Made by a program: the position numbers and the translations under genes. This document shows positions 1-64,000 of a stretch of DNA of 64,000 nt, piece after piece. Position 1 is the first letter of the stretch; each line of letters begins with the position of its first letter. The notes beneath the pieces were generated by a model. The model was not told where the DNA came from and searched no databases. It saw only the letters and a program-made list of their open reading frames with translations. Source of the DNA: Leifsonia shinshuensis (GTDB lineage: Bacteria > Actinomycetota > Actinomycetes > Actinomycetales > Microbacteriaceae); the NCBI RefSeq assembly GCF_031456835.1, contig NZ_JAVDVK010000001.1, positions 2,418,001 through 2,482,000 of the forward strand. The letters are read 5' to 3'.

Positions 1-74
1 GCCGCTCGCCCCATCAGTCATCGTCATCACCTGCCCGAACCGCCCGCACGGGATGCGCGGGATGAGGGAACGCT

Positions 75-107
75 ATCCCCGGCGGGAGGGTGCGCGCCAC
101 CGGGGAT
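75..107 (-). terminator. Weak hairpin downstream of the first surface-protein gene
   Basis: Inverted repeat ATCCCCGG / CCGGGGAT (75-82 and 100-107) with a 17-nt loop lies 31-63 nt past the stop codon of the surface-protein gene read on the minus strand. There is no T-run, so it would be an unconventional or Rho-assisted end at best. Confidence 0.3.
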
Positions 108-137
108 CGACGATGCCGCCCGCATCCCGTCCACCGC

Positions 138-3100
138 CTACCGCAGGCGTCGCCTCAGCCGCCTGACGAGGACGAGCGCGCTTCCCGAGACCAGGAGGAA
201 TGCAGCGCCCACCAGGGCGGGAACTCTGTCCAGACCCGTCGAAGCCAGCCCGACGGGCCGGTCGGCGTCGACGGTCACCCGGGCGGTCGATGGCTGCGAG
301 GTCGCCAATACCAGCGTCAGCGGGACGGCGCCGGTCGCGACCGCGGTGTTGACGATCGCGTCCGACTGTACGTCGGCGCTGGTTACGTCATAGGTCGCGG
401 CGCAGGTCGCCTCTCCGCCAGGGGCCAGCGGCCCCGTCGGGCAGTCGACCGACAGCCGCCCGGTGCCAGTGAACGCGCGCTCCACGACGGCGACGTTCGC
501 CAGCGTGACATTGCCGTCGTTGGTGATCCGATAGGTGTACCGGATGCTCTGGCCAGCTGCGCTGACGCTGTCACGATCCGCCTGCTTGACCAAGGTGAGC
601 GCGGGATGCTGCGCGATGGTGACCGTTGCCGTCGAGGCGGCGGACGTCACGGCGGCGCCGTCAGGGTCGAGTCCGGAGGCCGTGGCGGTGTTATCGATCC
701 GGCCGCGATCCAGGTCCGCCTGGGTCGCGGTGTAGCTCACCGAGCAGTCGACCACCTGCCCCGGCGCCAGGGTGCCGGTGCAGCCGCTGGGGACGAGCGG
801 ACCGCTTCCGGTGAAGGTGCCCTCGACCACATCCACCCCACTGACCGTGACGTTGCCGGTGTTCGCGACGTGGAACCGGAAGGTCACGGCCTGCCCCGGC
901 GCGGTGATCGAGGCGACGTCGGCCGTCTTGGTCAGTGCGAGGCCGGGTGTCCGGTCGACGGACACCGTGACCCGAGCCGAAGTCGCGGCGACGTTCGCGC
1001 CCGCCGGGTCGGTCGCCGTCGCGTCGCCGGTGTTCGTGATGCTGCCCGCGTCGATGTCGGCCTGAGTCACGCGGTAGGTGGCGACGCACGTCGTCTCTTC
1101 GTCCGGCGCAAGGGTCGTCGACGGGCAGCTGATCGCGGACACCGTGCCGGTGCCGGTGAAGGCCAGCTCGTGTGCAGCGACCGCAGCGACGCTGACGTTA
1201 CCGGTGTTGGTGACGAGGAAGCGGTACGTGATGGCCTGGCCGGCGGCATCCACGGTCGCCCGATCGGCGGACTTCGTGACGGTCAGCGCGGCCGACTGAA
1301 CCGCCATGACGCTCGCGCTGCTCGGATCCGAGGTGACCAGGGCGCCGCTCGGGGCGGACCCGGACGCGACGGCGGTGTTCGTGATGGAACCGCGGTCGAT
1401 GTCTTGTTGCGTGACCGCGTAGGCGGCGGAGCAGTCCATCGACGCGCCGGGGGCGAGGTCGGTGCGCGGGCACTGGATCTGCCCAGGGAGACCGGATCCA
1501 GTGAACGCCTGGTCGCCGACGACGATGCCGGTGACTACGACGTTGCCCGCGTTGGTCACATGCAGGTTGTAGTGGATGCTCTGCCCCGCCGCCGAAATAC
1601 TGGCCACATCAGCGGTTTTCGTGAGAGCCAGCGCCGGCGCCTGAGCCACTGTCACCGTCGCGGTGGACGTGGGGGAGGTCGTCGTCGCGCCGCCCGGGTC
1701 CGTGCCGGTCGCCACCGCGGTGTTGACGATCGTTCCGGCGTCGATGTCGGCCTGGGTGACCGCGTAGGCGGCGGTGCAGGTCATGGTCGCGTTCGGTGCC
1801 ACGCTGGTCTGCGGGCACGTGGGCTGATCCAGGTTCCCTGCCCCGGTTGTTGAACCGGTCCCGGTGAACGACACCTCCTTCACGGTCACGCCGTTGATGG
1901 TGACGTTGCCGTTGTTGCCGACCTCGAAGCTGTACTGCACGACCTGGCCGGGCGCGTTCACCTGGGCCGGTGTCGCGGACTTCTGGATGGTGAGGCCGGG
2001 CACCTGCGCGACCGTGACGATCGCAGAGCTCGAGACGTCGGGCAGCGCCCCGCCGCTCGGGTCGATGCCGGTGGCGGACGCGGAGTTCGTGATCGTCCCG
2101 CGGTCGATGTCGGCCTGCTGCACGGTGTAGCTGGCCGTGCAGACCGTCGACCCGGCGGGCGCGAGGGTGGTCACGGGGCAGGTGATCCCCGACACCGTTC
2201 CAGCCCCGGTGAACGTCTGCTCCTCGACGTCGATTCCGGTGACCGTCACGTTGCCGACGTTGCGGACGGCGAACTGGTACGTGACCGTCTGGCCCGCCGT
2301 GGTGACGTACGTCGGGGTGCTGGTCTTGGTCAGCGTCAGCGCCGGGGACTGGTTTGCGGTGACCAGGGCGGTGCTTGCCAGCGAGGACACGTTCACGTTG
2401 CCCGGTGAGGTGGCGGTGGCGTTGGCGGTGTTCTCAAACGCGCCGTGGTCCACATCCAGCTGGCTGACTGTGTACGCGGCGGTGCAGATCATGCTCACGC
2501 TAGGCGCCAGCGTGGCGCTCGGGCAGCTGATCGAGCCCAACGGGTTGCTGCCGCTGAAGCTCTGCTCCACCGGTTGCACGCTGCTCAGCGTCGTGTTGCC
2601 GGTGTTCGTCACCACGAAACGGAATGTCACCGCCTGCCCCGCAGCGGTCACCGTCGCAGGCGAAGCCGTCTTAGAGACGGTGAGCGCCGGGGCGCGCGTC
2701 GCGGTCACTACCGCGGTGCTGTCGGCAGAGGAGACGGCCTGACCCGCCGGGGTGGCCGCGGTGACCGCGGCAGTGTTTGTGATCGTTCCCCGGTCGATAT
2801 CGGCCTGGGTGACCGTTGAGGTGGCGATGCAGGTGGTGGCTGCTCCAGCAGCCAGGGTCGTCGTCGGACAGTTGACCGCACTCAGACCCGCACCGCTGAA
2901 CGAGCCTTCGACCACGGTGACGCCGCTCAACGTCGTGTTGCCCGTGTTGGCGACTTTGTAGCTCCAGGTCACCGTTTGGCCCACCGTGTCCACGGTTGTC
3001 GGGCTCGCCGTCTTCTGCAGTGTCATGGCCGGCGCTGGGACGGCGTTTACGGTGACAGAGTTCGACACGGTGGTGAGCGCTCCGCCCGTCGGCGGCTGCG

Positions 3101-6100
3101 CCGTCACGGTGGCGCGGTCGGTGACGTGGCCGAAGTCGAGGTCTGCCGCGGTCGCTTTGTAGGTCGCGACGAAGGTGCCGACCTGTCCCGGTGCGAGCGT
3201 CGTCGAGGTTCCGGAGCACGTCGCTGCCGGCGTCGAGCGAGAGCTGCAGGTGACAGTGGGCGCCGCCGCGCCGGGTGCCCCGTCGATGATTGCGTCCGTC
3301 ACGGTCACCCCGGATAGGGTCACCGCCGTGTTGTTGGTTACCTGGAAGGTGTACGACACGGTGTCGCCGGCGGCGCTGTAGGTAGGCGTTGACGTCGCCT
3401 TCACGATCTGCGGCTGGGTTTGGGTCGCCTGCAGACCGGTGTACGACGACTCAGCGGTCGCAAGGGGCGTCGCGCCGGAGTACACGGTCGTACCGACGCT
3501 GTTCCAGGCGACGCTTCCGACGGTCGCGTTCGGGGTGGAGACGGTGTAGGAGATGCTGAACCGGGTGGTGCCCGCGTCGCCCGCCACGAACACGGTGCCG
3601 TCGTACGCGAATCGCAGCGCCGTGGTGGCCCCCACCGGGCTCGGAACCGTCGACGACCAGTCGTTGACACATCCTGGGTTGCTCGCCAGCACTTCGGGAC
3701 GGCAGGGATTCGCCGCGGTGGAGTATTGGACGGACACTCCGGCGGGCAGGGTCCCGAGCGACGTCAGAGTCGCGCGGAACTGCGACTGCCGCGCCTTCGT
3801 CGAGCTCGCCTCCGTGTCGCCGACCCGGGGCAGGAGATCGTACATGACCGGGTTGTCCAAGTTCGCCGCGCCGGTGTTGGCGAAGCTGACCGTGTAGGTC
3901 GCCGCACCTCCCGTCGGGCTGACCGTGCCGATCCCGCCGGAGCCGACGGGGGCTGCGTCGAGGTTGCCCTGGACTTGTTTGTCCACGGCGAACGCAGGGT
4001 TGATCGCCGCGACGGCGAGTGGGGCCGACATGCCGCAGTAGTTCGAGGTGCCGATGCCGTTGGAGGTCAGATCGCTGTTCGCGGTCGGGTTCTTCGGCAC
4101 GCCCGCCGATGGTGCGGCGAGGTTCTTGGTCGAGTGGTCGATGCACGCCGTCAGGGCGGCAGCACCGCCGTATCCGACGGTGATGTCGTTCTGGTACACG
4201 CCCGCGCAACCGCCGGGCAGTTGGACGGTGAGCGGGTTCTGCTGGATCTCATAGTCGCCAGGTTGGAGGACGACGCCGGCGGGGATCGTCCACTCGTACA
4301 AGGTGCGACCGGTGCCGTTGAAGTTCGGCGTCATTACAGCCGTGATCGTGCCCGCGGAGTAGCTGCGCGCGCCCGAGAAGGTTGTGACCTGGCCGTAGTT
4401 GGAGCCGGAACTGTGGGCCAGCACCAGCTTGATGGGAGTGGTCGCCCCAGCCGTCACGACCGCCGCCTCAGGCGCGAGGTAATCCACCGTGATCTGCTGC
4501 GAGGGCGCAGTGGTGATCTCGACCGAGTTGTTCGATGCTGTGGTGTTGTTGAACGCGACCGTTTCCGTGCACGTCGTCGCCCCGTTGTAGGTGGCGTTCA
4601 CGACCGGGTTCAAAATCGCTCTGCCCTGTGCGCCGGAGTTCTCCACGATGATCGAAGCGGAGCCTGTGTCGGTGGCGAGAGGGGTCGAGTCCCCGACCTT
4701 GAAAGCTTGGCTCGTCACCGTGTTCGTGAGGACGATCGGGCCGAGCGCCTCGGCCGCTGCGGACGCATATCCGCGCACTTCGATGGTGAGGCCGCCAGCC
4801 GGGTTGGAGCCCTGGCTCGCAATCGGGGGGACGTCGATCTCCGCGATGGGCAGATCGGTCGGAATCGTCCACCCGGCACCGGCCGCGTACGCCACGGTCG
4901 CCGTGCTCCCGTCCGGGTGGATCAGCGTCAGCGGAGTTCCGGTCGGGGGCACGAAGCCGGCGACAGTGACAGCGGTGGGCACGTAGAGCGGCGTCTGGCA
5001 GTAGGGTGCGCCAGGAGCGAGCGAGCTGTAAACGGCGCCGGAGCCGGCACTGAGACACGGCATCGGGTCTCGGACGGCGAAGTCGGCGCCGGCGTTCGCG
5101 CCGTTGGAGCGGAGGAGGATGTCGAACAACGCGGTGCTGCCGGATCCGTCCCAATTGCCCGGGTACGTATAGGGCGTGAGCGGCGTCCCGAATCCTCCGA
5201 CGCTGTACTGGCCGCCGTTGTACAACGAGGTCGTGTAGCTGGCCTTCTGAACGAAGTCCGCCGGCACAGGACTCGAGACCGTCGCACATCTCGGACCGGC
5301 GGTCAGGGTCCCCGGCGTCGAGTCGACGTATGTGACCGAGCCTGTCAGGCTTGCACAGAGCGTTGTACCGACCGGCGTCGGCGAGGACCCGTCTGTGGTC
5401 ACGGTCCCGTTGATGTTGATGACCGGCACCGTGCCACCTGGGCCGCCTCCGGCGGTGGATCCGTATTTCGGGTCCGCGCAGGTCGCGCCTGTCGGGTCCG
5501 AGTACGAGACGGTGCGGCTCGCGACGTCGTAGGCGAGGATCGCGCCTGGCGGCGTCCCCGACGGGGTCTGCTGCAGCGTCGTCTCCGTGAAGCCGGTCGG
5601 CAAGGTGACGGTGAACGAGACGCTGCTCGTCCCGATGTCGCCGCTGAGCTGCTGTCGGACGGCGGTGCAGTCGAGGCTCACGCTGAACGAGAATGCGCCA
5701 CCCGGAACCGTCGTCGGCGTGGCCGCGAGGGTGGCTTTGACGTTGCGACCGGCGGTGACCGTCAGCACTGCCGGCGTCGGCGCGACCGCGCCGGCGAACC
5801 CCGTGTACGCGACTGTCGGGGTGATGGTGAGCTGCGCGTTGTTGTAGGTGAAGTACTCCGGCGGGGTGACCGTGAAGTTGCATCCCATCCCGCCCGTCGG
5901 CACGGTGCCGTAGTTGAACGTGACGACCCCGGTGCCGACGGTCTTCGTCACTCCCGAGCAGGTCGAGTTGCCGACCCAGCTCGCGAAGTCGTTCGTCGGC
6001 CCGTCTCCGGTCAGCGTGGTCGTCGGGAAGCTGACGGTGGTGTTCGCGCACCCGCCGGTCGTGCTGCACGACACGACGACGGTGAACGTCGCGGCCTGGC

Positions 6101-6281
6101 CGCTTTTCACGGTCGACGAGGACGGGGTGATCGTGATGCTCGCGTCCGCGTACGCAGGTGCGCCGAGTCCCATGGTCAGGCCGACGATGGCCGCGAGCAC
6201 TCCGAGGAACGCTGCGACCCTGAGTGCCGCGCGCCGCACCGGCTGCGCACTTCTTCCACTGCTGTCCGCGACAATCGACAC
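138..6281 (-). CDS. Giant LAxTG-anchored surface protein with nine tandem DUF11-like repeats
   Basis: A 2047-aa exported wall protein. The N-terminus has a basic n-region, a hydrophobic stretch (about residues 20-42) and an AYADA-type signal peptidase site. The first ~960 residues are beta-rich and cysteine-containing without a family I can name. They are followed by nine repeats of ~115-120 aa of the DUF11 / CARDB-like type, each opening with a P-A-L-T-x-x-K-T-A motif and containing Q-A-D-I-D-x-G-x-I-x-N-T-A. The C-terminus is a sortase signal: LASTG, a hydrophobic helix, then an arginine-rich tail, the LAxTG form used by class E sortases. The start is GTG at 6281; its ribosome site is weak (GGATGG upstream). 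No sortase gene lies in the window. Probably an adhesin or stalk-like protein; the ligand is unknown. Its promoter carries the tandem GGGTGAA element shared with three other genes here. Confidence 0.9.
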   Translation of the reverse strand: MSIVADSSGRSAQPVRRAALRVAAFLGVLAAIVGLTMGLGAPAYADASITITPSSSTVKSGQAATFTVVVSCSTTGGCANTTVSFPTTTLTGDGPTNDFASWVGNSTCSGVTKTVGTGVVTFNYGTVPTGGMGCNFTVTPPEYFTYNNAQLTITPTVAYTGFAGAVAPTPAVLTVTAGRNVKATLAATPTTVPGGAFSFSVSLDCTAVRQQLSGDIGTSSVSFTVTLPTGFTETTLQQTPSGTPPGAILAYDVASRTVSYSDPTGATCADPKYGSTAGGGPGGTVPVININGTVTTDGSSPTPVGTTLCASLTGSVTYVDSTPGTLTAGPRCATVSSPVPADFVQKASYTTSLYNGGQYSVGGFGTPLTPYTYPGNWDGSGSTALFDILLRSNGANAGADFAVRDPMPCLSAGSGAVYSSLAPGAPYCQTPLYVPTAVTVAGFVPPTGTPLTLIHPDGSTATVAYAAGAGWTIPTDLPIAEIDVPPIASQGSNPAGGLTIEVRGYASAAAEALGPIVLTNTVTSQAFKVGDSTPLATDTGSASIIVENSGAQGRAILNPVVNATYNGATTCTETVAFNNTTASNNSVEITTAPSQQITVDYLAPEAAVVTAGATTPIKLVLAHSSGSNYGQVTTFSGARSYSAGTITAVMTPNFNGTGRTLYEWTIPAGVVLQPGDYEIQQNPLTVQLPGGCAGVYQNDITVGYGGAAALTACIDHSTKNLAAPSAGVPKNPTANSDLTSNGIGTSNYCGMSAPLAVAAINPAFAVDKQVQGNLDAAPVGSGGIGTVSPTGGAATYTVSFANTGAANLDNPVMYDLLPRVGDTEASSTKARQSQFRATLTSLGTLPAGVSVQYSTAANPCRPEVLASNPGCVNDWSSTVPSPVGATTALRFAYDGTVFVAGDAGTTRFSISYTVSTPNATVGSVAWNSVGTTVYSGATPLATAESSYTGLQATQTQPQIVKATSTPTYSAAGDTVSYTFQVTNNTAVTLSGVTVTDAIIDGAPGAAAPTVTCSSRSTPAATCSGTSTTLAPGQVGTFVATYKATAADLDFGHVTDRATVTAQPPTGGALTTVSNSVTVNAVPAPAMTLQKTASPTTVDTVGQTVTWSYKVANTGNTTLSGVTVVEGSFSGAGLSAVNCPTTTLAAGAATTCIATSTVTQADIDRGTITNTAAVTAATPAGQAVSSADSTAVVTATRAPALTVSKTASPATVTAAGQAVTFRFVVTNTGNTTLSSVQPVEQSFSGSNPLGSISCPSATLAPSVSMICTAAYTVSQLDVDHGAFENTANATATSPGNVNVSSLASTALVTANQSPALTLTKTSTPTYVTTAGQTVTYQFAVRNVGNVTVTGIDVEEQTFTGAGTVSGITCPVTTLAPAGSTVCTASYTVQQADIDRGTITNSASATGIDPSGGALPDVSSSAIVTVAQVPGLTIQKSATPAQVNAPGQVVQYSFEVGNNGNVTINGVTVKEVSFTGTGSTTGAGNLDQPTCPQTSVAPNATMTCTAAYAVTQADIDAGTIVNTAVATGTDPGGATTTSPTSTATVTVAQAPALALTKTADVASISAAGQSIHYNLHVTNAGNVVVTGIVVGDQAFTGSGLPGQIQCPRTDLAPGASMDCSAAYAVTQQDIDRGSITNTAVASGSAPSGALVTSDPSSASVMAVQSAALTVTKSADRATVDAAGQAITYRFLVTNTGNVSVAAVAAHELAFTGTGTVSAISCPSTTLAPDEETTCVATYRVTQADIDAGSITNTGDATATDPAGANVAATSARVTVSVDRTPGLALTKTADVASITAPGQAVTFRFHVANTGNVTVSGVDVVEGTFTGSGPLVPSGCTGTLAPGQVVDCSVSYTATQADLDRGRIDNTATASGLDPDGAAVTSAASTATVTIAQHPALTLVKQADRDSVSAAGQSIRYTYRITNDGNVTLANVAVVERAFTGTGRLSVDCPTGPLAPGGEATCAATYDVTSADVQSDAIVNTAVATGAVPLTLVLATSQPSTARVTVDADRPVGLASTGLDRVPALVGAAFLLVSGSALVLVRRLRRRLR
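250..3430 (-). repeat. Nine tandem DUF11-like coding repeats
   Basis: Within the surface-protein gene about nine consecutive units of ~345-360 bp encode the same fold. They are diverged at DNA level but recognisable in protein by T-K-T-A at the start and G-N-V-T in the middle. Boundaries are approximate. Such arrays can gain or lose units by recombination and are prone to short-read assembly collapse. Confidence 0.75.
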
Positions 6282-6323
6282 AGAGGCATCCCATCCTGCT
6301 CACCCGATGAGCCGTCAAACGGG

Positions 6324-6375
6324 AAGCTACCTGGGAGGTAGCTCTGAGAGCCGGAATTTCACCCCGGCTTCACCC
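6324..6375 (-). promoter_or_regulatory. Tandem GGGTGAA promoter element, site A (surface protein)
   Basis: Read on the minus strand, two GGGTGAA heptamers (6375-6369 and 6364-6358) start 11 bp apart with a 4-bp spacer. Exactly 28 nt after the second is TAGCTT (6329-6324), a -10-like hexamer. The same arrangement occurs at 38195, 48764 and 54161. A perfect 8-bp palindrome with a 3-nt loop (6325-6343) overlaps the proposed -10 and could be a second operator or a 5'-UTR hairpin. No -35 consensus is visible between heptamers and -10, which suggests an activator-dependent promoter. Confidence 0.65.
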
Positions 6376-6442
6376 CGGTCGGGGTCCACGACTCGGCGCG
6401 GTTCATGATGGAACCTCTGCGGCGCATCGGACAGTAGGGGAT

Positions 6443-7036
6443 ATGAACAACGCTGGATCGGACGAGGCGGACGCCTGGTCCCGGGCGCGGGACGGGGATC
6501 CCGACGCGTTCACGTCGCTCTACGACAGGCATCGCGACCGCGTCTACGGTCACGCGCTGCGGCTCGTCCGCCAGCCGCACGACGCCGAAGACGTCACCGC
6601 CGTGGTCTTCCTGGAGGCGTGGCGCCGTCGCGACGCCGTGCGGGTCGTCAACGGCTCGATCATCGCCTGGCTGCTGGTCACGGCGAACAACACCGTCCAC
6701 AACCTCGAACGCGGCAAGCGCCGCCACCGCACGGCTCTGGCCCGCATGTCCGAGGCCCGGCACGAGCCCGATCACGCGGACGGCGTCGCCGACGACCTCG
6801 ACAACAGGGAACGGAACCGGCGCGTCCGCGACGCGTTCGGCACCCTGTCGAGCGCCGATCAGAACGTGATCACGCTGTGCGTGCTGGAGGAGCTTCCGCT
6901 CGCCGAGGCGGCACGCGCCCTCGGCGTCCCCGTCGGGACGGTCAAATCCCGGCTCTCCCGCGCCAAGCGCCGTCTCGGCGATCTCACCCTCGTCTCCGAA
7001 CCGATCCACCCCGCCCTCGAAGGAGGTGCAGAATGA
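6443..7036 (+). CDS. ECF-type RNA polymerase sigma factor
   Basis: 197 aa. The sigma region 2 helix reads AFTSLYDRHRDRVYG with the following DAEDVTA core (about residues 26-65). Region 4 is a helix-turn-helix around LAEAARALGVPVGTVKSRLSRAKRRL (split here as LAEAARALGVP / VGTVKSRLSRAK; residues ~150-180). The gene stops inside the start codon of the next gene (ATGA), so the two are translationally coupled. The partner is a membrane protein with an extracytoplasmic beta-propeller, an arrangement typical of surface-sensing ECF pairs. A G-rich tract lies only 2-3 nt before the ATG, an unusually tight ribosome site. Target promoters are not identifiable here; the diverging surface-protein gene is a possible target by position only. 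Confidence 0.9.
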   Translation: MNNAGSDEADAWSRARDGDPDAFTSLYDRHRDRVYGHALRLVRQPHDAEDVTAVVFLEAWRRRDAVRVVNGSIIAWLLVTANNTVHNLERGKRRHRTALARMSEARHEPDHADGVADDLDNRERNRRVRDAFGTLSSADQNVITLCVLEELPLAEAARALGVPVGTVKSRLSRAKRRLGDLTLVSEPIHPALEGGAE

Positions 7037-8649
7037 CCGCCACCGGCCCCGCCTTCGACCCGGCGCGCAGCGCCATCCTCCGCGACATCCTCCACGAGAC
7101 CGTCGCCAACGCACCGACCCGTCCCTCTCGCGCGCGTTTCGCCGTGCTCGGCGGCCTGGTCGGCGCGGCCGCCCTCCTCGCCGGGGGGACCGCCGCGCTC
7201 GCGCTCAGCGGCGCCCTGCACTTCGGGTCGCCGGATCCGGCCCCCGCGCCGGTCCCGACGCCGAGCACCACGCTCACGCCGACACCCACGCCGACGCCGA
7301 CCGCCACACCGTCGAGCCGTCCGCTCGCCGTGCAGACCACCCCGATCGAGCGGCACGACATCGACGAGCTCGGAGCAGCTCCGTGGTCGCTTGATCTCCC
7401 GGGCACCGGGCGGCAGTGCGAGCAGCGCCGCGTCTACGACATCGCGGACGGGCTGGCCCTGGTGAAGCTCGGAGCCCATGTCGTCGGAGACGGCACCCCG
7501 GACTGCAACGACGACCTGCAGCACGTCTCACTGTCCCTGGTCGACACCCGGCAGGGCACGGCCATCTGGTCGAGGGAGTGGTCGTGGCGGGCTGAGCCCC
7601 TTTACGACGTCGATGTCATCGTGCTCGGCACGTCGGGTCGGGTCCTCGTCGCCGACCAGTCGCTGGCAGACGGACCGCACGAGGTCGTCGACCTCGCCTC
7701 GGGACGCACTCTGGGCGACTTCGCAGGGCAGAAAAGCGACGTCGTCCTCAACGCGGTGCCGGTGCCGGGCGATTCGGGCGACATCGTCATGACCACCCCT
7801 GACTCGATCGTCCGGGTCGACCCCCGCGACACGAGCACGCCCCGCTGGTCCATGGGGATCCCCGGGAAGAGCGCCGACGTCTTTCCGATGGTGGGAGAGA
7901 CGGACTTCCTTCCGGTCGAGATCCAGCTGTATGCACCCGACGCTCAGGGCTCCCCGTACGAGAGCGCGCGACTCGACCTTGAGACGGGGCGGTTGGACCC
8001 GTTCGTATGGAGTGCGAACGCCTCTCTGGACACGGAGTCCCATCCGGCGGTCGTGACCAAGTCCGACGCTTCGGGGCGGCCCTCCGAGCTCACGGGTCTC
8101 GACTCGTCGGGGGGAACCACGTGGACCCGGCAGCTTCCGCCGGATTCCGATGTGTACGTCGTCCACTCGATGACAGGCACTCCGGGTGCGGATACGACCA
8201 GCCTCGGCGCAACCGACCTCATCGCCGCCGTCTCCACCTCTGAGGTGACGATCATCGACTCGAGCTCCGGAGCGGTCCGCTGGTCCGCGCCCGCAACCCG
8301 ATGCGGACTGAAAGCCGTCGCCGGGCAATCCTCGCCCCTGGTCACCGTCTTCCTCGACGCCGAGAAGCACGCCATCATCGTCCAGCACGACGGCACCGGG
8401 ACCTGCACCTTCGCGGCGGCGACGGGTGCACCCCAGCCGCTTCCCGATGTGGGGAGCGGGGTCGGGCTTCTCTTCGGGCCTGAGAACACCTACGTCTTGT
8501 CAGCCCCGCCGAACGGCGGCATCACGGCGTACTACCGGAAATCGGGCACGAAGCTCTGGACCTCCACCGCCTCCGCACCGGGCTACGTGTTCTTCGCGGG
8601 CGGCTACCTCGTGCGACTGGAGGGCGACCGGTTGGAGGCACTGGGCTGA
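7033..8649 (+). CDS. Membrane-anchored PQQ-like beta-propeller protein, putative anti-sigma partner
   Basis: 538 aa from the ATG at 7033, which follows AGGAGGT and overlaps the sigma gene stop by 4 bp. A much longer upstream reading frame exists but lies inside the sigma gene in another frame. A ~38-residue cytoplasmic head is followed by one transmembrane segment (about residues 38-60), a Pro/Thr linker of TPTPTP type (~75-95), and an extracytoplasmic domain of repeated blades with aromatic W and G-x-V-R-W strands typical of PQQ-like or outer-membrane-assembly propellers. No zinc-binding anti-sigma motif is present in the short head, so anti-sigma function is inferred only from gene order and topology. 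It could instead be a sensor or a secreted-enzyme-like protein co-regulated by the sigma factor. Confidence 0.7.
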   Translation: MTATGPAFDPARSAILRDILHETVANAPTRPSRARFAVLGGLVGAAALLAGGTAALALSGALHFGSPDPAPAPVPTPSTTLTPTPTPTPTATPSSRPLAVQTTPIERHDIDELGAAPWSLDLPGTGRQCEQRRVYDIADGLALVKLGAHVVGDGTPDCNDDLQHVSLSLVDTRQGTAIWSREWSWRAEPLYDVDVIVLGTSGRVLVADQSLADGPHEVVDLASGRTLGDFAGQKSDVVLNAVPVPGDSGDIVMTTPDSIVRVDPRDTSTPRWSMGIPGKSADVFPMVGETDFLPVEIQLYAPDAQGSPYESARLDLETGRLDPFVWSANASLDTESHPAVVTKSDASGRPSELTGLDSSGGTTWTRQLPPDSDVYVVHSMTGTPGADTTSLGATDLIAAVSTSEVTIIDSSSGAVRWSAPATRCGLKAVAGQSSPLVTVFLDAEKHAIIVQHDGTGTCTFAAATGAPQPLPDVGSGVGLLFGPENTYVLSAPPNGGITAYYRKSGTKLWTSTASAPGYVFFAGGYLVRLEGDRLEALG

Positions 8650-8664
8650 GCCGCCGTCACCCCG

Positions 8665-9405
8665 TCAGATCGCCCCGCCGTTGACGTAGACGATCTGACC
8701 GTTGACCCAGCGCCCGGGTCCGGCCAGGAACGCGACGGTCTCGGCGATGTCCTCCGGGGTGCCCAGCCTCTCCAACGGCGACACCTTGGCGAGCGCTCCC
8801 ACCTCGTCGTCGTTCTTGCCGTCGAGGAAGAGGTCCGTCGCCGTCGGTCCGGGCGCGACCGCGTTGACCGTGACATCCCGGCCCCGCATCTCGCGCGCCA
8901 TGATGAGCGTCATCGCGTTCACCGCCCCCTTGCTGCCTGCGTACGCCGAATACCCCGGGAACTGCAGCTTGGACACGGACGTCGAGAAGTTGATGATGGC
9001 GCCACCCGGCCGGACCCGCCGGACCGCCTGCTGCGACACCACGAAGGTGCCCCGGATGTTGATCCGGTGCATCCGGTCGAGATCGTCGAGGCTGAACGTC
9101 GCGAGCGGTCCCAGCAGCATGATCCCCGCCGTGTTCACCACCACGTCCACCCCGCCGAACTCCGCCTCGACCGCGTCGAACGCGGCCACCATGTCGGCCT
9201 CATCGGCGACGTCCCCTCCCACGGCGATCGCCCGTCCGCCGGACTCCACGATGGCGGAGACGATGGCCTCCGCTCTCGATCGGTTCCCCGCGTAGTGCAC
9301 CGCGACCGCCATACCCGCCGTCGCGAGGCGCTCGCACGTCGCCTTGCCGATACCGCCCGAGCCGCCTGTCACCAGCGCGACACGGGGGGTCTGCGAATCA
9401 GACAT
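8665..9405 (-). CDS. SDR-family oxidoreductase
   Basis: 246 aa from the ATG at 9405, which has a strong GAGGAGG ribosome site 5 nt upstream; the same frame is open further upstream but inside the glucosidase gene. Classical short-chain dehydrogenase: TGGSGGIGK nucleotide-binding motif (~residues 12-20), NTAGI, a serine in the INFSTS strand, catalytic YSAYAGSK (Y-x3-K), and a C-terminal YVNGG. It lies 32 bp behind the GH3 gene on the same strand and probably closes the beta-glucoside operon. Substrate unknown; closest in style to 3-oxoacyl-ACP-reductase-like or sugar/polyol SDRs. It ends 15 bp from the convergent propeller gene. Confidence 0.88.
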   Translation of the reverse strand: MSDSQTPRVALVTGGSGGIGKATCERLATAGMAVAVHYAGNRSRAEAIVSAIVESGGRAIAVGGDVADEADMVAAFDAVEAEFGGVDVVVNTAGIMLLGPLATFSLDDLDRMHRINIRGTFVVSQQAVRRVRPGGAIINFSTSVSKLQFPGYSAYAGSKGAVNAMTLIMAREMRGRDVTVNAVAPGPTATDLFLDGKNDDEVGALAKVSPLERLGTPEDIAETVAFLAGPGRWVNGQIVYVNGGAI

Positions 9406-9437
9406 CAGTCCCTCCTCGAGCCATTCGGACAGCGGTA

Positions 9438-11804
9438 TTACACCTCCGTCGAGGACGCTGCGCCACCCTCGAGTTCTCCTCCTGTCGACGCTGCTCCGGT
9501 GCGCATCAGACGTTCTTGTCGCCCACGCGTCGAGCTTCCGCTCACCTCGAACCGCGCACGGAGGAGGTCCTCGTCGCGTGACGACCGGCCGACCTGCAGC
9601 TCGAACGCTCCGGGTTCGACGCGCCGGATCCCGTCCGCGTCCACGATGGTGCAGTCGGCGACCGGGAGCCTCAGCGTCACCCGCGCCGACTCGCCCGGCG
9701 CCAGGTCGACCTGCCGGTACGCCTTCAGCTCGCGGTCGGCCCAGCTCACGCTGGTGACCAGGTCGCTCACGTACGCCTGCACCGTCTCGCGGACCGACCG
9801 GTCCCCCGTGTTGCGCAGGGTCACCTCGGCGGCGATCTCGTCCTCCATCCCGAGCGACGCCCGCGCGAGCGACAGGTCCGCGTACTCGACCGTCGTGTAC
9901 GACAGGCCCTGGCCGAACGCCCAGGCGGGCGCCTGCGTGAGGTCGGCGTAGCGGTCGCCGTGCTGGCCGCGGAGCTGGTTGTAGTACGTCGGCTGCTGGC
10001 CCACGTGACGGGCGAACGAGATCGGGAGGCGCCCCGACGGCTCGACGCGGCCGGCGATGATCTCGGCGATCGCCTGCCCCCCGAGCATCCCCGGGTTGGC
10101 GGCCCACAGCACGGCGGCGGCCCTCGCGACCGACGGCGGAAGCACGAGCGGCTTGGATGCGAGCAGCACCACGACGACAGGGGTGCCGGTCGCGATCACG
10201 GCGTCGAGCAGAGCATTCTGCCCGCCGATCAGCTCCAGCGTCGCCGTCGAGCGGCCCTCCCCGACGAGCTCGATCCGGTCTCCGACGACCGCGACCACCA
10301 CGTCGGATTCCTCTGCGACGGCGACCGCCTCCGCGATCTGGCGCGGGTCCGCCGGCGTCGGCTCGACCACCGGCGGTCGCGGCTGTCCGTCCGGGAACGT
10401 CGCGCCGCGGGAGTCCTCCGCGAGCGTGAGGATGTCGGCGCCGCGGGCGTGCCGGACGCTCCATCCGTCGATCGCGTTCAGCCCGTCGAGGACCGTCGTG
10501 ATCATCTCGCGCGGCTGGCCGTCGAGCCAGCCGGCCTGGCCGGATCCGCCGGCCCAGTCGCCGAGCTGCGTCTGGGCGTCATCGGCGAGCGGTCCGACGA
10601 CCGCGACGCGGAGCGGAGCCGTCGCCTCCAGCGGCAGCGTCCCGTCGTTCTCCAGCAGCACGATCGACCGCCGCGCGATCTCCAGGTTCAGCTCGGCGTG
10701 CGCGGCGCTGCCCACCACCTCGTCCAGCGCAGGCGACGGCAGCCGCGGATCCTCGAACAACCCCAGGTCGAACTTCAGGGTCAGGATGCGCGAGACCGCC
10801 GCATCGAAGGCGTCCTCCGCCAGCATCCCCCGCTCGACCGCCTCCAACGCACCCTCGAAGAATCCGGGCGTGGTCATGACCATGTCGTTGCCGGCCCGGA
10901 CCGCCGCGGCGGCCGCGTGCGCGTAGTCGGGCTGCACCTTCTGCTCCCAGACCATGCGGCCCACGTTGTCCCAGTCGGTGATGAGCGTGCCGGTGTAGCC
11001 CCACTCGCCGCGCAGCACCTCGCTGAGCAGCCAGTCGTTGACCGTGATCGGGATGCCGTCCGTGCTCTGGTAGCCGAGCATGAAGGTGCGGCAGCCCTCC
11101 CGGGCCACGCGCTCGAACGGCGGCAGGAACCAGCTGCGGAGCTTGCGCCGCGAGATGTCCGCCTCGCTCGCATCCCGCCCGCCCTGCGTCTCCGAGTACC
11201 CGGCGAAGTGCTTCGCCGTCGCGAGGATCGCGGTCGGGTCGTCGAGGCCGCTCCCCTGGTATCCGCGCACCATCGCGCTGGCGAGCTCTCCGATGAGGAA
11301 CGGGTCCTCGCCGAACGTCTCGCTGATCCGGCCCCACCGGAGGTCGCGGGCGATGCACAGCACCGGCGAGAACGTCCAGTGCACGCCCGTGACAGCCACC
11401 TCTTCGGCGCTGGCCCGCGCGACGCGCTCGATCAGCTCCGCATCCCACGACGCGGCCATGCCGAGCTGGGTCGGGTAGATCGTCGCTCCCGGCCAGAACG
11501 AGTGCCCGTGGATGCAGTCCTCCCCGACCAGCAGCGGGATGCGCAGCCGGGTCTGCGCGGTGAGGCGGTTCGCCTCGAGGATGCGCTCCGGCGAGGTGTG
11601 CAGGATCGAGCCGACGTGTCGCCGCAGGATGTGGTCGCGGAGGTCGTCGCGCGCATCCAGCTGCAGCATCTGGCCGATCTTCTCGGCCGTCGTCATCCGG
11701 CCGAGCAGGTCGCGCACCCGCTCGGCGGTGCTGAGCGTCGGGTCCTGGTAGGGGAGTGCCTCCTTCGCGGGGTCGGTCGCGGTCTCGGTGAGGATCGAGG
11801 TCAT
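9438..11804 (-). CDS. GH3 beta-glucosidase / beta-xylosidase
   Basis: 788 aa from the ATG at 11804, overlapping the upstream permease stop by 4 bp. The GH3 N-terminal TIM-barrel carries GEDPFL, AKHFAGY (K198, H199) and the nucleophile aspartate D277 in LITDWDN. The (alpha/beta)6 C-terminal domain and a terminal fibronectin-III-like domain (about residues 680-765) complete the usual bacterial architecture. No signal peptide is visible, so the enzyme is probably cytoplasmic and cleaves oligosaccharides brought in by the co-transcribed ABC transporter. Whether the natural substrate is a gluco-, xylo- or another beta-oligosaccharide cannot be told from sequence; binding-protein type and operon context favour cello-oligosaccharides or beta-glucosides. 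Confidence 0.93.
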   Translation of the reverse strand: MTSILTETATDPAKEALPYQDPTLSTAERVRDLLGRMTTAEKIGQMLQLDARDDLRDHILRRHVGSILHTSPERILEANRLTAQTRLRIPLLVGEDCIHGHSFWPGATIYPTQLGMAASWDAELIERVARASAEEVAVTGVHWTFSPVLCIARDLRWGRISETFGEDPFLIGELASAMVRGYQGSGLDDPTAILATAKHFAGYSETQGGRDASEADISRRKLRSWFLPPFERVAREGCRTFMLGYQSTDGIPITVNDWLLSEVLRGEWGYTGTLITDWDNVGRMVWEQKVQPDYAHAAAAAVRAGNDMVMTTPGFFEGALEAVERGMLAEDAFDAAVSRILTLKFDLGLFEDPRLPSPALDEVVGSAAHAELNLEIARRSIVLLENDGTLPLEATAPLRVAVVGPLADDAQTQLGDWAGGSGQAGWLDGQPREMITTVLDGLNAIDGWSVRHARGADILTLAEDSRGATFPDGQPRPPVVEPTPADPRQIAEAVAVAEESDVVVAVVGDRIELVGEGRSTATLELIGGQNALLDAVIATGTPVVVVLLASKPLVLPPSVARAAAVLWAANPGMLGGQAIAEIIAGRVEPSGRLPISFARHVGQQPTYYNQLRGQHGDRYADLTQAPAWAFGQGLSYTTVEYADLSLARASLGMEDEIAAEVTLRNTGDRSVRETVQAYVSDLVTSVSWADRELKAYRQVDLAPGESARVTLRLPVADCTIVDADGIRRVEPGAFELQVGRSSRDEDLLRARFEVSGSSTRGRQERLMRTGAASTGGELEGGAASSTEV

Positions 11805-12835
11805 GCGGTGGTGCTCTCCGGTGGGGTTCCGGCCGGGGAGGCCGTGGTGGACGGTGTGCGCACCTGGGTGACGGCGGCGTTGAGGTTCATGCCCTTGCGC
11901 TTCATCGCACGGGCGCGCTCGCCCGCCGAGCGGAGGCGGGGGTTGACGTACTCGTCGATGCCGAAGTTGATCAGCGCCAGCGAGACGCCGAGCAGGGCGA
12001 TGCACAGGCCGGCCGGGACGTACCACCACCAGTAGTCGGGGAACGCGTTGTTCTGCTGCGCCCAGAACAGGATGGTGCCCCAGTTGAGGTTCGACACCGG
12101 GATGACGCCGATGAAGGCGAGGGTGGTGAGGCCCAGCACGGCCGCGGTCATGGTGCCGACGAAGCTGGAGGCGATGATCGCCAGCAGGTTGGGCAGCATC
12201 TCGACCAGGATGATCCGGTGCAGCGGTTCGCCGTTCGCCCGGGCGGCCTGGATGAAGTCGCGGTTGCGAAGCGACATCGTCTGCGCGCGGAGCACGCGCG
12301 CGCCCCAGGCCCAGCCGGTCAGACCGAGCACGGCGGCGATGAGCACGAGCGGCGGGTCCTCGAACTGCGACGCGACGATGATCATCAGCGGGAGGCCCGG
12401 GATGACCAGGAACACGTTCGAGAGCGCCGAGAGCGACTCGCTCTTCCAGCCGCGGAGGTAGCCGGCGGTGACGCCCACGACGATCGCGACGACGGTCGCC
12501 ATGATCGTCGCTAGGAAGCCGACGACGAGCACGCCGCGGGTTCCGTAGACGAGCTGGCTGAAGACGTCCTGGCCGATGTGGGTGGTGCCGAGGAGGTGCG
12601 AGAACGACGGCGGCTGGAGCGTCTCGTCCAGGTGCTGGGCGTTCGGGTCGTACGGGGCGATCAGCGGCGCGAAGATCGCCACCAGCACGAACACGCCCAG
12701 GATGATCAGCCCGGTCGCCGACTTGCGGTTGCTGAACATGGCGAGCGACGACTTCAGCTGCGACCAGAAGGTGGCCTTCGCCGGGGCCGGCGCCGGGGTG
12801 ACGGCCTTCAGATGGTAGGTGCTCGGGGTGGTCAT
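11801..12835 (-). CDS. ABC transporter permease, OppC/DppC type
   Basis: 344 aa from the ATG at 12835. After an N-terminal cytoplasmic segment there is a first transmembrane helix (about residues 35-60), then the PYDPNAQ and GTTHIGQDVFSQLVYG signature of the DppC family, and four or five helices around the EAA loop (ANGEPLHRIILVEMLPN). It starts 2 bp after the stop of the OppB-type permease and overlaps the glucosidase start by 4 bp. Together with that permease, the two ATPases and the lipoprotein it forms a peptide/nickel-class importer, which in actinobacteria is often used for oligosaccharides. Confidence 0.92.
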   Translation of the reverse strand: MTTPSTYHLKAVTPAPAPAKATFWSQLKSSLAMFSNRKSATGLIILGVFVLVAIFAPLIAPYDPNAQHLDETLQPPSFSHLLGTTHIGQDVFSQLVYGTRGVLVVGFLATIMATVVAIVVGVTAGYLRGWKSESLSALSNVFLVIPGLPLMIIVASQFEDPPLVLIAAVLGLTGWAWGARVLRAQTMSLRNRDFIQAARANGEPLHRIILVEMLPNLLAIIASSFVGTMTAAVLGLTTLAFIGVIPVSNLNWGTILFWAQQNNAFPDYWWWYVPAGLCIALLGVSLALINFGIDEYVNPRLRSAGERARAMKRKGMNLNAAVTQVRTPSTTASPAGTPPESTTA

Positions 12836-12837
12836 GA

Positions 12838-13947
12838 TCAGGCCTCCGTCTGACGGGTGCGCGGGTCGAGGATGGCGTAGGCGATGTCCGCGATGATGTT
12901 CGCGATGAGCACCGCCAGGACCAGCACGAGGAAGATGCCCTGCATGAGCGCGTAGTCCTTCGCGTTGGTCGCGTTGAGCAGCAGGAGACCGATGCCGGGG
13001 TACGAGAACACCATCTCCATCACGATCGTGCCGCTCACGATGAAGCCCAGCGCCAGGGCGAAGCTCTGGATCTGCGGGAGCACCGCGTTGCGCGCGGCGT
13101 AGCGCCAGAGCACGCGGCGGTTCGGCATCCCCTTCGCCTGCGCGACGGTGATGTAGTCCTCGTCCAGCACGGTGAGCATCATGTTGCGCATCCCGAGCAC
13201 CCATCCGCCGAGCGAGACGATCACGATGGTCGCCATGGGAAGTGCGCCGTGCGAGATCACCTGGCCGATGAAGTCGGCGTTCCAGCCGGGCTCGACGCCC
13301 AGCTCGTAGGCGTGCCCGGCCGGGAACCAGCCCAGCGTGGTTGAGAAGACGGCGATGAGGATGAGGCCCAGCCAGAAGTACGGGACCGTGCCGAGGAACG
13401 TGGTGATCGGCACGAAGACGTCGAGCCGGCCGCCGCGCTTCCAGCCGATGACGGCGCCGAAGGCCGTTCCGATGACGAACGAGACGACGGTGGCGAAGCC
13501 GACGAGGCCCAGGGTCCACGGGAGGGCCGAGGCGATCGCGTCGCCCACCGGCGCCATGCCCGTCGAGATGGAGACGCCGAGGTTGCCGTGCAGCAGCATG
13601 TTCCAGTAGTCGACGTACTGCTGCCAGAGCGGCACGGACTTGTCGAGGCCGAAGAGGAGGCGCAGCGCCTTCTCCGCGTCCGGCGTCAGCTGCCCCTGGC
13701 TCCGCGCCATGTAGGAGTCGACCGCGTCGCCCTTCATCAGGCGGGGGATGAAGAAGTTGATCGTGATCGCGGCCCACAGCGTGAACGCGTAGAACGCCGT
13801 GCGGCCGCCGATGAAGCGCCACGGGATGCGCGCGCGGCCCCGCTCGGCGCGGGTCGCGGTCGTCCCGACCAGCGTGGGGTCCGCCGGCGCGCGGTTCGGG
13901 TCGGCCGGCGTCAGGCCGGCCGGGGACGTCGTCGCTTCGGCGCTCAC
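12838..13947 (-). CDS. ABC transporter permease, OppB/DppB type
   Basis: 369 aa from GTG at 13947, chosen because AGGAGGT lies 4-10 nt upstream and the codon overlaps the ATPase stop (GTGA). A ~35-residue polar extension precedes the first transmembrane helix (GGRTAFYAFTLWAAITINFF). The periplasmic insertion of DppB proteins follows (RLMKGDAVD, LRLLFGLDKS), then five helices with the EAA-like loop AKGMPNRRVLWRYAARNAVL. It pairs with the OppC-type permease immediately downstream. Confidence 0.92.
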   Translation of the reverse strand: MSAEATTSPAGLTPADPNRAPADPTLVGTTATRAERGRARIPWRFIGGRTAFYAFTLWAAITINFFIPRLMKGDAVDSYMARSQGQLTPDAEKALRLLFGLDKSVPLWQQYVDYWNMLLHGNLGVSISTGMAPVGDAIASALPWTLGLVGFATVVSFVIGTAFGAVIGWKRGGRLDVFVPITTFLGTVPYFWLGLILIAVFSTTLGWFPAGHAYELGVEPGWNADFIGQVISHGALPMATIVIVSLGGWVLGMRNMMLTVLDEDYITVAQAKGMPNRRVLWRYAARNAVLPQIQSFALALGFIVSGTIVMEMVFSYPGIGLLLLNATNAKDYALMQGIFLVLVLAVLIANIIADIAYAILDPRTRQTEA

Positions 13948-14753
13948 TGCGCACCTCCTGCAGTCTGGGCGGTCAGCCCGAAGTGGTTCTCGGGGTCCGG
14001 CGAGGCGGCGCGGAGTTCGCGCGTGTACGGGTCCTGCGGCCGCAGGATGACGTCGTCCGCCGTCCCGTGCTCCACGATCCGGCCCTGATTGAGCACGATG
14101 ATCTCGTCGCTGAAGTGGCGCGCGGTGGCCAGGTCGTGCGTGATGTACAGCACGCCGAGTCCCTCCTCGCGCTGCAGGTCGGCCAGGAGGTTCAGGACCC
14201 CCAGCCGGATGGACACGTCGAGCATCGACACCGGTTCGTCCGCGACGAGCAGCGCCGGCCGCGACGCCAGGGCGCGGGCGATGGCCACGCGCTGCCGCTG
14301 GCCGCCGGACAGCTCGTGCGGGCGACGGTCGATCACGGCGTCCGCGTCCAGCCGGACCCGGCGCAGCAGCCGCCGCACTTCCGCGTCGACGTCCGCGCGC
14401 GGGACGACGTGGTCGAGCAGCAGCGGGCGCTCGATGTGGTGACGGATGGAGTGCGACGGGTTGAGCGACGCGAACGGGTCCTGGAACACCATCCGGAGCT
14501 GCTGACGGTAGCGCCGCAAACCCTTGCCGCTGCGGGGAACCGGAGATCCGTCGAGCAGCACCTCGCCGCGGGTCGGGGTCTCCAGCTGGGTGAGGATCTT
14601 CGCGATCGTCGACTTGCCGCTGCCCGACTGGCCGACCAGCCCGATGGTCTGGCCCGGGCCCAGCGTGAAGCTGACGTCGTCCAGAGCCTTCAGCTGCCCC
14701 GACCCGCGGACGTTGTAGATCTTGGTGACGTTCCTGAATTCGAGCGTGGTCAT
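13944..14753 (-). CDS. ABC transporter ATP-binding protein, OppF/DppF type
   Basis: 269 aa from the ATG at 14753 (4-bp overlap with the preceding ATPase gene). Walker A GQSGSGKST, signature LSGGQRQRVAIARAL, Walker B LLVADEPVSMLD and the switch histidine in YITHDLA are intact. The C-terminal OppF-type extension is short (DPYTRELRAASPDPENHFGL). It energises the same importer as its neighbour; having two distinct ATPase genes is the standard peptide-class arrangement. Confidence 0.93.
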   Translation of the reverse strand: MTTLEFRNVTKIYNVRGSGQLKALDDVSFTLGPGQTIGLVGQSGSGKSTIAKILTQLETPTRGEVLLDGSPVPRSGKGLRRYRQQLRMVFQDPFASLNPSHSIRHHIERPLLLDHVVPRADVDAEVRRLLRRVRLDADAVIDRRPHELSGGQRQRVAIARALASRPALLVADEPVSMLDVSIRLGVLNLLADLQREEGLGVLYITHDLATARHFSDEIIVLNQGRIVEHGTADDVILRPQDPYTRELRAASPDPENHFGLTAQTAGGAQ

Positions 14754-15574
14754 CGGACCACCACTCCTCTCTCCCCTGTGAGCCGGGGGAACGACTCGAG
14801 CAGCTTCTGCGTGTACTCGTGCTGCGGGTCGTTCCAGATCCGCTCGGCCGTCGCGAGCTCGACGATCTCGCCCTCGCGCATGATCGCGATGCGGTCGCTG
14901 ATCTCGAGCAGCAGCGGGAGGTCGTGCGTGATGAAGACGACGGAGAAACCGAAGTCGTGGCGGAGCTGCGAGATCTGCTTGAGGATCTCGCGCTGCACCA
15001 GCACATCCAGAGCCGTCGTCGGCTCGTCCATGATCATGAGCTGGGGGCGGAGCGCGAGCGCCATGGCGATCATGACGCGCTGGCGCATCCCGCCGGAGAG
15101 CTCGTGGGGGAAGGAGCGGACGCGCTGGGCGCCCACCTTCACGATCTCGAGGAGCTCGACGACCTCCGCCTTGCGCTGAGCGCGACTCATGCCGGGGCGG
15201 TGCACCTGGAACACGTCCTCCAGCTGGGAGCCGATGGTCGCGACCGGGTTGAGGGCGTTCATCGCGCCCTGGAACACCATCGAGACCTTGTCCCAGCGGA
15301 AGCGGCGCATCTGCTCCGCATCCAGAGCGTTGATGTCGATGTCCTCGCCGCTCTCGTCGTGGAAGACGACGTCGCCGCTGGTGATCACGGCCGGCGGCTT
15401 GAGCAGGCGCTGGACGCCGTAGGCGAGGGTGGTCTTGCCGCAGCCGCTCTCGCCGGCCAGCCCGACGATCTCGCCGCGCTTGATGTCGAGGGAGACGTTC
15501 GTGACCGCCGCGACGGGCGGGTCGACGTCGTACACGACCGAGAAGTCGCGTACAGAGAGAAGGGAGTCTGTCAT
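14750..15574 (-). CDS. ABC transporter ATP-binding protein, OppD/DppD type
   Basis: 274 aa. Walker A GESGCGKTTL, the Q-loop MVFQGAMNALNPV, signature LSGGMRQRVMIAMAL, Walker B LMIMDEPTTALD and VFITHDL are all present. The conserved C-terminal region of the Opp/Dpp D subunit ends in EYTQKLLESFPRL. It is the first ATPase after the binding-protein gene, from which it is separated by 99 bp holding a stable hairpin that probably lowers downstream expression relative to the binding protein. Confidence 0.93.
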   Translation of the reverse strand: MTDSLLSVRDFSVVYDVDPPVAAVTNVSLDIKRGEIVGLAGESGCGKTTLAYGVQRLLKPPAVITSGDVVFHDESGEDIDINALDAEQMRRFRWDKVSMVFQGAMNALNPVATIGSQLEDVFQVHRPGMSRAQRKAEVVELLEIVKVGAQRVRSFPHELSGGMRQRVMIAMALALRPQLMIMDEPTTALDVLVQREILKQISQLRHDFGFSVVFITHDLPLLLEISDRIAIMREGEIVELATAERIWNDPQHEYTQKLLESFPRLTGERGVVVR

Positions 15575-15606
15575 GGCGTCGCTTTCGTGCTGTCCGCGGA
15601 ACGCCA

Positions 15607-15642
15607 GGGGCGGACTCGGGCGCAGAGGCCTCCGTCCGCCCC
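15607..15642 (-). terminator. Intercistronic hairpin after the binding-protein gene
   Basis: Perfect 9-bp stem GGGGCGGAC / GTCCGCCCC (15607-15615 and 15634-15642) with an 18-nt loop sits between the binding-protein and first ATPase genes. There is no T-run. Such stems commonly stabilise or partially terminate the message so the binding protein is made in excess. Confidence 0.5.
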
Positions 15643-15673
15643 GGACGCATCGGGGCTGAGTGCTTTCCTGCCC

Positions 15674-17353
15674 TTACTTGCCCGCGGGCTTGAGCTTCAT
15701 CAGCACCTGCACCGCCGACGGCTGGGTCGGGTCAGCGGTGGCGTACTGGTCCTGCTCGCTCGGCCAGCCGGTGAACTTCCGGGTGTTGTACTGGGCCAGC
15801 TGCGGGTGGGTGCCGATCGCGATCGCCGGGACGTCGTCCACGAAGATCTTCTGCAGCTTGTTCAAGGCCTCGGTGCGGGCGCTGTCGTCCGACGCCTGGG
15901 CGTACTCCTTCAGCAGGGCGGTGGCCTCCGGGTTGTCGTAGCGACCGAAGTTGTCCGAGACCTTGCCGTCGGCCGCCTGCTGCAGGTAGCTGCCGTTCAT
16001 GACGTCGTCGTAGATGTGCCACGGGTTGGAGCCGGAACCCGTCCAGTGGAGGGCGGCCTGGAAGTCGCCCGAGCCGATGTTCGCGAACCAGGTGTCGGCG
16101 TCCGGGGTCGCGACCTTCGCGTCGGCGCCGAGCGTGCTCTTGATCTGGGTCGCGACCAGCTGGATGCCGGTGACGTAGTCGTTCCAGCCCTGCGGGTCCT
16201 GCAGGGTGAAGGAGACCGGGTTGCCCGACGGGTCGATCAGCGCGCCGCTCTTCCAGGTGTAGCCGGCGTCCGACAGCACCTTCTTCGCGCCCTCGACGTC
16301 GATCGTGAAGCTCTTGTCCTTGTACTCCGAGGCGATGTACTGGTCACCGGTCGGCTGCGGGATGCCCGTCACGTTGGTGAGCTCCGGGCCGGCGTTGCCG
16401 CGCGCCTTCTCGGCGTGCGCCTTGCGGTCGACGACCATGTTGACCGCCTTGCGGAACGCGACGTCGTTGAAGGGCGCCTTCGTGGTGTTGACCACGATCA
16501 TGTCCGGGCTGAGGACGTTCGCGCCCCAGAACACGTTGTGCTTCGGGTCCTTGTCGACGTAGTTCTTCTGGTAGTCGGTGATGAAGATCTGCGCCCAGTC
16601 GGTCTCGCCGCTCTGCAGTGCGCGGAGGAGGCCGGTGTTGTCGTTGTACTCGAGGTACTTCAGCTGCGCGACGGGAGCCTTGCCGCCCCAGTAGCCGTCG
16701 CGGGCGTTGAGCACGACACCCTGCGACGAGAAGCTCTTGATCGTGTACGGACCGGTGCCGATGGCGTTCTTGACCGCGTCCTTCGTCGGGTCGGCGATGC
16801 CCTTCCACTGGTGCTCGGGGACGATCGGGACCTGGAGCACGTCGCCCTGCTTGACGAACTTGGACTCGTCGAACGTGAGGACGACCTTGTCGCCGTCCTC
16901 CTTGGCGGCCGACAGCTTGAGGCCGCCGAGGTCGAGGGCGGGCGTCTTCTTGATGAGCTCGTACGTGAAGACGATGTCGTCGGCGGTGAACGGCTTGCCG
17001 TCGCTCCACTTCACGCCCTTGCGCGGCGTGACGGTGAGCTGCGTGTAGTCGGAGTTCCACTCGACCTTCGAGGCGAGCCACGGGGTGGTCTCGTTCTTGC
17101 CGACCGGGTTCACGATCGCGAGGGGCTCGTAGATCATCCGGTCGTAGCCGAGCGACATGCCCGAGCCGGTGCTGATGAACGGGTTGTTGATCTGCGTCGC
17201 CAGGATGGCCGCGCCATCGGGCTTGGCCACGGTCAGCGAACCGCCGCTCGCGCTGCTTGCGCCGCTGGAGCCGTTCGACGAGCAGCCGGTGAGCGCGATG
17301 GCGCTGACGGCCGCGATCGCGGATGCCGTGATCAGGTACTTCCTAAGCCTCAT
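15674..17353 (-). CDS. ABC transporter substrate-binding lipoprotein, SBP family 5
   Basis: 559 aa. A lipoprotein signal ends in LTGC (Cys24), followed by a Ser/Gly linker. The SBP_bac_5 fold is recognisable from GKNETTPWLASKVEW, VKWSDGKPFTADDIVFTYE, GTGPYTI and VAFRKAVNMVVDRKA. This family binds peptides, nickel or, as is likely here given the co-transcribed GH3 enzyme, oligosaccharides and aryl-glycosides. It is the first gene of the operon, facing a divergent TetR regulator across a 159-bp intergenic region that holds two inverted-repeat operators. Confidence 0.93.
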   Translation of the reverse strand: MRLRKYLITASAIAAVSAIALTGCSSNGSSGASSASGGSLTVAKPDGAAILATQINNPFISTGSGMSLGYDRMIYEPLAIVNPVGKNETTPWLASKVEWNSDYTQLTVTPRKGVKWSDGKPFTADDIVFTYELIKKTPALDLGGLKLSAAKEDGDKVVLTFDESKFVKQGDVLQVPIVPEHQWKGIADPTKDAVKNAIGTGPYTIKSFSSQGVVLNARDGYWGGKAPVAQLKYLEYNDNTGLLRALQSGETDWAQIFITDYQKNYVDKDPKHNVFWGANVLSPDMIVVNTTKAPFNDVAFRKAVNMVVDRKAHAEKARGNAGPELTNVTGIPQPTGDQYIASEYKDKSFTIDVEGAKKVLSDAGYTWKSGALIDPSGNPVSFTLQDPQGWNDYVTGIQLVATQIKSTLGADAKVATPDADTWFANIGSGDFQAALHWTGSGSNPWHIYDDVMNGSYLQQAADGKVSDNFGRYDNPEATALLKEYAQASDDSARTEALNKLQKIFVDDVPAIAIGTHPQLAQYNTRKFTGWPSEQDQYATADPTQPSAVQVLMKLKPAGK

Positions 17354-17414
17354 TGCTTCTCCTTCATGGCGGACACGTCCGTTGTGCCCTGGTGATGCTG
17401 CGGGATTGCGGTGC

Positions 17415-17467
17415 CTTGCTTACTGGTCAGAAAGTAAGCAAGCTGGAGTGAGGTTACTGGCTGGTAA
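17415..17467. promoter_or_regulatory. Two inverted-repeat operators between the transport operon and tetR
   Basis: A perfect 10-bp dyad CTTGCTTACT-N8-AGTAAGCAAG (17415-17424 / 17433-17442) is followed by a second, shorter dyad TTAC-N6-GTAA (17454-17467). Both contain TTACTGG, at 17420 and 17454. They lie between the binding-protein start (17353) and the regulator start (17513), the expected place for a TetR repressor acting on the operon and on itself. Confidence 0.7.
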
Positions 17468-17512
17468 GCTTCCACGCAACCAGCCCGCGCGGAGTCAGCA
17501 GAGAAGAGCCCC

Positions 17513-18157
17513 ATGAGCAGCGGCAGCACTCACACGCGCCCGGAAACGGAGCGCAAGCGCACGGAGATCCTGCGCGCCGCGATCGAGACCTTCGGCACGA
17601 AGGGATCGGTGAACGGGACGCTCAACGACGTCGCCGAGCAGGTCGGCATCACCCATGCCGGCGTCCTGCATCACTTCGGCTCCAAGCAGAACCTGCTGCT
17701 GGAGATGCTCGAGTTCCGCGACCGCGACGACGTCGCCCACCTCGAGTCCCGCCGCATCCCCGACGGCCCGGCGCTCTTCGCGCACCTCGTCGCCACCGCG
17801 CAGCGCAACGCCCTGCGCGCGGGGATCGTGCAGGTCTACACCGTCCTCTCGGCCGAGTCCGTCACCGACGAGCACCCCGCCAAGACCTTCTTCGAAGACC
17901 GCTACCGCGTGCTCCGCGGCGAGGTCGCGGACGCCTTCCGCACGCTCTGCGCCCAGGAGGGCGTGACCGAGCCGGACACGATCGCGAAGGCGTCCGCGTC
18001 CATCCTCGCCGTCATGGACGGACTCCAGCTCCAGTGGCTGCTCGATCCGACAGCGATCGACCTCGGGGGCGCGAGCGAGTTCGCGATCGAGGCGATCGTG
18101 AACGGTGTCCTCCGCGGCGGGCCGGGAATCTCCTCCTACGTGCGCGGCGACGGCTGA
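17513..18157 (+). CDS. TetR-family transcriptional regulator of the glycoside operon
   Basis: 214 aa. The N-terminal TetR helix-turn-helix covers about residues 14-60 (ILRAAIETFGTKG, TLNDVAEQVGITHAGVLHHF, SKQNLLLEML). The C-terminal ligand domain contains no diagnostic motif. Divergently placed to the ABC/GH3 operon with the dyads described between them, so repression relieved by a sugar or aglycone is a reasonable inference. Its 3' end overlaps the convergent MFS gene by 22 bp. Confidence 0.88.
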   Translation: MSSGSTHTRPETERKRTEILRAAIETFGTKGSVNGTLNDVAEQVGITHAGVLHHFGSKQNLLLEMLEFRDRDDVAHLESRRIPDGPALFAHLVATAQRNALRAGIVQVYTVLSAESVTDEHPAKTFFEDRYRVLRGEVADAFRTLCAQEGVTEPDTIAKASASILAVMDGLQLQWLLDPTAIDLGGASEFAIEAIVNGVLRGGPGISSYVRGDG

Positions 18158-19413
18158 GAGTCGGCGGGGTCCGTCTGCACCTTCCGGGTGTCGGCGGGGT
18201 CGTTCTGGCGCCGGCTGGCGAACAGGAACGGGATGCCGATCAGCTCGACCACGCCTCCGATGACGAGCGACGTGCCGTAGCCCCAGAGGTCGGCAGCGCG
18301 TCCGAGCGCCGGCTGGATGAACACCCCGCCGAGACTGCCGAACAGGGAATCGAACGACAGAACGGTCGCACGCTGCTTCGAGGGGATCATGTCGTTCAGG
18401 TAGGCCTGACGGACCGGCCCAGCCACCGCGAACACGAACCCCCAGATCACGAGCAGGGCGACCGCGAGCCAGAAGAGGCTGGTCAGCCCGAGTGCCACGA
18501 GGACCAGGATGCTCGTCAGCGATGCCCCGATCACCGTCGTCGTGCGCTTGGCGAAGAGCAGCCGGATGCGTGAAGCGAGCACACCGCCCGCGACCTGCGC
18601 CAGGGACAGGATGGCCGCAGCCAATCCGGCGATCGAGTACGCGGTCTTGTCGCCGTAGAGCTCCAGCAGGTACGGCTGCAGCGCATAGAAGGCGTAGATG
18701 CCGACGCCGGACGCGAACGGCGCCGACAGGATCATCCAGCGCACCGACCGCTTGCGCAGCCCGTGATCGATCGACTGCTTCAGCACGTTCCGGGTCGCCG
18801 CGACGGGACCCATCGAGTGGTCGGGCGTGAAGCCCAGGTCTTTCATCGCGACGGCGGCGAACACCAGCATCACGACCAGGATCCCGGCCCTCAGCAGGAA
18901 CGGCACCCCGAGGTTGGTCGCCTGAGCGATGATGCCGCCGAGAACCGACCCGACGAACATCGAGATGCCGGTCACCACGAGCCCGCGCCCGAACACGGCC
19001 TCCAGGCTCCCGGAGTACTTGGCGAACGCCAGGGCGTCGACGAGCCATGCATCCACCGCGCCGGAGAAGAACGTGAAGCCGAGGCCCAGCAGGACCGACA
19101 CGATCGCCCACCAGACGAACGGCGCGTGCCAGAGCCACAGCATCCAGTACAGCCCGGTGGTGACGGACAGCGTGATCGTGCCCAGCAGGTACGACGCCTT
19201 CCGCCCGACCGTATCGGCGACGACGCCGGTCGGGATCTCGAAGATCACCATCCCGGCGGTGAAGAACGCGTTCGCGGCGAATGCCTCGAAGTTGGAGAGC
19301 CCGGCATCGAGCAGGAAGAGCGTGTTGATCCCCCAGATGAACGACGCGGCGAGCGTGTTGCCGAGCATCAGGGTCAGGTAGACGCGCTGCACCCTGCGGG
19401 CCGCGGGGTTCAT
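18136..19413 (-). CDS. MFS transporter
   Basis: 425 aa, about 12 transmembrane helices. The loop 2-3 motif GVVADTVGRKASYLLG matches the major facilitator signature G-x3-D-x-x-G-R-[RK]. A central cytoplasmic loop separates the two six-helix halves (GFTPDHSMGPVAATRN to RKRSVRW). The C-terminal tail is polar. No substrate can be assigned; overall style resembles drug/multidrug or sugar efflux members with an N-terminal ATG at 19413. It converges on tetR with a 22-bp overlap. Confidence 0.88.
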   Translation of the reverse strand: MNPAARRVQRVYLTLMLGNTLAASFIWGINTLFLLDAGLSNFEAFAANAFFTAGMVIFEIPTGVVADTVGRKASYLLGTITLSVTTGLYWMLWLWHAPFVWWAIVSVLLGLGFTFFSGAVDAWLVDALAFAKYSGSLEAVFGRGLVVTGISMFVGSVLGGIIAQATNLGVPFLLRAGILVVMLVFAAVAMKDLGFTPDHSMGPVAATRNVLKQSIDHGLRKRSVRWMILSAPFASGVGIYAFYALQPYLLELYGDKTAYSIAGLAAAILSLAQVAGGVLASRIRLLFAKRTTTVIGASLTSILVLVALGLTSLFWLAVALLVIWGFVFAVAGPVRQAYLNDMIPSKQRATVLSFDSLFGSLGGVFIQPALGRAADLWGYGTSLVIGGVVELIGIPFLFASRRQNDPADTRKVQTDPADSQPSPRT

Positions 19414-19499
19414 GACCCGCGACCGCTCGGGTTGGTCCGACTCGTCACCCCTGCATCATGGACCCGGAGAGGGGTGTGTGTGGCTACGGCATTCGGACA

Positions 19500-19513
19500 T
19501 CGAAGCGGTTCGA
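19500..19513. promoter_or_regulatory. Auxiliary LacI-type half-perfect operator
   Basis: TCGAAGCGGTTCGA differs at a single base from the perfect palindrome core at 19689-19704 (TCGAACCGGTTCGA) and lies 189 bp upstream of it. The pair could allow looping by one tetrameric LacI-family repressor. It is also 87 bp before the MFS start codon, so it may serve that gene. Confidence 0.5.
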
Positions 19514-19645
19514 CGAGACGACGTGCCGAGCCTCGATCAGCCCACGAGATGGTGGGAGTCGCTGTGCCCTTCGTCTCGGTCGCCCCCCGATTCGCGCAAT
19601 CCTCGGCATACTGCGGCATCGATTCGCACCTCGCGCGAAAAAACC

Positions 19646-19714
19646 TTGACGGAACATACGTGCCGGGTTTAGTTTTCAAACGTTAATTGTCGAACCGGTT
19701 CGACAGCTAACGTT
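19646..19714 (+). promoter_or_regulatory. Promoter with nested 36-bp LacI-type operator for the secreted glycosidase
   Basis: A -35 TTGACG (19646-19651), an 18-bp spacer and a -10-like TAGTTT (19670-19675) are followed immediately by a nested dyad. Its outer arms are AACGTTA / TAACGTT (19679-19685 and 19708-19714), each separated by 3 nt from the perfect 16-bp palindrome GTCGAACCGGTTCGAC (19689-19704), whose central CCGG resembles LacI/CcpA-class operators. The palindrome covers the expected transcription start, so a repressor bound there would block initiation. Confidence 0.7.
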
Positions 19715-19896
19715 CCCCGGCAGACTCCGACAGTCGCCGACGCGATGCAAGGGAGCATCCCACCATGAAGACCCTCTCCGATCACAGAGGAACTCCGCTC
19801 CGCCTGCGTCCGCCGGACGAAAGCCGGCAGCCCTCGTCCGCGCCTTCCGCGTGTGACGCGACGCCTGTCCCATCCTCGAAAAAACGGAGATCACGC

Positions 19897-22800
19897 ATGT
19901 CCATCCCATCAGCGGAACGGCGCACAGAGCCGAACCGCGGAGCGGAATCCTTCCGCACCTCACGGCGGCGAAGCCGGGCGCTTCGCTTCACCGCCGGTCT
20001 CGCCGGAACGGCGATCCTCGCCGCCGGCGGCGCCCTGACCGCGCTCCCCGCTCAGGCGGCCCCGACGGCCGCATCCACCCTCGTCGTGCACGCCGACCAG
20101 CCGTTCCGGCCGGTCAGCCACGTCGCGACCGGCTCGCTCTACGGGCTCGCCAACGCCACCACCCCCTCCGACAGCCTGGTGCAGGCGATCAAGCCGAACA
20201 CCTTCGTGATGATGCCCATCGGCGGGCACCAGCAGGGCTCGGGCGACATCGGCAAGACGTGGCAGAAGGCGGCGAACGCCGGCGCCAAGGTCGTCGACCG
20301 CCTCTCCGACTACTACGCGGGATGGCCGTACCAGTTCAGCTGGAGCAACTGGGATCAGGTCGTGACGGACCAGATCCAGCAGGTCAAAGCGTCCGGTATG
20401 ACCAACCTCGCCGCCTACGCGCCGTGGAACGAGGCCGACAACACGTGGCTCGCCTCCAACGGCACCTTCGAGGACTTCTGGACCCACACGTACCGCCTCA
20501 TCCGCAGCCTGGATGCGACCACGCCGATCCAGGGACCGAGCCTGTCCGACAACATCAGCGACATGCAGAACTTCCTGAACAACGCCGTCGCGACCAACAC
20601 CGTTCCCGACGTCCTCGCCTGGCACGAACTGGAGACCTCGTCCAAGATCGCCGGCGATGTCGCCAAGGTGCAGGCCATGGAGGACGCGCTGGGCATCCAG
20701 CGCCGCCCGATCGACATCGAGGAGTACGCCGCTCCCGCGGAGGTGGGCATCCCCGGCTCCCTCGTCGGCTACATCTCCAAGTTCGAGCGCCTCGGGATCC
20801 GGGACGCGGAGCTCGCCTTCTGGAACCAGTCCGGCGCCCTCGGCGACCTGCTGACCGGTCAGGGCGGCAGCCCGAACGGGGCGTACTGGCTCTACAAGTG
20901 GTACGCGGACATGAACGGCGACATGGTGACCACCACTCCGCCGGGCAACACCAACTTCGACGCGGCGGCCAGCGTCACCTCCGACAAGAAGGAGGTGGAC
21001 GTGATCACCGGCGGGACCTCCGGAACGGCCGGCATCACGGTCGCCGGACTGGACAAGCTCTCGCTGGGCTCGCAGGTGAACGTCAAGCTCGAGTACACGC
21101 CGTCCTACGGCCGCACGACAGCGGTGGCGGGACCGACCACGATCTCCAGCACCAACTACGCGGTCGGCGCCGACGGCTCCATCACCGTTCCCGTCGTGAT
21201 GAACCCGGCCTACGGTTACCACATCGTGGTCACCCCCGCGTCGGACAACACCACGGACCTGTCGGGCACCTACACGATCACCAACGTGAACAGCGGGCTC
21301 GCCCTCGACACGCAGGCGTCCGGCACGACCGCGGGAACCGCGGCCGTCCAGGCCACCCCCGCCGCCGGCGGCAGCAGCACCCAGACGTGGAAGTTCGTCG
21401 CTGCGGGCTCGGGCCTCTACAAGATCGTCAACCCGGCGACGGGTCTCGTCCTCGGGATCCAAGGCGGCGCGAGTGCGACGGGCACGCCCGCCGTGGTGTG
21501 GGGCGACAGCGGCACCGATGACCACCTCTGGCAGGCGGTGCCCGACGGGAAGGGCAACATCCGGCTCGCGAACTACGGCACCGGACTCGTCCTGGCCGTC
21601 GCCGGCATGAGCAAGGCATCCGGTGCGGGTGTCGTGGAATGGACGGACGGATCGTCGACCTCCGGCTGCACGGCGACCGGTGCGCGCCAGCCCGGGAAGA
21701 TCGGCTCGGCCTTGTCGTTCTGCAACACGACGGCGTACGCAACCCTCCCGACCGGATCGGTGAGCGGCCTCAGCGGCGACTACACCGTGTCGGCCTGGGT
21801 GAACCCGGCCAGCAACGCCTCGTGGCAGCGCCTGTTCGACATCGGTTCCAGCAGCAACGCCAGCATGTTCCTGACGCTGAACGATGGGACCGAGCTGCGT
21901 TACGCCATCACCACGAGCGGCGCCGGGGGCGAGCAGCGCCTCAACAGCAGCACGAAGACCCTGCCCCTGAACCAGTGGTCCCTGGTGACCGTCACGGTGG
22001 CAGGGACGACGGGCACGCTGTACGTGAACGGTCAGGTGGTCGCCACCAACTCCGCCATGACCATCCACCCCTCGGCGTTCGGCCAGAGCACGAAGAACTA
22101 CATCGGCAAATCGCAGTACGGCGGCGACCCCGCCCTGAATGCGACCGTCGACGACTTCAACATCTACAGCCGGGCACTGAGTGCGGCGGAGGTCGCCACG
22201 CTGGCCTCCGGGCAGGCGGGCAACGGCGACGTCGTCCACTACGCGTTCGATGAGACCGGCGGCGCGACGCTCGTCGACTCGTCGGGCAGTGGCCGCAACG
22301 GGACGGTCGTCCCCGGCAGCTCCTCGACGAACAACACGTCGGCCACGGATGCTGCGACCGCCGACCACTTCTGGACGCTGCACGCCGTCAGCGCGCCCAC
22401 CGCCCCCAGCGGTGTCGCGGCGACGGCCACATCCTCCGCGGTGACGGTCAGCTGGACGGTGCCGGCGGACAACGGCGGGACTCCGATCACCGGATACCGC
22501 ATCTATCGGCAGGGCACGACCGACCCGGTCGCGACCGTCGGCGGCGACGCGACATCAGCCTCCGTCACCGGGGTCTGGCCGGGTGACACCGCGACGTTCG
22601 CCGTCTCGGCGGTCAACGCGGTCGGTGAGAGCGCCGTCTCCGGCTGGAGCGCACCCGTCACCGTCCCGGACGGGTCGACCACCAAGCCGGGCCAGGCCGT
22701 TCTCTCGAACGACAACGGATGGGACACCGGGCTGAAGGACGGCGACTACAACGTCGTCATGAACCTGTGGTGGGGCGAGGAGGGATCGATCTACCGGCTC

Positions 22801-23259
22801 TACGAGAACGGCACGCTGATCGCCACCAAGCAGCTGACCTTCGGCGGCGTCGGCGCGCAGAGCGTCAGCATCCCGGTCCAGGGCAAGACGAACGGCACCT
22901 ACGTCTACACCGGCCAGCTCGTCAACGCCAACGGGACGACCGCGACCACCTCGACCACGGTCGCGGTGACGCAGGCGAACCCGGGCACCCCGGTGCTGAG
23001 CAACGACAACCGGAGCGGCGGCGGCACCTACACGGTCACTGCGAACATGTGGTGGGGCACCAACGCCACCTCCTACACGTTCTACGAGAACGGAGTGGTG
23101 GTCGGACAGGGCGCCCTGACCGCTGCGACGCCGAACGCGCAGACTGCCACCCTGGCGGTCGCGGGGAAGGACACGGGCACGTACGTGTACCGGGTCGACT
23201 TCACCAACGCGGCCGGCACGACCAGCAGCAAGACGATGACCGTCACGGTCACGAAGTAG
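19897..23259 (+). CDS. Secreted multidomain glycoside hydrolase (clan GH-A-like) with ricin, LamG, FN3 and Ig-like modules
   Basis: 1120 aa from the ATG at 19897 (GGAGA, 6-nt spacing). An in-frame ATG at 19765 also has a ribosome site but would give an ~80-residue n-region. Export signal: basic n-region, hydrophobic AGLAGTAILAAGGALTAL, cleavage near AQA-AP. The catalytic domain (about residues 55-445) reads like a GH39-like TIM barrel, with candidate acid/base E in APWNEAD (~178) and nucleophile E in DIEEYAAP (~274). Next comes a ricin-B-type lectin (~450-585), whose third repeat is interrupted by a LamG-like jelly roll (~590-810) and resumes at ADHFWTLHAV. Then follow a fibronectin III domain (~830-925) and two Ig-like repeats beginning VLSNDN with NLWWG / NMWWG. 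Probably attacks a plant or fungal polysaccharide; family number and substrate are not certain. Confidence 0.8.
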   Translation: MSIPSAERRTEPNRGAESFRTSRRRSRALRFTAGLAGTAILAAGGALTALPAQAAPTAASTLVVHADQPFRPVSHVATGSLYGLANATTPSDSLVQAIKPNTFVMMPIGGHQQGSGDIGKTWQKAANAGAKVVDRLSDYYAGWPYQFSWSNWDQVVTDQIQQVKASGMTNLAAYAPWNEADNTWLASNGTFEDFWTHTYRLIRSLDATTPIQGPSLSDNISDMQNFLNNAVATNTVPDVLAWHELETSSKIAGDVAKVQAMEDALGIQRRPIDIEEYAAPAEVGIPGSLVGYISKFERLGIRDAELAFWNQSGALGDLLTGQGGSPNGAYWLYKWYADMNGDMVTTTPPGNTNFDAAASVTSDKKEVDVITGGTSGTAGITVAGLDKLSLGSQVNVKLEYTPSYGRTTAVAGPTTISSTNYAVGADGSITVPVVMNPAYGYHIVVTPASDNTTDLSGTYTITNVNSGLALDTQASGTTAGTAAVQATPAAGGSSTQTWKFVAAGSGLYKIVNPATGLVLGIQGGASATGTPAVVWGDSGTDDHLWQAVPDGKGNIRLANYGTGLVLAVAGMSKASGAGVVEWTDGSSTSGCTATGARQPGKIGSALSFCNTTAYATLPTGSVSGLSGDYTVSAWVNPASNASWQRLFDIGSSSNASMFLTLNDGTELRYAITTSGAGGEQRLNSSTKTLPLNQWSLVTVTVAGTTGTLYVNGQVVATNSAMTIHPSAFGQSTKNYIGKSQYGGDPALNATVDDFNIYSRALSAAEVATLASGQAGNGDVVHYAFDETGGATLVDSSGSGRNGTVVPGSSSTNNTSATDAATADHFWTLHAVSAPTAPSGVAATATSSAVTVSWTVPADNGGTPITGYRIYRQGTTDPVATVGGDATSASVTGVWPGDTATFAVSAVNAVGESAVSGWSAPVTVPDGSTTKPGQAVLSNDNGWDTGLKDGDYNVVMNLWWGEEGSIYRLYENGTLIATKQLTFGGVGAQSVSIPVQGKTNGTYVYTGQLVNANGTTATTSTTVAVTQANPGTPVLSNDNRSGGGTYTVTANMWWGTNATSYTFYENGVVVGQGALTAATPNAQTATLAVAGKDTGTYVYRVDFTNAAGTTSSKTMTVTVTK

Positions 23260-23272
23260 TCACCGCTGGGAT

Positions 23273-23315
23273 GCGGGCGGAGTCCAGGTGGCTCCGCCCG
23301 CGTTCTGGGTTTTTG
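23273..23315 (+). terminator. Intrinsic terminator after the glycosidase gene
   Basis: A perfect 10-bp GC-rich stem GCGGGCGGAG / CTCCGCCCGC (23273-23282 and 23292-23301) with a 9-nt loop is followed by GTTCTGGGTTTTT. It lies 14 nt past the stop codon. Confidence 0.85.
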
Positions 23316-23318
23316 CGC

Positions 23319-23975
23319 CTATGTCCGGGCGCGCGGCCCTCTCGTGCGGGGCGGAGTGAGGTCGGGCGGTGTCAGCAATGCGTCAAGCCGCGCAAGCAGC
23401 GGCGCTAAGGCGGTCTCATCTTCGGTGTCGTACGCGAGCAGAGGACCCTCCACCGCCAGCGCCTCTCGCGCGTCATTGCCGAGTGTTGCGCGGAACTGCT
23501 CGGCACGCTGGCCGTCTGCGTGCCCCGGGTGGCGGTTCCCGTCCTGCTCGCGTCGAAAGAACCGTCGCGTCAGCGCGTCGGGAGAGGCGGTGCAGTGGAC
23601 CTGGATCGCGGTGAACCCGTACCGCTGCTGCCAAGCTCGCACCTTCGCGTCCTCATACGCCGGGTTGTAGGCAGCGTCGACGATGAACGAAGCGCCGGAT
23701 TGCAGGAGGAGTTCGATGGAGTAGTCCAGCAACGCGAAGCTCGCCCTGCCGAGCCTCTCCGACCATTGGACGTCCCCGACACCGAGGGTGTCGAACAGAC
23801 GCTCTTTGATGTCGTCCTTCGCCACGATGGGTAGGTGTCGCCGCTCCGAGATGATGTGGCTGAGCGTTGACTTGCCGGAGGCCGGCCGGCCCACCACGAA
23901 TATGACCGTCTGGTTGGCGGCTGCAGCCGTGAGGCCTTGCCTGGGATCGGGACGGAGCGTCGTCGGATCGGTCAC
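23319..23975 (-). CDS. P-loop kinase-like ATPase
   Basis: 218 aa from GTG at 23975. Walker A GRPASGKST (~residues 33-41), a following LPIVAKDDIKERLFD lid-like helix and a FIVDAAY strand (Walker B-like) match the AAA_33 / zeta-toxin-like small-molecule kinase group found in many bacterial genomes. The substrate is not identifiable. It diverges from the leader peptide of the tyrosyl-tRNA synthetase gene, leaving only 61 bp between the two start codons, so their promoters overlap. Confidence 0.8.
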   Translation of the reverse strand: MTDPTTLRPDPRQGLTAAAANQTVIFVVGRPASGKSTLSHIISERRHLPIVAKDDIKERLFDTLGVGDVQWSERLGRASFALLDYSIELLLQSGASFIVDAAYNPAYEDAKVRAWQQRYGFTAIQVHCTASPDALTRRFFRREQDGNRHPGHADGQRAEQFRATLGNDAREALAVEGPLLAYDTEDETALAPLLARLDALLTPPDLTPPRTRGPRART

Positions 23976-24023
23976 GGTCGGACTCTACTCGCGGTACCGG
24001 GCGCCTGGTCCGAACCGCCGTGC

Positions 24024-24029
24024 TACAGT
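24024..24029 (+). promoter_or_regulatory. -10 element of the synthetase leader transcript
   Basis: TACAGT lies 7 nt before the leader ATG, so the transcript would start at or within a base or two of that ATG, making the leader peptide leaderless (no ribosome site). A -35 consensus is not evident, which would fit an activator-dependent promoter. Confidence 0.45.
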
Positions 24030-24036
24030 TTCGCCC

Positions 24037-24093
24037 ATGATCGCGCGCGTACACGCATATCTCCCGGCTCTGGTCAGAGCCGGCGTCGTGTAG
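24037..24093 (+). CDS. 18-residue leader peptide upstream of tyrosyl-tRNA synthetase
   Basis: Short open frame MIARVHAYLPALVRAGVV, stop TAG. It contains a single tyrosine codon (TAT, 24058-24060) placed just before a perfect 9-bp hairpin (24064-24083) inside the coding sequence. Flanking bases 24043-24054 and 24088-24098 can also pair (11 bp with one bulge), so the whole leader folds when it is not translated. No Shine-Dalgarno precedes the ATG; translation would be leaderless. Position, size and the downstream terminator-like hairpin point to ribosome-mediated control of the synthetase gene. Confidence 0.65.
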   Translation: MIARVHAYLPALVRAGVV

Positions 24094-24168
24094 CGCGCGT
24101 TCCTAACTGGTCAGAGCCAAAGGCAAGGACATTCGTCCTTGCCTTTCGTGTATCCGCGGGAGGCTCTG
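24043..24168 (+). promoter_or_regulatory. Attenuator-like leader with mutually exclusive hairpins
   Basis: Strand 1 GGCTCTG (24066-24072) pairs with strand 2 CAGAGCC (24075-24081) inside the leader peptide gene. The 12-mer CTGGTCAGAGCC (24070-24081) is repeated exactly at 24107-24118, giving strand 3 (CAGAGCC, 24112-24118). A second GGCTCTG (24162-24168) can pair with strand 2 or 3 around the terminator hairpin. These alternatives cannot all form at once, the hallmark of a switch read by ribosome position. Confidence 0.65.
24119..24146 (+). terminator. Attenuator terminator-like hairpin before the synthetase gene
   Basis: Perfect 12-bp stem AAAGGCAAGGAC / GTCCTTGCCTTT with an ATTC tetraloop, 26 nt after the leader stop codon and 60 nt before the synthetase start. 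The T-run is short (three T within the stem end), so it may act as a weak intrinsic terminator. Confidence 0.6.
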
Positions 24169-24205
24169 GCCCGTCCACTCCTCTCGCCGCGTGGAGAGGA
24201 AACCC

Positions 24206-25417
24206 ATGTCTCGAGCAGATGAGATTCTCGAACCGATGTGGCGGACGATCGACTCGATCGTCGACGAGGAGGCGCTGCGGCGGCGGCTGGATGCGGGCGA
24301 ACGGCTGCGCATCAAGTACGGCGTCGATCTGACTGCGCCGGATCTGCACCTCGGGCACGCGGTCAACCTCTGGCTCATGCGCCACCTGCAGGATCAGGGG
24401 CACACCGTCGTCTTCCTCCTCGGAGACCTGACCACGCAGGTCGGCGACCCGACCGGCAAGAACGAGACCCGGCCCGTGCTCTCCCCCGACGCGATCGAGG
24501 CCAACGCGCAGGCGTTCCTCGACCAGGTCTCCATCGTGCTCGACACGGACCCCGCGGTCTTCGAAGTGCGCCGGAACTCCGAATGGTTCGGCCGCATGCC
24601 GATCTCCGAGCTGCTCGGCCTGTTCAGCATGACGACTCACGCGCAGCTGATGGCGAGGGACATGTTCCGCGAGCGGATCGCCGCCGGACGCGAGATCGCG
24701 CTGCACGAACTCGCCTACCCGGTGCTCCAGGGGTACGACAGCTTCGCCATGCGGAGCGACGTGACCATTGTGGGCTCCGATCAACTCTTCAACGAGATGA
24801 TGGGCCGCCAGTACCAGCAACGCCTCGGCATGCGCCCCCAGAGCATCATCACCACCGTGATCACCCCCGGCCTCGATGGCGGCCCCAAGCAGTCCATGTC
24901 GCTGGGCAACTACGTCGCGCTCACCGACACTCCGGCCGACAAGTTCGGCAAGATCATGAGCTTGAGCGATGACCTCGCCGGTGTCTGGGCCAGCGCGTAC
25001 ACGAGTCTCGACGACCGCGAGCTCGCCCGCATTCGCGAGGACGTGAAAGCCGGCGGCGAGGTGGCCCGAGACGCGAAGCTCACGATTGCGGGAGCGGTCG
25101 TCGAGCGGTACCACGGCACCGCAGCCGCCGCTCGGGAGCGCGAGGCGTTCCTGAACGTTTTTTCTGGTCGCGCCGATCCGAAGGACATCCGAGACGTCAC
25201 TATCTCTGATCGCGCGCTCACTGCGTTGGACCTGCTCGAAGCAGTCCGCCCTGACCTCAGCCGATCCGCACGCCGGCGCTTGCTCGCTCAGAACGCGGTT
25301 CGTGTCGACGGGCGACTGCTGGGTGACCCCAACGAGCAAGTCACCGTGACCGACGGGAGCATCATTCGATCTGGGAGGCGGGCCTGGGCGCGAGTCACGG
25401 TGCGCGCCGGGCGGTGA
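24206..25417 (+). CDS. tyrS: Tyrosyl-tRNA synthetase, KMSKS/TyrZ-like type
   Basis: 403 aa from the ATG at 24206, preceded by GGAGAGG with 6-nt spacing; an earlier in-frame GTG lies within that ribosome site. Class I synthetase: HIGH motif as HLGH (in DLTAPDLHLGHAVNLW), tyrosine-binding YPVLQGYDS and GSDQLFN, KMSKS-equivalent loop KQSMSLGN, and a C-terminal S4 RNA-binding domain (about residues 330-400). This type differs from the ~430-aa housekeeping TyrRS with FxPTAPSLHIG and KFGKS usual in actinobacteria, so it may be a second, inducible enzyme, as TyrZ is in Bacillus. Control by the leader region fits such a role. The left island boundary repeat begins 73 bp after its stop. Confidence 0.92.
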   Translation: MSRADEILEPMWRTIDSIVDEEALRRRLDAGERLRIKYGVDLTAPDLHLGHAVNLWLMRHLQDQGHTVVFLLGDLTTQVGDPTGKNETRPVLSPDAIEANAQAFLDQVSIVLDTDPAVFEVRRNSEWFGRMPISELLGLFSMTTHAQLMARDMFRERIAAGREIALHELAYPVLQGYDSFAMRSDVTIVGSDQLFNEMMGRQYQQRLGMRPQSIITTVITPGLDGGPKQSMSLGNYVALTDTPADKFGKIMSLSDDLAGVWASAYTSLDDRELARIREDVKAGGEVARDAKLTIAGAVVERYHGTAAAAREREAFLNVFSGRADPKDIRDVTISDRALTALDLLEAVRPDLSRSARRRLLAQNAVRVDGRLLGDPNEQVTVTDGSIIRSGRRAWARVTVRAGR

Positions 25418-25489
25418 GGACCGAACGCCACCGCTCCATCCGCGGCGTTTGCTTCCGGGGAAAACGCTCACAGTGACCTTGCCGGAGCA

Positions 25490-25518
25490 ATCGGCTGAGA
25501 CGAAGGGATTTGAACCCT
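25490..25518 (-). other. Left attachment-site repeat (attL/attR) of the tRNA-Ser island
   Basis: 29 bp matching the 3' end of tRNA-Ser(GCT) plus 5 nt beyond it (30718-30746), with two mismatches and in the same orientation. The flanking minus-strand sequence up to ~25600 retains tRNA-like pieces (GGCCTAGT of the D-loop, an almost pairing acceptor TGAGAGG / CGTCTCA) but no 7-nt anticodon loop, so it is a remnant, not a functional tRNA. Confidence 0.75.
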
Positions 25519-25660
25519 GACGGCACTCCTAAAGTCGCATTTCGGCGCCCAGAAAATCGCGGAATCTCGCGTCTCTGCAATGACTAGGCCGCCTCTCAGC
25601 TGACCATGGTTGTGAGGTTGTTGTGGGGGCTGAAGCCGTCACCAACCGAGCATCCGGGAG

Positions 25661-26344
25661 TCACCACCCGCACGACTGCACAATCTGAGCGCCGACACGG
25701 ACTTCTGTACGGACCTGCACGGTCTCCCCTGAACTCGACGCGAAGGTCAGCCGGATCGTCGCGACGCCTCTGCTATCCGCGTACGAGTCCTCTGTGGCAA
25801 GCACGTGGCCGTCGGACGTCGCGACCGTGATCGCTCTTGCCGCGTCGGGCAGACGGGATATGGTCCCGGTAACCGAAACGACCTCACTGTCCGTGGTGCT
25901 CCGCTCGATCCGGGCGTTGCACGTGATCGCGGTCGCGGTCTGGGTGGGTGCCGGCGTCACCGAGCGGGAGGCTGCTACGGGGGTCGGTGATCCGAAGACA
26001 TGGACGCTCTGCTGGGTGCAGAGCAGCCAGAGCAGGACGCCTGCGGTGACACCCCACGCGACCGCGAACGCGGGCGCGCGGCGTGCGCCGGCCTCGCGAG
26101 CGATCGCCCAGACGATCCATGCCCCGAGTGCCGCGATCGCTGCAGCGCCGAAACCGGCGCCCCAGGCGGCAACCCCGAACGCGAGCAACACCGTGAGGAC
26201 GGGAGGTATCGCCCACAGCCATTTGCCGAACACCGGTGACTTCTCGGAAGGAGCTGCCGTCTCAGCCGCCGCGTCTGATGCCGTAGGGGCAGCTTCGCTC
26301 GGTGACGACTGCTCGCCCTCGTGGGGAGTGTTCTCTCCCGTCAT
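25661..26344 (-). CDS. Unknown membrane protein with extracytoplasmic C-terminal domain
   Basis: 227 aa from the ATG at 26344 (GAGG 8 nt upstream). A 38-residue acidic, Ser/Ala-rich head precedes three hydrophobic segments (about residues 40-58, 62-82 and 90-108). A ~100-residue beta-like domain with two cysteines (ITCNAR and QSCGW at the C-terminus) would be outside the cell and may form a disulfide. I recognise no family. It diverges from the zinc-ribbon/membrane gene pair across 107 bp. Confidence 0.65.
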   Translation of the reverse strand: MTGENTPHEGEQSSPSEAAPTASDAAAETAAPSEKSPVFGKWLWAIPPVLTVLLAFGVAAWGAGFGAAAIAALGAWIVWAIAREAGARRAPAFAVAWGVTAGVLLWLLCTQQSVHVFGSPTPVAASRSVTPAPTQTATAITCNARIERSTTDSEVVSVTGTISRLPDAARAITVATSDGHVLATEDSYADSRGVATIRLTFASSSGETVQVRTEVRVGAQIVQSCGW

Positions 26345-26451
26345 GTGAGCATCCTCGCAGCCGCCGGATAGTCGGGAGCGGTGACACACCGGGGCATTCA
26401 CTTGAAATACTGCGGAGAGTAAGCTACGCGCGAGGTCGATCGGGGGTGGCT

Positions 26452-26622
26452 ATGGGCATCGATGGGGTTTCGAGCACCCCGCCCGGTCAACGGCCGATGA
26501 AGGGCCGAGGGGATGCTGTGTGCCCAGAATGCGGCAAGCTAATCGTGGATGTCCGAAAGTCGCGACAGTGTTGCGAGGATGGGCATTGGACCCGGATCTC
26601 CGGTAGGGGTCGGAATGGCTGA
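26452..26622 (+). CDS. Small zinc-ribbon-like protein
   Basis: 56 aa from the ATG at 26452 with a G-rich stretch immediately upstream. CPECGK followed 16 residues later by CCEDGHW gives a C-x2-C ... C-C-x3-H metal-binding pattern. The stop codon overlaps the next gene by 8 bp, indicating translational coupling with the membrane protein. Function unknown; small zinc ribbons beside membrane proteins can be adaptor or sensor subunits. The frame is short, so existence as a protein is likely but not certain. Confidence 0.55.
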   Translation: MGIDGVSSTPPGQRPMKGRGDAVCPECGKLIVDVRKSRQCCEDGHWTRISGRGRNG

Positions 26623-27601
26623 TTTCACCTCCGACCCGAGCCTCGGGACGACATCGACGATGGGCAGGTATTTCGGCGTCGTCTCGACGGTCCCCTCGCT
26701 GATCGGCACCACGTGGTTGTATTTGCTTTTTATCCTTCGCCCGTGGCAATCGCCGCTTGACTGGGAATCGCTCGCGACCAACAACCCGATCGCCCAACCC
26801 CTTCAGGGTTTGGCGCTCATCGCGGTGGCAATCACAATCGCGGTCGTCACCCACCCGATCCAGGTCGTCATCACCCAGACCATGGAAGGATACTGGGGGT
26901 CGAGCACCGCCGGCCTGGCATTCGCGTACCGAAGAGCTCTGGCCCAGACGAGCCGCCGAGCGAGAGCAGCCACCCTCCGCGCGCAAGCGCTCGCGGAGAC
27001 GCCTCCAAAAGATCGGCGCGGCCGCCCATGGTCACCCCTAATGCGAGCTCTCACTTTTACGGCGAGCACGACGGTGATCGGGTCATACCCCGCTTCGTCG
27101 AAAGACATCCTCCCGACACGCCTCGGCAACGTACTTCGGCGCTACGAGGCTCGAGGCGGCAAGGCGATCGATCTACCCATTCTTGATTGGGCCACTTATA
27201 TCGGCATGGTCGGCGACCCTCGCCACACCGCCTATGTCCAAGACCAACGCCAGGAAATGGACCTGGCCGTGAGAATGACGGCGGTCAGCCTATTCTGCAC
27301 CACGGTTTCGGCGATAGCTCTCTGGCCGCACGGTCTCTGGCTCCTTCTCGCCGTATTCCCATTCGCGGCGGCATGGATCTCCTACCGCGGCGCCTTGTCC
27401 GCCGCGCACGCATACGGACAAGCCTTCGAAGCGTGGCTTTACCTCAACAGGTTCAAACTCTACGAGCACCTCCACCTCGCAGCCCCGCGGAATTCCAATG
27501 AAGAACGCAGACTGAATGAGCTCCTCGACATGCTGGTGCAGGGTGATGACGAATACCAGGCGCGTTATCGCCATCCCTCTCACGAGAAGCCCGCCGACTG
27601 A
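26615..27601 (+). CDS. Unknown membrane protein coupled to the zinc-ribbon gene
   Basis: 328 aa from the ATG at 26615, which overlaps the zinc-ribbon gene. An upstream in-frame ATG at 26549 exists but lies within that gene. Predicted helices at about residues 20-45 and 58-85 are followed by a ~125-residue basic, largely cytoplasmic domain, then a hydrophobic hairpin near 215-260 (SLFCTTVSAIALWPHGLWLL, then LAVFPFAAAWISY) and a charged C-terminal helix. No known family recognised. The island location and topology leave a role in defence or element maintenance open. Confidence 0.65.
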   Translation: MADFTSDPSLGTTSTMGRYFGVVSTVPSLIGTTWLYLLFILRPWQSPLDWESLATNNPIAQPLQGLALIAVAITIAVVTHPIQVVITQTMEGYWGSSTAGLAFAYRRALAQTSRRARAATLRAQALAETPPKDRRGRPWSPLMRALTFTASTTVIGSYPASSKDILPTRLGNVLRRYEARGGKAIDLPILDWATYIGMVGDPRHTAYVQDQRQEMDLAVRMTAVSLFCTTVSAIALWPHGLWLLLAVFPFAAAWISYRGALSAAHAYGQAFEAWLYLNRFKLYEHLHLAAPRNSNEERRLNELLDMLVQGDDEYQARYRHPSHEKPAD

Positions 27602-27661
27602 GGTCATTCAAACGGTCGTTGCCGGCATCCCGTTCCCTATCCCCCGTTCCTCTCTGAACTA

Positions 27662-28030
27662 ATGGCCGATCAGATCGCGGGAAAGGGCCGAGACGACCTG
27701 GTGGTCAGCGACGCGGACGGGCAACACCTTCGACGGACGCGAGTCAGCACCGGCTCACGCAGCTGGTTCAGGACTGCGCTCAGAGCGGCGGAGCTCGAGC
27801 CGATGGCCCTCCACGACCTCAGACACACGGCTGCCTCGTTGGCCATAAGCTCGGGCGCCAACGTAAAAGCGGTCCAGCGAATGCTCGGACACGCGTCAGC
27901 TGCAATGACCCTCGATCTGTACGCCGACCTCTTCGACGACGACCTCGACGACGTCGCTATGCGCCTCCACGCCGCGGTCTCTGCGTCCGACCTGGGCAAA
28001 GCGTGGGGAAGCCAGGACATCGGCGAATGA
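27662..28030 (+). pseudogene. Truncated tyrosine recombinase (phage integrase) C-terminal fragment
   Basis: 122 codons covering only the end of the catalytic domain: HDLRHTAASLAI (catalytic H-x-x-R), QRMLGHAS (the H/W position) and TLDLYADLF (nucleophile tyrosine). The N-terminal arm-binding and core-binding domains and the first catalytic arginine are missing, and no ribosome site precedes the ATG at 27662. It is a relic of the enzyme that probably inserted the island in the neighbouring tRNA-Ser gene, which is the usual target of this family. Confidence 0.85.
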
Positions 28031-28181
28031 CTAACCGATGGGAATCCCTGGGATCTCGAGACTCGCCCGTCTGGAAGAGAGCGATTCGCTGCGGGTGTGC
28101 GATTCAGCGGCCCCGGAGATTCCACCGCAATAGCGCTACCGTTCCACAGGGCCCCACAACCCGCTCGACAGCCATGCGACT

Positions 28182-28709
28182 CTAAACAGGCGGGAGCCCG
28201 GCTACCACCCACGAGACGACAGTTAGGCCCACAGCAGCGTCGACGATCACGAAACAGAACATCAAGAGAGCGAGTCGGAAGTATCGATATTTGGCCTGCG
28301 CGATCTTCGCGAGCTGGTGCGCCTGCGCCCACGCATCGTCGATGCCATGGGCTGGGTCGGGACGCGGAGGACTGAAGCGCTTGGCTACCGACGGCCAGGC
28401 AAATCGGTTTTCGGATTCAGCTGTTCGTGGGAACAGGGCCATGCCGATGAAGATGACTGTGGCGCTGAAGAACAGGACAAGGAAACCGATCGTTACGACA
28501 GTCAAGTCGTGACCCAGGCCGGGGCCCAGCCGCAGGACGCGAGCAGCATCCCCCGACCGGGTCCCCAGCAATGAGGCACTGACGCCGACTACAGCTGCGA
28601 GGGCGGTGATCTTCGCGTCAGCGTTCTTCACCCACCCGCCAAATTCTTGGATGGCCAGCTTGGCCTCTTCCCACTGGGAAGCATTCGGCGTTTCGCTCTT
28701 ACGCCGCAT
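28182..28709 (-). CDS. pycTM: Pycsar-type transmembrane effector (PycTM-like)
   Basis: 175 aa from the ATG at 28709 (GGAGGG 11 nt upstream), overlapping the preceding E2-like gene by 11 bp. The N-terminal helix ends in GGWVKNADAKITALAAVVG, matching the AD-x-KA start of the first helix in Pycsar TM effectors. Hydrophobic segments lie at about 33-49, 69-93 and 143-171. The loop between the second and third is amphipathic (residues ~120-142). In known Pycsar systems this type of effector binds a cyclic pyrimidine mononucleotide and damages the inner membrane, stopping phage growth. Assignment rests on this pattern plus the cyclase in the same operon. Confidence 0.8.
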   Translation of the reverse strand: MRRKSETPNASQWEEAKLAIQEFGGWVKNADAKITALAAVVGVSASLLGTRSGDAARVLRLGPGLGHDLTVVTIGFLVLFFSATVIFIGMALFPRTAESENRFAWPSVAKRFSPPRPDPAHGIDDAWAQAHQLAKIAQAKYRYFRLALLMFCFVIVDAAVGLTVVSWVVAGLPPV

Positions 28710-29289
28710 TCGGGTGATATCCCTCCGAGAGCCACTGGCGCGAGGACAGTCGCCATACGACGTACTGGGCGTGCCAATGCGCCGCCCAAGCGATGACGGT
28801 CGCGGAGGTGTCGGAGCTGGGATCCCAGTCCGACTCTTCTGCGACACACAGCAGCCCACTGACGTAAAGGTGCGGCGACGGCACGTAGCGCCTCCCTGCC
28901 CGCCGCTCGCGGCGCTTGCCGTCGATCGGTACCACTGCGGGAAGTCCATGATCCCGCCGATGGACGATGGCGACCGTGAATTTCCCGAACCCGGTGTCGA
29001 TCTCCCCTGCGAATCGAGGAGGTTCGGCGGGGTCGGAGATGTCCACGAAACCGGGAAACGCCAAGGCAACGGCGGCGCGTTCCTTCTCCATGGCGCCTGG
29101 CTCTTCCCACCAGGAGGTTGTCGCGCCAGCGTCGATGTTATCTTCACCGCCGTGGAAGGTGTGCGGCTTGACCGGGGTCATGCTGGCCGGCACCACAACG
29201 GTGTTGTCGAGGAAGTGGATCTTGCCCTGAGGGTCAACATGGGGCCGAACGTTGTGGCCCTGATGGCGAAGAACGTCGAGAAGTGTCAT
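28699..29289 (-). CDS. E2-like (ubiquitin-conjugating-fold) protein in the Pycsar operon
   Basis: 196 aa from the ATG at 29289, which overlaps the cyclase stop by 4 bp; its own stop overlaps the effector start. The first ~60 residues are low in recognisable structure. From there it follows an E2 outline: helix 1 (EKERAAVALAFPGF, ~68-81), beta strands (FAGEID, GKFTVAIVH, LPAVVPI), then PSPHLYVSGLLCV (138-149) with H140, G145 and candidate catalytic Cys148, W155-D-P, and two C-terminal helices ending in WRLSSRQW. Canonical E2s have HPN-x4-G-x-[IV]-C-L and a following W-x-P. No E1, JAB protease or ubiquitin-like gene is present, resembling E2-only CBASS operons. Fold assignment is by eye; a structural comparison could overturn it. 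Confidence 0.6.
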   Translation of the reverse strand: MTLLDVLRHQGHNVRPHVDPQGKIHFLDNTVVVPASMTPVKPHTFHGGEDNIDAGATTSWWEEPGAMEKERAAVALAFPGFVDISDPAEPPRFAGEIDTGFGKFTVAIVHRRDHGLPAVVPIDGKRRERRAGRRYVPSPHLYVSGLLCVAEESDWDPSSDTSATVIAWAAHWHAQYVVWRLSSRQWLSEGYHPNAA

Positions 29290-30107
29290 GACCGCTCCCC
29301 CTGGCCGTAGACGAGTTCCAGCGGCTGATAGGCGACTTCAGCTGCTACGGATTCGGCGTACCTGAGCAGAGGACGCCACTGGTAGTCATAGAAGCTGTAG
29401 GACCGACGCTCGGCGTCGCGGCTGTACTCCTTGGGCGAGTTCTCGTGCTGCGTCAGCCATCTCTTCTCCGGGACGCTCGCGGAGAAGGCCTCGCCAACTA
29501 CGAGTTCCCACGACTTCGCTTGCTTCTCGCACTTGGCGGCAAAATTTGATCCGAAGCCGATCACGTTCACCTCAGAGGTGCCCTGCGTACCTGAGCGGAT
29601 GAAAGTGGCTGCTCCGAAGTCGGCGCCTGCAGACGCCTGCACAGTTGCGATGCCGCGTGCCTGCAGCGCCGGGTTCAGATCAGACTGGACGGAGTCGAGG
29701 GCTACCGCCACTGCAGTGGACGCAAGCGCAACGGACACACGAGAGTCAGCGCCGGGGGCACCAAATCCGGCGAACAGGCCATCGCCTCGAAGCCCGAGGA
29801 CGTGGCCGCCATAACGCGTAACGACGTCAGTGAACCCGGACAGGACCGCGTGGGCGAGGCTGGTGACCTCTTCCTGGCCATCCCAGAAAGTTCGGCCGGT
29901 GAAGTTCCGCAGGTCGAGGAATACGGACGCGATGGGGAACGTGATCTGATCGCCGATTGCGAGGTCCGTCGCCGCCGGATGGCCGGTACGTATCTCGTCA
30001 AAACGAGAAGCGCCCTTTGCGAGCAGCACGTTGTGACCGCGATTGTAGTTCTCGAGCACGCGGTTCGTGAAGGCGGAACCATATCCGCCGGGACTGAGGT
30101 AGGTCAA
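29286..30107 (-). CDS. pycC: Class III nucleotide cyclase, Pycsar PycC-like
   Basis: 273 aa from TTG at 30107, chosen because AAGGAG lies 6 nt upstream. The class III cyclase domain (about residues 55-215) carries both metal aspartates, D65 in SVFLDLRNFT and D109 in LRGDGLFAGFG. The usual N-x3-R transition-state pair appears as N188 ... K192 (SNFAAK). Length, lack of a membrane or sensor domain and the downstream PycTM-like effector match Pycsar uridylate/cytidylate cyclases, which make cUMP or cCMP on phage infection; the product here cannot be read from sequence. The C-terminus ends GQGERS, not glycine. Operon order is cyclase, E2-like, effector, all overlapping. Confidence 0.8.
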   Translation of the reverse strand: MTYLSPGGYGSAFTNRVLENYNRGHNVLLAKGASRFDEIRTGHPAATDLAIGDQITFPIASVFLDLRNFTGRTFWDGQEEVTSLAHAVLSGFTDVVTRYGGHVLGLRGDGLFAGFGAPGADSRVSVALASTAVAVALDSVQSDLNPALQARGIATVQASAGADFGAATFIRSGTQGTSEVNVIGFGSNFAAKCEKQAKSWELVVGEAFSASVPEKRWLTQHENSPKEYSRDAERRSYSFYDYQWRPLLRYAESVAAEVAYQPLELVYGQGERS

Positions 30108-30286
30108 GGTTCTCTCCTTATGGTTGGCAATGCGGAGAGAGATCTGGGGCTCGCCGCCCGTGCGTTTGCGCGCGGACGGCGAAGGGGTTAACCTCGAAAC
30201 TCGATCCCATGCTTATGGATTAGTTCCGGCCTAGAGCTCTCGGGATGGGCGTCTCACGACGTTCCTTTTCGAACTACCGGAGCACC

Positions 30287-30321
30287 AACCCCGTGTCGAC
30301 TGGTACTCGCACGGGGTTTTT
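30287..30321 (+). terminator. Intrinsic terminator of an unassigned plus-strand transcript
   Basis: Stem AACCCCGTG / CACGGGGTT (30287-30295, 30310-30318), 14-nt loop, and five T ending at 30321. No protein gene precedes it on the plus strand for over 2 kb; it may end a small RNA that starts in the region upstream of the Pycsar operon. Confidence 0.7.
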
Positions 30322-30680
30322 GCTGTCGGTTGTTATTTCCGCGAACCACTATATAGCGGGGGTCCGACATCTCCACTCCCCCACATCTAGTGGGCGTGTC
30401 GTCCACAGATGGGGAGAACTTATGCACAGTTTCCACACCCCCCGATGCGGGGTAGAGGGCATCCCTCCGCACCTCGCTCGGCGGCCACCTCAACCGAACG
30501 GCCGCTCGATCGCGAGCCCCAGCACGGGCCAGCGGATGTTCAAGCATCACCGGTCGCGATGCCCATCCATGTCCCTCGAACCCATCGATCGGGGCGGGGA
30601 CGAGTCGGCCTTGAGTCCCCGACGGCAGTCGGCGCAAGAGATGTGGGCAAAATGTGGGCAACTCCGCCGCCCACCAACCG

Positions 30681-30715
30681 AAAAACCCCTGAAATCACAG
30701 GGATTCCGGGGGTTT
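30681..30715 (-). terminator. Terminator downstream of tRNA-Ser
   Basis: On the minus strand AACCCCC... pairs with GGGGTT followed by a T-run (AAAAACCCC at 30681-30689 against GGGGGTTT at 30708-30715), starting 8 nt after the mature tRNA 3' end. Confidence 0.65.
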
Positions 30716-30722
30716 CGATCGG

Positions 30723-30811
30723 CGGAGACGGAGGGATTTGAACCCTCGGTCCCCTTACGGGGACTCCACCTTAGCAGGGTGGTGCACTAGGCCTGACTAT
30801 GCGACGTCTCC
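30723..30811 (-). tRNA. tRNA-Ser(GCT)
   Basis: 89 nt. Acceptor stem GGAGACG / CGTCTCC, D-loop with AGTCAGGCCTAGT, anticodon loop CTGCTAA with anticodon GCT (30773-30775 on the plus strand reads AGC), a long class II variable arm (GTCCCC / GGGGAC) and the T-arm GAGGG-TTCAAAT-CCCTC. Discriminator G; CCA is not encoded. Reads AGC/AGT serine codons. Its 3' end is the integration site of the island to the left. Confidence 0.95.
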
Positions 30812-30881
30812 AGAGCGACCGCGAGCGGACGCACGACGACCATCATAACGGACGCGGCGGTGCCGGTCCGACACGGGTCTC

Positions 30882-31538
30882 TCAGGTGCCGAGCGGGACG
30901 TTGTTGGCGGCGGTTCCGAGGATCTGGGCGAAGAGCAGCACGGACCAGATCAGCGCGACCGCGAAGCTGACCACGTACACCGCGATCGACACCCACAACG
31001 GCGCCATTCCGCGGCCGCCGGCGACGCCGCGGACGATGACGCTGCGGCCGATCGGGTAGACGATACCGAGGAACGACCAGGCCCAGTGGAACGGGCGCTC
31101 GACGCCGCGACCCACAAGCTCGCGATAGTCGAGCCAGGCGAACACGATCGTCGCCGCGGTCACGAGCCAGCCGATGCCGACGACCACGAAGTACATCGGG
31201 CCGCCGAGCAGCGCCATCGGGTCGGACAGCTGGATGCGCGAGCCGGTCTCATCCAGCCGGAACGCCGGCTGCGGGCGCAGCAGGAAGAGGAGCAGCGTGT
31301 TGACGAGCGGCAGGACGGCGACCAGCCAGATCCACACCGTGTATACCGGGGTCTCGGCGGGGAGCGGCCGGCGCCGCGCAGGCGCGTACGGCGGCGGCGC
31401 GTAGCCGGACGGCGCCGCGTAGCCGGACGGCGCCGCGGAGACGTGCTCGGTCCAGCGCACGCCGTCCCACCAGCGCAGGGCTCCCGGCCGCTGCGGGTCC
31501 GGGTACCAGCCGGGCGCGGGGGACGGCGCGTTCGTCAC
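30882..31538 (-). CDS. DUF2510-containing membrane protein
   Basis: 218 aa from GTG at 31538 (GGGAG upstream). The N-terminal DUF2510 motif GWYPDPQRPGALRWWDGVRW is followed by a Pro/Tyr/Ala-rich linker with repeats of AAPSGY, then four transmembrane helices (about residues 75-95, 115-145, 160-180 and 188-212) of DUF4328-like arrangement. DUF2510 domains precede many actinobacterial membrane proteins; no specific function is known. It starts 4 bp after the preceding gene's stop. Confidence 0.8.
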   Translation of the reverse strand: MTNAPSPAPGWYPDPQRPGALRWWDGVRWTEHVSAAPSGYAAPSGYAPPPYAPARRRPLPAETPVYTVWIWLVAVLPLVNTLLLFLLRPQPAFRLDETGSRIQLSDPMALLGGPMYFVVVGIGWLVTAATIVFAWLDYRELVGRGVERPFHWAWSFLGIVYPIGRSVIVRGVAGGRGMAPLWVSIAVYVVSFAVALIWSVLLFAQILGTAANNVPLGT

Positions 31539-31542
31539 GGGG

Positions 31543-31866
31543 TCAGGACTCCCGACCGACGGCGGGCTCCCCGACGAACTGGTGCGACTCGGAGGCGAGC
31601 TCGGGCCAGTCCTCGGCGTCCGCGATGCGTACCCACGCACCCTTGGCCTCGCTGCGGCCCGCGGGGACCGGCGTCGCGACCTCGCGCTCGACCAGGTCGG
31701 CCGCGCGGTCCTCGGGCAGGTCGAGCGCCAGCTCGGTTCCGTCGAGGTAGGCGAACAGGCGGCCGTGCACGTGCAGGCCGGTCGCGGTGACCGAGACGTC
31801 GAGGTCCGGGTCCTCCAGCAGCTGGGCGGCCAGCAGTTCGAACGAGGCTACGGGGGTGTCGGTCAT
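31543..31866 (-). CDS. TfoX/YjbR-like small protein
   Basis: 107 aa from the ATG at 31866. Sequence order FELLAAQLLEDPDLDV, GRLFAYLDGTELALDLPEDRAADLVERE, KGAWVRI resembles the N-terminal fold of TfoX / MmcQ-YjbR proteins, which are small DNA-mimic or DNA-binding-like proteins of unclear role. The match is by eye only. It probably shares a transcript with the DUF2510 gene 4 bp downstream. Confidence 0.55.
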   Translation of the reverse strand: MTDTPVASFELLAAQLLEDPDLDVSVTATGLHVHGRLFAYLDGTELALDLPEDRAADLVEREVATPVPAGRSEAKGAWVRIADAEDWPELASESHQFVGEPAVGRES

Positions 31867-31995
31867 GCGGAGTCCTCTCGGCAGGCGGGATGGAGGCGCC
31901 GGGTAGGGCGCCATCCGGGCAGTCGCGCTGGCGCCGATCCTATCGCCGAAGCGCTCGCATCTCGGCGAGCGGACCGGGCCCGGCGCAGCGACGGG

Positions 31996-32406
31996 TCAGC
32001 CGACGGTGAGCAGCCAGCGGTTGCCGTCCGGGAGGGCGGCGTGCTCGAAGCGGTCGACCAGCAGCGTCACCAGGGCGAGACCGCGTCCCGACTCCCCCAG
32101 GTCCTCGGGGTCGGGCATGGCGGCGCCGTCGATGTCGACCGCGGCGGGCGGCGCGTCGTCGGTGACCACCGCCTCCAACCCGTCCTCGGTGCTGCGCACC
32201 GCGAGCTCGACGCGGACCGGCCGGTCGTCGCTGCTGTGCATCACCACGTTGGTGACCACTTCGACCACGGCCAGCTCGAAGCCGCCGCGCACCTGCTCCG
32301 GGAGGTCCGGACGGCGCTCGGCGAGCCGCTCGAACATCTCGTGCACCCGCCCGATCGTCTCCTCGTCGGCCGGGGCCCGGAAGGAGTCGCGGAACGGCTC
32401 AGTCAC
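31996..32406 (-). CDS. Anti-sigma-factor serine kinase (HATPase, RsbW/RsbT-like)
   Basis: 136 aa. GHKL ATPase elements: N-box EVVTNVVMHS (~residues 49-58), a degenerate G1 box VTDDAPPAA that lacks the usual D-x-G-x-G glycines, and G2 GRGLALV (~108). Such stand-alone domains phosphorylate a STAS partner and, when free, bind a sigma factor or another target. It overlaps the STAS gene by 8 bp. No cognate sigma factor is adjacent, so the target may be elsewhere or may be the glycosyltransferase encoded in the same operon. Confidence 0.85.
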   Translation of the reverse strand: MTEPFRDSFRAPADEETIGRVHEMFERLAERRPDLPEQVRGGFELAVVEVVTNVVMHSSDDRPVRVELAVRSTEDGLEAVVTDDAPPAAVDIDGAAMPDPEDLGESGRGLALVTLLVDRFEHAALPDGNRWLLTVG

Positions 32407-32731
32407 GGTAGGCGTCGTCGACGGAGGAGTGGATGCGCAGGATGCGGTCCAGGTTGGTGAGGCGGAGGACGCTCGACACCTGCTCCGAGGCGGATGCGAG
32501 GCGCAGGTCGCCGCCCGCGGTGCGCGCTGTCTTCAGGCCGCTGACCAGGGCGCCGAGCCCCGAGGAGTCGATGAACTCGACGCCGGACAGGTCCACCGCC
32601 ACGCGCGCGTTTCCGCCGTTCACCGCATCCTGGACCTCGCGCTTCAGCTCCGGCGCGGTGACCATGTTGATGCGTCCCTCCGCGACCAGCACGGCCACAC
32701 CGTCCGGGCGGACGCTCGACGTGATCTTCAT
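32399..32731 (-). CDS. STAS-domain anti-anti-sigma factor
   Basis: 110 aa from the ATG at 32731, overlapping the glycosyltransferase stop by 4 bp. Classic SpoIIAA/RsbV fold: GRINMVTAPELKREV, then VAVDLSGVEFIDSSGLGAL with the phosphorylatable serine in the D-S-S-G-L turn. It would be phosphorylated by the kinase next door and dephosphorylated by the SpoIIE-type phosphatase upstream. Confidence 0.92.
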   Translation of the reverse strand: MKITSSVRPDGVAVLVAEGRINMVTAPELKREVQDAVNGGNARVAVDLSGVEFIDSSGLGALVSGLKTARTAGGDLRLASASEQVSSVLRLTNLDRILRIHSSVDDAYRD

Positions 32732-34680
32732 GGCAGGGGGCTCTCCTTCTCGAGGGCGGGGGCCGCCGGACCCCGGTACAGGGCGGCGCGCGGGATGATG
32801 CTCAGCACGACGAGGTCGTAGACGACCCAGACCGTGTTGACGAGCGTACCGACGCCGTCCGCGGTCCCGGCGATGACCCGCAGCACTCCGACGATCGCGG
32901 CGACGACCAGGACGACCATCGCCGTCAGCTGCGGCCAGATCTCCCGCCACGGGATGGGCGCGCGTCCCTTGCGCTCCTTGGGCGTGACGACGAAGCCGAG
33001 CGGACGCTTGAACCACACGTTGGCGGCGGACGTCCAGCACGCCTTGATCCACAGCGGGAACAGGGCGAGCGCGTACTGCTGCCCCCGCCAGGTGCGGATG
33101 CCGTGAGCGCCGACCAGGAACATCAGCTGGCTCAGCACGAAGTAGGGGATGAACCGGGCGAAGAAGTCGACGCTCCACGCCGTCACCGGCATGACGCCCG
33201 CGAGCAGATAGATGGCCGGCGCGGCGAGGTAGACGATCGCCGCGAACCCCGCCAGGTAGCTCCACATCGTGGCGAAGTACATCAGCCGCTGGCCCGCGTC
33301 GAGGCCGCGCTTCAGGAGCGGGTTGTCCTTGAGCATCACCTGCAGGGTGCCCTGGGCCCAGCGCAGCCGCTGCTTCAGCATCGTGCCGAGGTCCTCCGGG
33401 GCGAGGCCCGTGGCGAGGAGCTCGTGGTGGTAGACGCTGCGCCACCCGTTCGCGTGCAGCTGCATGGCGGTCGCCATGTCCTCGGTCACGGAGATCGTCG
33501 CCATCGGCATGACGGGCTGGGCCTCGTCAGGACGGTCGACGGCGAGCGCCTCGGTGATGCTCTGCACGGACTCGATCGCCCCGAGCGGAGACCAGTCGCG
33601 CTCGGCGAGCCGCTCGAAGGCGGCCTCGTCGACGACGAACGCGGGCAGCTCGGAGTCGGCCTGCAGCGGAAGCTCGGCGATGGCGGCGAGGTCCTCCTCG
33701 ACCGAGGTCAGGTGGCTGCGCACGGCCGCGCGGGAGACCGCATCCACCTCCTCCCGCAGCCGGAAGGTGACCTCGCCGACGCTGTCTCCGGCGCGCAGGC
33801 TCTCGGATGCGGCGCGCACATGGTCGCGCAGCAGCGCCACCAGGCCCGCCGCCTCGGGGTCGGTCCGCGCCGACCGCGCGGCCTTCGCCAGCATCCGGTC
33901 GGCCGCACGCAGGGAGGTGCGGACGGTGTTCTCCACGTCGCGGACGTAGCCGGAGATGCCCAGCTGCATCAGCGCATCCCGCCGCAGCACGGCGTTCGAG
34001 CCGCAGAAGAATGCCGCGTTCCAGCCGTCCTTGCCCTGCTGGATCGGCCCGTAGAACAGGGGCGCCTGGTTGCCGAGCACATCGGCCTCGTCGACGTTCG
34101 AGAAGAACTGCGGGGTCTGCACGAGCGCGACCTCGGGGTCGGCGAAGTAGCCGAGCGTGTGATCGAGGATCTCCGGCTTCGGGATCTGGTCGGCGTCGAG
34201 GATGAGCAGGAACTCGCCCTCGGTCTGGAACAGGGCGTTGTTGAGGTTGCCCGCCTTCGCGTGCCGCGGCTTGTCCGTCCAGTCGTCCGTGCGGGTGATG
34301 TAGCCGAGACCCTGCCGTTCGGCGGCCGCCCGCATCTCGGGGCGCGCGCCGTCGTCGAGAACCCAGGTGGTGTGCGGGTAGCGGATGCGCTGAGCGGCGG
34401 AGGCCGTCGTCATCACCAGGTCGACGGGTTCGTCGTAGGTCGTGATGAAGACGTCGGCGGTCCCGGCCGCCGGCGCCTCCGGTCCCGTGCGGATGCGGAC
34501 GCGCCACATCGTTAGCGCGAAGAAGAAGGTGTCGACCAGGCTGTACGTCTCCGCGATCACCAGCGGCACGGCGATCCACCACGCCTCCCAGTTGACGGAG
34601 GCCAGCCAGCGCCAGACGACGTAGTTGAGGCCGGCGAGCACAGCCAAGAGGCCGATGACCCGCAGCAGCACCGGCCGCAT
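32728..34680 (-). CDS. Cellulose-synthase-like family 2 glycosyltransferase with internal insertion
   Basis: 650 aa from the ATG at 34680, overlapping the phosphatase stop by one base (TGATG). Two N-terminal helices (5-23, 34-58), then the GT2 domain with VLDDG, LDADQ (162-164), VTED (398-401) and QRLRW (437-441), matching the D, DxD, TED and Q-x-x-RW motifs of processive BcsA-type synthases. Four or more helices follow. No PilZ domain is present. Residues ~245-392, between acceptor loop and TED motif, are an additional alpha-helical, acidic segment absent from standard synthases. Probably makes an extracellular beta-glycan. Its place inside a partner-switching operon suggests that its activity or synthesis is tied to that stress signalling module. 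Confidence 0.85.
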   Translation of the reverse strand: MRPVLLRVIGLLAVLAGLNYVVWRWLASVNWEAWWIAVPLVIAETYSLVDTFFFALTMWRVRIRTGPEAPAAGTADVFITTYDEPVDLVMTTASAAQRIRYPHTTWVLDDGARPEMRAAAERQGLGYITRTDDWTDKPRHAKAGNLNNALFQTEGEFLLILDADQIPKPEILDHTLGYFADPEVALVQTPQFFSNVDEADVLGNQAPLFYGPIQQGKDGWNAAFFCGSNAVLRRDALMQLGISGYVRDVENTVRTSLRAADRMLAKAARSARTDPEAAGLVALLRDHVRAASESLRAGDSVGEVTFRLREEVDAVSRAAVRSHLTSVEEDLAAIAELPLQADSELPAFVVDEAAFERLAERDWSPLGAIESVQSITEALAVDRPDEAQPVMPMATISVTEDMATAMQLHANGWRSVYHHELLATGLAPEDLGTMLKQRLRWAQGTLQVMLKDNPLLKRGLDAGQRLMYFATMWSYLAGFAAIVYLAAPAIYLLAGVMPVTAWSVDFFARFIPYFVLSQLMFLVGAHGIRTWRGQQYALALFPLWIKACWTSAANVWFKRPLGFVVTPKERKGRAPIPWREIWPQLTAMVVLVVAAIVGVLRVIAGTADGVGTLVNTVWVVYDLVVLSIIPRAALYRGPAAPALEKESPLP

Positions 34681-35852
34681 CAGGCGCTCCTCCGCACCAG
34701 CACAGCCGTCATGTCGTCGATGGGGACGCCGTTCCGCGCGGCGCCCACGATGCGCGAGACCGCGCCCGCAGCCGTCGCGGAGCCGCGGACGATCGCCTCG
34801 AGGCGGGTCAGCGCGTGATCGCCGCCCAGCGCGTCCAGGATGCCGTCGCTGACGCACAGCAGCGCGTCCCGCGGGCCCAGCTGCGCGCGCTGCGGCGCGC
34901 GCGGTCCGAAGGACGGGATCCCGAGTGGGATCGCCCCGCTGTCCAGCCGGTCGAAGCCGCCGGAGTCGCGGACGATGAGCGCAAGACCGTGCCCGGCATC
35001 CACGTAGTCGACGGCGCCGTCGGGGTGCACGCGCGCGTGGAACAGCGTGACGAACGTCGACAGCTGGTCGAGGTCCTCCTCGACCACGCGCGAGGCCGTC
35101 TCGACGGAGGCCTCGAGGTCCGCGAGGTCCATGGCGCTCCGGAGCGCCGTGCGCACCGACGCCGCGACGATGGCCGCCGCCATCCCCTTGCCCATCACGT
35201 CGGCGACGGTCACGCAGAAGTCGTCGCCCACGTCGTACCAGTCGTAGAAGTCGCCCGAGACGCCGCGCGACGGCTCGCACGCCGCGGCGACCTCGTATCC
35301 GGGCGCCGCCGGCTTGCGCCGCGGCAGCAGACCCTTCTGCGCGATGGCCGCACGGTCCAGCTCGTCATCCCGCTCCAGCTCGGACTGCACCCAGTCCGCG
35401 AGGTCGCGCAGCACCCGCTTCTGCTCGGGCGTCAGCTCGCGGGGGACGGTGTCGAGCACGCACAGCGTCCCGACCGCCTCCCCGCCGGCGACGTGCAGCG
35501 GCTCCCCCGCGTAGAAGCGGAGGTGCGGATCGCCGAGGACGAACGGGTTGTCGCTGAACCGCGCATCCTCCGACGCGTCCTGCACGATCAGGGCCGCATC
35601 CTGCTGCACCGTGGCGTCGCAGAACGCCCCCTCGCGGGGAGCCTCCTGTGTGAGGCCGAGTTGCGACTTGCGCCACTGCCGGTCGCCGTCGAGCAGGGTG
35701 ATGCTCACCATCGGCACGCCGAACAACTGCTGGGCGAGACGCGTCACCCGGTCGAACCGGGCCTCCGGTGCGGTGTCGAGGATCCCCAGGCCGGTCAGCG
35801 CCCGCTGGCGCCGAACCTCCGTCTGCTGCCTCGACTCGGTATCGACTGCCAT
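34680..35852 (-). CDS. GAF-SpoIIE PP2C-type phosphatase (RsbU-like)
   Basis: 390 aa. A GAF domain (about residues 20-165; GILDTAPEARFDRVTRLA, PVGTLCVLD-like GEAVGTLCVLD) is followed by a PPM/SpoIIE phosphatase domain (~185-388) with metal aspartates in SGDFYDWY, VADVMGKGM, CVSDGILDA and the final DDMTAVLV. It would sense a small molecule or redox/light cue and dephosphorylate the STAS protein encoded two genes downstream. First gene of the operon phosphatase - glycosyltransferase - STAS - kinase. Confidence 0.92.
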   Translation of the reverse strand: MAVDTESRQQTEVRRQRALTGLGILDTAPEARFDRVTRLAQQLFGVPMVSITLLDGDRQWRKSQLGLTQEAPREGAFCDATVQQDAALIVQDASEDARFSDNPFVLGDPHLRFYAGEPLHVAGGEAVGTLCVLDTVPRELTPEQKRVLRDLADWVQSELERDDELDRAAIAQKGLLPRRKPAAPGYEVAAACEPSRGVSGDFYDWYDVGDDFCVTVADVMGKGMAAAIVAASVRTALRSAMDLADLEASVETASRVVEEDLDQLSTFVTLFHARVHPDGAVDYVDAGHGLALIVRDSGGFDRLDSGAIPLGIPSFGPRAPQRAQLGPRDALLCVSDGILDALGGDHALTRLEAIVRGSATAAGAVSRIVGAARNGVPIDDMTAVLVRRSA

Positions 35853-35856
35853 GCAC

Positions 35857-36441
35857 CTATCGTACTGACGCGTCTACCCCTGGCCCCGGAGGCACGATGC
35901 CGGCTCGCAGGACTCGGCTCCCGACGGACCGTGCGATCCCCGCGGCGGCCAGCTGCCCGAGCACGCGTCCGGCGAACGTGAGCACCAGGATGGTCGGCGT
36001 CAGATCGTGCGGGGAGAACACGGGCAGGGAGATCACGAAGAGCAGTACGGCGGTGACGAGCGCGCCCACGACCGTGTGACCCGCGCGCAGCGGTCGTCGG
36101 CGCGCGAGCAGCAGCAGTGTCACGTCGAAGGCGGCGCCGGTGACCACGAGCGGGACGAGGATGAGGGCGCCGAGCGGCGTGAACCCGATGGTGAGAATCC
36201 CGACCAGGGCGAAGTCGATCGTCGTCGTCCAGGGGAAGCCCACCAGCCGGCGGGCCAAGAACGGCAGGATGCTGTGCATCCCCGCCGCCAGCGCGTACGC
36301 CGGCGGGAAGGCGGCGGCGAGCAGCGCGGTCGCGGGCGACACGAGCACCAGCAGCAGGGCTCCGAGGGCGGCGAAGGCCGCGATGACGAGCAGGGAGCGG
36401 GTGCTGAGCCGGTACGGCGCGCGGCGCGGCGTCGAGACCAT
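35857..36441 (-). CDS. ECF-transporter S-component-like membrane protein
   Basis: 194 aa from the ATG at 36441 with GGAGGT 5 nt upstream. Six hydrophobic segments and the A-A-F-P-P-A-Y-A-L-A-A-G-M loop after helix 2 resemble substrate-binding S components of energy-coupling-factor transporters. EcfT and a double EcfA lie 12.4 kb away (48851-51366), so this is possibly a group II S component sharing that module. The ligand (vitamin or metal) is not identifiable. It stops 4 bp before the phosphatase gene start region. Confidence 0.6.
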   Translation of the reverse strand: MVSTPRRAPYRLSTRSLLVIAAFAALGALLLVLVSPATALLAAAFPPAYALAAGMHSILPFLARRLVGFPWTTTIDFALVGILTIGFTPLGALILVPLVVTGAAFDVTLLLLARRRPLRAGHTVVGALVTAVLLFVISLPVFSPHDLTPTILVLTFAGRVLGQLAAAGIARSVGSRVLRAGIVPPGPGVDASVR

Positions 36442-36547
36442 CGGGACCTCCGGGAGGATGCGGGCTCCTCCATCCTGCCGCGTTCCCGGCGGGCCAGCGG
36501 CGGACACGGCCAGTACACCTTCACGATGGGTGAAAGATAGAAGCACC

Positions 36548-38155
36548 ATGGACGACGAGACGGTGCACCAGGACGCGCTCGATGCCGAGCGGTCGGCGGC
36601 CGGCCGGGCCGCGCTGGCCGCTTTGCAGGTCGCCGTCGACCGCAGCGACGGAGACGGGGTCACGGCGGCCGTGCGCGACGGCTGGTTCGCCCTCGCCAGC
36701 GAACAGGGCGACGCCACCCGCCTGCTCCTGGAACGCCTCCCCGGGCACGAGCTGCGCCAGCATCCCCTGCTCGCGATGATGCTCGGGCTCACCTACAACG
36801 TGCTCGGCTTCCACCGGGTGCGCGCGCTGCGCTACTTCGTGACCGCGGTCAGGGCCGCCCGTGCCCCGCGCAACCAGACCGTCGGACCGGTCGACCGCGT
36901 GCTCATCCGCTCGGCCGAGGCGAGCGCCTACCGCCTGATCGGACGTCCCGGCCTCAGCGTCGGACCGGCGCGCGCGGCCATCGCGGAACTCGACCGTTTG
37001 CCGGAGGATCTCCGCGAGACGGTGAGCGACCTGCCCCGCGTCTACGCGCAGCTCGGGATCTCGCTGTACTACGCCGGCGACGTGGACGGCGCGATGGACA
37101 CCTTCGCCAAGGGGCTGGCCGCGACCCCCACCACGCCGCCGTCGCCGGGCTTCGGCAACCTCGCCATGCTGGCCGGCATCCACGCCCTGCAGGGTGACCT
37201 GCCCGAGGCCCGCGCCCACGTGGACTACGCGCGCACCGGACCGTGGAACGACCGCCAGCGACGCATGTACACCGGCACGTTCTACCGTCTGGCAGAGGCG
37301 GTGCTCGCCCTCGAACGGTTCGACGCTGCCGAGGCTCAGGCGCACCTGGACGCGATGGAGCACGACCGGCGAAGCATCGAGCACTGGGTCGCCGAGGCCC
37401 GGGTGGAGGCGCTGGTCCGTTTGGTCGACGGCCGGCCCGGAGAGGCGCTCGCTGGGCTGGAGGCGTACGCGGGGATGCGGTCGGGTGAGGCGCGGTCCTC
37501 CGCGGTCCGCGACCAGCTGTCCGGCATCCGCGCGGTACTCCAGCTGGCGCTCGGCAACCCGGACGCCGCAGGGGTCATCCTCGAGCGGGACGCGGCCCCC
37601 GGTCCGGAGCGCCACATCGGCCGGGCGCGGGTGTACCTGGCTCTCGGGAGGAACGGCTCGGCCCTCAGCGAGCTCAAGGCGGCGTCGGGCCGGCCGCTGA
37701 CCGCCCGGACGGCGACGGAGGCGGCGGCGCTCGAGGCCGCGGTGCTGCTCCGGCTCGCTCCGACGTCGCGCACGCGAGGAGTCGTCGAGCAGCTCGGCGC
37801 TCTTCTCCGCAGGACGGGGCTGCGACTGCCGCTCGCGCTGCTCCCGGCCGACGACCTCGAGCGGGTCGGGCAGGCGCTGACCGCGGCCGGGTACGGCGAT
37901 GTGCTCCAGGATGTGCCGCTGCGTTCCCTGCTGCCCGTCGCCGAGCCCGACCTCCTGCTGACCGACCGAGAGCTCGCCGTGCTGGGCGCACTGATGAATT
38001 CGGGATCCACCGCGGAGATCGCCTCGGTGCTCGTGGTGTCCGCGAACACCGTGAAGACGCAGCTCCGGAGCGTCTACCGCAAGCTGGGCGTCAACAACCG
38101 GGAGGACGCGATCGCGGTGGCGCTGTCGCGGCACCTGCTGGTCGAGCGCGACTGA
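36548..38155 (+). CDS. LuxR-family regulator, 535 aa (paralogue 1)
   Basis: 535 aa from the ATG at 36548. A long alpha-helical, TPR-like N-terminal region (about residues 20-450) precedes a C-terminal LuxR helix-turn-helix (~470-530: LLLTDRELAVLGALMNSG, STAEIASVLVVSANTVKTQL, VYRKLGVNNREDAIAVA). No P-loop is present, unlike MalT/LAL regulators. It is a full-length paralogue of the 533-aa regulator at 51395-52996; both end V-A-L-x-R-H-x-L-V-E-R-[DE]. A single GGGTGAA (36528-36534) facing an inverted TTCAC lies just before its start. The next gene downstream has a tandem GGGTGAA promoter, so this protein is a candidate regulator of that motif. Confidence 0.88.
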   Translation: MDDETVHQDALDAERSAAGRAALAALQVAVDRSDGDGVTAAVRDGWFALASEQGDATRLLLERLPGHELRQHPLLAMMLGLTYNVLGFHRVRALRYFVTAVRAARAPRNQTVGPVDRVLIRSAEASAYRLIGRPGLSVGPARAAIAELDRLPEDLRETVSDLPRVYAQLGISLYYAGDVDGAMDTFAKGLAATPTTPPSPGFGNLAMLAGIHALQGDLPEARAHVDYARTGPWNDRQRRMYTGTFYRLAEAVLALERFDAAEAQAHLDAMEHDRRSIEHWVAEARVEALVRLVDGRPGEALAGLEAYAGMRSGEARSSAVRDQLSGIRAVLQLALGNPDAAGVILERDAAPGPERHIGRARVYLALGRNGSALSELKAASGRPLTARTATEAAALEAAVLLRLAPTSRTRGVVEQLGALLRRTGLRLPLALLPADDLERVGQALTAAGYGDVLQDVPLRSLLPVAEPDLLLTDRELAVLGALMNSGSTAEIASVLVVSANTVKTQLRSVYRKLGVNNREDAIAVALSRHLLVERD

Positions 38156-38168
38156 ATCCGCGGCGTGT

Positions 38169-38192
38169 CGCGCATCCTGAGCGGGATGCGCG
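38169..38192 (+). terminator. Hairpin between luxR paralogue 1 and the HTH gene
   Basis: Perfect 9-bp stem CGCGCATCC / GGATGCGCG with a 6-nt loop, 14 nt after the regulator stop and 3 nt before the tandem GGGTGAA element. No T-run; likely insulates the next promoter. Confidence 0.5.
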
Positions 38193-38194
38193 GC

Positions 38195-38246
38195 GGGTGA
38201 TCAGAGGGTGAAATCCGCACGTTGCGGCGGCCGGGACCCGTAGCGT
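38195..38246 (+). promoter_or_regulatory. Tandem GGGTGAA promoter element, site D (small HTH gene)
   Basis: GGGTGAT (38195-38201) and GGGTGAA (38206-38212) are 11 bp apart start to start, followed after 28 nt by TAGCGT (38241-38246). Same geometry as sites A, B and C. It lies 36-87 nt before the ATG of the following gene and is the only plus-strand copy. Confidence 0.65.
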
Positions 38247-38281
38247 TCCTCCGTGCCCGCGCGTCCGTCCTCCGAGGAACC

Positions 38282-38668
38282 ATGACTCTCGACGAGAGCC
38301 TCCCGATCGCGCGCCGCCGCGCCCTCCCTGGCGTGCTCACGGCGGTGCTGCGCGCCGCGCACGACGACGAGAAGGCGGCGCTCGGCCCGCAGCGGCGCGG
38401 CGCCTACCTGCTGACCCGTCAGGTGATCGCAGCCCTCCTCCACGCCGGCTACCCCGCGCGGGTGATCGCCCGCGAACTCGGCCTGCGCACCGAGTCCGTC
38501 CGCACCCGGGCCCAGGCGGGACGGATGAACCTGACCGACATCGCGCTGCTCGCAGGAGTCGAGGCAGCCGAACTTCGGGCGCGATGCGAGCGCGCATCCA
38601 TCGACCTCGGCCCGGACGGCGCTGTGAGTAGCGACGACCTGCCCGCCCTCCTGCTGGGCGAACCGTGA
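38282..38668 (+). CDS. Small helix-turn-helix-like protein
   Basis: 128 aa from the ATG at 38282 (GAGGAACC upstream). The middle reads like a helix-turn-helix: RQVIAALLHAGYPARVIAREL then GLRTESVRTRAQAGRM (about residues 46-85), followed by a second short helical pair (LTDIALLAGVEAAELRARC). I recognise no family. It is one of four genes behind the tandem GGGTGAA element and lies directly after the LuxR regulator, so it may be a secondary regulator or feedback factor of that regulon. Confidence 0.65.
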   Translation: MTLDESLPIARRRALPGVLTAVLRAAHDDEKAALGPQRRGAYLLTRQVIAALLHAGYPARVIARELGLRTESVRTRAQAGRMNLTDIALLAGVEAAELRARCERASIDLGPDGAVSSDDLPALLLGEP

Positions 38669-38924
38669 GCACGGCCGCAGGACGCATCACGCGAGAAGTT
38701 TCCGGGAAGTGGCGTCATGATCCGTCGCTTCCGCGATCTCTCAAGTGGTGGTGCGTGACCCGAACACGCATCAACGGCGGCGACCCGAATCGCCGCAGCG
38801 GTCGACGCCGACCCGTCGGCGCCGGTCCTGGGGAACCCGAATCCCGCTCGGTGCCGAGGGCGCTCGCTCCTGCGCGGGCGCCCTCGGCGCAACCCTCACG
38901 CCGCCGGCCGCGCGATCGCATCCG

Positions 38925-40766
38925 ATGACCGGCCCCGAACAGACCGCCCCCGCCCCCTCGGACACCGAGCTGGTGGATGCCGCGCGCCACGGCGACAGCG
39001 ACGCATTCGCCGAGCTGTGGCGGAGGCACTCCAGCGCGGGGCGCACCGTCGCCCGGTCATTCAGCACCGAGGACGCGGAGGACGTCGTCGCCGAGGCGTA
39101 CGCACGCGTGCTCAGTGCGGTGCGCTCAGGCGGCGGCCCGCGCACGGGATTCCGGCCCTACCTGTTCACGACCATCCGGAACGTCGCCGCCGCGTGGGGC
39201 GGCTCGCGCGTGGACGTCCCGATCGATGACGCCGCGACCATCGAGGACCCGACTTCGACGGAGGCGGCCGGCCTGGAGGCCCTGGACCGCTCGCTCACCG
39301 CCCGGGCGTTCCGATCCCTCCCGGAGCGGTGGCAGGAGGTGCTCTGGTACACCGAGGTCGAGCGGATGGCACCGGCATCCGTCGCGCCGCTGCTCGGACT
39401 GACTCCGAATGGCACCGCGGCGCTCGCCTACCGCGCGCGAGAGGGCCTTCGCCAGGCGTGGATCCAGGCGCACATCGCGGAGAGCCCGGCCGGTTCCGAC
39501 TGCCGCTGGACCACCGAACGGCTGGGCGCCCACAGTCGCGGCGGTCTCGGGAAGCGGGAGACGGCACGGGTCGAGCGGCACCTCACCGACTGCACCCGCT
39601 GCACGATCGTGGCCGCGGAGGCGCGCGAGGTCGGCTCGCGACTGGCACTGATCCTGCTGCCGCTGCTGCTCGGCGTCAGCGGCGCGGCCGCGTACACCGC
39701 CGCGGTCCGCCGGGGAGCTGCGGCGGCGGCGAGCGCCCTCGGCGCGACCGTCGCTGCCGCGGGTCCGGGCACGCCGGTCCCGGTGCGGCCGGGCCGCGTG
39801 CGGCTGGGCCGCCGCGGGTCGAGCCGCGGGTCAGGCGTCGGGTCAGGCGCAGTGGGCGGCGTCATCCTGGCGGTCGCGGGCGTGGTGGTGGCGGCGGGAG
39901 TCGCCGGTGCGGTCGTCCTCGGGCCGCAGCTGCTCGGCTCGCCGGCGCGCGAGGGCACGGCGAACGCTGCCGACTCCGCGCCGGCCTCCACGAACCCCGG
40001 CCGAACAGCGCCTCCTGCCGCGGCGCCTCCGGCCGCTACGCCTCCCCCCGCGGCGGCGGCGCCCGGAGCGGCCGTCGCGCCCGCCGATCCGGACGACGCC
40101 GGCGGCGGCGCGAATGCGGAGCCGTCTCCCGCCACCGTCCCGGTCACGGCGTCCGTCCCGGCGCCATCCCCCGCTCCCACAACGAGCTCTCCGACCAGGC
40201 CGCCGGTCCCGTCCGAACCGGTCGTCCCGAGCACCCCTCCACAGACGCCGATCGCCCCACCGGTCATCCTCAGCGCGGACACCGGCACCGGAGACACTGC
40301 TGGTTTGCTGGCGCCCGTCCTGACCGGCACGGCGGAACCCGGCGCCACAGTCGCGATCCTCGACCACGGTGCGCCCCTCGCCACGACGACCGCGGACGCC
40401 GACGGCGCGTGGACGTCGCCCGAGTTGCTCCTCGTCTCCGCCGACTATGCGCTGAGCGCGCAGCAGACGACGGCCGACGGGAAGACATCCGAGCCGTGCG
40501 CTCCCCTCTCGGGCACCGTCTCCGCCCCCTCGATCACCGCATCGGGCGCCCCCGGTACGGTCTCACTCACCGTCGCCGGAATCCCGGGCGCGTCGGTGCA
40601 GGTCTGGGCCGACCGCCGGCCGAGCAGCTACACGCTGACTCTGGATGCCGCGGGCGAGGCCGCGCAGGTCTACGGCTGGACGGCAGGCGACCACCGCATC
40701 GGAGCCGTCTACCTGTTCGGGGCGCGGCGCGGCATCCTCGCGGACGTGCCCGTCACCCTGCCCTGA
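38925..40766 (+). CDS. ECF sigma factor fused to zinc-finger anti-sigma domain and extracellular domain
   Basis: 613 aa from the ATG at 38925. Residues ~15-180 are an ECF sigma factor (region 2 AFAELWRRHSSAGRTVARSF with DAEDVV, region 4 around ASVAPLLGLTPNGTAALAYR). Residues ~193-230 are a zinc-finger anti-sigma motif ending H219-x3-C223-x2-C226. A helix follows at ~239-260, an Arg/Gly-rich stretch, a second helix at ~310-335, a long Pro/Ala-rich linker (~345-450), and one or two Ig-like beta domains outside the membrane. Sigma and anti-sigma in one chain would tether the sigma domain to the membrane; release would need proteolysis. An earlier in-frame start (38745) exists, but its extra 60 residues are unlike coding sequence of the family. 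Confidence 0.82.
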   Translation: MTGPEQTAPAPSDTELVDAARHGDSDAFAELWRRHSSAGRTVARSFSTEDAEDVVAEAYARVLSAVRSGGGPRTGFRPYLFTTIRNVAAAWGGSRVDVPIDDAATIEDPTSTEAAGLEALDRSLTARAFRSLPERWQEVLWYTEVERMAPASVAPLLGLTPNGTAALAYRAREGLRQAWIQAHIAESPAGSDCRWTTERLGAHSRGGLGKRETARVERHLTDCTRCTIVAAEAREVGSRLALILLPLLLGVSGAAAYTAAVRRGAAAAASALGATVAAAGPGTPVPVRPGRVRLGRRGSSRGSGVGSGAVGGVILAVAGVVVAAGVAGAVVLGPQLLGSPAREGTANAADSAPASTNPGRTAPPAAAPPAATPPPAAAAPGAAVAPADPDDAGGGANAEPSPATVPVTASVPAPSPAPTTSSPTRPPVPSEPVVPSTPPQTPIAPPVILSADTGTGDTAGLLAPVLTGTAEPGATVAILDHGAPLATTTADADGAWTSPELLLVSADYALSAQQTTADGKTSEPCAPLSGTVSAPSITASGAPGTVSLTVAGIPGASVQVWADRRPSSYTLTLDAAGEAAQVYGWTAGDHRIGAVYLFGARRGILADVPVTLP

Positions 40767-41145
40767 CGCGCGCCCGGCGGAGCGGTGTGGCGGTGGGCCG
40801 CGCCGGGAATGCACGGCCCACCACGACCGCCTCAGGGGGCACCGTTCCGGCGGGCCGAATGCGACGGGACGGGCCGGCCCGATCGGGCGACCTGCTTAAG
40901 AGATCGCCCGCGGACCGGATCATGACGCCGTTCCGGTGAAACGAACATCCCGCCTGGCACAGGAGCACCAGGCGGGACGTCGCGAAGAGAAGAGTTCCCG
41001 ATCAACCCTTCTCCTGAAGAGACTGCGCCCGGCACGACTTCATGACGCGGGGGTGCGGCGGGGAGGTTCCCGTCCTCCCCGCCGCTCGACGGAGAGGCTT
41101 ACCCTTGCTCTCCTTCGGCCGGTCGCCGACCAGATCGGGTCTGGT
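40767..41145. terminator. Convergent intergenic region with two strong hairpins
   Basis: 379 bp between convergent genes with no coding sequence. Hairpin 1 at 40948-40977: 10-bp stem TCCCGCCTGG / CCAGGCGGGA, 10-nt loop. Hairpin 2 at 41055-41085: perfect 12-bp stem GCGGCGGGGAGG / CCTCCCCGCCGC, 7-nt loop. Neither has a T-run; they probably end the sigma-fusion and surface-protein transcripts in opposite directions. Confidence 0.55.
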
Positions 41146-44100
41146 TCATCGCTTCCGGAGTGTGGGGCGGCGGCGCAGCAGCATCAGGCCGATGCCGGCC
41201 ACGAGGGCGGCAAGCGCCGTCAGTGCCCAGGCGCCGGACGCCAGCAGGTCGCTGCCGGTGCTCGCCAGACCGTGCACGCCCGGGTCCGTCACCGTAGCGC
41301 ACGCGGTCGCCGCGTCGCCGCAGCGTCCGTCACCGGTGGAGGCGTCCCACGGGCCCGCGGGCATCTCCACCGTCGCACGGTTGGTGATGTCCTGCGGGGC
41401 GATCAGCGTCGCGACCACCGTGATCGTCGCGGTGGCTCCACGAGCGACACCCGGCAGCACCCAGTGGAGGTTGCCGTCGGCGGTCGTCGTGGCCGCGGGG
41501 CTCGTGCGGGTGACGCGCAGCCCGCCCGGGAGCAGGTCCGTCACCGCCACATCCTTCGCGTCGAGCTGGCCGTCGTTCGTCACCGTGATCGTGTAGGTGA
41601 TGCTGTCGCCGACCGCCGCCGTGGGCCGGTCCGCCGCCTTCGCGATCTTCAGGTGCCCGACATCGAAGCGGTTGGTGACCGTCACGGTAGCCGCCGCGCC
41701 CGCGCCGATCACGACCGTGCCGTCGGCGGGGTCCATCGTGGTGGCGGTGGCGAGACCCGCATCCGTCTCGGTGATCGAGCAGGATGCGCCGGCGATGAGG
41801 CCGTCGATCGTCGCGGTGTAGCCGTTGGCCTTCGAGAGGACGACCTTCCCGCCGTCGGCCAGGGCGATCGGGGTGACCACGCCGTCCACGTCGTAGGTGC
41901 AGACGACGGCCATGGTGAACGGTCCGGCGCCGAAGGACGCCACCCCGTCGCCGATGCGCTTCTTGTCGATGACGAGCGAGCCGGTAGCGAAGGTGTTGGT
42001 GATCGTCACCTCGGCAGGCGCGCCGGCCGGAACCGTCACCCCTCCGGACGGCGTCACCGCGACGGCCGTGGCGCCGCCCGTACCGGTCTCGGTCGTGTCG
42101 CAGTGGGCGCCCTGGATGAGGCCCGTCACCGTCGCGCTGTAGCCGTTGGCCGCATCCAGCGTCACCTGTCCGCCGTCGGGCAGCGGGATGGTGAGCGTCG
42201 CGCCGTCCTTCTGCCAGGTGCAGACGAGCTGCGCCGTGAACGGTCCGTCGCCGTAGCGGGCGACGCCGTCGCCGGTGCGCTGCTTGACGATGCTCACGCT
42301 GCCGGCCGAGAAGGTGTTGGTCACGCTGACCGTCACGGTCGGGATGCTGCCGTCGGCGGCGCCGGGGATGGTGACGGTCGGCGTGTCGACGGTGTGGCCG
42401 GTGGCGCCCCCGTCGGTGGTCTCGGCCACCGAGCACTGGGTGCCGACCGGGAACAGCCCGGGCACGGTGAGGGTCTCGCCGCCGCGGATCACCACGTCGC
42501 CGTCGAACAGGGTCTGGTCGCCGTCATAGACGCACGTCGCGTGGACGGTGAAGGGTCCGTCGCCGTAGTCGCCCGCGGCATCCCCGTCGACGATCTTGGT
42601 GATCGCCAGCGCACCGGCGGCGTAGTGGTTGACGATCTCCGCGGTCGTCGGCTGTCCGCTGTCGCCGAGGGCGATCGTCGCCTGGCTGCCGTCCGTGGCG
42701 GCCGCGCCGTCGACCGAAAAGCCGACGTGGTTCGGAGCCGCGGCGGCCCCGGCCGGGTCCGTCTCGGTTACGACGCAGGAGGCGTGTGCGGGCAGGCCGG
42801 CGATGGTGTGCGACTGACCGTCCTGCAGGGAGAACGCCGCGTCCCCGGCGGCGAGCGGGATGCTCTGGCCGAGCGGGGCGGTGCACGTGACGCCGACGCC
42901 GAACGGCCCGAAGGTGCCGGCCGTCGCGGCCGTGTCCACGTGCTTGGAGACGGTCAGGTCCGCGGTGCCGTAGTCGTTGACGATGGCGACCTTCTGGGCA
43001 GCCGGGACGGGGGCCGTGGCGTCGGCCGCCGCGATCGTGACCGAACCCGGGGTGACACTTCGGCTGGACTCGCCGTACGACCCGGCGGAGCCGTGCTCCG
43101 TCACCGCGCACTGCGCGCCGGTCGGGATGCCATCGATGCGGGCCGTGTACTGGTTCGCCGCGCTCAGCGTGACGGAGGCGTTGGTCCCGAGATCGACGGC
43201 GACGCCGCCCACCGTGCACGAGACGTCGGCCTGGAAGCTGGCCGGGGCGTATTGCGCCGCCGCGCCCGTGACCGTCTTCGTGATCTGCAGCGGGCCGCCG
43301 GTGAGGATGACGCCCGCCTTGATCGGCTCCTGCGGTCCGGCCGGCTGCGAACCCGAGACATAGGTCGGGTAGAAGCCGAACGAGTTCCAGGCCCGGACGG
43401 CGGTGACTGGCGCGGAAACCGGCGCGCGGTGGTCTCCTGCGGCGGTGGTCGGGATGTTCGTGCTCGTGTAGGTGACCTTCACCGTGGCGCCCGCGGCCAG
43501 CGTCCCCGTGGCGGTGCCGCTGAAGTCGAAGACCATCTTGAGGCCCGTGACATCGGCGGCCTGGATGCCGGAGCCGAGCTGGCTCGCCGGCAGCCACGAT
43601 CCCGCGGGGCACGACTGGCCCGGCGTGATGTCGGCGGCGCACGGCTTCGCCGCGGTCGTGACGAACCACGACATGGTCGCCCCGGCCGCATCCACCGACG
43701 GGAGGAACGTCAGGTCGCCGTTGAAGCGCGGGGTGTACACGGACCCGCGCGGCGACGAGTCCACGACGCCGGTGTCACCCGGGTAGGGCAGCACGTCGAC
43801 CGCCGTGAGCGTCTTGGCGGCGACGTTCCCGCCGTTGACCATCTCGAGCTTCCAGTCGTCGATCGCGCCGATCGCGCTGACCGCGGCGCACGGGTAGCGG
43901 TAGTAGCCGTCGCTGTCCGCGGTGCACGGCAGGGCCGGGTTCACCGTGTTCTGCGCCAGCCCTGTGGAGGACTTCACGCCCTTGGAGGCCGTGAACGAGC
44001 CCTGCGAGAGCGTCGTGACGACGTTGCTCGTCGAGCAGGTGTTCGCCGCGAACGTCACCGCGCGACCGTTGCCGGGGTTCAGCGCGGTGCAGTCGGCGGA

Positions 44101-47100
44101 GGCGAGCTGACGATCCGTGCTCACGCCGAAGGTGTTGAGCGCGGTGCTCGACGGCGGGAGGCCCGGCTTGATCTGCAGGGCGATGGTGACGCTGTACGTC
44201 TCACCGGGTGCCAGCTGCGAGCCCGCGGGCCAGGTGAACCGGATCGTCCGCGACGCGGGGTCGTAGGTTCGCGTGATGGTCGCTCCGTCGGTGGGCAGCG
44301 TCCCGCCCGTCGAGGTGCTGTAGACCGGCACGTTCGTCGGCACGTAAAGCAGCGAGCCGTCCACGGGGAGCGTGTCGGTCACCACCGGGTTCGGCAGGAT
44401 GCCGGTTCCCGTGTTCTTGAAGCGCAGCGTCCAGTTCACCTCGCGGCCGGAAGCCGCCTGGCCCGGACTCGTCTTCTCGACGGCCAGCTTGGCCGTGCCC
44501 GGGTCGACGGTGAAGTTCGCGCTCGCGGTCGCCTGCTGCGCGTGCACGTCGTTGTAGGAGGCGTCGGCGGTCACGGTGTCGGACACGGTGCCCGCGGCGG
44601 TCTCGCCGGGCATGGGCTGGGCGACGGCGGTCGAGGTCACCGGACCACTGCCGTCGCGGAGCGTCGTCCGCAGCGACAGCGCGAGCGTGACCTCGTCGAC
44701 GTCGTTGGATGCGGCGAACGCGGCGCCGTCCGCGCGCGAGTACGTGAACCGGAGGCCGGTCACGTCCGCCGCCGCGACGCCCGCGGGCAGCGCGGCCGAG
44801 CCGAGAGCCGTCGGCGTCCCGCTCTGCCACTGCGCGGACGCGCCCTGGCCGGTGCGCGCATCCACCTGGACGCGGTCGGCGCCGGTCGGCGTGTTCGGCA
44901 GGGTGAACGACTTCAGGGTGAAGGCGTTCCAGAAGGAGTCGTCCGAATCCTCGATCACGAGCAGCTTCGGCGACAGTGTGCCGGTCGAGCGCGCGCGGAG
45001 GTTGACCTGGATCGGGTCCGCCGGCTTCGCCTGAAGGGTGCTCGTCGGGTTGAAGGTCTTGCCGGTCGTGACCTGGAGGTTGCCGTTCTGCAAGGTAACG
45101 GCGGCGCTCTGCGCGTCGGCGGCCTGCACGGCCGGGTAGACGTCGTCGTGCAGCGTCGCGTGCGCGGTGTTGTTCACCGTGCTCGGTGCGGGTGCGGCGC
45201 CTCCGGTGCGCGTCGTCGTCCGCAGCTGAGCGGTCAGCGTGAGCCCGACCGTCTGCTGCGGGGCTATGGTGCCGCCGGTGCCGTCGGCGCCCTGGGCGTT
45301 CGTGCCGCGCAGGAGTGCGCTGACGGCCACGACGTCGCTCAGCTGCGCGGACGTGAGCGCCTGAGCCTGAGCGAGCGTGAGGGTCTCGGTGGTCTCGGTG
45401 CCGTCGGCCGCGCGGTGCAGCACGGAGACGCTGCTCTGCGACGGCTGCACGCCGGCCGCCTGCGAGAGGTCGACCGCGATCTTGGTCAGCGTGAACTGCT
45501 CGAACGGATTGCCGGCCGCGTCGTACGGGGCGAAGACGCACGGGTCGGTAGTGGCGGCGTTCACGCACTCCGTCGGATCGGAGAGACGCAGCTGCCAGGT
45601 GTTGCTGGTCGACGTGTTCGTCGCCGTGGTGGTGTACGTCGTGGTGGGGTAGGCGGACGCGGGCACGTCCGGCTGCGGGATCACCAGCGTCGTCGGCGAG
45701 GCGGTCTTGGTGACCTTCGTCGTGAACGTCGGGTCGACGATCGTCACGTGGTCGTCCGCGTCGCGGGCGACCGGAGCCCCGCTCGCGGGCTGTGCGGTCA
45801 CGCGGACGCTGTTGTCCACCGCGCCGGGCGAGCCGGCCATGTTGAACGTGCGGCTCCCGGTGACCCAGTCGGTCGGGCCGCCGCTGCGGGCGCTGTTCCG
45901 GATGGTCAGGTCGAGGTGGATGCTGCGACCGCCCGGCTGGCTGCTGGCGCTGACGCTCGCGACACCGCTGCCGACGGCCGGCGCGCTCGGGTCACCGGTG
46001 GCCTGGATGCGCACCGCCCGGTTCGGGCTCTCGACCACCGTCAGGCGCACACCCTGGGTGCTCGCGCGCTGGGCCGGAGTCAGCGTGTAGCCGGGGAAGG
46101 CGCCGTCGCACGCGCCCGCACTGGGGCAGGCCGACGAGGTGATGTCGTTCCACTGCGTGCCGTCGAACAGCTCCACCTTCGAGACCTGGTCCCACCGGAT
46201 CAGCGGGTCGTAGCTGGCGCCCTGGGTCGGCGTCGCGGTGATCGCGTCGATCCGCGCGAGGTCGAAGGCATCGAAAACGCTGCCGTCGACCGGGCTCGGG
46301 ACGGCCGGGTCCTGGATGGTCATGGAGCTCATCCCGCTGACTTGGCTGCCCCAGCCCAGCGTCACGCCGGTGGTGGTTCCGCTCTGGGCCTGGACGACCT
46401 TGGTGCCGTCCCAGCTCTTGGCGGCGAGGAGCGGCCCCGGGCCGCCCGTGGTCGCCTGGACTCCGGCGGTGGCGCAGTCGACCGCGGGCTGGCTGGTCAC
46501 CGCGGTGCCCCCGGCCACCGTGCCGGACGCCTGCGCGAGCGAGCAGTTCTGGTACGGGGTGACCGTCGGGTAGGCGCCCGGGTTGGTCGGGCCGCTCCCG
46601 TCGCGCAGCTGCGCGCGAGCGGTGAAGCCGATGGCCGGCTTCACGTTCGTGGCCTGTCCGAAGCCGCCGGCGTCGGCGAACGTGAAGCGCAGGCCCTGCA
46701 GCTGGGTGTGTGTCGTGCCGTTGGGCAGGACATTGTCGAGGACGGCCGAGTAGGTCTTCGAAGCCGCCGTCGCATCCACCACCGTCAGCGTCTTCCACGT
46801 CGTGCCGTCGGTCGTGTACTCGATGGTGAGCGTGGATCCGGCCGGGACGCCCGTGGAGGCGATGGTGGTGGCGTCGAACGCGTTCCAGTACGCCGCGGAT
46901 GCGGGGTCCTGCGGCTCGGTGATCACGATCGTGTTCGGGCGGACCGAGCTGGTGCCGGTCGGCGTCTGCGCCGAGAGCTGCACGAGGCTGGTGCCGCCGG
47001 GGACGACCGTGCTCGGCGTGATCGTCTTGTCGAGGGTCAGCTTCACCTCGGGGAAGTACACGTCGAGGTTCGCCGTGGCGTCGTCGGTCGCGGTGCCCGC

Positions 47101-48699
47101 CGGGTTGGTGCCGTCCACCTCCACGGTGTTCGCGTAGCTGACGAAGCCGGACCCGGCAGGGCCGGCGTCGGTGCTGGTCTTGACGGTGAAGGGGATGCTC
47201 GCGGAGGCGCCGGTGGCGATCGTGCCGGTGTAGACGATCTCGAAGCCGGTGAGGTGCTGGCCGGAGGACAGCGTCGGCGTTGCCGGGAGGCCGGAGGCCT
47301 GATCGAACGCGGAGTCGGCCGGAGCGGAGCCCGAGTCGACGAGCCAGTGCACGGTCCCGGCGGTCGCACCCTGCGGCCACGCGGCTCCTGCGGTGAAGCC
47401 GCCGAAGGTCACGTCGTCGGTGAAGAACGTCCCCGATCCGGGCTCCCGCACGGTCAGGCTGGTGAGCGGGCCGGTCGACGTGTTCTTCGCAGTGACCGTC
47501 GCCACGGACGACTCGCCCGCCGGGATCTGGGGGTCGACGAACGACTTGCCCGCCGCGACGCTGACCGTGAGCGGTGCGACGACCTGCTGCGCGCTCGCGG
47601 GCGGCGCCTGGCCGTCGCCGGACGGCGTGCTGACGGTCGCTCCGACCTGGTTGGTGCGGGTGCCGCCCGCGACGAGGCTGCCGCCCCCGGTGCGCCCGTT
47701 CGCGCGCTGCGCGAGCGTCAGTGCCACCGAACCGGCGGAGCCGCCGGCCTGGATCGTGGCGCCCGCCGACGAGGAGAAGACGAAGCGGAGACCTGTCACG
47801 TCCGCGGGCTGCACGCCGGCCGGCAGTGCGGGTGCCGCCCCGACCGGTCCCGCGACGTCTCCGCCGGCGGTCACCGCGACGACCTGTACCTGATCGGCCC
47901 CGGCCGGGAAGGTGACGGCGCCGAAGCCGGCGAAGTCGTAGTACTCGAAAGTGCTGCCGGCGGCCGTCGGGTCGGCCGGCTCGGCGACGGTGAGACTGCT
48001 CGCCGGGATGTTGGAGGTGTTCTTCACGGTCAGGGCGACCTGCGAGGTCTCGCCCGGGTTGTACTGCGTCGACGACGGGGTCCACGTCTTCGACACGGTC
48101 GCTTCGATCACATCCGGCACGTGCACGGTCACCGGCACGTCGCCGGCGACGGTCGACGCATTGGTGGCCTGGAACGTGGCCGTGTTGGTCAGGGTGACGC
48201 CGTCCTGGTCCTTGGCCACATCCTCCGGCATGGTCACCTGGATCTGGACGGAGCCGGTCGTGCCGGCCGCGAGGCCCGTGCTGGCCGGGACGGTGTTCGG
48301 GACGTTGTCGGCGAAGGCGACCGTCACCGTGTTCCCGTTCACCGTCGTGGTGACGCTGCCCGCGCCGACCACGGTCGGCTTGCCGACGATCTGGAGCGGT
48401 GCCGGCACCGGGTCGGTGAGCACCGCATTCACACAGCCCGTCGTGGTCGACGAGCACCCGTAGTTGATCGTGTAGAGGAAGGTCTGCCCCGGCTGCACTT
48501 CGGTGACATCTGCCGTCTTCGAGATGTTCAGCACGCCGGACCCGAGGTCGTCCGCGTTGGCAGCGGGCGCTCCGATGGCGAGGGCGCCGATCAGCGCGAG
48601 CACGACGCCGGCGGCGACGCTGGCCGGGGCGTGCAGCGTCCGGCGGGCGACGTGGCGGGCACGGGACGGCAGGAGGAACGAGCGGAGTCGGGTAAGCAC
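41146..48699 (-). CDS. Giant LAxTG-anchored surface protein with DUF5979-like repeats
   Basis: 2517 aa from GTG at 48699, preferred over an ATG at 48759 because AAGGA lies 7 nt upstream. Signal peptide (hydrophobic VAAGVVLALIGALAIGAPAANA). The first ~1900 residues are DUF11/isopeptide-type beta domains with few cysteines. Next come five repeats of ~105 aa of DUF5979 type (each with G-P-F-T/G-V and a C-x-V-T/S-E-T motif), one DUF11 domain (~2385-2480), and a sortase tail: LASTG, hydrophobic helix, RRRPTLRKR. Cna-like D/E and K pairs could form isopeptide crosslinks. Probably a stiff adhesive stalk. Promoter site B shows the same tandem GGGTGAA element as the other giant protein. Confidence 0.9.
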   Translation of the reverse strand: MLTRLRSFLLPSRARHVARRTLHAPASVAAGVVLALIGALAIGAPAANADDLGSGVLNISKTADVTEVQPGQTFLYTINYGCSSTTTGCVNAVLTDPVPAPLQIVGKPTVVGAGSVTTTVNGNTVTVAFADNVPNTVPASTGLAAGTTGSVQIQVTMPEDVAKDQDGVTLTNTATFQATNASTVAGDVPVTVHVPDVIEATVSKTWTPSSTQYNPGETSQVALTVKNTSNIPASSLTVAEPADPTAAGSTFEYYDFAGFGAVTFPAGADQVQVVAVTAGGDVAGPVGAAPALPAGVQPADVTGLRFVFSSSAGATIQAGGSAGSVALTLAQRANGRTGGGSLVAGGTRTNQVGATVSTPSGDGQAPPASAQQVVAPLTVSVAAGKSFVDPQIPAGESSVATVTAKNTSTGPLTSLTVREPGSGTFFTDDVTFGGFTAGAAWPQGATAGTVHWLVDSGSAPADSAFDQASGLPATPTLSSGQHLTGFEIVYTGTIATGASASIPFTVKTSTDAGPAGSGFVSYANTVEVDGTNPAGTATDDATANLDVYFPEVKLTLDKTITPSTVVPGGTSLVQLSAQTPTGTSSVRPNTIVITEPQDPASAAYWNAFDATTIASTGVPAGSTLTIEYTTDGTTWKTLTVVDATAASKTYSAVLDNVLPNGTTHTQLQGLRFTFADAGGFGQATNVKPAIGFTARAQLRDGSGPTNPGAYPTVTPYQNCSLAQASGTVAGGTAVTSQPAVDCATAGVQATTGGPGPLLAAKSWDGTKVVQAQSGTTTGVTLGWGSQVSGMSSMTIQDPAVPSPVDGSVFDAFDLARIDAITATPTQGASYDPLIRWDQVSKVELFDGTQWNDITSSACPSAGACDGAFPGYTLTPAQRASTQGVRLTVVESPNRAVRIQATGDPSAPAVGSGVASVSASSQPGGRSIHLDLTIRNSARSGGPTDWVTGSRTFNMAGSPGAVDNSVRVTAQPASGAPVARDADDHVTIVDPTFTTKVTKTASPTTLVIPQPDVPASAYPTTTYTTTATNTSTSNTWQLRLSDPTECVNAATTDPCVFAPYDAAGNPFEQFTLTKIAVDLSQAAGVQPSQSSVSVLHRAADGTETTETLTLAQAQALTSAQLSDVVAVSALLRGTNAQGADGTGGTIAPQQTVGLTLTAQLRTTTRTGGAAPAPSTVNNTAHATLHDDVYPAVQAADAQSAAVTLQNGNLQVTTGKTFNPTSTLQAKPADPIQVNLRARSTGTLSPKLLVIEDSDDSFWNAFTLKSFTLPNTPTGADRVQVDARTGQGASAQWQSGTPTALGSAALPAGVAAADVTGLRFTYSRADGAAFAASNDVDEVTLALSLRTTLRDGSGPVTSTAVAQPMPGETAAGTVSDTVTADASYNDVHAQQATASANFTVDPGTAKLAVEKTSPGQAASGREVNWTLRFKNTGTGILPNPVVTDTLPVDGSLLYVPTNVPVYSTSTGGTLPTDGATITRTYDPASRTIRFTWPAGSQLAPGETYSVTIALQIKPGLPPSSTALNTFGVSTDRQLASADCTALNPGNGRAVTFAANTCSTSNVVTTLSQGSFTASKGVKSSTGLAQNTVNPALPCTADSDGYYRYPCAAVSAIGAIDDWKLEMVNGGNVAAKTLTAVDVLPYPGDTGVVDSSPRGSVYTPRFNGDLTFLPSVDAAGATMSWFVTTAAKPCAADITPGQSCPAGSWLPASQLGSGIQAADVTGLKMVFDFSGTATGTLAAGATVKVTYTSTNIPTTAAGDHRAPVSAPVTAVRAWNSFGFYPTYVSGSQPAGPQEPIKAGVILTGGPLQITKTVTGAAAQYAPASFQADVSCTVGGVAVDLGTNASVTLSAANQYTARIDGIPTGAQCAVTEHGSAGSYGESSRSVTPGSVTIAAADATAPVPAAQKVAIVNDYGTADLTVSKHVDTAATAGTFGPFGVGVTCTAPLGQSIPLAAGDAAFSLQDGQSHTIAGLPAHASCVVTETDPAGAAAAPNHVGFSVDGAAATDGSQATIALGDSGQPTTAEIVNHYAAGALAITKIVDGDAAGDYGDGPFTVHATCVYDGDQTLFDGDVVIRGGETLTVPGLFPVGTQCSVAETTDGGATGHTVDTPTVTIPGAADGSIPTVTVSVTNTFSAGSVSIVKQRTGDGVARYGDGPFTAQLVCTWQKDGATLTIPLPDGGQVTLDAANGYSATVTGLIQGAHCDTTETGTGGATAVAVTPSGGVTVPAGAPAEVTITNTFATGSLVIDKKRIGDGVASFGAGPFTMAVVCTYDVDGVVTPIALADGGKVVLSKANGYTATIDGLIAGASCSITETDAGLATATTMDPADGTVVIGAGAAATVTVTNRFDVGHLKIAKAADRPTAAVGDSITYTITVTNDGQLDAKDVAVTDLLPGGLRVTRTSPAATTTADGNLHWVLPGVARGATATITVVATLIAPQDITNRATVEMPAGPWDASTGDGRCGDAATACATVTDPGVHGLASTGSDLLASGAWALTALAALVAGIGLMLLRRRPTLRKR

Positions 48700-48763
48700 G
48701 AGGTGTCCTTCTGGCAGAACGGGGGCGGGCGTGCGGGAACACGCGTCGCCGTCGGGCATTCGG

Positions 48764-48815
48764 AGTCTGCCGATCCCTGGGCCTCAAGATGGCCGTTTTC
48801 ACCCCCGATTCACCC
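48764..48815 (-). promoter_or_regulatory. Tandem GGGTGAA promoter element, site B (second surface protein)
   Basis: On the minus strand GGGTGAA at 48815-48809 and 48804-48798 (11 bp apart), then 28 nt later CAGACT (48769-48764) as the -10-like hexamer. The element is 65-116 nt upstream of the GTG start. Same geometry as sites A, C and D. Confidence 0.65.
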
Positions 48816-48850
48816 GGGCGCGGGACGGATCACCCCCGCACTGGGCACAC

Positions 48851-49585
48851 TCAGGGCAGCACGACGAGAAGGGCAGCGGTCGCCGCCCAGCACAACGCGA
48901 CGAACACCGTGTCGGGCGCCCTCCACCGCATCGGCCGCCGCTCGGTGCGCGTCGGGTGCGCTCCGAACGCGCGCGACTCCATGGCGAGCGCGACCCGATC
49001 GGCGTGCCGGATGCTCGACGCGATCAGCGGGACCGCCGCGGCGGATGCGCGCCGGACGGCCGCGACCGTACCTCGTCCGGGCGCCACCCCGCGCAGCCGC
49101 AGCGCCTGTCCGAGCTGGGCGGCGTCCGCGGCGAAGCGCGGCACGAAACGGTACGCGGCGACGGCCGTGTAGCTGAAGCGGTACGGGATGCGCAGCTGCG
49201 CGGTGAGCGCCCGGGCGAAGTCGGGTCCGGTCGTCGTGAGTCCCCCGATGAGGGCGAGGGCGACCAGCGCCGTGATGCGAAGCGCCGTCGTCAGCCCCGC
49301 GAGGACCGCGCCGGCGGGATGCCCCCACAGCGCGAACCCCGCCGTCATGAGCAGGGCGGCGGCGGGAAGCCCGACGAGCAGAAGAGCGAGGGTCCGGCCC
49401 CGCGGCCGAGCGCCCACGAGCACGACCAGCACCGCACCAACTGTCAGCGACAGCGCGACGGCCGGCTCACGGGCGACGAGCAGGACGATCCAGGCCGGGA
49501 CGACCGCCGCGACCTTCGCCAGCGGGTTCAAACGGCGCAGCGCTCCGGGGGCGACGCGCATGCCTGTCTCCGACTCCGTCATCAC
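48851..49585 (-). CDS. ecfT: Energy-coupling factor transporter transmembrane protein EcfT
   Basis: 244 aa, overlapping the ATPase gene stop by 4 bp. An N-terminal RLNPLAKVAAVV start and hydrophobic helices (about 25-45, 48-65, 70-90, 105-125, 220-240) flank a cytoplasmic coupling region with AYRFVPRFAADA, LRLRG and AMESRAFG; the R-G-containing coupling helices that contact the ATPases are recognisable. It would form the scaffold linking the fused ATPase with an S component, possibly the one at 35857. Confidence 0.88.
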   Translation of the reverse strand: MMTESETGMRVAPGALRRLNPLAKVAAVVPAWIVLLVAREPAVALSLTVGAVLVVLVGARPRGRTLALLLVGLPAAALLMTAGFALWGHPAGAVLAGLTTALRITALVALALIGGLTTTGPDFARALTAQLRIPYRFSYTAVAAYRFVPRFAADAAQLGQALRLRGVAPGRGTVAAVRRASAAAVPLIASSIRHADRVALAMESRAFGAHPTRTERRPMRWRAPDTVFVALCWAATAALLVVLP

Positions 49586-51366
49586 GACCCCGGGAGATCG
49601 GCCAGCCGGGTGATCCCCCGCAGCGCCTCCGGAACAGCGGCCGCGGCGAGCGCTCGTGCGAGCGGAGGCTGCCGGAGGCCGTGCGCCTCGAGCAGGGAGC
49701 GGTCCGCGAGGATGCGGCTGGTCGCATCCACCGCCGCCAGCCGCCCGTCGTCGACGATCGCGATGCGCGTGGCGTAGTCGCCGATCAGCCCGAGGTCGTG
49801 GGTCACGACGATCACCGTTGTGCCCTCGGCGTTGAGGCGCGCGAGCAGGCCCAGCAGCTCGTCCGCCCGCGCGCGGTCCTGCCCGTAGGTGGGCTCGTCG
49901 AGCACCAGCACGGATGCGCCGGCGATGAGCGCCGTGCCGACCGAGAGCCTCCGCTTCTGGCCTCCCGAGAGGAGGAACGGATGCGACGCGCGCTGGGCGT
50001 CGAGGTCGAGCACCGTGAGAATCCGGTCGACGCGCTCCTGCACCTCGGCCGCGGGCAGCCGCCGACGCCGCAGGCCGACCGACAGCTCGTCCTCCACGGT
50101 CGTGGCGACGAACTGGTGCTCCGGGTTCTGGAAGACGAACCCGATCTCCTGGCCCTCGGTCGCGCGACGGCGTCGTGCCGGGTCGGCGCCGCCGACCGCG
50201 ACGCGACCGCGCGGCGCCCGTCGGAGGCCCGCGATCGCCTGGATCAAGGTCGTCTTGCCCGCGCCGTTCGGGCCGACGACGGCGAGGAACTCACCGGGTT
50301 CGACGCGGAGGGAGACATCGTCCAGGATGCGTCTGCCGCCGCGTTCGACGGTCAGCCGGTCGACGGCGACGACCGGGGCCGCGGCGACCGGCGCCCCGAC
50401 CGACGGCCTCCCGACCTCGGCGCCGGGTGCCGCCTCCGCGCGCACGCCGGCCGGCACAGCACCAGCGGCCGCCAGCGCGTCGGTCAGCTCCTCGGGAGTG
50501 AGCGGCAGCGGGTCGAGCCGCACGCCCGCTCGCCGCAGCCGCAACGCAGCGGCCGTCGGCGCCGGAAGCCAGACACCGAGCGCGGCCAGCTCCTCCGCGC
50601 GCTCGCGGAGCACCTCGCGCACTGGTCCGCGTGCGAACGGCCGTCCCGCGCCGTCGAGCACCAGCACGGTGTCCGCGACGCCGAGCGCACGATCGACGTC
50701 GTGCTCGATCAGCACCACCGAGCGGGCGGACCCCGGCCCGGTGAGCGCACCCAGCACCCGGTACACCTCGTCCGCGCCCGCCGGGTCGATGTTCGAGGTG
50801 GGCTCGTCGAGCACCAGCAGGGGCGACTCCAGCGCCAGAGCGCAGGCGATCGCGAGCCGCTGCTTCGCGCCGCCCGAGAGGATGTCCGGGTCGTCGTGGC
50901 GCCGCTCCCACAGGCCGACTGCACGAAGTGCCGCCTCCGCGCGGACCTCGATCTCCGCGGCGGGGACGAGCCGGTTCTCCGGTCCGAAGCAGACCTCGTC
51001 GAGCACCGTGCGCGTGACGAGCTGCGCATCCGGATCCTGGAAGACCATCGCCGCGTGCTCGCTCAGCTCGGCCACCGTCGCGTCGCGCGCCGACCGCCCG
51101 CCGACCATCACCGAGCCGTGCAGCTCGGCCGGAACCGCGTGCGGCACCAGCCCGTTCAGGGTCAGCGCCAGGGTCGACTTCCCGCAGCCGCTCGGGCCCA
51201 GCACAAGCAGCACTTCGCTGGGCGCTACCGCGAGGTCGACGCCGTCCGGCGTCCACGCTGTCGCGCCCTCGTGCCGCACCCCCACGCCGTCGAGGACGGC
51301 GGCGGCCCCGGCTGCCGCCACGTCGCCCCGCTCGGTCGGCGAGCGGTCGAATCCCGGGACGCGCAC
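49582..51366 (-). CDS. Double ABC ATPase of an ECF transporter (EcfA-EcfA' fusion)
   Basis: 594 aa containing two complete ABC domains. Domain 1 (about residues 22-270) has GPSGCGKST, LSGGAKQRLAI and LLVLDEPTS. Domain 2 (~345-575) has GPNGAGKTT, LSGGQKRRLSV and VLVLDEPTYG. Fusion of the two EcfA subunits is common in actinobacteria. Upstream spacing to the LuxR gene is 28 bp, with the LuxR gene reading the same way from further right. Confidence 0.92.
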   Translation of the reverse strand: MRVPGFDRSPTERGDVAAAGAAAVLDGVGVRHEGATAWTPDGVDLAVAPSEVLLVLGPSGCGKSTLALTLNGLVPHAVPAELHGSVMVGGRSARDATVAELSEHAAMVFQDPDAQLVTRTVLDEVCFGPENRLVPAAEIEVRAEAALRAVGLWERRHDDPDILSGGAKQRLAIACALALESPLLVLDEPTSNIDPAGADEVYRVLGALTGPGSARSVVLIEHDVDRALGVADTVLVLDGAGRPFARGPVREVLRERAEELAALGVWLPAPTAAALRLRRAGVRLDPLPLTPEELTDALAAAGAVPAGVRAEAAPGAEVGRPSVGAPVAAAPVVAVDRLTVERGGRRILDDVSLRVEPGEFLAVVGPNGAGKTTLIQAIAGLRRAPRGRVAVGGADPARRRRATEGQEIGFVFQNPEHQFVATTVEDELSVGLRRRRLPAAEVQERVDRILTVLDLDAQRASHPFLLSGGQKRRLSVGTALIAGASVLVLDEPTYGQDRARADELLGLLARLNAEGTTVIVVTHDLGLIGDYATRIAIVDDGRLAAVDATSRILADRSLLEAHGLRQPPLARALAAAAVPEALRGITRLADLPGS

Positions 51367-51394
51367 GGCACCACGCTACGGCATCCCGGGCCGC

Positions 51395-52996
51395 TCACTC
51401 CCGTTCCACCAGCACGTGACGGTCGAGCGCGACGGCGATCGCCTCGTCCCGATTGGAGACGCCCAGCTTGCGGTAGGCGCTGCGCAGTTGCGACTTCACC
51501 GTGTTGATCGACACGTTGAGGTGCGCGGCGATCGCGCTGTGAGAGGGATGGTCGAGCAGCGCCGCGAGGACGGCCGTCTCCCGGGCGGTGAGGATGATGT
51601 CCGGGTTGACGTCCGGGATGAGCGGCCGGAGGCGGTTCACGGCGAGGCCCTCGCCGTAGCCGTGGGCTGTCAGCTGCCGTCCCACCCGCTCGAGGTCCGC
51701 GGCCGGGAGCAGCGACAATGCCAGGAGGTTGCCGCTGCCCTCGAGGATCGCCCCGAGGTGGTCGACCGCCCGGCCCACCCGCTCCTCGTTCGCGAAGCGC
51801 AGCAGCACCGCCGCCTCCAGCGCGGCCGCCTCCGCACGCTGCCGTGTCGACAGCAGAGCGCCGGAGATCGACCGCAACTGCTGGAGCGCCGCACCGTGCC
51901 GGTCCAGCGCCAGCTCGACGCGGGCGGTGCCGAGAGCCGCGTCGACCGGAGGCGGCGCGTCCCGCTCCAGCAGCGCCGCCGCCGACGCCGGGTGCCCGAG
52001 GGCGAGCTCCAGTTGCGCCCGCACCGCCGAGAGGGCACCGCGCGCGGCCAGCGAGCGAGCCTCCGCGCCACGCCGGCCGACGGATTCCTCGAGGTGCGCG
52101 AGCCCACGCCCGGGGTGGCCGCTCGCCAGTTCCGCCGTCGCCATCGTCGCGACGAAGGGCAACCAGTGCGGGGTGGTCCGGAGGTCGGGGTCGGCGTCCC
52201 GTAGCCGCGCGCGGGCGGTCACGGGGTCCAGCGCGTCGAGGGCGACGATCGCGTCCGCGACGTTGAGCAGCACGACGTTGTCCCTCCGCAGCTCCACCGC
52301 GTGGGAGCGCGCGGTCAGAATGTGGCGCCGCGCCTCGACGCCGTCGCCGTTGCCGGCGTGCAGCAGGGCGAGCATCGCGACGTTCCCCAGTCCGGCTGCG
52401 GGGTCGAGTGGATGCGCGTACGCCAGCCCCCGCTCCACCGTGGTGAGCGCCTTGCCGGGGTCGCCGCTGTACAGCAGAGTCGCTCCCAGGCGGGAGTGCA
52501 GACCGCCCACGGTCGCGACGTTCCGCACGTCCGCCGCACTCAGGTGCTCGAGTTCGGTCGCCGCCGCCCGGGCGGCCGCGGCCGCGCCCTGCGTACGCCC
52601 CAGCCCCAGCTGCACCTGCGCCTGATCGAGCAGGACGATGGCGCGGTCGATCCTCCGCACCCTCCGGGCCGGGTCGCCTAGGACGGCCGAGGCCTCCCCT
52701 GCCCGCAGCAGGCCGCCGACCCGGTGCGCCTGCGCAGCAGGATCGTCAAGGCCGGCGAGCAGCGCGAGGAGCGGATGGTCGCGCAGCTCCTCGGCCGGAA
52801 GCCGCCGGAGCGGGGCCGCGCGTTTCGGGACCGGCCCGGCGATGAGATCGAACCACCGGCGGCGGGCGACCTCGGACGCGGGATCCGGACCCCCCTCGGC
52901 GAGTGCCGTCTCGAGCTGGGACCACGCCTCCTCGAAGAGGCGGCGCTCCCCAGGGTCGGCTGCGGGTGTCTCTGTCGTGCTTTCCGCTCGTTCCAC
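51395..52996 (-). CDS. LuxR-family regulator, 533 aa (paralogue 2)
   Basis: 533 aa from GTG at 52996 (GGAGG 7 nt upstream); longer starts are open but lack a ribosome site. The TPR-like helical N-terminal region without P-loop (about residues 15-455) and C-terminal LuxR HTH (~470-530: IILTARETAVLAALLDHP, SHSAIAAHLNVSINTVKSQL, AYRKLGVSNRDEAIAVA) mirror the regulator at 36548-38155 throughout its length. It lies beside the gene whose promoter is site C. Both paralogues are therefore next to genes with tandem GGGTGAA elements. The ligand or phosphorylation signal is not evident; there is no receiver domain. Confidence 0.88.
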   Translation of the reverse strand: MERAESTTETPAADPGERRLFEEAWSQLETALAEGGPDPASEVARRRWFDLIAGPVPKRAAPLRRLPAEELRDHPLLALLAGLDDPAAQAHRVGGLLRAGEASAVLGDPARRVRRIDRAIVLLDQAQVQLGLGRTQGAAAAARAAATELEHLSAADVRNVATVGGLHSRLGATLLYSGDPGKALTTVERGLAYAHPLDPAAGLGNVAMLALLHAGNGDGVEARRHILTARSHAVELRRDNVVLLNVADAIVALDALDPVTARARLRDADPDLRTTPHWLPFVATMATAELASGHPGRGLAHLEESVGRRGAEARSLAARGALSAVRAQLELALGHPASAAALLERDAPPPVDAALGTARVELALDRHGAALQQLRSISGALLSTRQRAEAAALEAAVLLRFANEERVGRAVDHLGAILEGSGNLLALSLLPAADLERVGRQLTAHGYGEGLAVNRLRPLIPDVNPDIILTARETAVLAALLDHPSHSAIAAHLNVSINTVKSQLRSAYRKLGVSNRDEAIAVALDRHVLVERE

Positions 52997-53119
52997 GAGC
53001 TGTCCTCCGAAGTCAGGACGCGCGCGTCGGCGCATCCTGGACGTCCGGAAGCGAGACGTCAGCCCGCTTTCAGGGGCGATCGGCTCTCCGGATCCAGGCG
53101 CGCGCGTGCGCGTCGGCTC

Positions 53120-53162
53120 GCACCCGGTACGGGTGCCTGGTGAGTGGAGGCGTGAAGCCTCC
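53120..53162 (-). terminator. Paired hairpins after the Ser/Thr/Pro-rich gene
   Basis: GCACCCG-GTA-CGGGTGC (53120-53136) and GGAGGC-GTGAA-GCCTCC (53146-53162) lie 15-57 nt past the stop of the minus-strand gene and before the LuxR start. No T-run; could terminate or form part of the LuxR 5' region. Confidence 0.4.
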
Positions 53163-53176
53163 ATCCGGAGGTGCGT

Positions 53177-54106
53177 TCAGCCAGGGCTGACGTCGTGTTC
53201 GCCCGGCGGGGCGGAGGTCGGCGCGTGCGAGCGCGCCGGCGCGGAGGTGTCGTGGGGCGCCGCGGGCGGGGTCCAGGCGCCGGTCTGCTCGGCGGCGGAG
53301 CCGGAGCCGCCCGAACCCGAAGAGGTCAGCACGCCGTCGGCCGAGGCCGAAAGGTGTGCGGCGGGAGCGTGCGCCGGGTCGTCGGCGGGTGCCGCCACCG
53401 CAGTCGCGCCGCTGGGGACGGCAGCGGAGACGGAGGCGGCAGCCGGCCACGCCGACGTCGCGTTGGACCCCCGCGTTCCGATCGTCGCTGTCGAAATCAC
53501 GGCCGTCGACGTCGTCGCCGTCGTGGTTGGCGACTGCTCGGCCGGTGTGGCGCTCCCGCCCGCCCCGCTCTGGGTGCCGTCACCCGCGGGCGGCGTGGAG
53601 GGATCCGTCGGCGACGAAGATCCGGGAGACCCAGGCTGCCCGCTCGCCGGCGGCTCGGACGGCGACGTGGCGCCTCCTCCTGAGCCGGTGACGCCGTCCA
53701 GGATGCCGCCCACCGTACCGACGACGGACCCGGTCGGCGTCGACCCGGCGACCGATTCGACGACGCCGCCGACGACCGGGAGGGACGTGACCACGGGATC
53801 CACGACATTCGTCACCGGGGAGAGCACGGATCCGACGATCCCGCCGAGCCCTGCTCCGGAGTCGCCACCGGCGCCCTGCGACGGCTGCGTACTGGGAAGC
53901 ACGGCCCCCACGGCGCCCTGGACGACGGATCCGAGCAGCGAACCGTGCGGAGGCGGGTCGCCCTCGGCGGCCGACGCGGGCGCCGAGGGGAACAGGAAGA
54001 CCAGAGCGGTGAGGAGGCCTGCGCCCCCGAAGCCGAGCAGCGCGACGCGCACCACTCGTCGCCGCGCGCGCGTCACGCGCGCCAGCGGCTGCTCGCCGTC
54101 CTCCAC
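53177..54106 (-). CDS. Exported Ser/Thr/Pro/Gly-rich low-complexity protein
   Basis: 309 aa from GTG at 54106 (GGGGAGG, 5-nt spacing). A basic n-region RARRRVVRVALLGFGG, a hydrophobic stretch and ASA-AE form a signal peptide (cleavage near residue 47). The mature part is low complexity: a Gly/Val-rich segment with G-x-V-x-G repeats (~55-135), then Ser/Pro/Thr/Ala-rich sequence to the end. There is no sortase signal or second membrane helix. Probably a secreted or wall-associated glycosylated protein. It carries promoter site C and stands next to the LuxR paralogue, so it likely belongs to the same surface regulon as the two giant proteins. Confidence 0.75.
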   Translation of the reverse strand: MEDGEQPLARVTRARRRVVRVALLGFGGAGLLTALVFLFPSAPASAAEGDPPPHGSLLGSVVQGAVGAVLPSTQPSQGAGGDSGAGLGGIVGSVLSPVTNVVDPVVTSLPVVGGVVESVAGSTPTGSVVGTVGGILDGVTGSGGGATSPSEPPASGQPGSPGSSSPTDPSTPPAGDGTQSGAGGSATPAEQSPTTTATTSTAVISTATIGTRGSNATSAWPAAASVSAAVPSGATAVAAPADDPAHAPAAHLSASADGVLTSSGSGGSGSAAEQTGAWTPPAAPHDTSAPARSHAPTSAPPGEHDVSPG

Positions 54107-54160
54107 CGATCCTCCCCGTTCTCACCCGAATGCTAGCGGTACGTAGAAAAGAATCCGAGA

Positions 54161-54212
54161 ACCCTTACGCACAAGGCAACGCTTCAGCCGCGATTTCACC
54201 CTCGCTTCACCC
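54161..54212 (-). promoter_or_regulatory. Tandem GGGTGAA promoter element, site C (Ser/Thr/Pro-rich protein)
   Basis: On the minus strand GGGTGAA at 54212-54206 and 54201-54195, 11 bp apart, followed after 28 nt by AAGGGT (54166-54161; TAAGGG one base earlier) as the weakest -10 of the four. The outer heptamer overlaps the stop codon of the tetR gene upstream. A further TCACCC lies near the ribosome site of the target gene. Confidence 0.6.
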
Positions 54213-54866
54213 TGGCGCGTGCGCAGTCGCGCCGGACAACTGCGCCGCGATCCCCGCACTGACGAATCGCGCGTACTCGTCGAGCCCCCAGCCGCCCCGC
54301 GCGACGAGCATGTCGTACAGCTGCGGCGAGCTGTAGACCAGCAGGATGTCCGTCGCGCGCTCGAGGGAAAGTTCCGCGGGCAGGTGCCCCGCCTCCAGCA
54401 GGCGGCGTGCGTTGTGCCCCATCCGCGTGCGCCGGTCATCGGCGAGCGCCCGGGCGAGCTCCGCCAGCTCGGGGTCGTGGGCCGCGGCCGCGTCGACCAG
54501 GAGCAGGACGGGCGCGACCCGGGGAGAGACTTCGGCGGCGAGGCGTCCCCACCCGTCGAGCCGGGCGGGCAGGTCGTCCGCAGGGAGAGTGTCCGACCGG
54601 CTCTCCGCATCCACCGGCCCTAGCCCGCGCAGAGCCTCCTCGACGACCGCGCGGGTGAGGGCCGCCCGCCCGGGGAACCGCTTGTAGACCGACTCGGCCG
54701 AGATCTCGCAGGCGCGAGCCACCGCCGGGATCGAGAGCCCGGCGTACCCGTCCGCGAGGAGGATGTCGCGAGCGTGCTCCAGGATGCGCGCTCGCACCTG
54801 CTCCGCTCGCGCGCGCCGGGCCCCGCTGTCGTATTGCCGCTTGACGCCCGCCATGCCACGCCCCAT
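54207..54866 (-). CDS. TetR-family regulator
   Basis: 219 aa from the ATG at 54866; a second in-frame ATG at 54854 has a G-rich upstream stretch and is equally possible. TetR helix-turn-helix at about residues 20-65 (ILEHARDILLADGYAGLSIP, AVARACEISAESVYKRFPGR). The C-terminal domain shows no specific motif. It diverges from the SnoaL/NmrA gene pair across a 43-bp gap that is almost filled by a perfect operator-like dyad, so it very probably represses that pair and itself. Confidence 0.85.
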   Translation of the reverse strand: MGRGMAGVKRQYDSGARRARAEQVRARILEHARDILLADGYAGLSIPAVARACEISAESVYKRFPGRAALTRAVVEEALRGLGPVDAESRSDTLPADDLPARLDGWGRLAAEVSPRVAPVLLLVDAAAAHDPELAELARALADDRRTRMGHNARRLLEAGHLPAELSLERATDILLVYSSPQLYDMLVARGGWGLDEYARFVSAGIAAQLSGATAHAPG

Positions 54867-54876
54867 ACTCGAAATA

Positions 54877-54894
54877 GTTACAGATGACTGTAAC
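54877..54894. promoter_or_regulatory. TetR operator between tetR and the SnoaL gene
   Basis: Perfect dyad GTTACAG-ATGA-CTGTAAC, 7-bp arms and 4-nt centre, midway between the divergent start codons (54866 and 54910). Confidence 0.8.
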
Positions 54895-54909
54895 GAAATC
54901 GAGGCAGCA

Positions 54910-55329
54910 ATGTCCAGAGACAACACCGGGTTCCTCGACCGCCTTCGGGGTGCGACGAACCGCCACGACCTCGACGCGCTCGTCGACTGCTTCACGCCGG
55001 GCTACCGGAACGAGACGCCCGCGCATCCCGGCCGCGGCTTCGACGGCACCGCACAGGTGCGCAGCAATTGGGGCCGGATCTTCGACTTCGTCCCCGACAT
55101 CCAGGCCACGATCCTCCGGCAGGCGGCCGACGGGGACGACGTGTGGTCCGAGTGGGAGATGTCGGGCACGCGTCTCGACGGCACGACGCACCTCATGCGG
55201 GGCGTGATCGTCTTCACGCTGGACGGAGATCGCGCGGTCTCCGCGCGCTTCTATCTGGAACCCGTCGACGAGACCCCGTCCACCGTCGATCAGGCGGTCG
55301 CGACGCAGGTGCACGAGAGCGCGCCATGA
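54910..55329 (+). CDS. SnoaL-like / NTF2-fold protein
   Basis: 139 aa from the ATG at 54910 (GAGG 5 nt upstream). The N-terminal helix RLRGATNRHDLDALVDCF, then YRNETPAHPGRGFDGTAQVRSNW and the strand pairs WSEWEMSGTRLDGTTHLMRG and ARFYLEPVDE follow the SnoaL_2 cone fold. Members include polyketide cyclases and small-molecule isomerases or hydrolases, but most are uncharacterised. Translationally coupled (ATGA) to the NmrA-like reductase, so the pair may act on one compound; both are controlled by the divergent TetR gene. Confidence 0.85.
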   Translation: MSRDNTGFLDRLRGATNRHDLDALVDCFTPGYRNETPAHPGRGFDGTAQVRSNWGRIFDFVPDIQATILRQAADGDDVWSEWEMSGTRLDGTTHLMRGVIVFTLDGDRAVSARFYLEPVDETPSTVDQAVATQVHESAP

Positions 55330-56123
55330 TCGTCGTGGCCGGAGGAAGCGGGCTCCTGGGGCGCCTGATCGTCACCCGCCTCCTCGACCTCGGCGAGCGT
55401 CTCGCTGTCCTCGTGCGGGATGTTGACCGCGCCCGGGCGCTGCTCGACCCGGCCGTGAAAGTGACCGGCGCCGATGTGCGCCGACCGGAGGGGTTGGATG
55501 CGGCCGTGGCGGGAGCCGACGTGGTCGTCTCGGCCGTGCACGGATTCCTGGGCGGCCGCGGGGCCGGTCCGGCAGAGATCGACGAGCGCGGGAACGCGAA
55601 CCTGATCGACGCGGCAGCAGCGACCGGAGCGCAGGTCGTCCTGATGTCGGTGAGCGGCGCCGCTCCGGACCATCCCCTCGACCTCTTCCGCGCCAAGTAC
55701 GCCGCCGAGCAGTACCTGCTCGCGAGCACCATCCCCGGGACGATCGTGCGGGCGCCCGCCTACCTCGAGACCTGGCGCGCCATCCTCGCCGAGACCGCCG
55801 GAACCACCGGTCGCCCTCTCGTCTTCGGCCGGGGCGACCGGCCGATCCGGTTCGTCTCGGCCGCCGAGGTCGCCGACACGGTGGTGACCGCGACGCGGCA
55901 ACCGGCATCCCGCGGTCAGACGATCGAGATCGCCGGCGAGCCGATCACGATGAACGAGCTCGCCCGGTCGGTGCAGCAGGAACGGCACTGGTCCGGCTCG
56001 CTCCGCCATGTGCCACGCCCCGTCCTCCGCGCTCTGGCCGTGACGGCGCGTCCCGTGAACCCGGCGTTCGCGCGCCAGAATCGAGCCGCGCTCGGGATGG
56101 ACGTCGACCCGGCCCGCCGCTGA
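55326..56123 (+). CDS. NmrA-like NAD(P)-binding protein
   Basis: 265 aa from the ATG at 55326, overlapping the SnoaL gene stop. Rossmann motif VAGGSGLLG (residues 4-12), strand ends VLVRD, VKVTGADVRRPEGLDAAVAG and VVVSAVHG, VVLMSVSGAA. Atypical SDR of the NmrA / NAD(P)H-quinone-oxidoreductase-like group; the Y-x3-K pair appears only as FRAKYAAEQY. It may be a reductase or a redox-state binder. It ends 1 bp before the convergent MarR gene. Confidence 0.85.
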   Translation: MIVVAGGSGLLGRLIVTRLLDLGERLAVLVRDVDRARALLDPAVKVTGADVRRPEGLDAAVAGADVVVSAVHGFLGGRGAGPAEIDERGNANLIDAAAATGAQVVLMSVSGAAPDHPLDLFRAKYAAEQYLLASTIPGTIVRAPAYLETWRAILAETAGTTGRPLVFGRGDRPIRFVSAAEVADTVVTATRQPASRGQTIEIAGEPITMNELARSVQQERHWSGSLRHVPRPVLRALAVTARPVNPAFARQNRAALGMDVDPARR

Positions 56124-56124
56124 A

Positions 56125-56538
56125 TCAGGCGTCGGCGAGCAGCTTCTGCAGCAGGCCGGAGAGCGTCGCCCGCTCGCCCTCGTCGAGCGGGCTGAAGAGC
56201 TGAGCGAGGATGTCGTCGGCGATCGCGTGCCCGGCGGCGAGCATCCGTCGCCCCTCCTCGGTCAGAGCGTGCTCGATGCGACGCCCGCGGCCGGCGGTCC
56301 GCACGATCAGGCCGCGGTCGACGAGCCGATTCGCCAGCGTGCTGAACGCCTGATCGCTCTGGAAGGTCGCCACCGCGAGGTCGTGCCCGGAGGCGTTGGG
56401 CATCCGGTCGATCGCCCGAAGCGCATCCCACTGCACGAGGGAGACGCCGATCTCCTGCAGGGCGGCGTCCATGGTGCGGTGGTCGCGATACTGCGCCCGC
56501 TTGATCGCCTGCCCGAGTGCTTCCAGATCGGTCGTCAT
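56125..56538 (-). CDS. MarR-family transcriptional regulator
   Basis: 137 aa. Winged-helix MarR: VSLVQWDALRAIDRMPNASG (helices 2-3), HDLAVATFQSDQAFSTLANRLVDRGLI (recognition helix), then the wing VRTAGRGRRIEHALTEEGRRML. Divergent from the alpha/beta hydrolase gene with an inverted repeat between them, so it probably represses that gene and responds to a phenolic or similar ligand. Confidence 0.9.
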   Translation of the reverse strand: MTTDLEALGQAIKRAQYRDHRTMDAALQEIGVSLVQWDALRAIDRMPNASGHDLAVATFQSDQAFSTLANRLVDRGLIVRTAGRGRRIEHALTEEGRRMLAAGHAIADDILAQLFSPLDEGERATLSGLLQKLLADA

Positions 56539-56549
56539 GGTGCTAGCTT

Positions 56550-56577
56550 ATCAACATCCGTATATAAACATGTTGAT
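56550..56577. promoter_or_regulatory. MarR operator
   Basis: Inverted repeat ATCAACAT / ATGTTGAT (56550-56557, 56570-56577) around the AT-rich centre CCGTATATAAAC. It lies 12 nt from each start codon side (MarR 56538, hydrolase 56591), so it covers both promoters. Confidence 0.8.
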
Positions 56578-56590
56578 TTAGGATGGACCC

Positions 56591-57370
56591 ATGAGCCCTT
56601 CGCTTCCTCCCGACTTCGAGCTGCTCCCCACTGGCGAACCCGATGCACCCGTCGCCCTCGTGCTGCACGGCGGCGGCGGTCCCCAGACCGTCGCGCCGCT
56701 GGTGTCGCACCTGGCCGCGACGCACCGCGTTCTCGCCCCCACCCACCCCGGCTGGAACGGGACGCCGCTCCCCGACGACATCCGGTCGGTGGCGGACCTC
56801 GCCGACGCCTACCTGGAACGCCTGCTCGCCGACGGGACGCGCGACGTGACGGTGGTGGGATCGTCCATCGGCGGCTGGATCGCCCTCGAGCTGGCGGTGC
56901 GAGCCGCTGCCGGCACGAGGTTCGCCGGCATCCTTCGCGCCGTCGTCGACATCGACGGCGTCGGAGCCGTTGTGGACGGCGAACCGATCGCGGACTTCTT
57001 CGCCCTCGACGCACGCGGCCTCGCCGAGGCCGCGTGGCACGACCCCGAGCGCGGCTTCGTGGACCCCGCCGACCTCACCGACGAGCAGCGCGCGATCCAG
57101 CAGTCGAACGGCCGGACCATGGCCGTCCTCGCCGGGCGCTCGATGAGCGACCCGACGCTGCTCGCCCGGCTCGGGGCCGTCGACGTGCCGACCCTGGTCG
57201 TCTACGGGCAGAGCGACGGGATCGTGACGCCCGCCTACGGCCGTGCGGTCGCGGGCGCGATCCCGACGTCCGAGTTCGCCGAGATTCCGGAGGCCGGCCA
57301 CCTGCCGCATCTCGAGAATCCCGCGGCGACCTGGACCGTCATCGACCCTTTCCTGGCGCGGTTGAACTGA
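56591..57370 (+). CDS. Alpha/beta-hydrolase
   Basis: 259 aa. Oxyanion-hole HGGGGPQ near residue 28, nucleophile elbow VGSSIGGW (Ser ~96), acid aspartate in YGQSDGIV and catalytic histidine in AGHLPHLENP. A typical small esterase / C-C-bond hydrolase of the alpha/beta fold with a short cap. Control by the divergent MarR repressor suggests turnover of an aromatic or xenobiotic ester; substrate unknown. Confidence 0.9.
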   Translation: MSPSLPPDFELLPTGEPDAPVALVLHGGGGPQTVAPLVSHLAATHRVLAPTHPGWNGTPLPDDIRSVADLADAYLERLLADGTRDVTVVGSSIGGWIALELAVRAAAGTRFAGILRAVVDIDGVGAVVDGEPIADFFALDARGLAEAAWHDPERGFVDPADLTDEQRAIQQSNGRTMAVLAGRSMSDPTLLARLGAVDVPTLVVYGQSDGIVTPAYGRAVAGAIPTSEFAEIPEAGHLPHLENPAATWTVIDPFLARLN

Positions 57371-57432
57371 CCGGGTCTTCCTGACGCCCCGAGCGCCTGG
57401 ATCGCGACGATCCGCTGTGCCAGTGTGAATGG

Positions 57433-58335
57433 GTGCCTCCCTCGTCTTCCGCGCCCCGCGTCCGTATCGGTGTCGTCGGTGTCGGCCGGATGGGCTCGGG
57501 AGTGCTCGCCCGGCTCGCACCCCTCGGCGCGGCCGCCTCCGACCTCGACGCCTCCCGTCGCGAGGCCGTGGAGGCCAGCGGTGCGGCCTGGATGGACTCG
57601 GTGACGGCCCTCGCCGTATCGAGCGACGTGCTCGTGACCGTGCTGCCCGGACCGGACGAACTGGATGCGGCCATGCGCCAGGCGCTCCCCGCTCTACCCG
57701 AGGGAGCGCTCTGGCTCGACCTCACCTCCGGCGACCCGGCCCGAGCGTCCGCCCTGGCCGACGAAGCAGCCGAACGAGGCATCGATGCGGTTGCGGCGCC
57801 GATGGGAGGCGGCCCGGACGACGCCGCCGCCGGCACGCTCACGTTCTACATCGGCGGCGCACCGGACGCGGTCGACCGGGCCCTGCCCATCCTGAGCAGG
57901 CTCGCAGCGGGCGACGGGATGCGCGTCTGCGGCCCGCATCCACGTGACGGGCACATCGTGAAACTGCTGGCGAACGCGCTGTGGTTCGCGAACGCGGTCG
58001 CGGCCGGCGAAGCCCTGCTCATCGGCGAGGCCCACGGCCTCGCGCCCCAGCATCTGCAGGCGCTCCTGGCGCAAAGCGCGGGCAGCAGCATCGCCCTCAG
58101 CCGTCATGTGCCGGAGGTGTTCCACGGCGACTACCTGGAGACGTTCGGCGTCGACCGGGTCGTGGAGGAGCTGGATGCCGTCGCGGCGCTGGCGCGTGCG
58201 AGCGCGACCCCGTCGCCGGTGCTCGACGCATCCGCGGACCTCCACCGGGAGGCGCTCGCCCGTTTCGGCCCGGCGCCCGGCGAGCTCCTCGGCGTGCGGA
58301 TGCTGGAGGAACTCGCCCGGCGCGACCTGCGGTAG
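57433..58335 (+). CDS. Beta-hydroxyacid dehydrogenase family oxidoreductase
   Basis: 300 aa from GTG at 57433. Dinucleotide motif GVVGVGRMGSGV, then the substrate strand LTSGDPARAS and the family motif VAAPMGGGPDDAAAGTLTFYIGG (shown here from the VAAPMGGG and GTLTFYIGG parts). Catalytic lysine in HIVKLLANAL. NAD(P)-dependent 3-hydroxyisobutyrate / tartronate-semialdehyde reductase-type architecture, with an all-helical C-terminal dimerisation domain. Exact substrate unknown. Confidence 0.88.
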   Translation: MPPSSSAPRVRIGVVGVGRMGSGVLARLAPLGAAASDLDASRREAVEASGAAWMDSVTALAVSSDVLVTVLPGPDELDAAMRQALPALPEGALWLDLTSGDPARASALADEAAERGIDAVAAPMGGGPDDAAAGTLTFYIGGAPDAVDRALPILSRLAAGDGMRVCGPHPRDGHIVKLLANALWFANAVAAGEALLIGEAHGLAPQHLQALLAQSAGSSIALSRHVPEVFHGDYLETFGVDRVVEELDAVAALARASATPSPVLDASADLHREALARFGPAPGELLGVRMLEELARRDLR

Positions 58336-58340
58336 CCGCC

Positions 58341-59216
58341 TCAGCCGAGCAGCGCCTCGTGCGCGACCTCCAGCAGGCGGCCCGTCCGGAACTCCTCGTG
58401 CGCCGTGACCGTGAGGACGGCGCCGTGGGAGTCATCCACGACGACGTACTGGCCGTAGCGTCCGTCGAAGCGCCACAGGCCCGAGGGGCCCTCCCACGTC
58501 CCGATCCCGTAGTGCGCCGACGAACCGGTCTCGCCGGTCTCCGTCCAGTCGGTGTGCATCCCGTCGATCCACGCGGCGCTGACGATGTGCGTGTCGTTCC
58601 ACTCGCCACGGTCGCGCAGCGCCCGGCCAATGCGGGCCAGCTCCTCGGTGCGGAGTTCGAGCCCGGTGCCCGCGACGATCCAGCCGAGCGGGCAGCGCAT
58701 CCACTGCGGGTTGTCGATGCCGAGGGGTTCGAAGAGCCGCGGGAGCAGCCAGTCGCGCACGTCGCCGACGGCGACGCCGAGCATCCGCATCGCGACGTAG
58801 GGGCTGGAGTCGGTGTAGAGGAAGTGCTCGCCGGGGCCGCGGGTGGGGTGCCGGAGCATCTCCTGCGCGAGATCCGCTCCGGGCACCGGCTGGTCGCCGA
58901 ACCACTGGAACGGGATGCCGCTCGTCATGGTCAGCAGGTGGCGGAGCGTCACCCGCTCGACCCCCTCGCCGAGCTCCAGCTGCGGGAGGGCCTCGGCGAC
59001 GGTCGTGTCGAGGGACAGGATGCCCTCGTCCACGGCGATCCCGGCGGCCAGGGCGCTCACGCCCTTGGACACCGAGTACAGGTTGACCCGGTCGTCGCTG
59101 CGCCAGCGGTGCTGTGCCTCCTCGTCGCCGACGAGCGCGTGGGCGCCGTAGACGCCCAGCCCCTCCCGGTCGACGGTTCGGACGAAACGGGTCAGGAGGG
59201 CATCGGCGGCGGTCAT
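58341..59216 (-). CDS. Serine hydrolase, beta-lactamase class C / penicillin-binding-protein-like
   Basis: 291 aa. Active-site S-x-x-K in LYSVSKGVSA (Ser ~ residue 49), the second motif Y-x-[NS]-like YTDSSPY, and a third motif HYGIGTW in place of K-T-G. No signal peptide, so a cytoplasmic esterase or amidase of the class C fold is more likely than a beta-lactamase. It ends 5 bp from the convergent dehydrogenase gene. Confidence 0.88.
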   Translation of the reverse strand: MTAADALLTRFVRTVDREGLGVYGAHALVGDEEAQHRWRSDDRVNLYSVSKGVSALAAGIAVDEGILSLDTTVAEALPQLELGEGVERVTLRHLLTMTSGIPFQWFGDQPVPGADLAQEMLRHPTRGPGEHFLYTDSSPYVAMRMLGVAVGDVRDWLLPRLFEPLGIDNPQWMRCPLGWIVAGTGLELRTEELARIGRALRDRGEWNDTHIVSAAWIDGMHTDWTETGETGSSAHYGIGTWEGPSGLWRFDGRYGQYVVVDDSHGAVLTVTAHEEFRTGRLLEVAHEALLG

Positions 59217-59250
59217 GTCCCTATTCTTATCTCGTCCGGAGCACGCGCTT

Positions 59251-60213
59251 CTACGTCACGCCCGACACGATCGCGGCCTCCTCGGCTGCGGTGAGCCCGG
59301 ATCGCCGCGGACGGTCGACGCCGCGCGCCTGTTCGTCGGCGAGAACGTCCGCCAGTGTGTCCCGCAACGGTCGCAGCGTCCCGCCCGCATCCAGGTACGC
59401 GCGGCCAGAGCGCTGCGCGAACCCCGAGTCGGACAGCGGCAGCCACAGCGGAAGCGACCGCGGGCCGGCCCAATAGTGCACGTCGGCGGCGAGGAGCGCA
59501 TCGTCGTCGACGGTCACCGAGTCTCCGTCGTACCCGCTGACATCGACCGCCGCCTCGAAGAACTCCTGCATCGGGATGGCTGCACCGACGGCGTCCACAA
59601 CGCCGACGTGCCCCGCCTTTCCCGCCCGTTGGATCCAGCCCGCCAGGTCGGCCACGTCGATCACCTGCACGAAGCGGCCTTCAGTCGTCGGAACGAGGGC
59701 CGGTCCGGTACGGCTGAAGCGCGCCGGCCAGTACCCGAACCGGTCGCTCGGGTCGCCCGGCCCGACGATCAGTCCCGGCCGTGCGATCAGGAGGCGCGAG
59801 TCGAGGCGAGCGGCCGTCGCGCGTTCCGCGGCGACCTTCGCGTCGGGATACTGCGACAGGTCGGCGGGTTCAACCAGCGCCGCGGACTCGTCGCCGCCGG
59901 GCTGGTCGTTGCGGGCGTAGACGGACACGGTGGAGACCAGGGTCCAGTGGGCGGCGCGGTCGGCGAGCGCCTCCACGGCCGACGTGACGAGGCCCGGCTC
60001 CCAGGCCAGCTCGATCACCTCCTCCCAGTCGCGCAGCACCTCGTCGTAGGCGCCGGGCGACCGCCGGTCGGCGCGCACCAGCCGCGCCCCGTCCGGCACC
60101 GACCCGGACTCGCCGCGCGCCAGGCACGTCACCTCGGCGCCCTCTGCGAGCAGTTCGCGGACGATCGCGCGCCCGAGCCAGCCGGTTCCACCGAGAACGA
60201 GGACGCTTCGCAT
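59251..60213 (-). CDS. NAD-dependent epimerase/dehydratase-like protein
   Basis: 320 aa. Rossmann start LVLGGTGWLGRAIV (residues 4-17), TLVSTVSVYARNDQ and a Y-x3-K-like YPDAKVAAE; length and order fit extended SDRs acting as reductases or nucleotide-sugar epimerases. Nothing specifies the substrate. Divergent from the small hypothetical gene at 60249 with 35 bp between. Confidence 0.85.
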   Translation of the reverse strand: MRSVLVLGGTGWLGRAIVRELLAEGAEVTCLARGESGSVPDGARLVRADRRSPGAYDEVLRDWEEVIELAWEPGLVTSAVEALADRAAHWTLVSTVSVYARNDQPGGDESAALVEPADLSQYPDAKVAAERATAARLDSRLLIARPGLIVGPGDPSDRFGYWPARFSRTGPALVPTTEGRFVQVIDVADLAGWIQRAGKAGHVGVVDAVGAAIPMQEFFEAAVDVSGYDGDSVTVDDDALLAADVHYWAGPRSLPLWLPLSDSGFAQRSGRAYLDAGGTLRPLRDTLADVLADEQARGVDRPRRSGLTAAEEAAIVSGVT

Positions 60214-60248
60214 GCGTCCAGTAAACCCGCATGGTCTATGGTGCCGTC

Positions 60249-60581
60249 ATGGTTGAACACGGAAAAGGCCACCCGGACAGGCTCCCCGCGGGCGAGCAGG
60301 CGATCGCGCAAGTGACTGTGGACCGATTGGATGAGGACGGCCGGCACGAGGGCCGTCTCGTTCTCACGGCGGACAGGATCTACTTCTTCGACGACGAGCA
60401 GGGCGGCGGGAGCCACGACGACATCATCGATCACATCCGCTTCCAGGGCGCAGAGGTGACCGGTGACGACGAGATCGGCACGTTGGCGCTCAGCTGGAGC
60501 GACCAGGGCAAGGTCTACGAAGGCGACACCCTCGAACTACGCGCCTTCAAGGACGCGATCGACGACCAGCTGAACCCGTAA
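60249..60581 (+). CDS. Unknown small acidic protein
   Basis: 110 aa from the ATG at 60249; an earlier ATG at 60231 is also in frame. Acidic and soluble, with strands LVLTADRIYFFDDE and TLALSWSDQGKVYEGDTLEL and no cysteines or membrane segment. I recognise no family. It overlaps the convergent chelatase-like gene by 35 bp. Confidence 0.6.
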   Translation: MVEHGKGHPDRLPAGEQAIAQVTVDRLDEDGRHEGRLVLTADRIYFFDDEQGGGSHDDIIDHIRFQGAEVTGDDEIGTLALSWSDQGKVYEGDTLELRAFKDAIDDQLNP

Positions 60582-61281
60582 CGGCCCCGCTGAGCCCGGT
60601 CAGCAGCCGATCCACCACCACCTCCACCAGCTCCGCAGGTGTCGACTCCGCCGTCACCAGCGGTTCCGTCACCATGTCGGCGCCCGCCGTCCGAGCGAGG
60701 GATGCGAAGTAGCCAGGCGCCAGCAAATACGTAGCCACCACCACACGGGCGCCGGGATTCCCAGCCCGTGCCATCGACACCGCCGTCGACAGGTCGGGCG
60801 CGGCCGCCGAGATGAAGCCCGCGGTCACCGGCCGACCGATGCGGGAGGCGAGCAGCCTTGCCATGGTCCGGCAGTCGGTCACCGCCCGGGCGTCGGACGA
60901 TCCTGCCGCGGCGAGCACGACCGCGTCCGTGTCGCGCAGGCCGGCCTCCTGGAGCCGACGTAGCAGCACCTCCACGAGCCGGTCGTCCGGGCCGAGTGCC
61001 CCGGTGACCGTTGTCGGCAGGGCCGCCGCCGCTGCGCTCTCGGCCAGGTCGACGAAGACGTGGTAGCCGGCGGAGAGCAGCAGCGGCACGATCGTGGCCC
61101 GGTCTGCGAGACCGGCGGCCGCCGAGAGGGCGGACGGAACGTCCGGCTGCTCGACGTCCACGTGGCAGCCGAGCACCGGCGACGCGACGGCCGCGTCCAC
61201 CGCCTCCACCAGGCGGCGGACGGCGGCCTGACCCGCCGGCGAAGAGGTGCCGTGGGAGGCGGCGATCACGGCGGTCGTCAC
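60547..61281 (-). CDS. Sirohydrochlorin chelatase-like protein (CbiX family)
   Basis: 244 aa from GTG at 61281 with GGAGGAGGC immediately upstream and a 4-bp overlap with nirD. Two CbiX-type half-domains: metal-coordinating histidine in IAASHGTSSPAG, VPLLLSAGYHVFVDL, then the second half with VVLAAAGSSDARA and VVVATYLLAPGYF. In this operon it most likely inserts iron into sirohydrochlorin to make siroheme for the nitrite reductase. Confidence 0.85.
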   Translation of the reverse strand: MTTAVIAASHGTSSPAGQAAVRRLVEAVDAAVASPVLGCHVDVEQPDVPSALSAAAGLADRATIVPLLLSAGYHVFVDLAESAAAAALPTTVTGALGPDDRLVEVLLRRLQEAGLRDTDAVVLAAAGSSDARAVTDCRTMARLLASRIGRPVTAGFISAAAPDLSTAVSMARAGNPGARVVVATYLLAPGYFASLARTAGADMVTEPLVTAESTPAELVEVVVDRLLTGLSGAVTGSAGRRSRP

Positions 61282-61649
61282 GCCTCCTCCACTTCGATCT
61301 CGATGAAACCGCCGACGATGCGGGTGCGGAAGGTCTGCAGCGTCAGTGCCGGATCGGTGAAGCACTCGCCGGTTCCGAGATCGTAGACCTGTTTGTGCAG
61401 CGGGGAGGCGATGGTCGGGCGGTCGCCCCGCGACCCGACGATGCCGCGCGCCATCACGGGAGCGCCGCCATCCGGGTCCTCGTGGGCGACAGCGTAGACC
61501 TCGCGCGGACCGAGGAGGAAGAGCGCGATCTGCCGCATCCGCAGCAGCACCGCCTCCCCCCAGGACGGCTCGAGGTCGCCGACGCGACAGGCGCGGATCC
61601 AGTCGTCCTGCCGGGACTGCGGACGACGGGGGCTCTGCGTGATCGTCAT
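61278..61649 (-). CDS. nirD: Nitrite reductase (NADH) small subunit
   Basis: 123 aa Rieske-like NirD. The fold is kept (EVYAVAHEDPDGGAPVMARG, ASPLHKQVYDLGTGECFTDP) but the cysteine ligands of true Rieske proteins are absent, as is normal for NirD. It is divergent from nirB across a 219-bp control region and is followed by the chelatase gene with a 4-bp overlap; split transcription of nirB and nirD is less usual than a nirBD operon. Confidence 0.92.
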   Translation of the reverse strand: MTITQSPRRPQSRQDDWIRACRVGDLEPSWGEAVLLRMRQIALFLLGPREVYAVAHEDPDGGAPVMARGIVGSRGDRPTIASPLHKQVYDLGTGECFTDPALTLQTFRTRIVGGFIEIEVEEA

Positions 61650-61693
61650 GCCCCGAGCCTATGGAGACCGTGTTTCGGGCGACGTCGGCCTCT

Positions 61694-61775
61694 GTAACGT
61701 CTCCGTGAACCGGTTCTCACAGCACTCGCGCGAAGGTGTGCGGCGCGTGTTAACGCGCGGTTACAACCGCGAAAT
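61694..61775. promoter_or_regulatory. GlnR-like boxes between nirD and nirB
   Basis: GTTAC-N6-GAAAT (61760-61775) fits the actinobacterial GlnR half-site pair GTnAC-N6-GAAAC with one change. A second, weaker candidate is GTAAC-N6-GTGAAC (61694-61710), and GTTAAC lies at 61749-61754. GlnR commonly activates nitrite reductase under nitrogen limitation, so both divergent genes are likely controlled from here. Confidence 0.6.
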
Positions 61776-61868
61776 TCACAGGAAACCACGCACCCGTACG
61801 CTCGGATGGCACAGGCGGGGCACATCCCCGCCGGTGCGGCGGCAGCCGCTGGAAACCGAGGGGGCCGC

Positions 61869-64000
61869 ATGACGACCGGACGTACAGGCAGCGGACGAAC
61901 GGTGATCGTGGGGGGCGGCCCAGCCGCTCACCGCCTCGTGGATGCACTGGTCTCGCGCGGAGGCGGCGACCGCTCGATCGTCGTCCTCGCCGAGGAACCG
62001 TACCTCCCCTATGACCGTGTGCAGCTGAGCAAGCGCCTGGCCGACGGAAGCGTCGACCTCACCCTCGAGCCGGCATCCCACTGGGAGGATGCCGCGGTCG
62101 AGCTCCGGGTCGGCGAGACCGCGACCGCTATCGACCGCGCCGCCCGGACCGTCTCGACCTCGACGGGCGCCGTCCTCGCGTACGACGAATTGGTGCTCGC
62201 GACCGGTTCCTCGGCGCCCGTCCCCGACATCCCCGGAGCGGGGGCCTCCCGCGTCTATCGCACCATCGACGATGTGGATGCCCTGGTCGCCGAGATCGCC
62301 GACCTGCGGCGCGTGCTCGGCCGTCCTCCACGGGTCGCGGTCGCCGGAGGCGGGCTGCTCGGCCTCGAGGCCGCCGGCGGCGCCGCCGCGCTGGGAGCCG
62401 AGGCCGTCATCATCCACTCCGGCGGGTGGCTGATGTCGGCGCAGCTCGATGAGGGAGCCGGGCAGGCGCTGGGCCGGCTGATATCGGCGCGCGGCATCGA
62501 CCTCCACCTCGGGACGCGGCCGCGCGAGATCCACCTCGACGGCGAGGGCCGTCCCACCGCCGTGCGGTGCACCGACGGCCGCACCATTCCGGCGGACGTC
62601 GTCGTCTTCGCCATCGGGATCCGTGCCCGAGATGAACTGGCCCGGCAGGCCGGGCTCGCGACCGCGGAGCGGGGCGGCATCGTCGTCGATGAGGCGTGCC
62701 GCACCTCCGACCCCGCAATCTGGGCGATCGGCGAGGTCGCCGCCATCGACGGCCGCACCGTCGGCCTGGTCGCGCCCGCGAATGCCATGGCCGAGACCGT
62801 GGCCGACCGGCTGCTCGGCGGCGACGCGACGTTCACGACGGTCGACGACGCGACCAAGCTGAAGCTCTCCGGCGTCGACGTCGCGAGCTTCGGTGACGCC
62901 TTCGCCCGTGAGCCGGGCGCGCTGGAGATCGTATACGCCGACCCCGCACGAGGCCTCTACCAGAAGCTCGTGGTGAGCGACGACGCCAAGACGCTGCTCG
63001 GCGGCGTCTTCGTGGGCGACGCCTCCCCGTACGCCGGCTTGCGGCCGCTGCTCGGCCGCGCGCTCGACGCGGAACCGGCTGCCTACCTGTCGGCTGCCGG
63101 AGCCGAGCCGCCCACGGGTGGCGCACTGCCCGACGACGCGCTGGTGTGCTCGTGCAACAACGTCACCTCCGGCTCCGTCCGTGCCGCGGTCGAAGAAGGC
63201 TGCCACGATCTCGGCGAGCTGAAGGCCTGCACCCGGGCCGGCACGCAGTGCGGTTCGTGCGTGCCGCTGGTCAAGAAGATCCTGGAGGCCGAGCTCACCC
63301 GCTCCGGCGCCACCGTCTCCCACGCGCTGTGCGAGCACTTCGAACTGTCGCGGCAGGAGCTGTTCGAATCCATCCGGGTCCTTGGCCTGACCAGCTGGGA
63401 CGAGACCGTCACCCGTCTCGGCTCCGGCCGTGGCTGCGACATCTGCAAGCCGGTCGTCGGCTCCATCCTCGCCAGCCAGCACAGCCAATACCCGCTCGAC
63501 GGCGGCCGAGGCCAGCTGCAGGACACCAACGATCGTGCCCTCGCCAACATGCAGAAGGACGGCACGTACTCGGTGGTCCCGCGCATCCCCGGCGGCGAGA
63601 TCACCCCGCAGAAGCTGGCGGTGATCGCGCAGGTCGCCACCGACTTCGGCCTGTACACGAAGATCACCGGCGGGCAGCGCATCGACATGTTCGGCGCCCG
63701 GTTGGAGCAGCTGCCCGAGATCTGGCGGATCCTCGTGGACGCGGGCTTCGAGTCCGGGCAGGCGTACGGCAAGGCGCTGCGGAATGTGAAGAGCTGCGTC
63801 GGCTCCACCTGGTGCCGCTACGGCGTGCAGGACTCGGTGCGGATGGCCGTCGACCTCGAGCTGCGTTACCGCGGCCTCCGCGCGCCGCACAAGTTCAAAT
63901 TCGGCGTCTCGGGATGCGCGCGGGAGTGCGCTGAGGCGCGTGGCAAGGACGTCGGCGTGATCGCCACCGACAAGGGCTGGAACCTCTATGTCGGCGGGAA
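61869..64000 (+). CDS. nirB: Nitrite reductase (NADH) large subunit, 3' end outside window
   Basis: Open from ATG at 61869 to the window edge (710 codons shown). The N-terminal FAD/NAD domain has VIVGGGPAA and AIGEVAAID. A BFD-like [2Fe-2S] segment carries CSCNN and later QCGSC. The ferredoxin-like and siroheme/4Fe-4S halves follow, with SCVGSTWCRYG (C-x5-C) and GCARECAEA (C-x3-C), the four-cysteine siroheme-cluster pattern. NADH-dependent assimilatory reduction of nitrite to ammonium in the cytoplasm. The missing C-terminal ~100-150 residues lie to the right. Confidence 0.95.
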   Translation, partial: MTTGRTGSGRTVIVGGGPAAHRLVDALVSRGGGDRSIVVLAEEPYLPYDRVQLSKRLADGSVDLTLEPASHWEDAAVELRVGETATAIDRAARTVSTSTGAVLAYDELVLATGSSAPVPDIPGAGASRVYRTIDDVDALVAEIADLRRVLGRPPRVAVAGGGLLGLEAAGGAAALGAEAVIIHSGGWLMSAQLDEGAGQALGRLISARGIDLHLGTRPREIHLDGEGRPTAVRCTDGRTIPADVVVFAIGIRARDELARQAGLATAERGGIVVDEACRTSDPAIWAIGEVAAIDGRTVGLVAPANAMAETVADRLLGGDATFTTVDDATKLKLSGVDVASFGDAFAREPGALEIVYADPARGLYQKLVVSDDAKTLLGGVFVGDASPYAGLRPLLGRALDAEPAAYLSAAGAEPPTGGALPDDALVCSCNNVTSGSVRAAVEEGCHDLGELKACTRAGTQCGSCVPLVKKILEAELTRSGATVSHALCEHFELSRQELFESIRVLGLTSWDETVTRLGSGRGCDICKPVVGSILASQHSQYPLDGGRGQLQDTNDRALANMQKDGTYSVVPRIPGGEITPQKLAVIAQVATDFGLYTKITGGQRIDMFGARLEQLPEIWRILVDAGFESGQAYGKALRNVKSCVGSTWCRYGVQDSVRMAVDLELRYRGLRAPHKFKFGVSGCARECAEARGKDVGVIATDKGWNLYVGG

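Follow-up and report, generated by a model that had tools for sequence, protein, structure and literature searches.

CBASS is known to conjugate its second-messenger synthase, a CD-NTase; in short type II CBASS a stand-alone E2 works with its CD-NTase, and such stand-alone (E2-only) proteins were reportedly the subject of a study by Yan et al. in 2024. In type II CBASS with a full Cap2, the C-terminal Gly or Ala of the synthase is conserved and is required for conjugation (excerpts of PMC10097602). Pycsar, the other system relevant here, is described as a cyclase plus a receptor (excerpts of PMC11224242). The new feature of the actinobacterial group considered in this article is a third gene, encoding an E2 relative, in an anti-phage operon usually described as having two.

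A Pycsar-type operon with a third gene

The window (the whole stretch of DNA analysed, 64,000 nt of Leifsonia shinshuensis NZ_JAVDVK010000001.1, 2,418,001-2,482,000, in whose own numbering all coordinates are given) carries on its minus strand, at 28182-30107, genes for a Pycsar-type cyclase, a 196-aa E2-like protein and a PycTM-like effector, in that order. The open reading frames bear out the layout given in the original prediction, including the ATGA at the cyclase/E2 junction (a 4-bp overlap, 29286-29289) and the 11-bp overlap at the E2/effector junction (28699-28709), and the three genes occupy about 2 kb.

The first gene (29286-30107, minus strand) encodes a 273-aa class III nucleotide cyclase of the PycC type, and its TTG start has a GGAG ribosome-binding site on its 5' side (30114-30117, minus strand, read from the sequence within AAGGAG). 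The best PADLOC match is PycC (PDLC00767, E 3.6e-22), and the closest PDB match is the cytidylate cyclase 8jsf (E 2.1e-25 with a family profile, 7e-13 with the single sequence). The two proposed metal residues, D65 and D109, are present in all 19 aligned cyclases, so that by PADLOC match and catalytic aspartates the protein is a PycC cyclase, resembling in both its class III fold family and its two metal Asp residues the Pycsar cyclases of the clade E type such as EaPycC (PDB 8JSF). The base-contact positions are mixed: in our own mapping, F63 corresponds to F100 of EaPycC, R107 aligns with Q144, and G105 stands in place of R142. All three are invariant (19/19), and the CTP enzyme EaPycC is thus matched at one of three positions.

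The cyclase of the window ends in GQGERS, with no terminal glycine, just as had been noted. Among the 19 aligned cyclases it alone has this extension, the remaining 18 ending at one common alignment column, and the lack of a terminal glycine extends to most of the family (Gly in 4/19, Ala in 0/19). These counts do not support a C-terminal glycine donor on the cyclase. Since the conserved C-terminal Gly or Ala of type II CBASS is missing, the acyl donor, if there is one, probably differs from the CBASS-style C-terminal glycine.

The third gene (28182-28709, minus strand) encodes a 175-aa transmembrane effector that matches the PADLOC PycTM profile PDLC02364 (E 3.4e-15) and, more weakly, Pfam PycTM PF18967 (E 1.6e-5; 25.7 bits, under its cut-off of 27.2). 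A PycTM-type effector thus lies near the cyclase in the same operon, as in Pycsar (PycC + PycTM); unlike Pycsar, the window operon has a third gene between the two. The effector is the least conserved product, with a mean pairwise identity of 0.35, against 0.53 for the E2-like protein and 0.57 for the cyclase.

The operon adjoins a C-terminal fragment of a tyrosine recombinase gene (27662-28030, plus strand; Pfam PF00589, E 4.1e-12, covering only positions 101-169 of the 172 in the profile). A tRNA-Ser(gct) gene, found by ARAGORN at 30721-30811 on the minus strand, is the likely insertion site of an island: its 3' end is partially repeated in direct orientation (29 nt, 93% identity, copies at 25490-25518 and 30718-30746), giving a candidate att site.

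Family, fold and conserved residues of the E2-like protein

The middle gene (28699-29289, minus strand) belongs to the E2 family, and its product has a predicted UBC fold. It matches the PADLOC E2 profile PDLC00877 (E 5.1e-12), and PADLOC E2 profiles match all 17 aligned members; when a profile of the family was searched against the PDB, the sole match up to E 10 was 8hsb, named E2 (E 0.0021), which we take to be a stand-alone E2 of short type II CBASS. No E2 family of Pfam or NCBIfam was matched, and phmmer with the single protein found only eight weak, unrelated matches in the PDB (best E 0.056), so the assignment depends on fold comparison together with the PADLOC profiles and the family-profile match in the PDB. 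AF2 models were obtained for the full-length protein (pLDDT 87.1, pTM 0.85) and for the UBC domain by itself (residues 60-196, encoded by 28702-29112, minus strand; pLDDT 82.1, pTM 0.76). Among the Foldseek matches listed for the domain model, 50 of 50 are UBC or UEV proteins by title, with probabilities up to 1.00 and TM-scores of about 0.5; neither model gave a match at E 0.001 or below, the best being 2.3e-3 for the domain and 5.1e-2 for the full length. The reading of the protein as an E2 is upheld by the PADLOC matches (17/17) and by the predicted structure, and the structural comparison brought up no confident fold of another kind.

Had the suggested active-site cysteine varied among homologues in the same operon, the original proposal would have been refuted. 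Cys148 (codon 28846-28848, minus strand) is, instead, invariant in all 18 intact E2-like proteins (17/17 aligned, plus L007) and forms the sole conserved Cys column; this is what would be expected of an E2 active site, and the residue is putatively catalytic. His140, eight residues before it (codon 28870-28872, minus strand), is likewise invariant (17/17 aligned, 18/18 intact), and Trp155, the third residue singled out at the start, is kept in 16 of the 17 aligned proteins. Eukaryotic E2s have an HPN motif; the present family has PH instead (Pro 16/17, His 17/17). In this it agrees with the E2s of four other loci (L002, L009, L010 and L008), with which it shares the signature PHx[YF]....LC; the C-terminal pattern W...W...Y..W is also common to the family and to L002, L009 and L010, whereas L008 has no first Trp. 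The E2s of L002, L009 and L010 are CBASS E2s that start at about the E2 domain, and nothing in them corresponds to the 59-residue N-terminal extension of the present family (29113-29289, minus strand), in which the motif HxFHGG (H43-x-F45-H46-G47-G48) is invariant in 18/18. At the other end of the protein the last residue is always small, being A in 13, S in three and V in two of the 18, and at several loci the bases encoding it double as the beginning of the effector gene.

Distribution, co-inheritance and neighbouring genes

The order cyclase-E2-effector was found at 20 distinct loci, all actinobacterial (L015 and L027 duplicate the operons of L003/L004 and L006 and were counted once with them). 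Genome contigs were scanned twice, the first scan yielding no matches; a search of them with the E2 family profile retrieved 18 loci, every one with the three-gene order, which implies that the arrangement is not due to chance. At two of these loci (L019 and L028) the E2 gene is split over two frames; no E2 alignment includes them, and the cyclase alignment retains their intact cyclases. L007 figures in neither the structure alignments nor the cyclase alignment. Homologues living mostly apart from a cyclase would have refuted the original proposal, but close homologues of the E2 lie beside the cyclase in 18/18 loci, and only the remote relatives at L002, L008, L009 and L010 adjoin CBASS or JAB-like genes. 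Among 297 genomes of the same order, with scoring usually confined to the 8-10 top first-look candidates of each genome, the cyclase was present in three (including the window's own), each time in a three-gene locus. Neither the viral contigs nor the phages searched gave any relatives, and plasmids gave no member of the actinobacterial E2 family, only one partial match in Priestia (E 3e-3).

Evolutionary distances point the same way. Over 18 operons those of the E2 correlate with those of the cyclase at r 0.90 and with those of the effector at 0.72, and none of 2000 permutations reached either observed value; faster evolution of the effector and uncertainty about its starts may partly account for the higher figure for the cyclase.

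Does anything resembling the rest of a conjugation pathway accompany the E2? At 18 loci the operon consists of cyclase, E2 and effector, with no E1 or JAB gene in it, so that the E2 stands alone as in short type II CBASS. PADLOC, applied to 89 selected flanking ORFs (at least 130 aa, within 2.5 kb, at most six per locus; many are probably not genes), gave matches to 217 families, of which the 25 listed include neither an E1 nor a JAB; as single-ORF families fall mostly outside those 25, a lone E1 or JAB could be present in the flanks, which are shorter at L017, L018, L020 and L023. An all-against-all comparison of flanking ORFs of at least 90 aa at the 18 loci disclosed a divergent HTH gene at five loci and a small protein at four, the other clusters among those listed covering two loci each. 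By eye, the HTH gene and the small protein resemble a HigBA pair. The window's genome gave no match to Prok-JAB and has one ThiF-family locus (C1:281037-281729), which is probably a housekeeping gene, since it is far from the operon and the family occurs in 12 of 14 control genomes.

The pairing of Pycsar genes with an E2 gene has a second instance, on the Chryseobacterium plasmid pA2BH1 (Bacteroidota; locus L034), in an operon of PycTM, PycC and E2 genes. There too the E2 gene overlaps the cyclase gene. Unlike that of the window, this E2 belongs to another subfamily (PDLC00872, E 1.4e-51) with a SEC-C tail, and is annotated as a SEC-C metal-binding protein; the gene order and the phylum also differ. 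From this, it seems probable that the pairing arose at least twice.

Possible roles of the E2-like protein

The window operon shares with short type II CBASS a UBC domain bearing the PHx[YF]....LC signature and, as at L002, L009 and L010, the coupling of an E2 gene to that of a second-messenger synthase. It differs in that the partner is a class III (PycC) cyclase rather than a CD-NTase, in the HxFHGG extension, and in a cyclase family with no conserved C-terminal Gly. With Cap2/Cap3 type II CBASS it has in common an E2 module devoted to the synthase, but the operon lacks an E1 domain as well as a Cap3/JAB gene, and the C-terminal Gly/Ala of the synthase is not conserved (compare excerpts of PMC10097602). 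We infer an anti-phage activity, a catalytic Cys148, and the cyclase as partner or substrate. On infection, the cyclase would make a cyclic mononucleotide, and the PycTM effector would answer this signal with membrane damage. The protein encoded between them would be a regulator of the E2-only kind, partnering the cyclase as the E2 of short type II CBASS partners its CD-NTase. Its Cys148 might carry a covalent intermediate, a thioester or another, through which the cyclase is primed, localised or limited; the operon apparently lacks an E1, a JAB protease and a ubiquitin-like protein dedicated to this task. Covalent priming or release of the cyclase is a reasonable suggestion. That the operon is such a three-gene Pycsar variant, in which the lone E2 uses Cys148 to act on the cyclase or together with it, we regard as having an even chance of being right; against it stand the modest Foldseek E-values, the absence of E2 matches in Pfam and NCBIfam, a cyclase C-terminus without the conserved Gly/Ala of CBASS, and the lack of an operon E1 to activate a donor.

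That same lack, with neither an E1 nor a JAB among the flanking families listed, would suit a UBC fold kept as a binding subunit, a non-covalent adaptor comparable with UEV or HORMA adaptors, which would sense a phage trigger through the HxFHGG extension and switch on the cyclase. The family-specific extension with its invariant motif, the UEV folds among the Foldseek matches and the strong co-inheritance with the cyclase all accord with this idea, but one would not expect a protein serving purely as a scaffold to retain an active-site Cys in 18/18 proteins of 53% average identity, nor an invariant His140, and we think it unlikely, if by no means negligible. The E1 might alternatively be borrowed: with a host ThiF/MoeB-type E1 and a ThiS/MoaD-type sulfur carrier the E2 could tag phage or host proteins, the cyclase merely reporting infection. 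The genome does contain one ThiF-family homologue, but this distant and probably housekeeping gene, the absence of a ubiquitin-like protein among the three operon genes (judged by their matches) and the constant company of the cyclase (18/18 loci) make this version decidedly unlikely.

We know of no E2 that acts as a donor, which tells against the notion that the unit conjugated is the E2-like protein, whose small terminal Ala, Ser or Val would be passed via Cys148 to cyclase or effector. The ending it would exploit may reflect a reading-frame constraint imposed by the effector start encoded in the same bases at several loci, and we consider the notion very improbable indeed, even though all 18 proteins end in such a residue and the donors of type II CBASS end in Gly or Ala (excerpts of PMC10097602). 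A further doubt concerns the product of the cyclase: its mixed but invariant base-contact positions could mean that it makes a cyclic nucleotide other than a pyrimidine one, and that the system is a relative of Pycsar and not strictly Pycsar itself. With a cytidylate cyclase as best PDB match, PycC as best PADLOC match and a PycTM-like effector, this too seems very improbable.

Returning to the E2-only regulator of the cyclase, a broader proposition can be put forward tentatively, as possible but somewhat doubtful: that the second-messenger synthases of phage defence can in general acquire covalent control of a ubiquitin-like kind as an add-on. Class III Pycsar cyclases would then have gained E2-only modules on at least two occasions, separately from CD-NTases, and these modules would need neither a dedicated E1 nor a ubiquitin-like protein nor a glycine donor at a C-terminus, working by a conjugation chemistry that would be undescribed. 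The third gene itself suggests that ubiquitin-like chemistry could control alarm enzymes of a second kind. The operon, which is compact, conserved and readily moved to laboratory hosts, would, through its want of a C-terminal glycine and of an E1, provide a clean test of how an E2-only module functions; and if E2s have become fixed beside an unrelated cyclase fold, E2 control would track the logic of the signalling rather than one family of enzymes.

The operon and its distribution

A three-gene operon with ATGA and 11-bp couplings had been predicted, and it is present on the minus strand at 28182-30107 of the window (G000:C1:2418001-2482000, in a genome consisting of one contig of 3.79 Mb), its products being recognized by PADLOC as PycC, E2 and PycTM. 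The gene for the PycC-type cyclase (29286-30107, minus strand; 273 aa; PADLOC PycC E 3.6e-22) starts with TTG, has AAGGAG upstream, and overlaps by 4 bp the gene for the E2-like middle protein (28699-29289, minus strand; 196 aa; PADLOC E2 E 5.1e-12). This in turn overlaps by 11 bp the gene for the PycTM membrane protein, the presumptive effector (28182-28709, minus strand; 175 aa; PADLOC PycTM E 3.4e-15), to which the Pfam PycTM model gave 25.7 bits, slightly below its cut-off of 27.2 bits. Six PADLOC E2 models matched the middle protein at E <=1.3e-7; Pfam and NCBIfam gave it no match.

With the 196-aa protein as query, 28 genomes of the genus yielded its own copy and one remote match, and 398 genomes of the family gave three positives (own included), while a two-row E2 profile was positive in 4/396 genomes of the order and 3/296 of the phylum (own included in both). 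Three of the seven other positive genomes (G289, G599 and G619) have the same three-gene operon, with E2s 38-43% identical to that of the window; in the single pair of operons aligned, identity was 47% for the cyclase and 46% for the effector. In G020, G868 and G1039 the E2 gene lies downstream of a CD-NTase-like gene, i.e. in CBASS (loci L002, L009 and L010). The CD-NTase gene of L002 matches SMODS in Pfam and a PADLOC cyclase at E 3.1e-101; those of L009 and L010 were assigned by eye from ORFs, and the E2s there were tested with PADLOC. In G555, of the same order, an E2 at L008:1414-3038 adjoins a 346-aa, weakly JAB-like protein (best E 1.9e-4) within that stretch, possibly as part of a different ubiquitin-like system.

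A scan of the genome-contig collection with a four-row E2 profile reduced 110 candidate stretches to 18 loci, all actinobacterial from their record titles (Gordonia, Leucobacter, Microbacterium, Plantibacter, Mycolicibacter, Geodermatophilus, Mycolicibacterium, Arthrobacter, Mycobacterium, Janibacter, Nocardioides, Kribbella and Glutamicibacter, and a MAG). The cyclase gene precedes the E2 gene, and a PycTM-like gene follows it, in 18/18; the effector of L011 matched our in-house model weakly, yet matched PADLOC PycTM at E 3.4e-15. The E2 frame is open in 16/18 and split in L019 and L028. With the window and a further three-gene locus (L007) added, and each duplicated locus scored a single time, the distinct operons number 20. 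Searches of viral contigs, phages and plasmids turned up no relatives of this E2 family except one weak, partial plasmid match. At L025, a 64-aa duplicate of the cyclase N-terminus (2159-2353) lies upstream of the intact operon.

The middle protein as an E2

The proposed relationship to E2 enzymes is borne out by several kinds of comparison. Six PADLOC E2 models match 17/17 aligned members, and the sole PDB match of the family profile, up to E 10, was 8hsb, which is named as an E2 (E 0.0021; 0.0032 with a domain-only profile). AlphaFold2 gave models of the full-length protein (pLDDT 87.1, pTM 0.85) and of the domain alone (pLDDT 82.1, pTM 0.76). In Foldseek searches, ranks 1-10 for the full-length model were UBC/UEV folds (best E 0.051), as were, by title, the best 50 of 221 matches for the domain alone (best E 2.3e-3, with probabilities reaching 1.00 and TM-scores near 0.5). 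No Foldseek match to the predicted models reached E 0.001, so the fold assignment is persuasive through its consistency rather than through any single score.

Across 18 intact E2-like proteins 30 columns are invariant, including H43, F45, H46, G47, G48, W60, W61, H140, C148, W168, W172, W179, R180 and W186. Of the residues singled out in the original prediction, Cys148, the only conserved cysteine, and His140 are invariant, and Trp155 is present in 16/17 aligned members. His140 occupies the site of the Asn in the HPN motif of eukaryotic E2s. In alignments, a PHx[YF]....LC signature is common to the operon E2s and those of L002, L009, L010 and L008, and the C-terminal tryptophan pattern is common to the operon E2s and the three CBASS E2s. 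These last three start near the E2 domain, so that the first 59 residues of the operon E2, with HxFHGG, have no counterpart there.

The cyclase and its association with the E2

The top PDB match of the cyclase family profile was 8jsf (E 2.1e-25), described in PMC11224242 as the clade E cytidylate cyclase EaPycC. By our own mapping, D65 and D109 of the window's cyclase align with EaPycC D102 and D146, and F63 aligns with F100, but G105 replaces R142 and R107 replaces Q144 (both invariant in 19/19 cyclases), a mixture that does not point to one product base. A common C-terminal alignment column, with a PTSxIxI-like tail, was found in 18/19 cyclases, the window's copy being four columns longer. 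The lack of a C-terminal glycine, first remarked on in the window's cyclase, extends to most of the family: the last residue is Gly in 4/19 and Ala in 0/19 (an aligned set without L007, whose cyclase ends in Cys).

Across 18 operons, pairwise distances were most strongly correlated between E2 and cyclase (r 0.90; E2 and effector 0.72, cyclase and effector 0.74), values reached in 0/2000 permutations. The cyclase profile was positive in three of 297 genomes of the order (own included), 3/3 being three-gene loci, and the PycC model of PADLOC, applied to 276 genomes of the phylum with a threshold of E 1e-15, was positive in the window's own genome alone. Pycsar relatives without an E2 do occur on plasmids, where cyclase matches came from three records: Haloterrigena (L035; cyclase and annotated Pycsar effector), Desulfosporosinus (L033; cyclase, PycTM and second cyclase) and Chryseobacterium. 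The last (L034:2327-4448, NZ_MN657149.1) encodes PycTM and PycC together with a SEC-C protein, classed by PADLOC as an E2 (E 1.4e-51), and is a second Pycsar-E2 operon, with an E2 of a different subfamily. Thirty other records matched its cyclase; in the four inspected, by annotation and ORFs, there was no obvious E2. Among four of seven other records with relatives of its E2, three adjoin annotated nucleotidyltransferases, and the fourth, a SEC-C relative on a Runella plasmid (L036:2992-5394, NC_015694.1), adjoins MBL-fold hydrolases and not a cyclase.

Genomic setting and possible mechanism

GC content around the operon is 0.61-0.64, against 0.69-0.74 to the right and 0.65-0.69 to the left. 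On one side of the operon is tRNA-Ser(gct) (30721-30811) and on the other a partial repeat of the tRNA 3' end, 29 nt long and 93% identical (25490-25518); a recombinase fragment (27662-28030) lies beside the operon. The operon looks like cargo of a decayed integrated island (25490-30811). The same island encodes a 350-aa protein with no match in Pfam or PADLOC (26549-27601, plus strand), and to its left is an AAA_33/zeta-toxin-like kinase gene (23319-23975, minus strand).

Comparison of flanking ORFs at the 18 loci revealed a divergent HTH gene in five and a small protein in four, the other clusters listed being confined to two loci each. The HTH gene lies upstream of the operon at L013, L014, L015, L019 and L020 (about 2530-4111, minus strand), accompanied at four loci by the small protein, and by eye the two resemble a toxin-antitoxin pair of HigBA type. 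When 89 selected flanking ORFs were scanned with PADLOC, 217 families were matched; the 25 listed included PD-Lambda-2_B and PDC-M69A (five ORFs each), RmrA (four), and type I methyltransferase, mad2, capP and HTH_VI (two each). Some of the operons thus lie in defence-rich surroundings, the matches to RmrA, type I methyltransferase, mad2 and capP in the flanks of L011-L028 being a sign of defence islands. Neither E1 nor JAB was among those 25 of 217 families, a listing that a single-ORF match would escape; the window's genome gave no Prok-JAB match, and its one ThiF-type locus is distant from the operon.

According to PMC10097602 and its commentary (PMC10449767), a C-terminal Gly/Ala is conserved in those type II CBASS operons that carry full Cap2 and Cap3, Gly being required for conjugation, and C-terminal conservation was not found in operons without Cap2 and Cap3 or without an E2 domain. 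The family cannot merely repeat type II CBASS, since its cyclases have no conserved glycine to serve as donor and its operons encode no E1. We found no literature linking Pycsar with an E2, though an earlier mention (in operon tables, for example) is possible; two Paenarthrobacter Pycsar loci are given as PycTM and PycC in PMC11719660. The operon, the E2 family with its predicted fold and conserved Cys and His, and its co-inheritance with the cyclase are supported by the comparisons made here; E2 catalysis, its substrate and an effect on the cyclase are inferred. The likeliest reading, at about even odds, is that this protein is a regulator of the E2-only kind that works covalently together with the cyclase.
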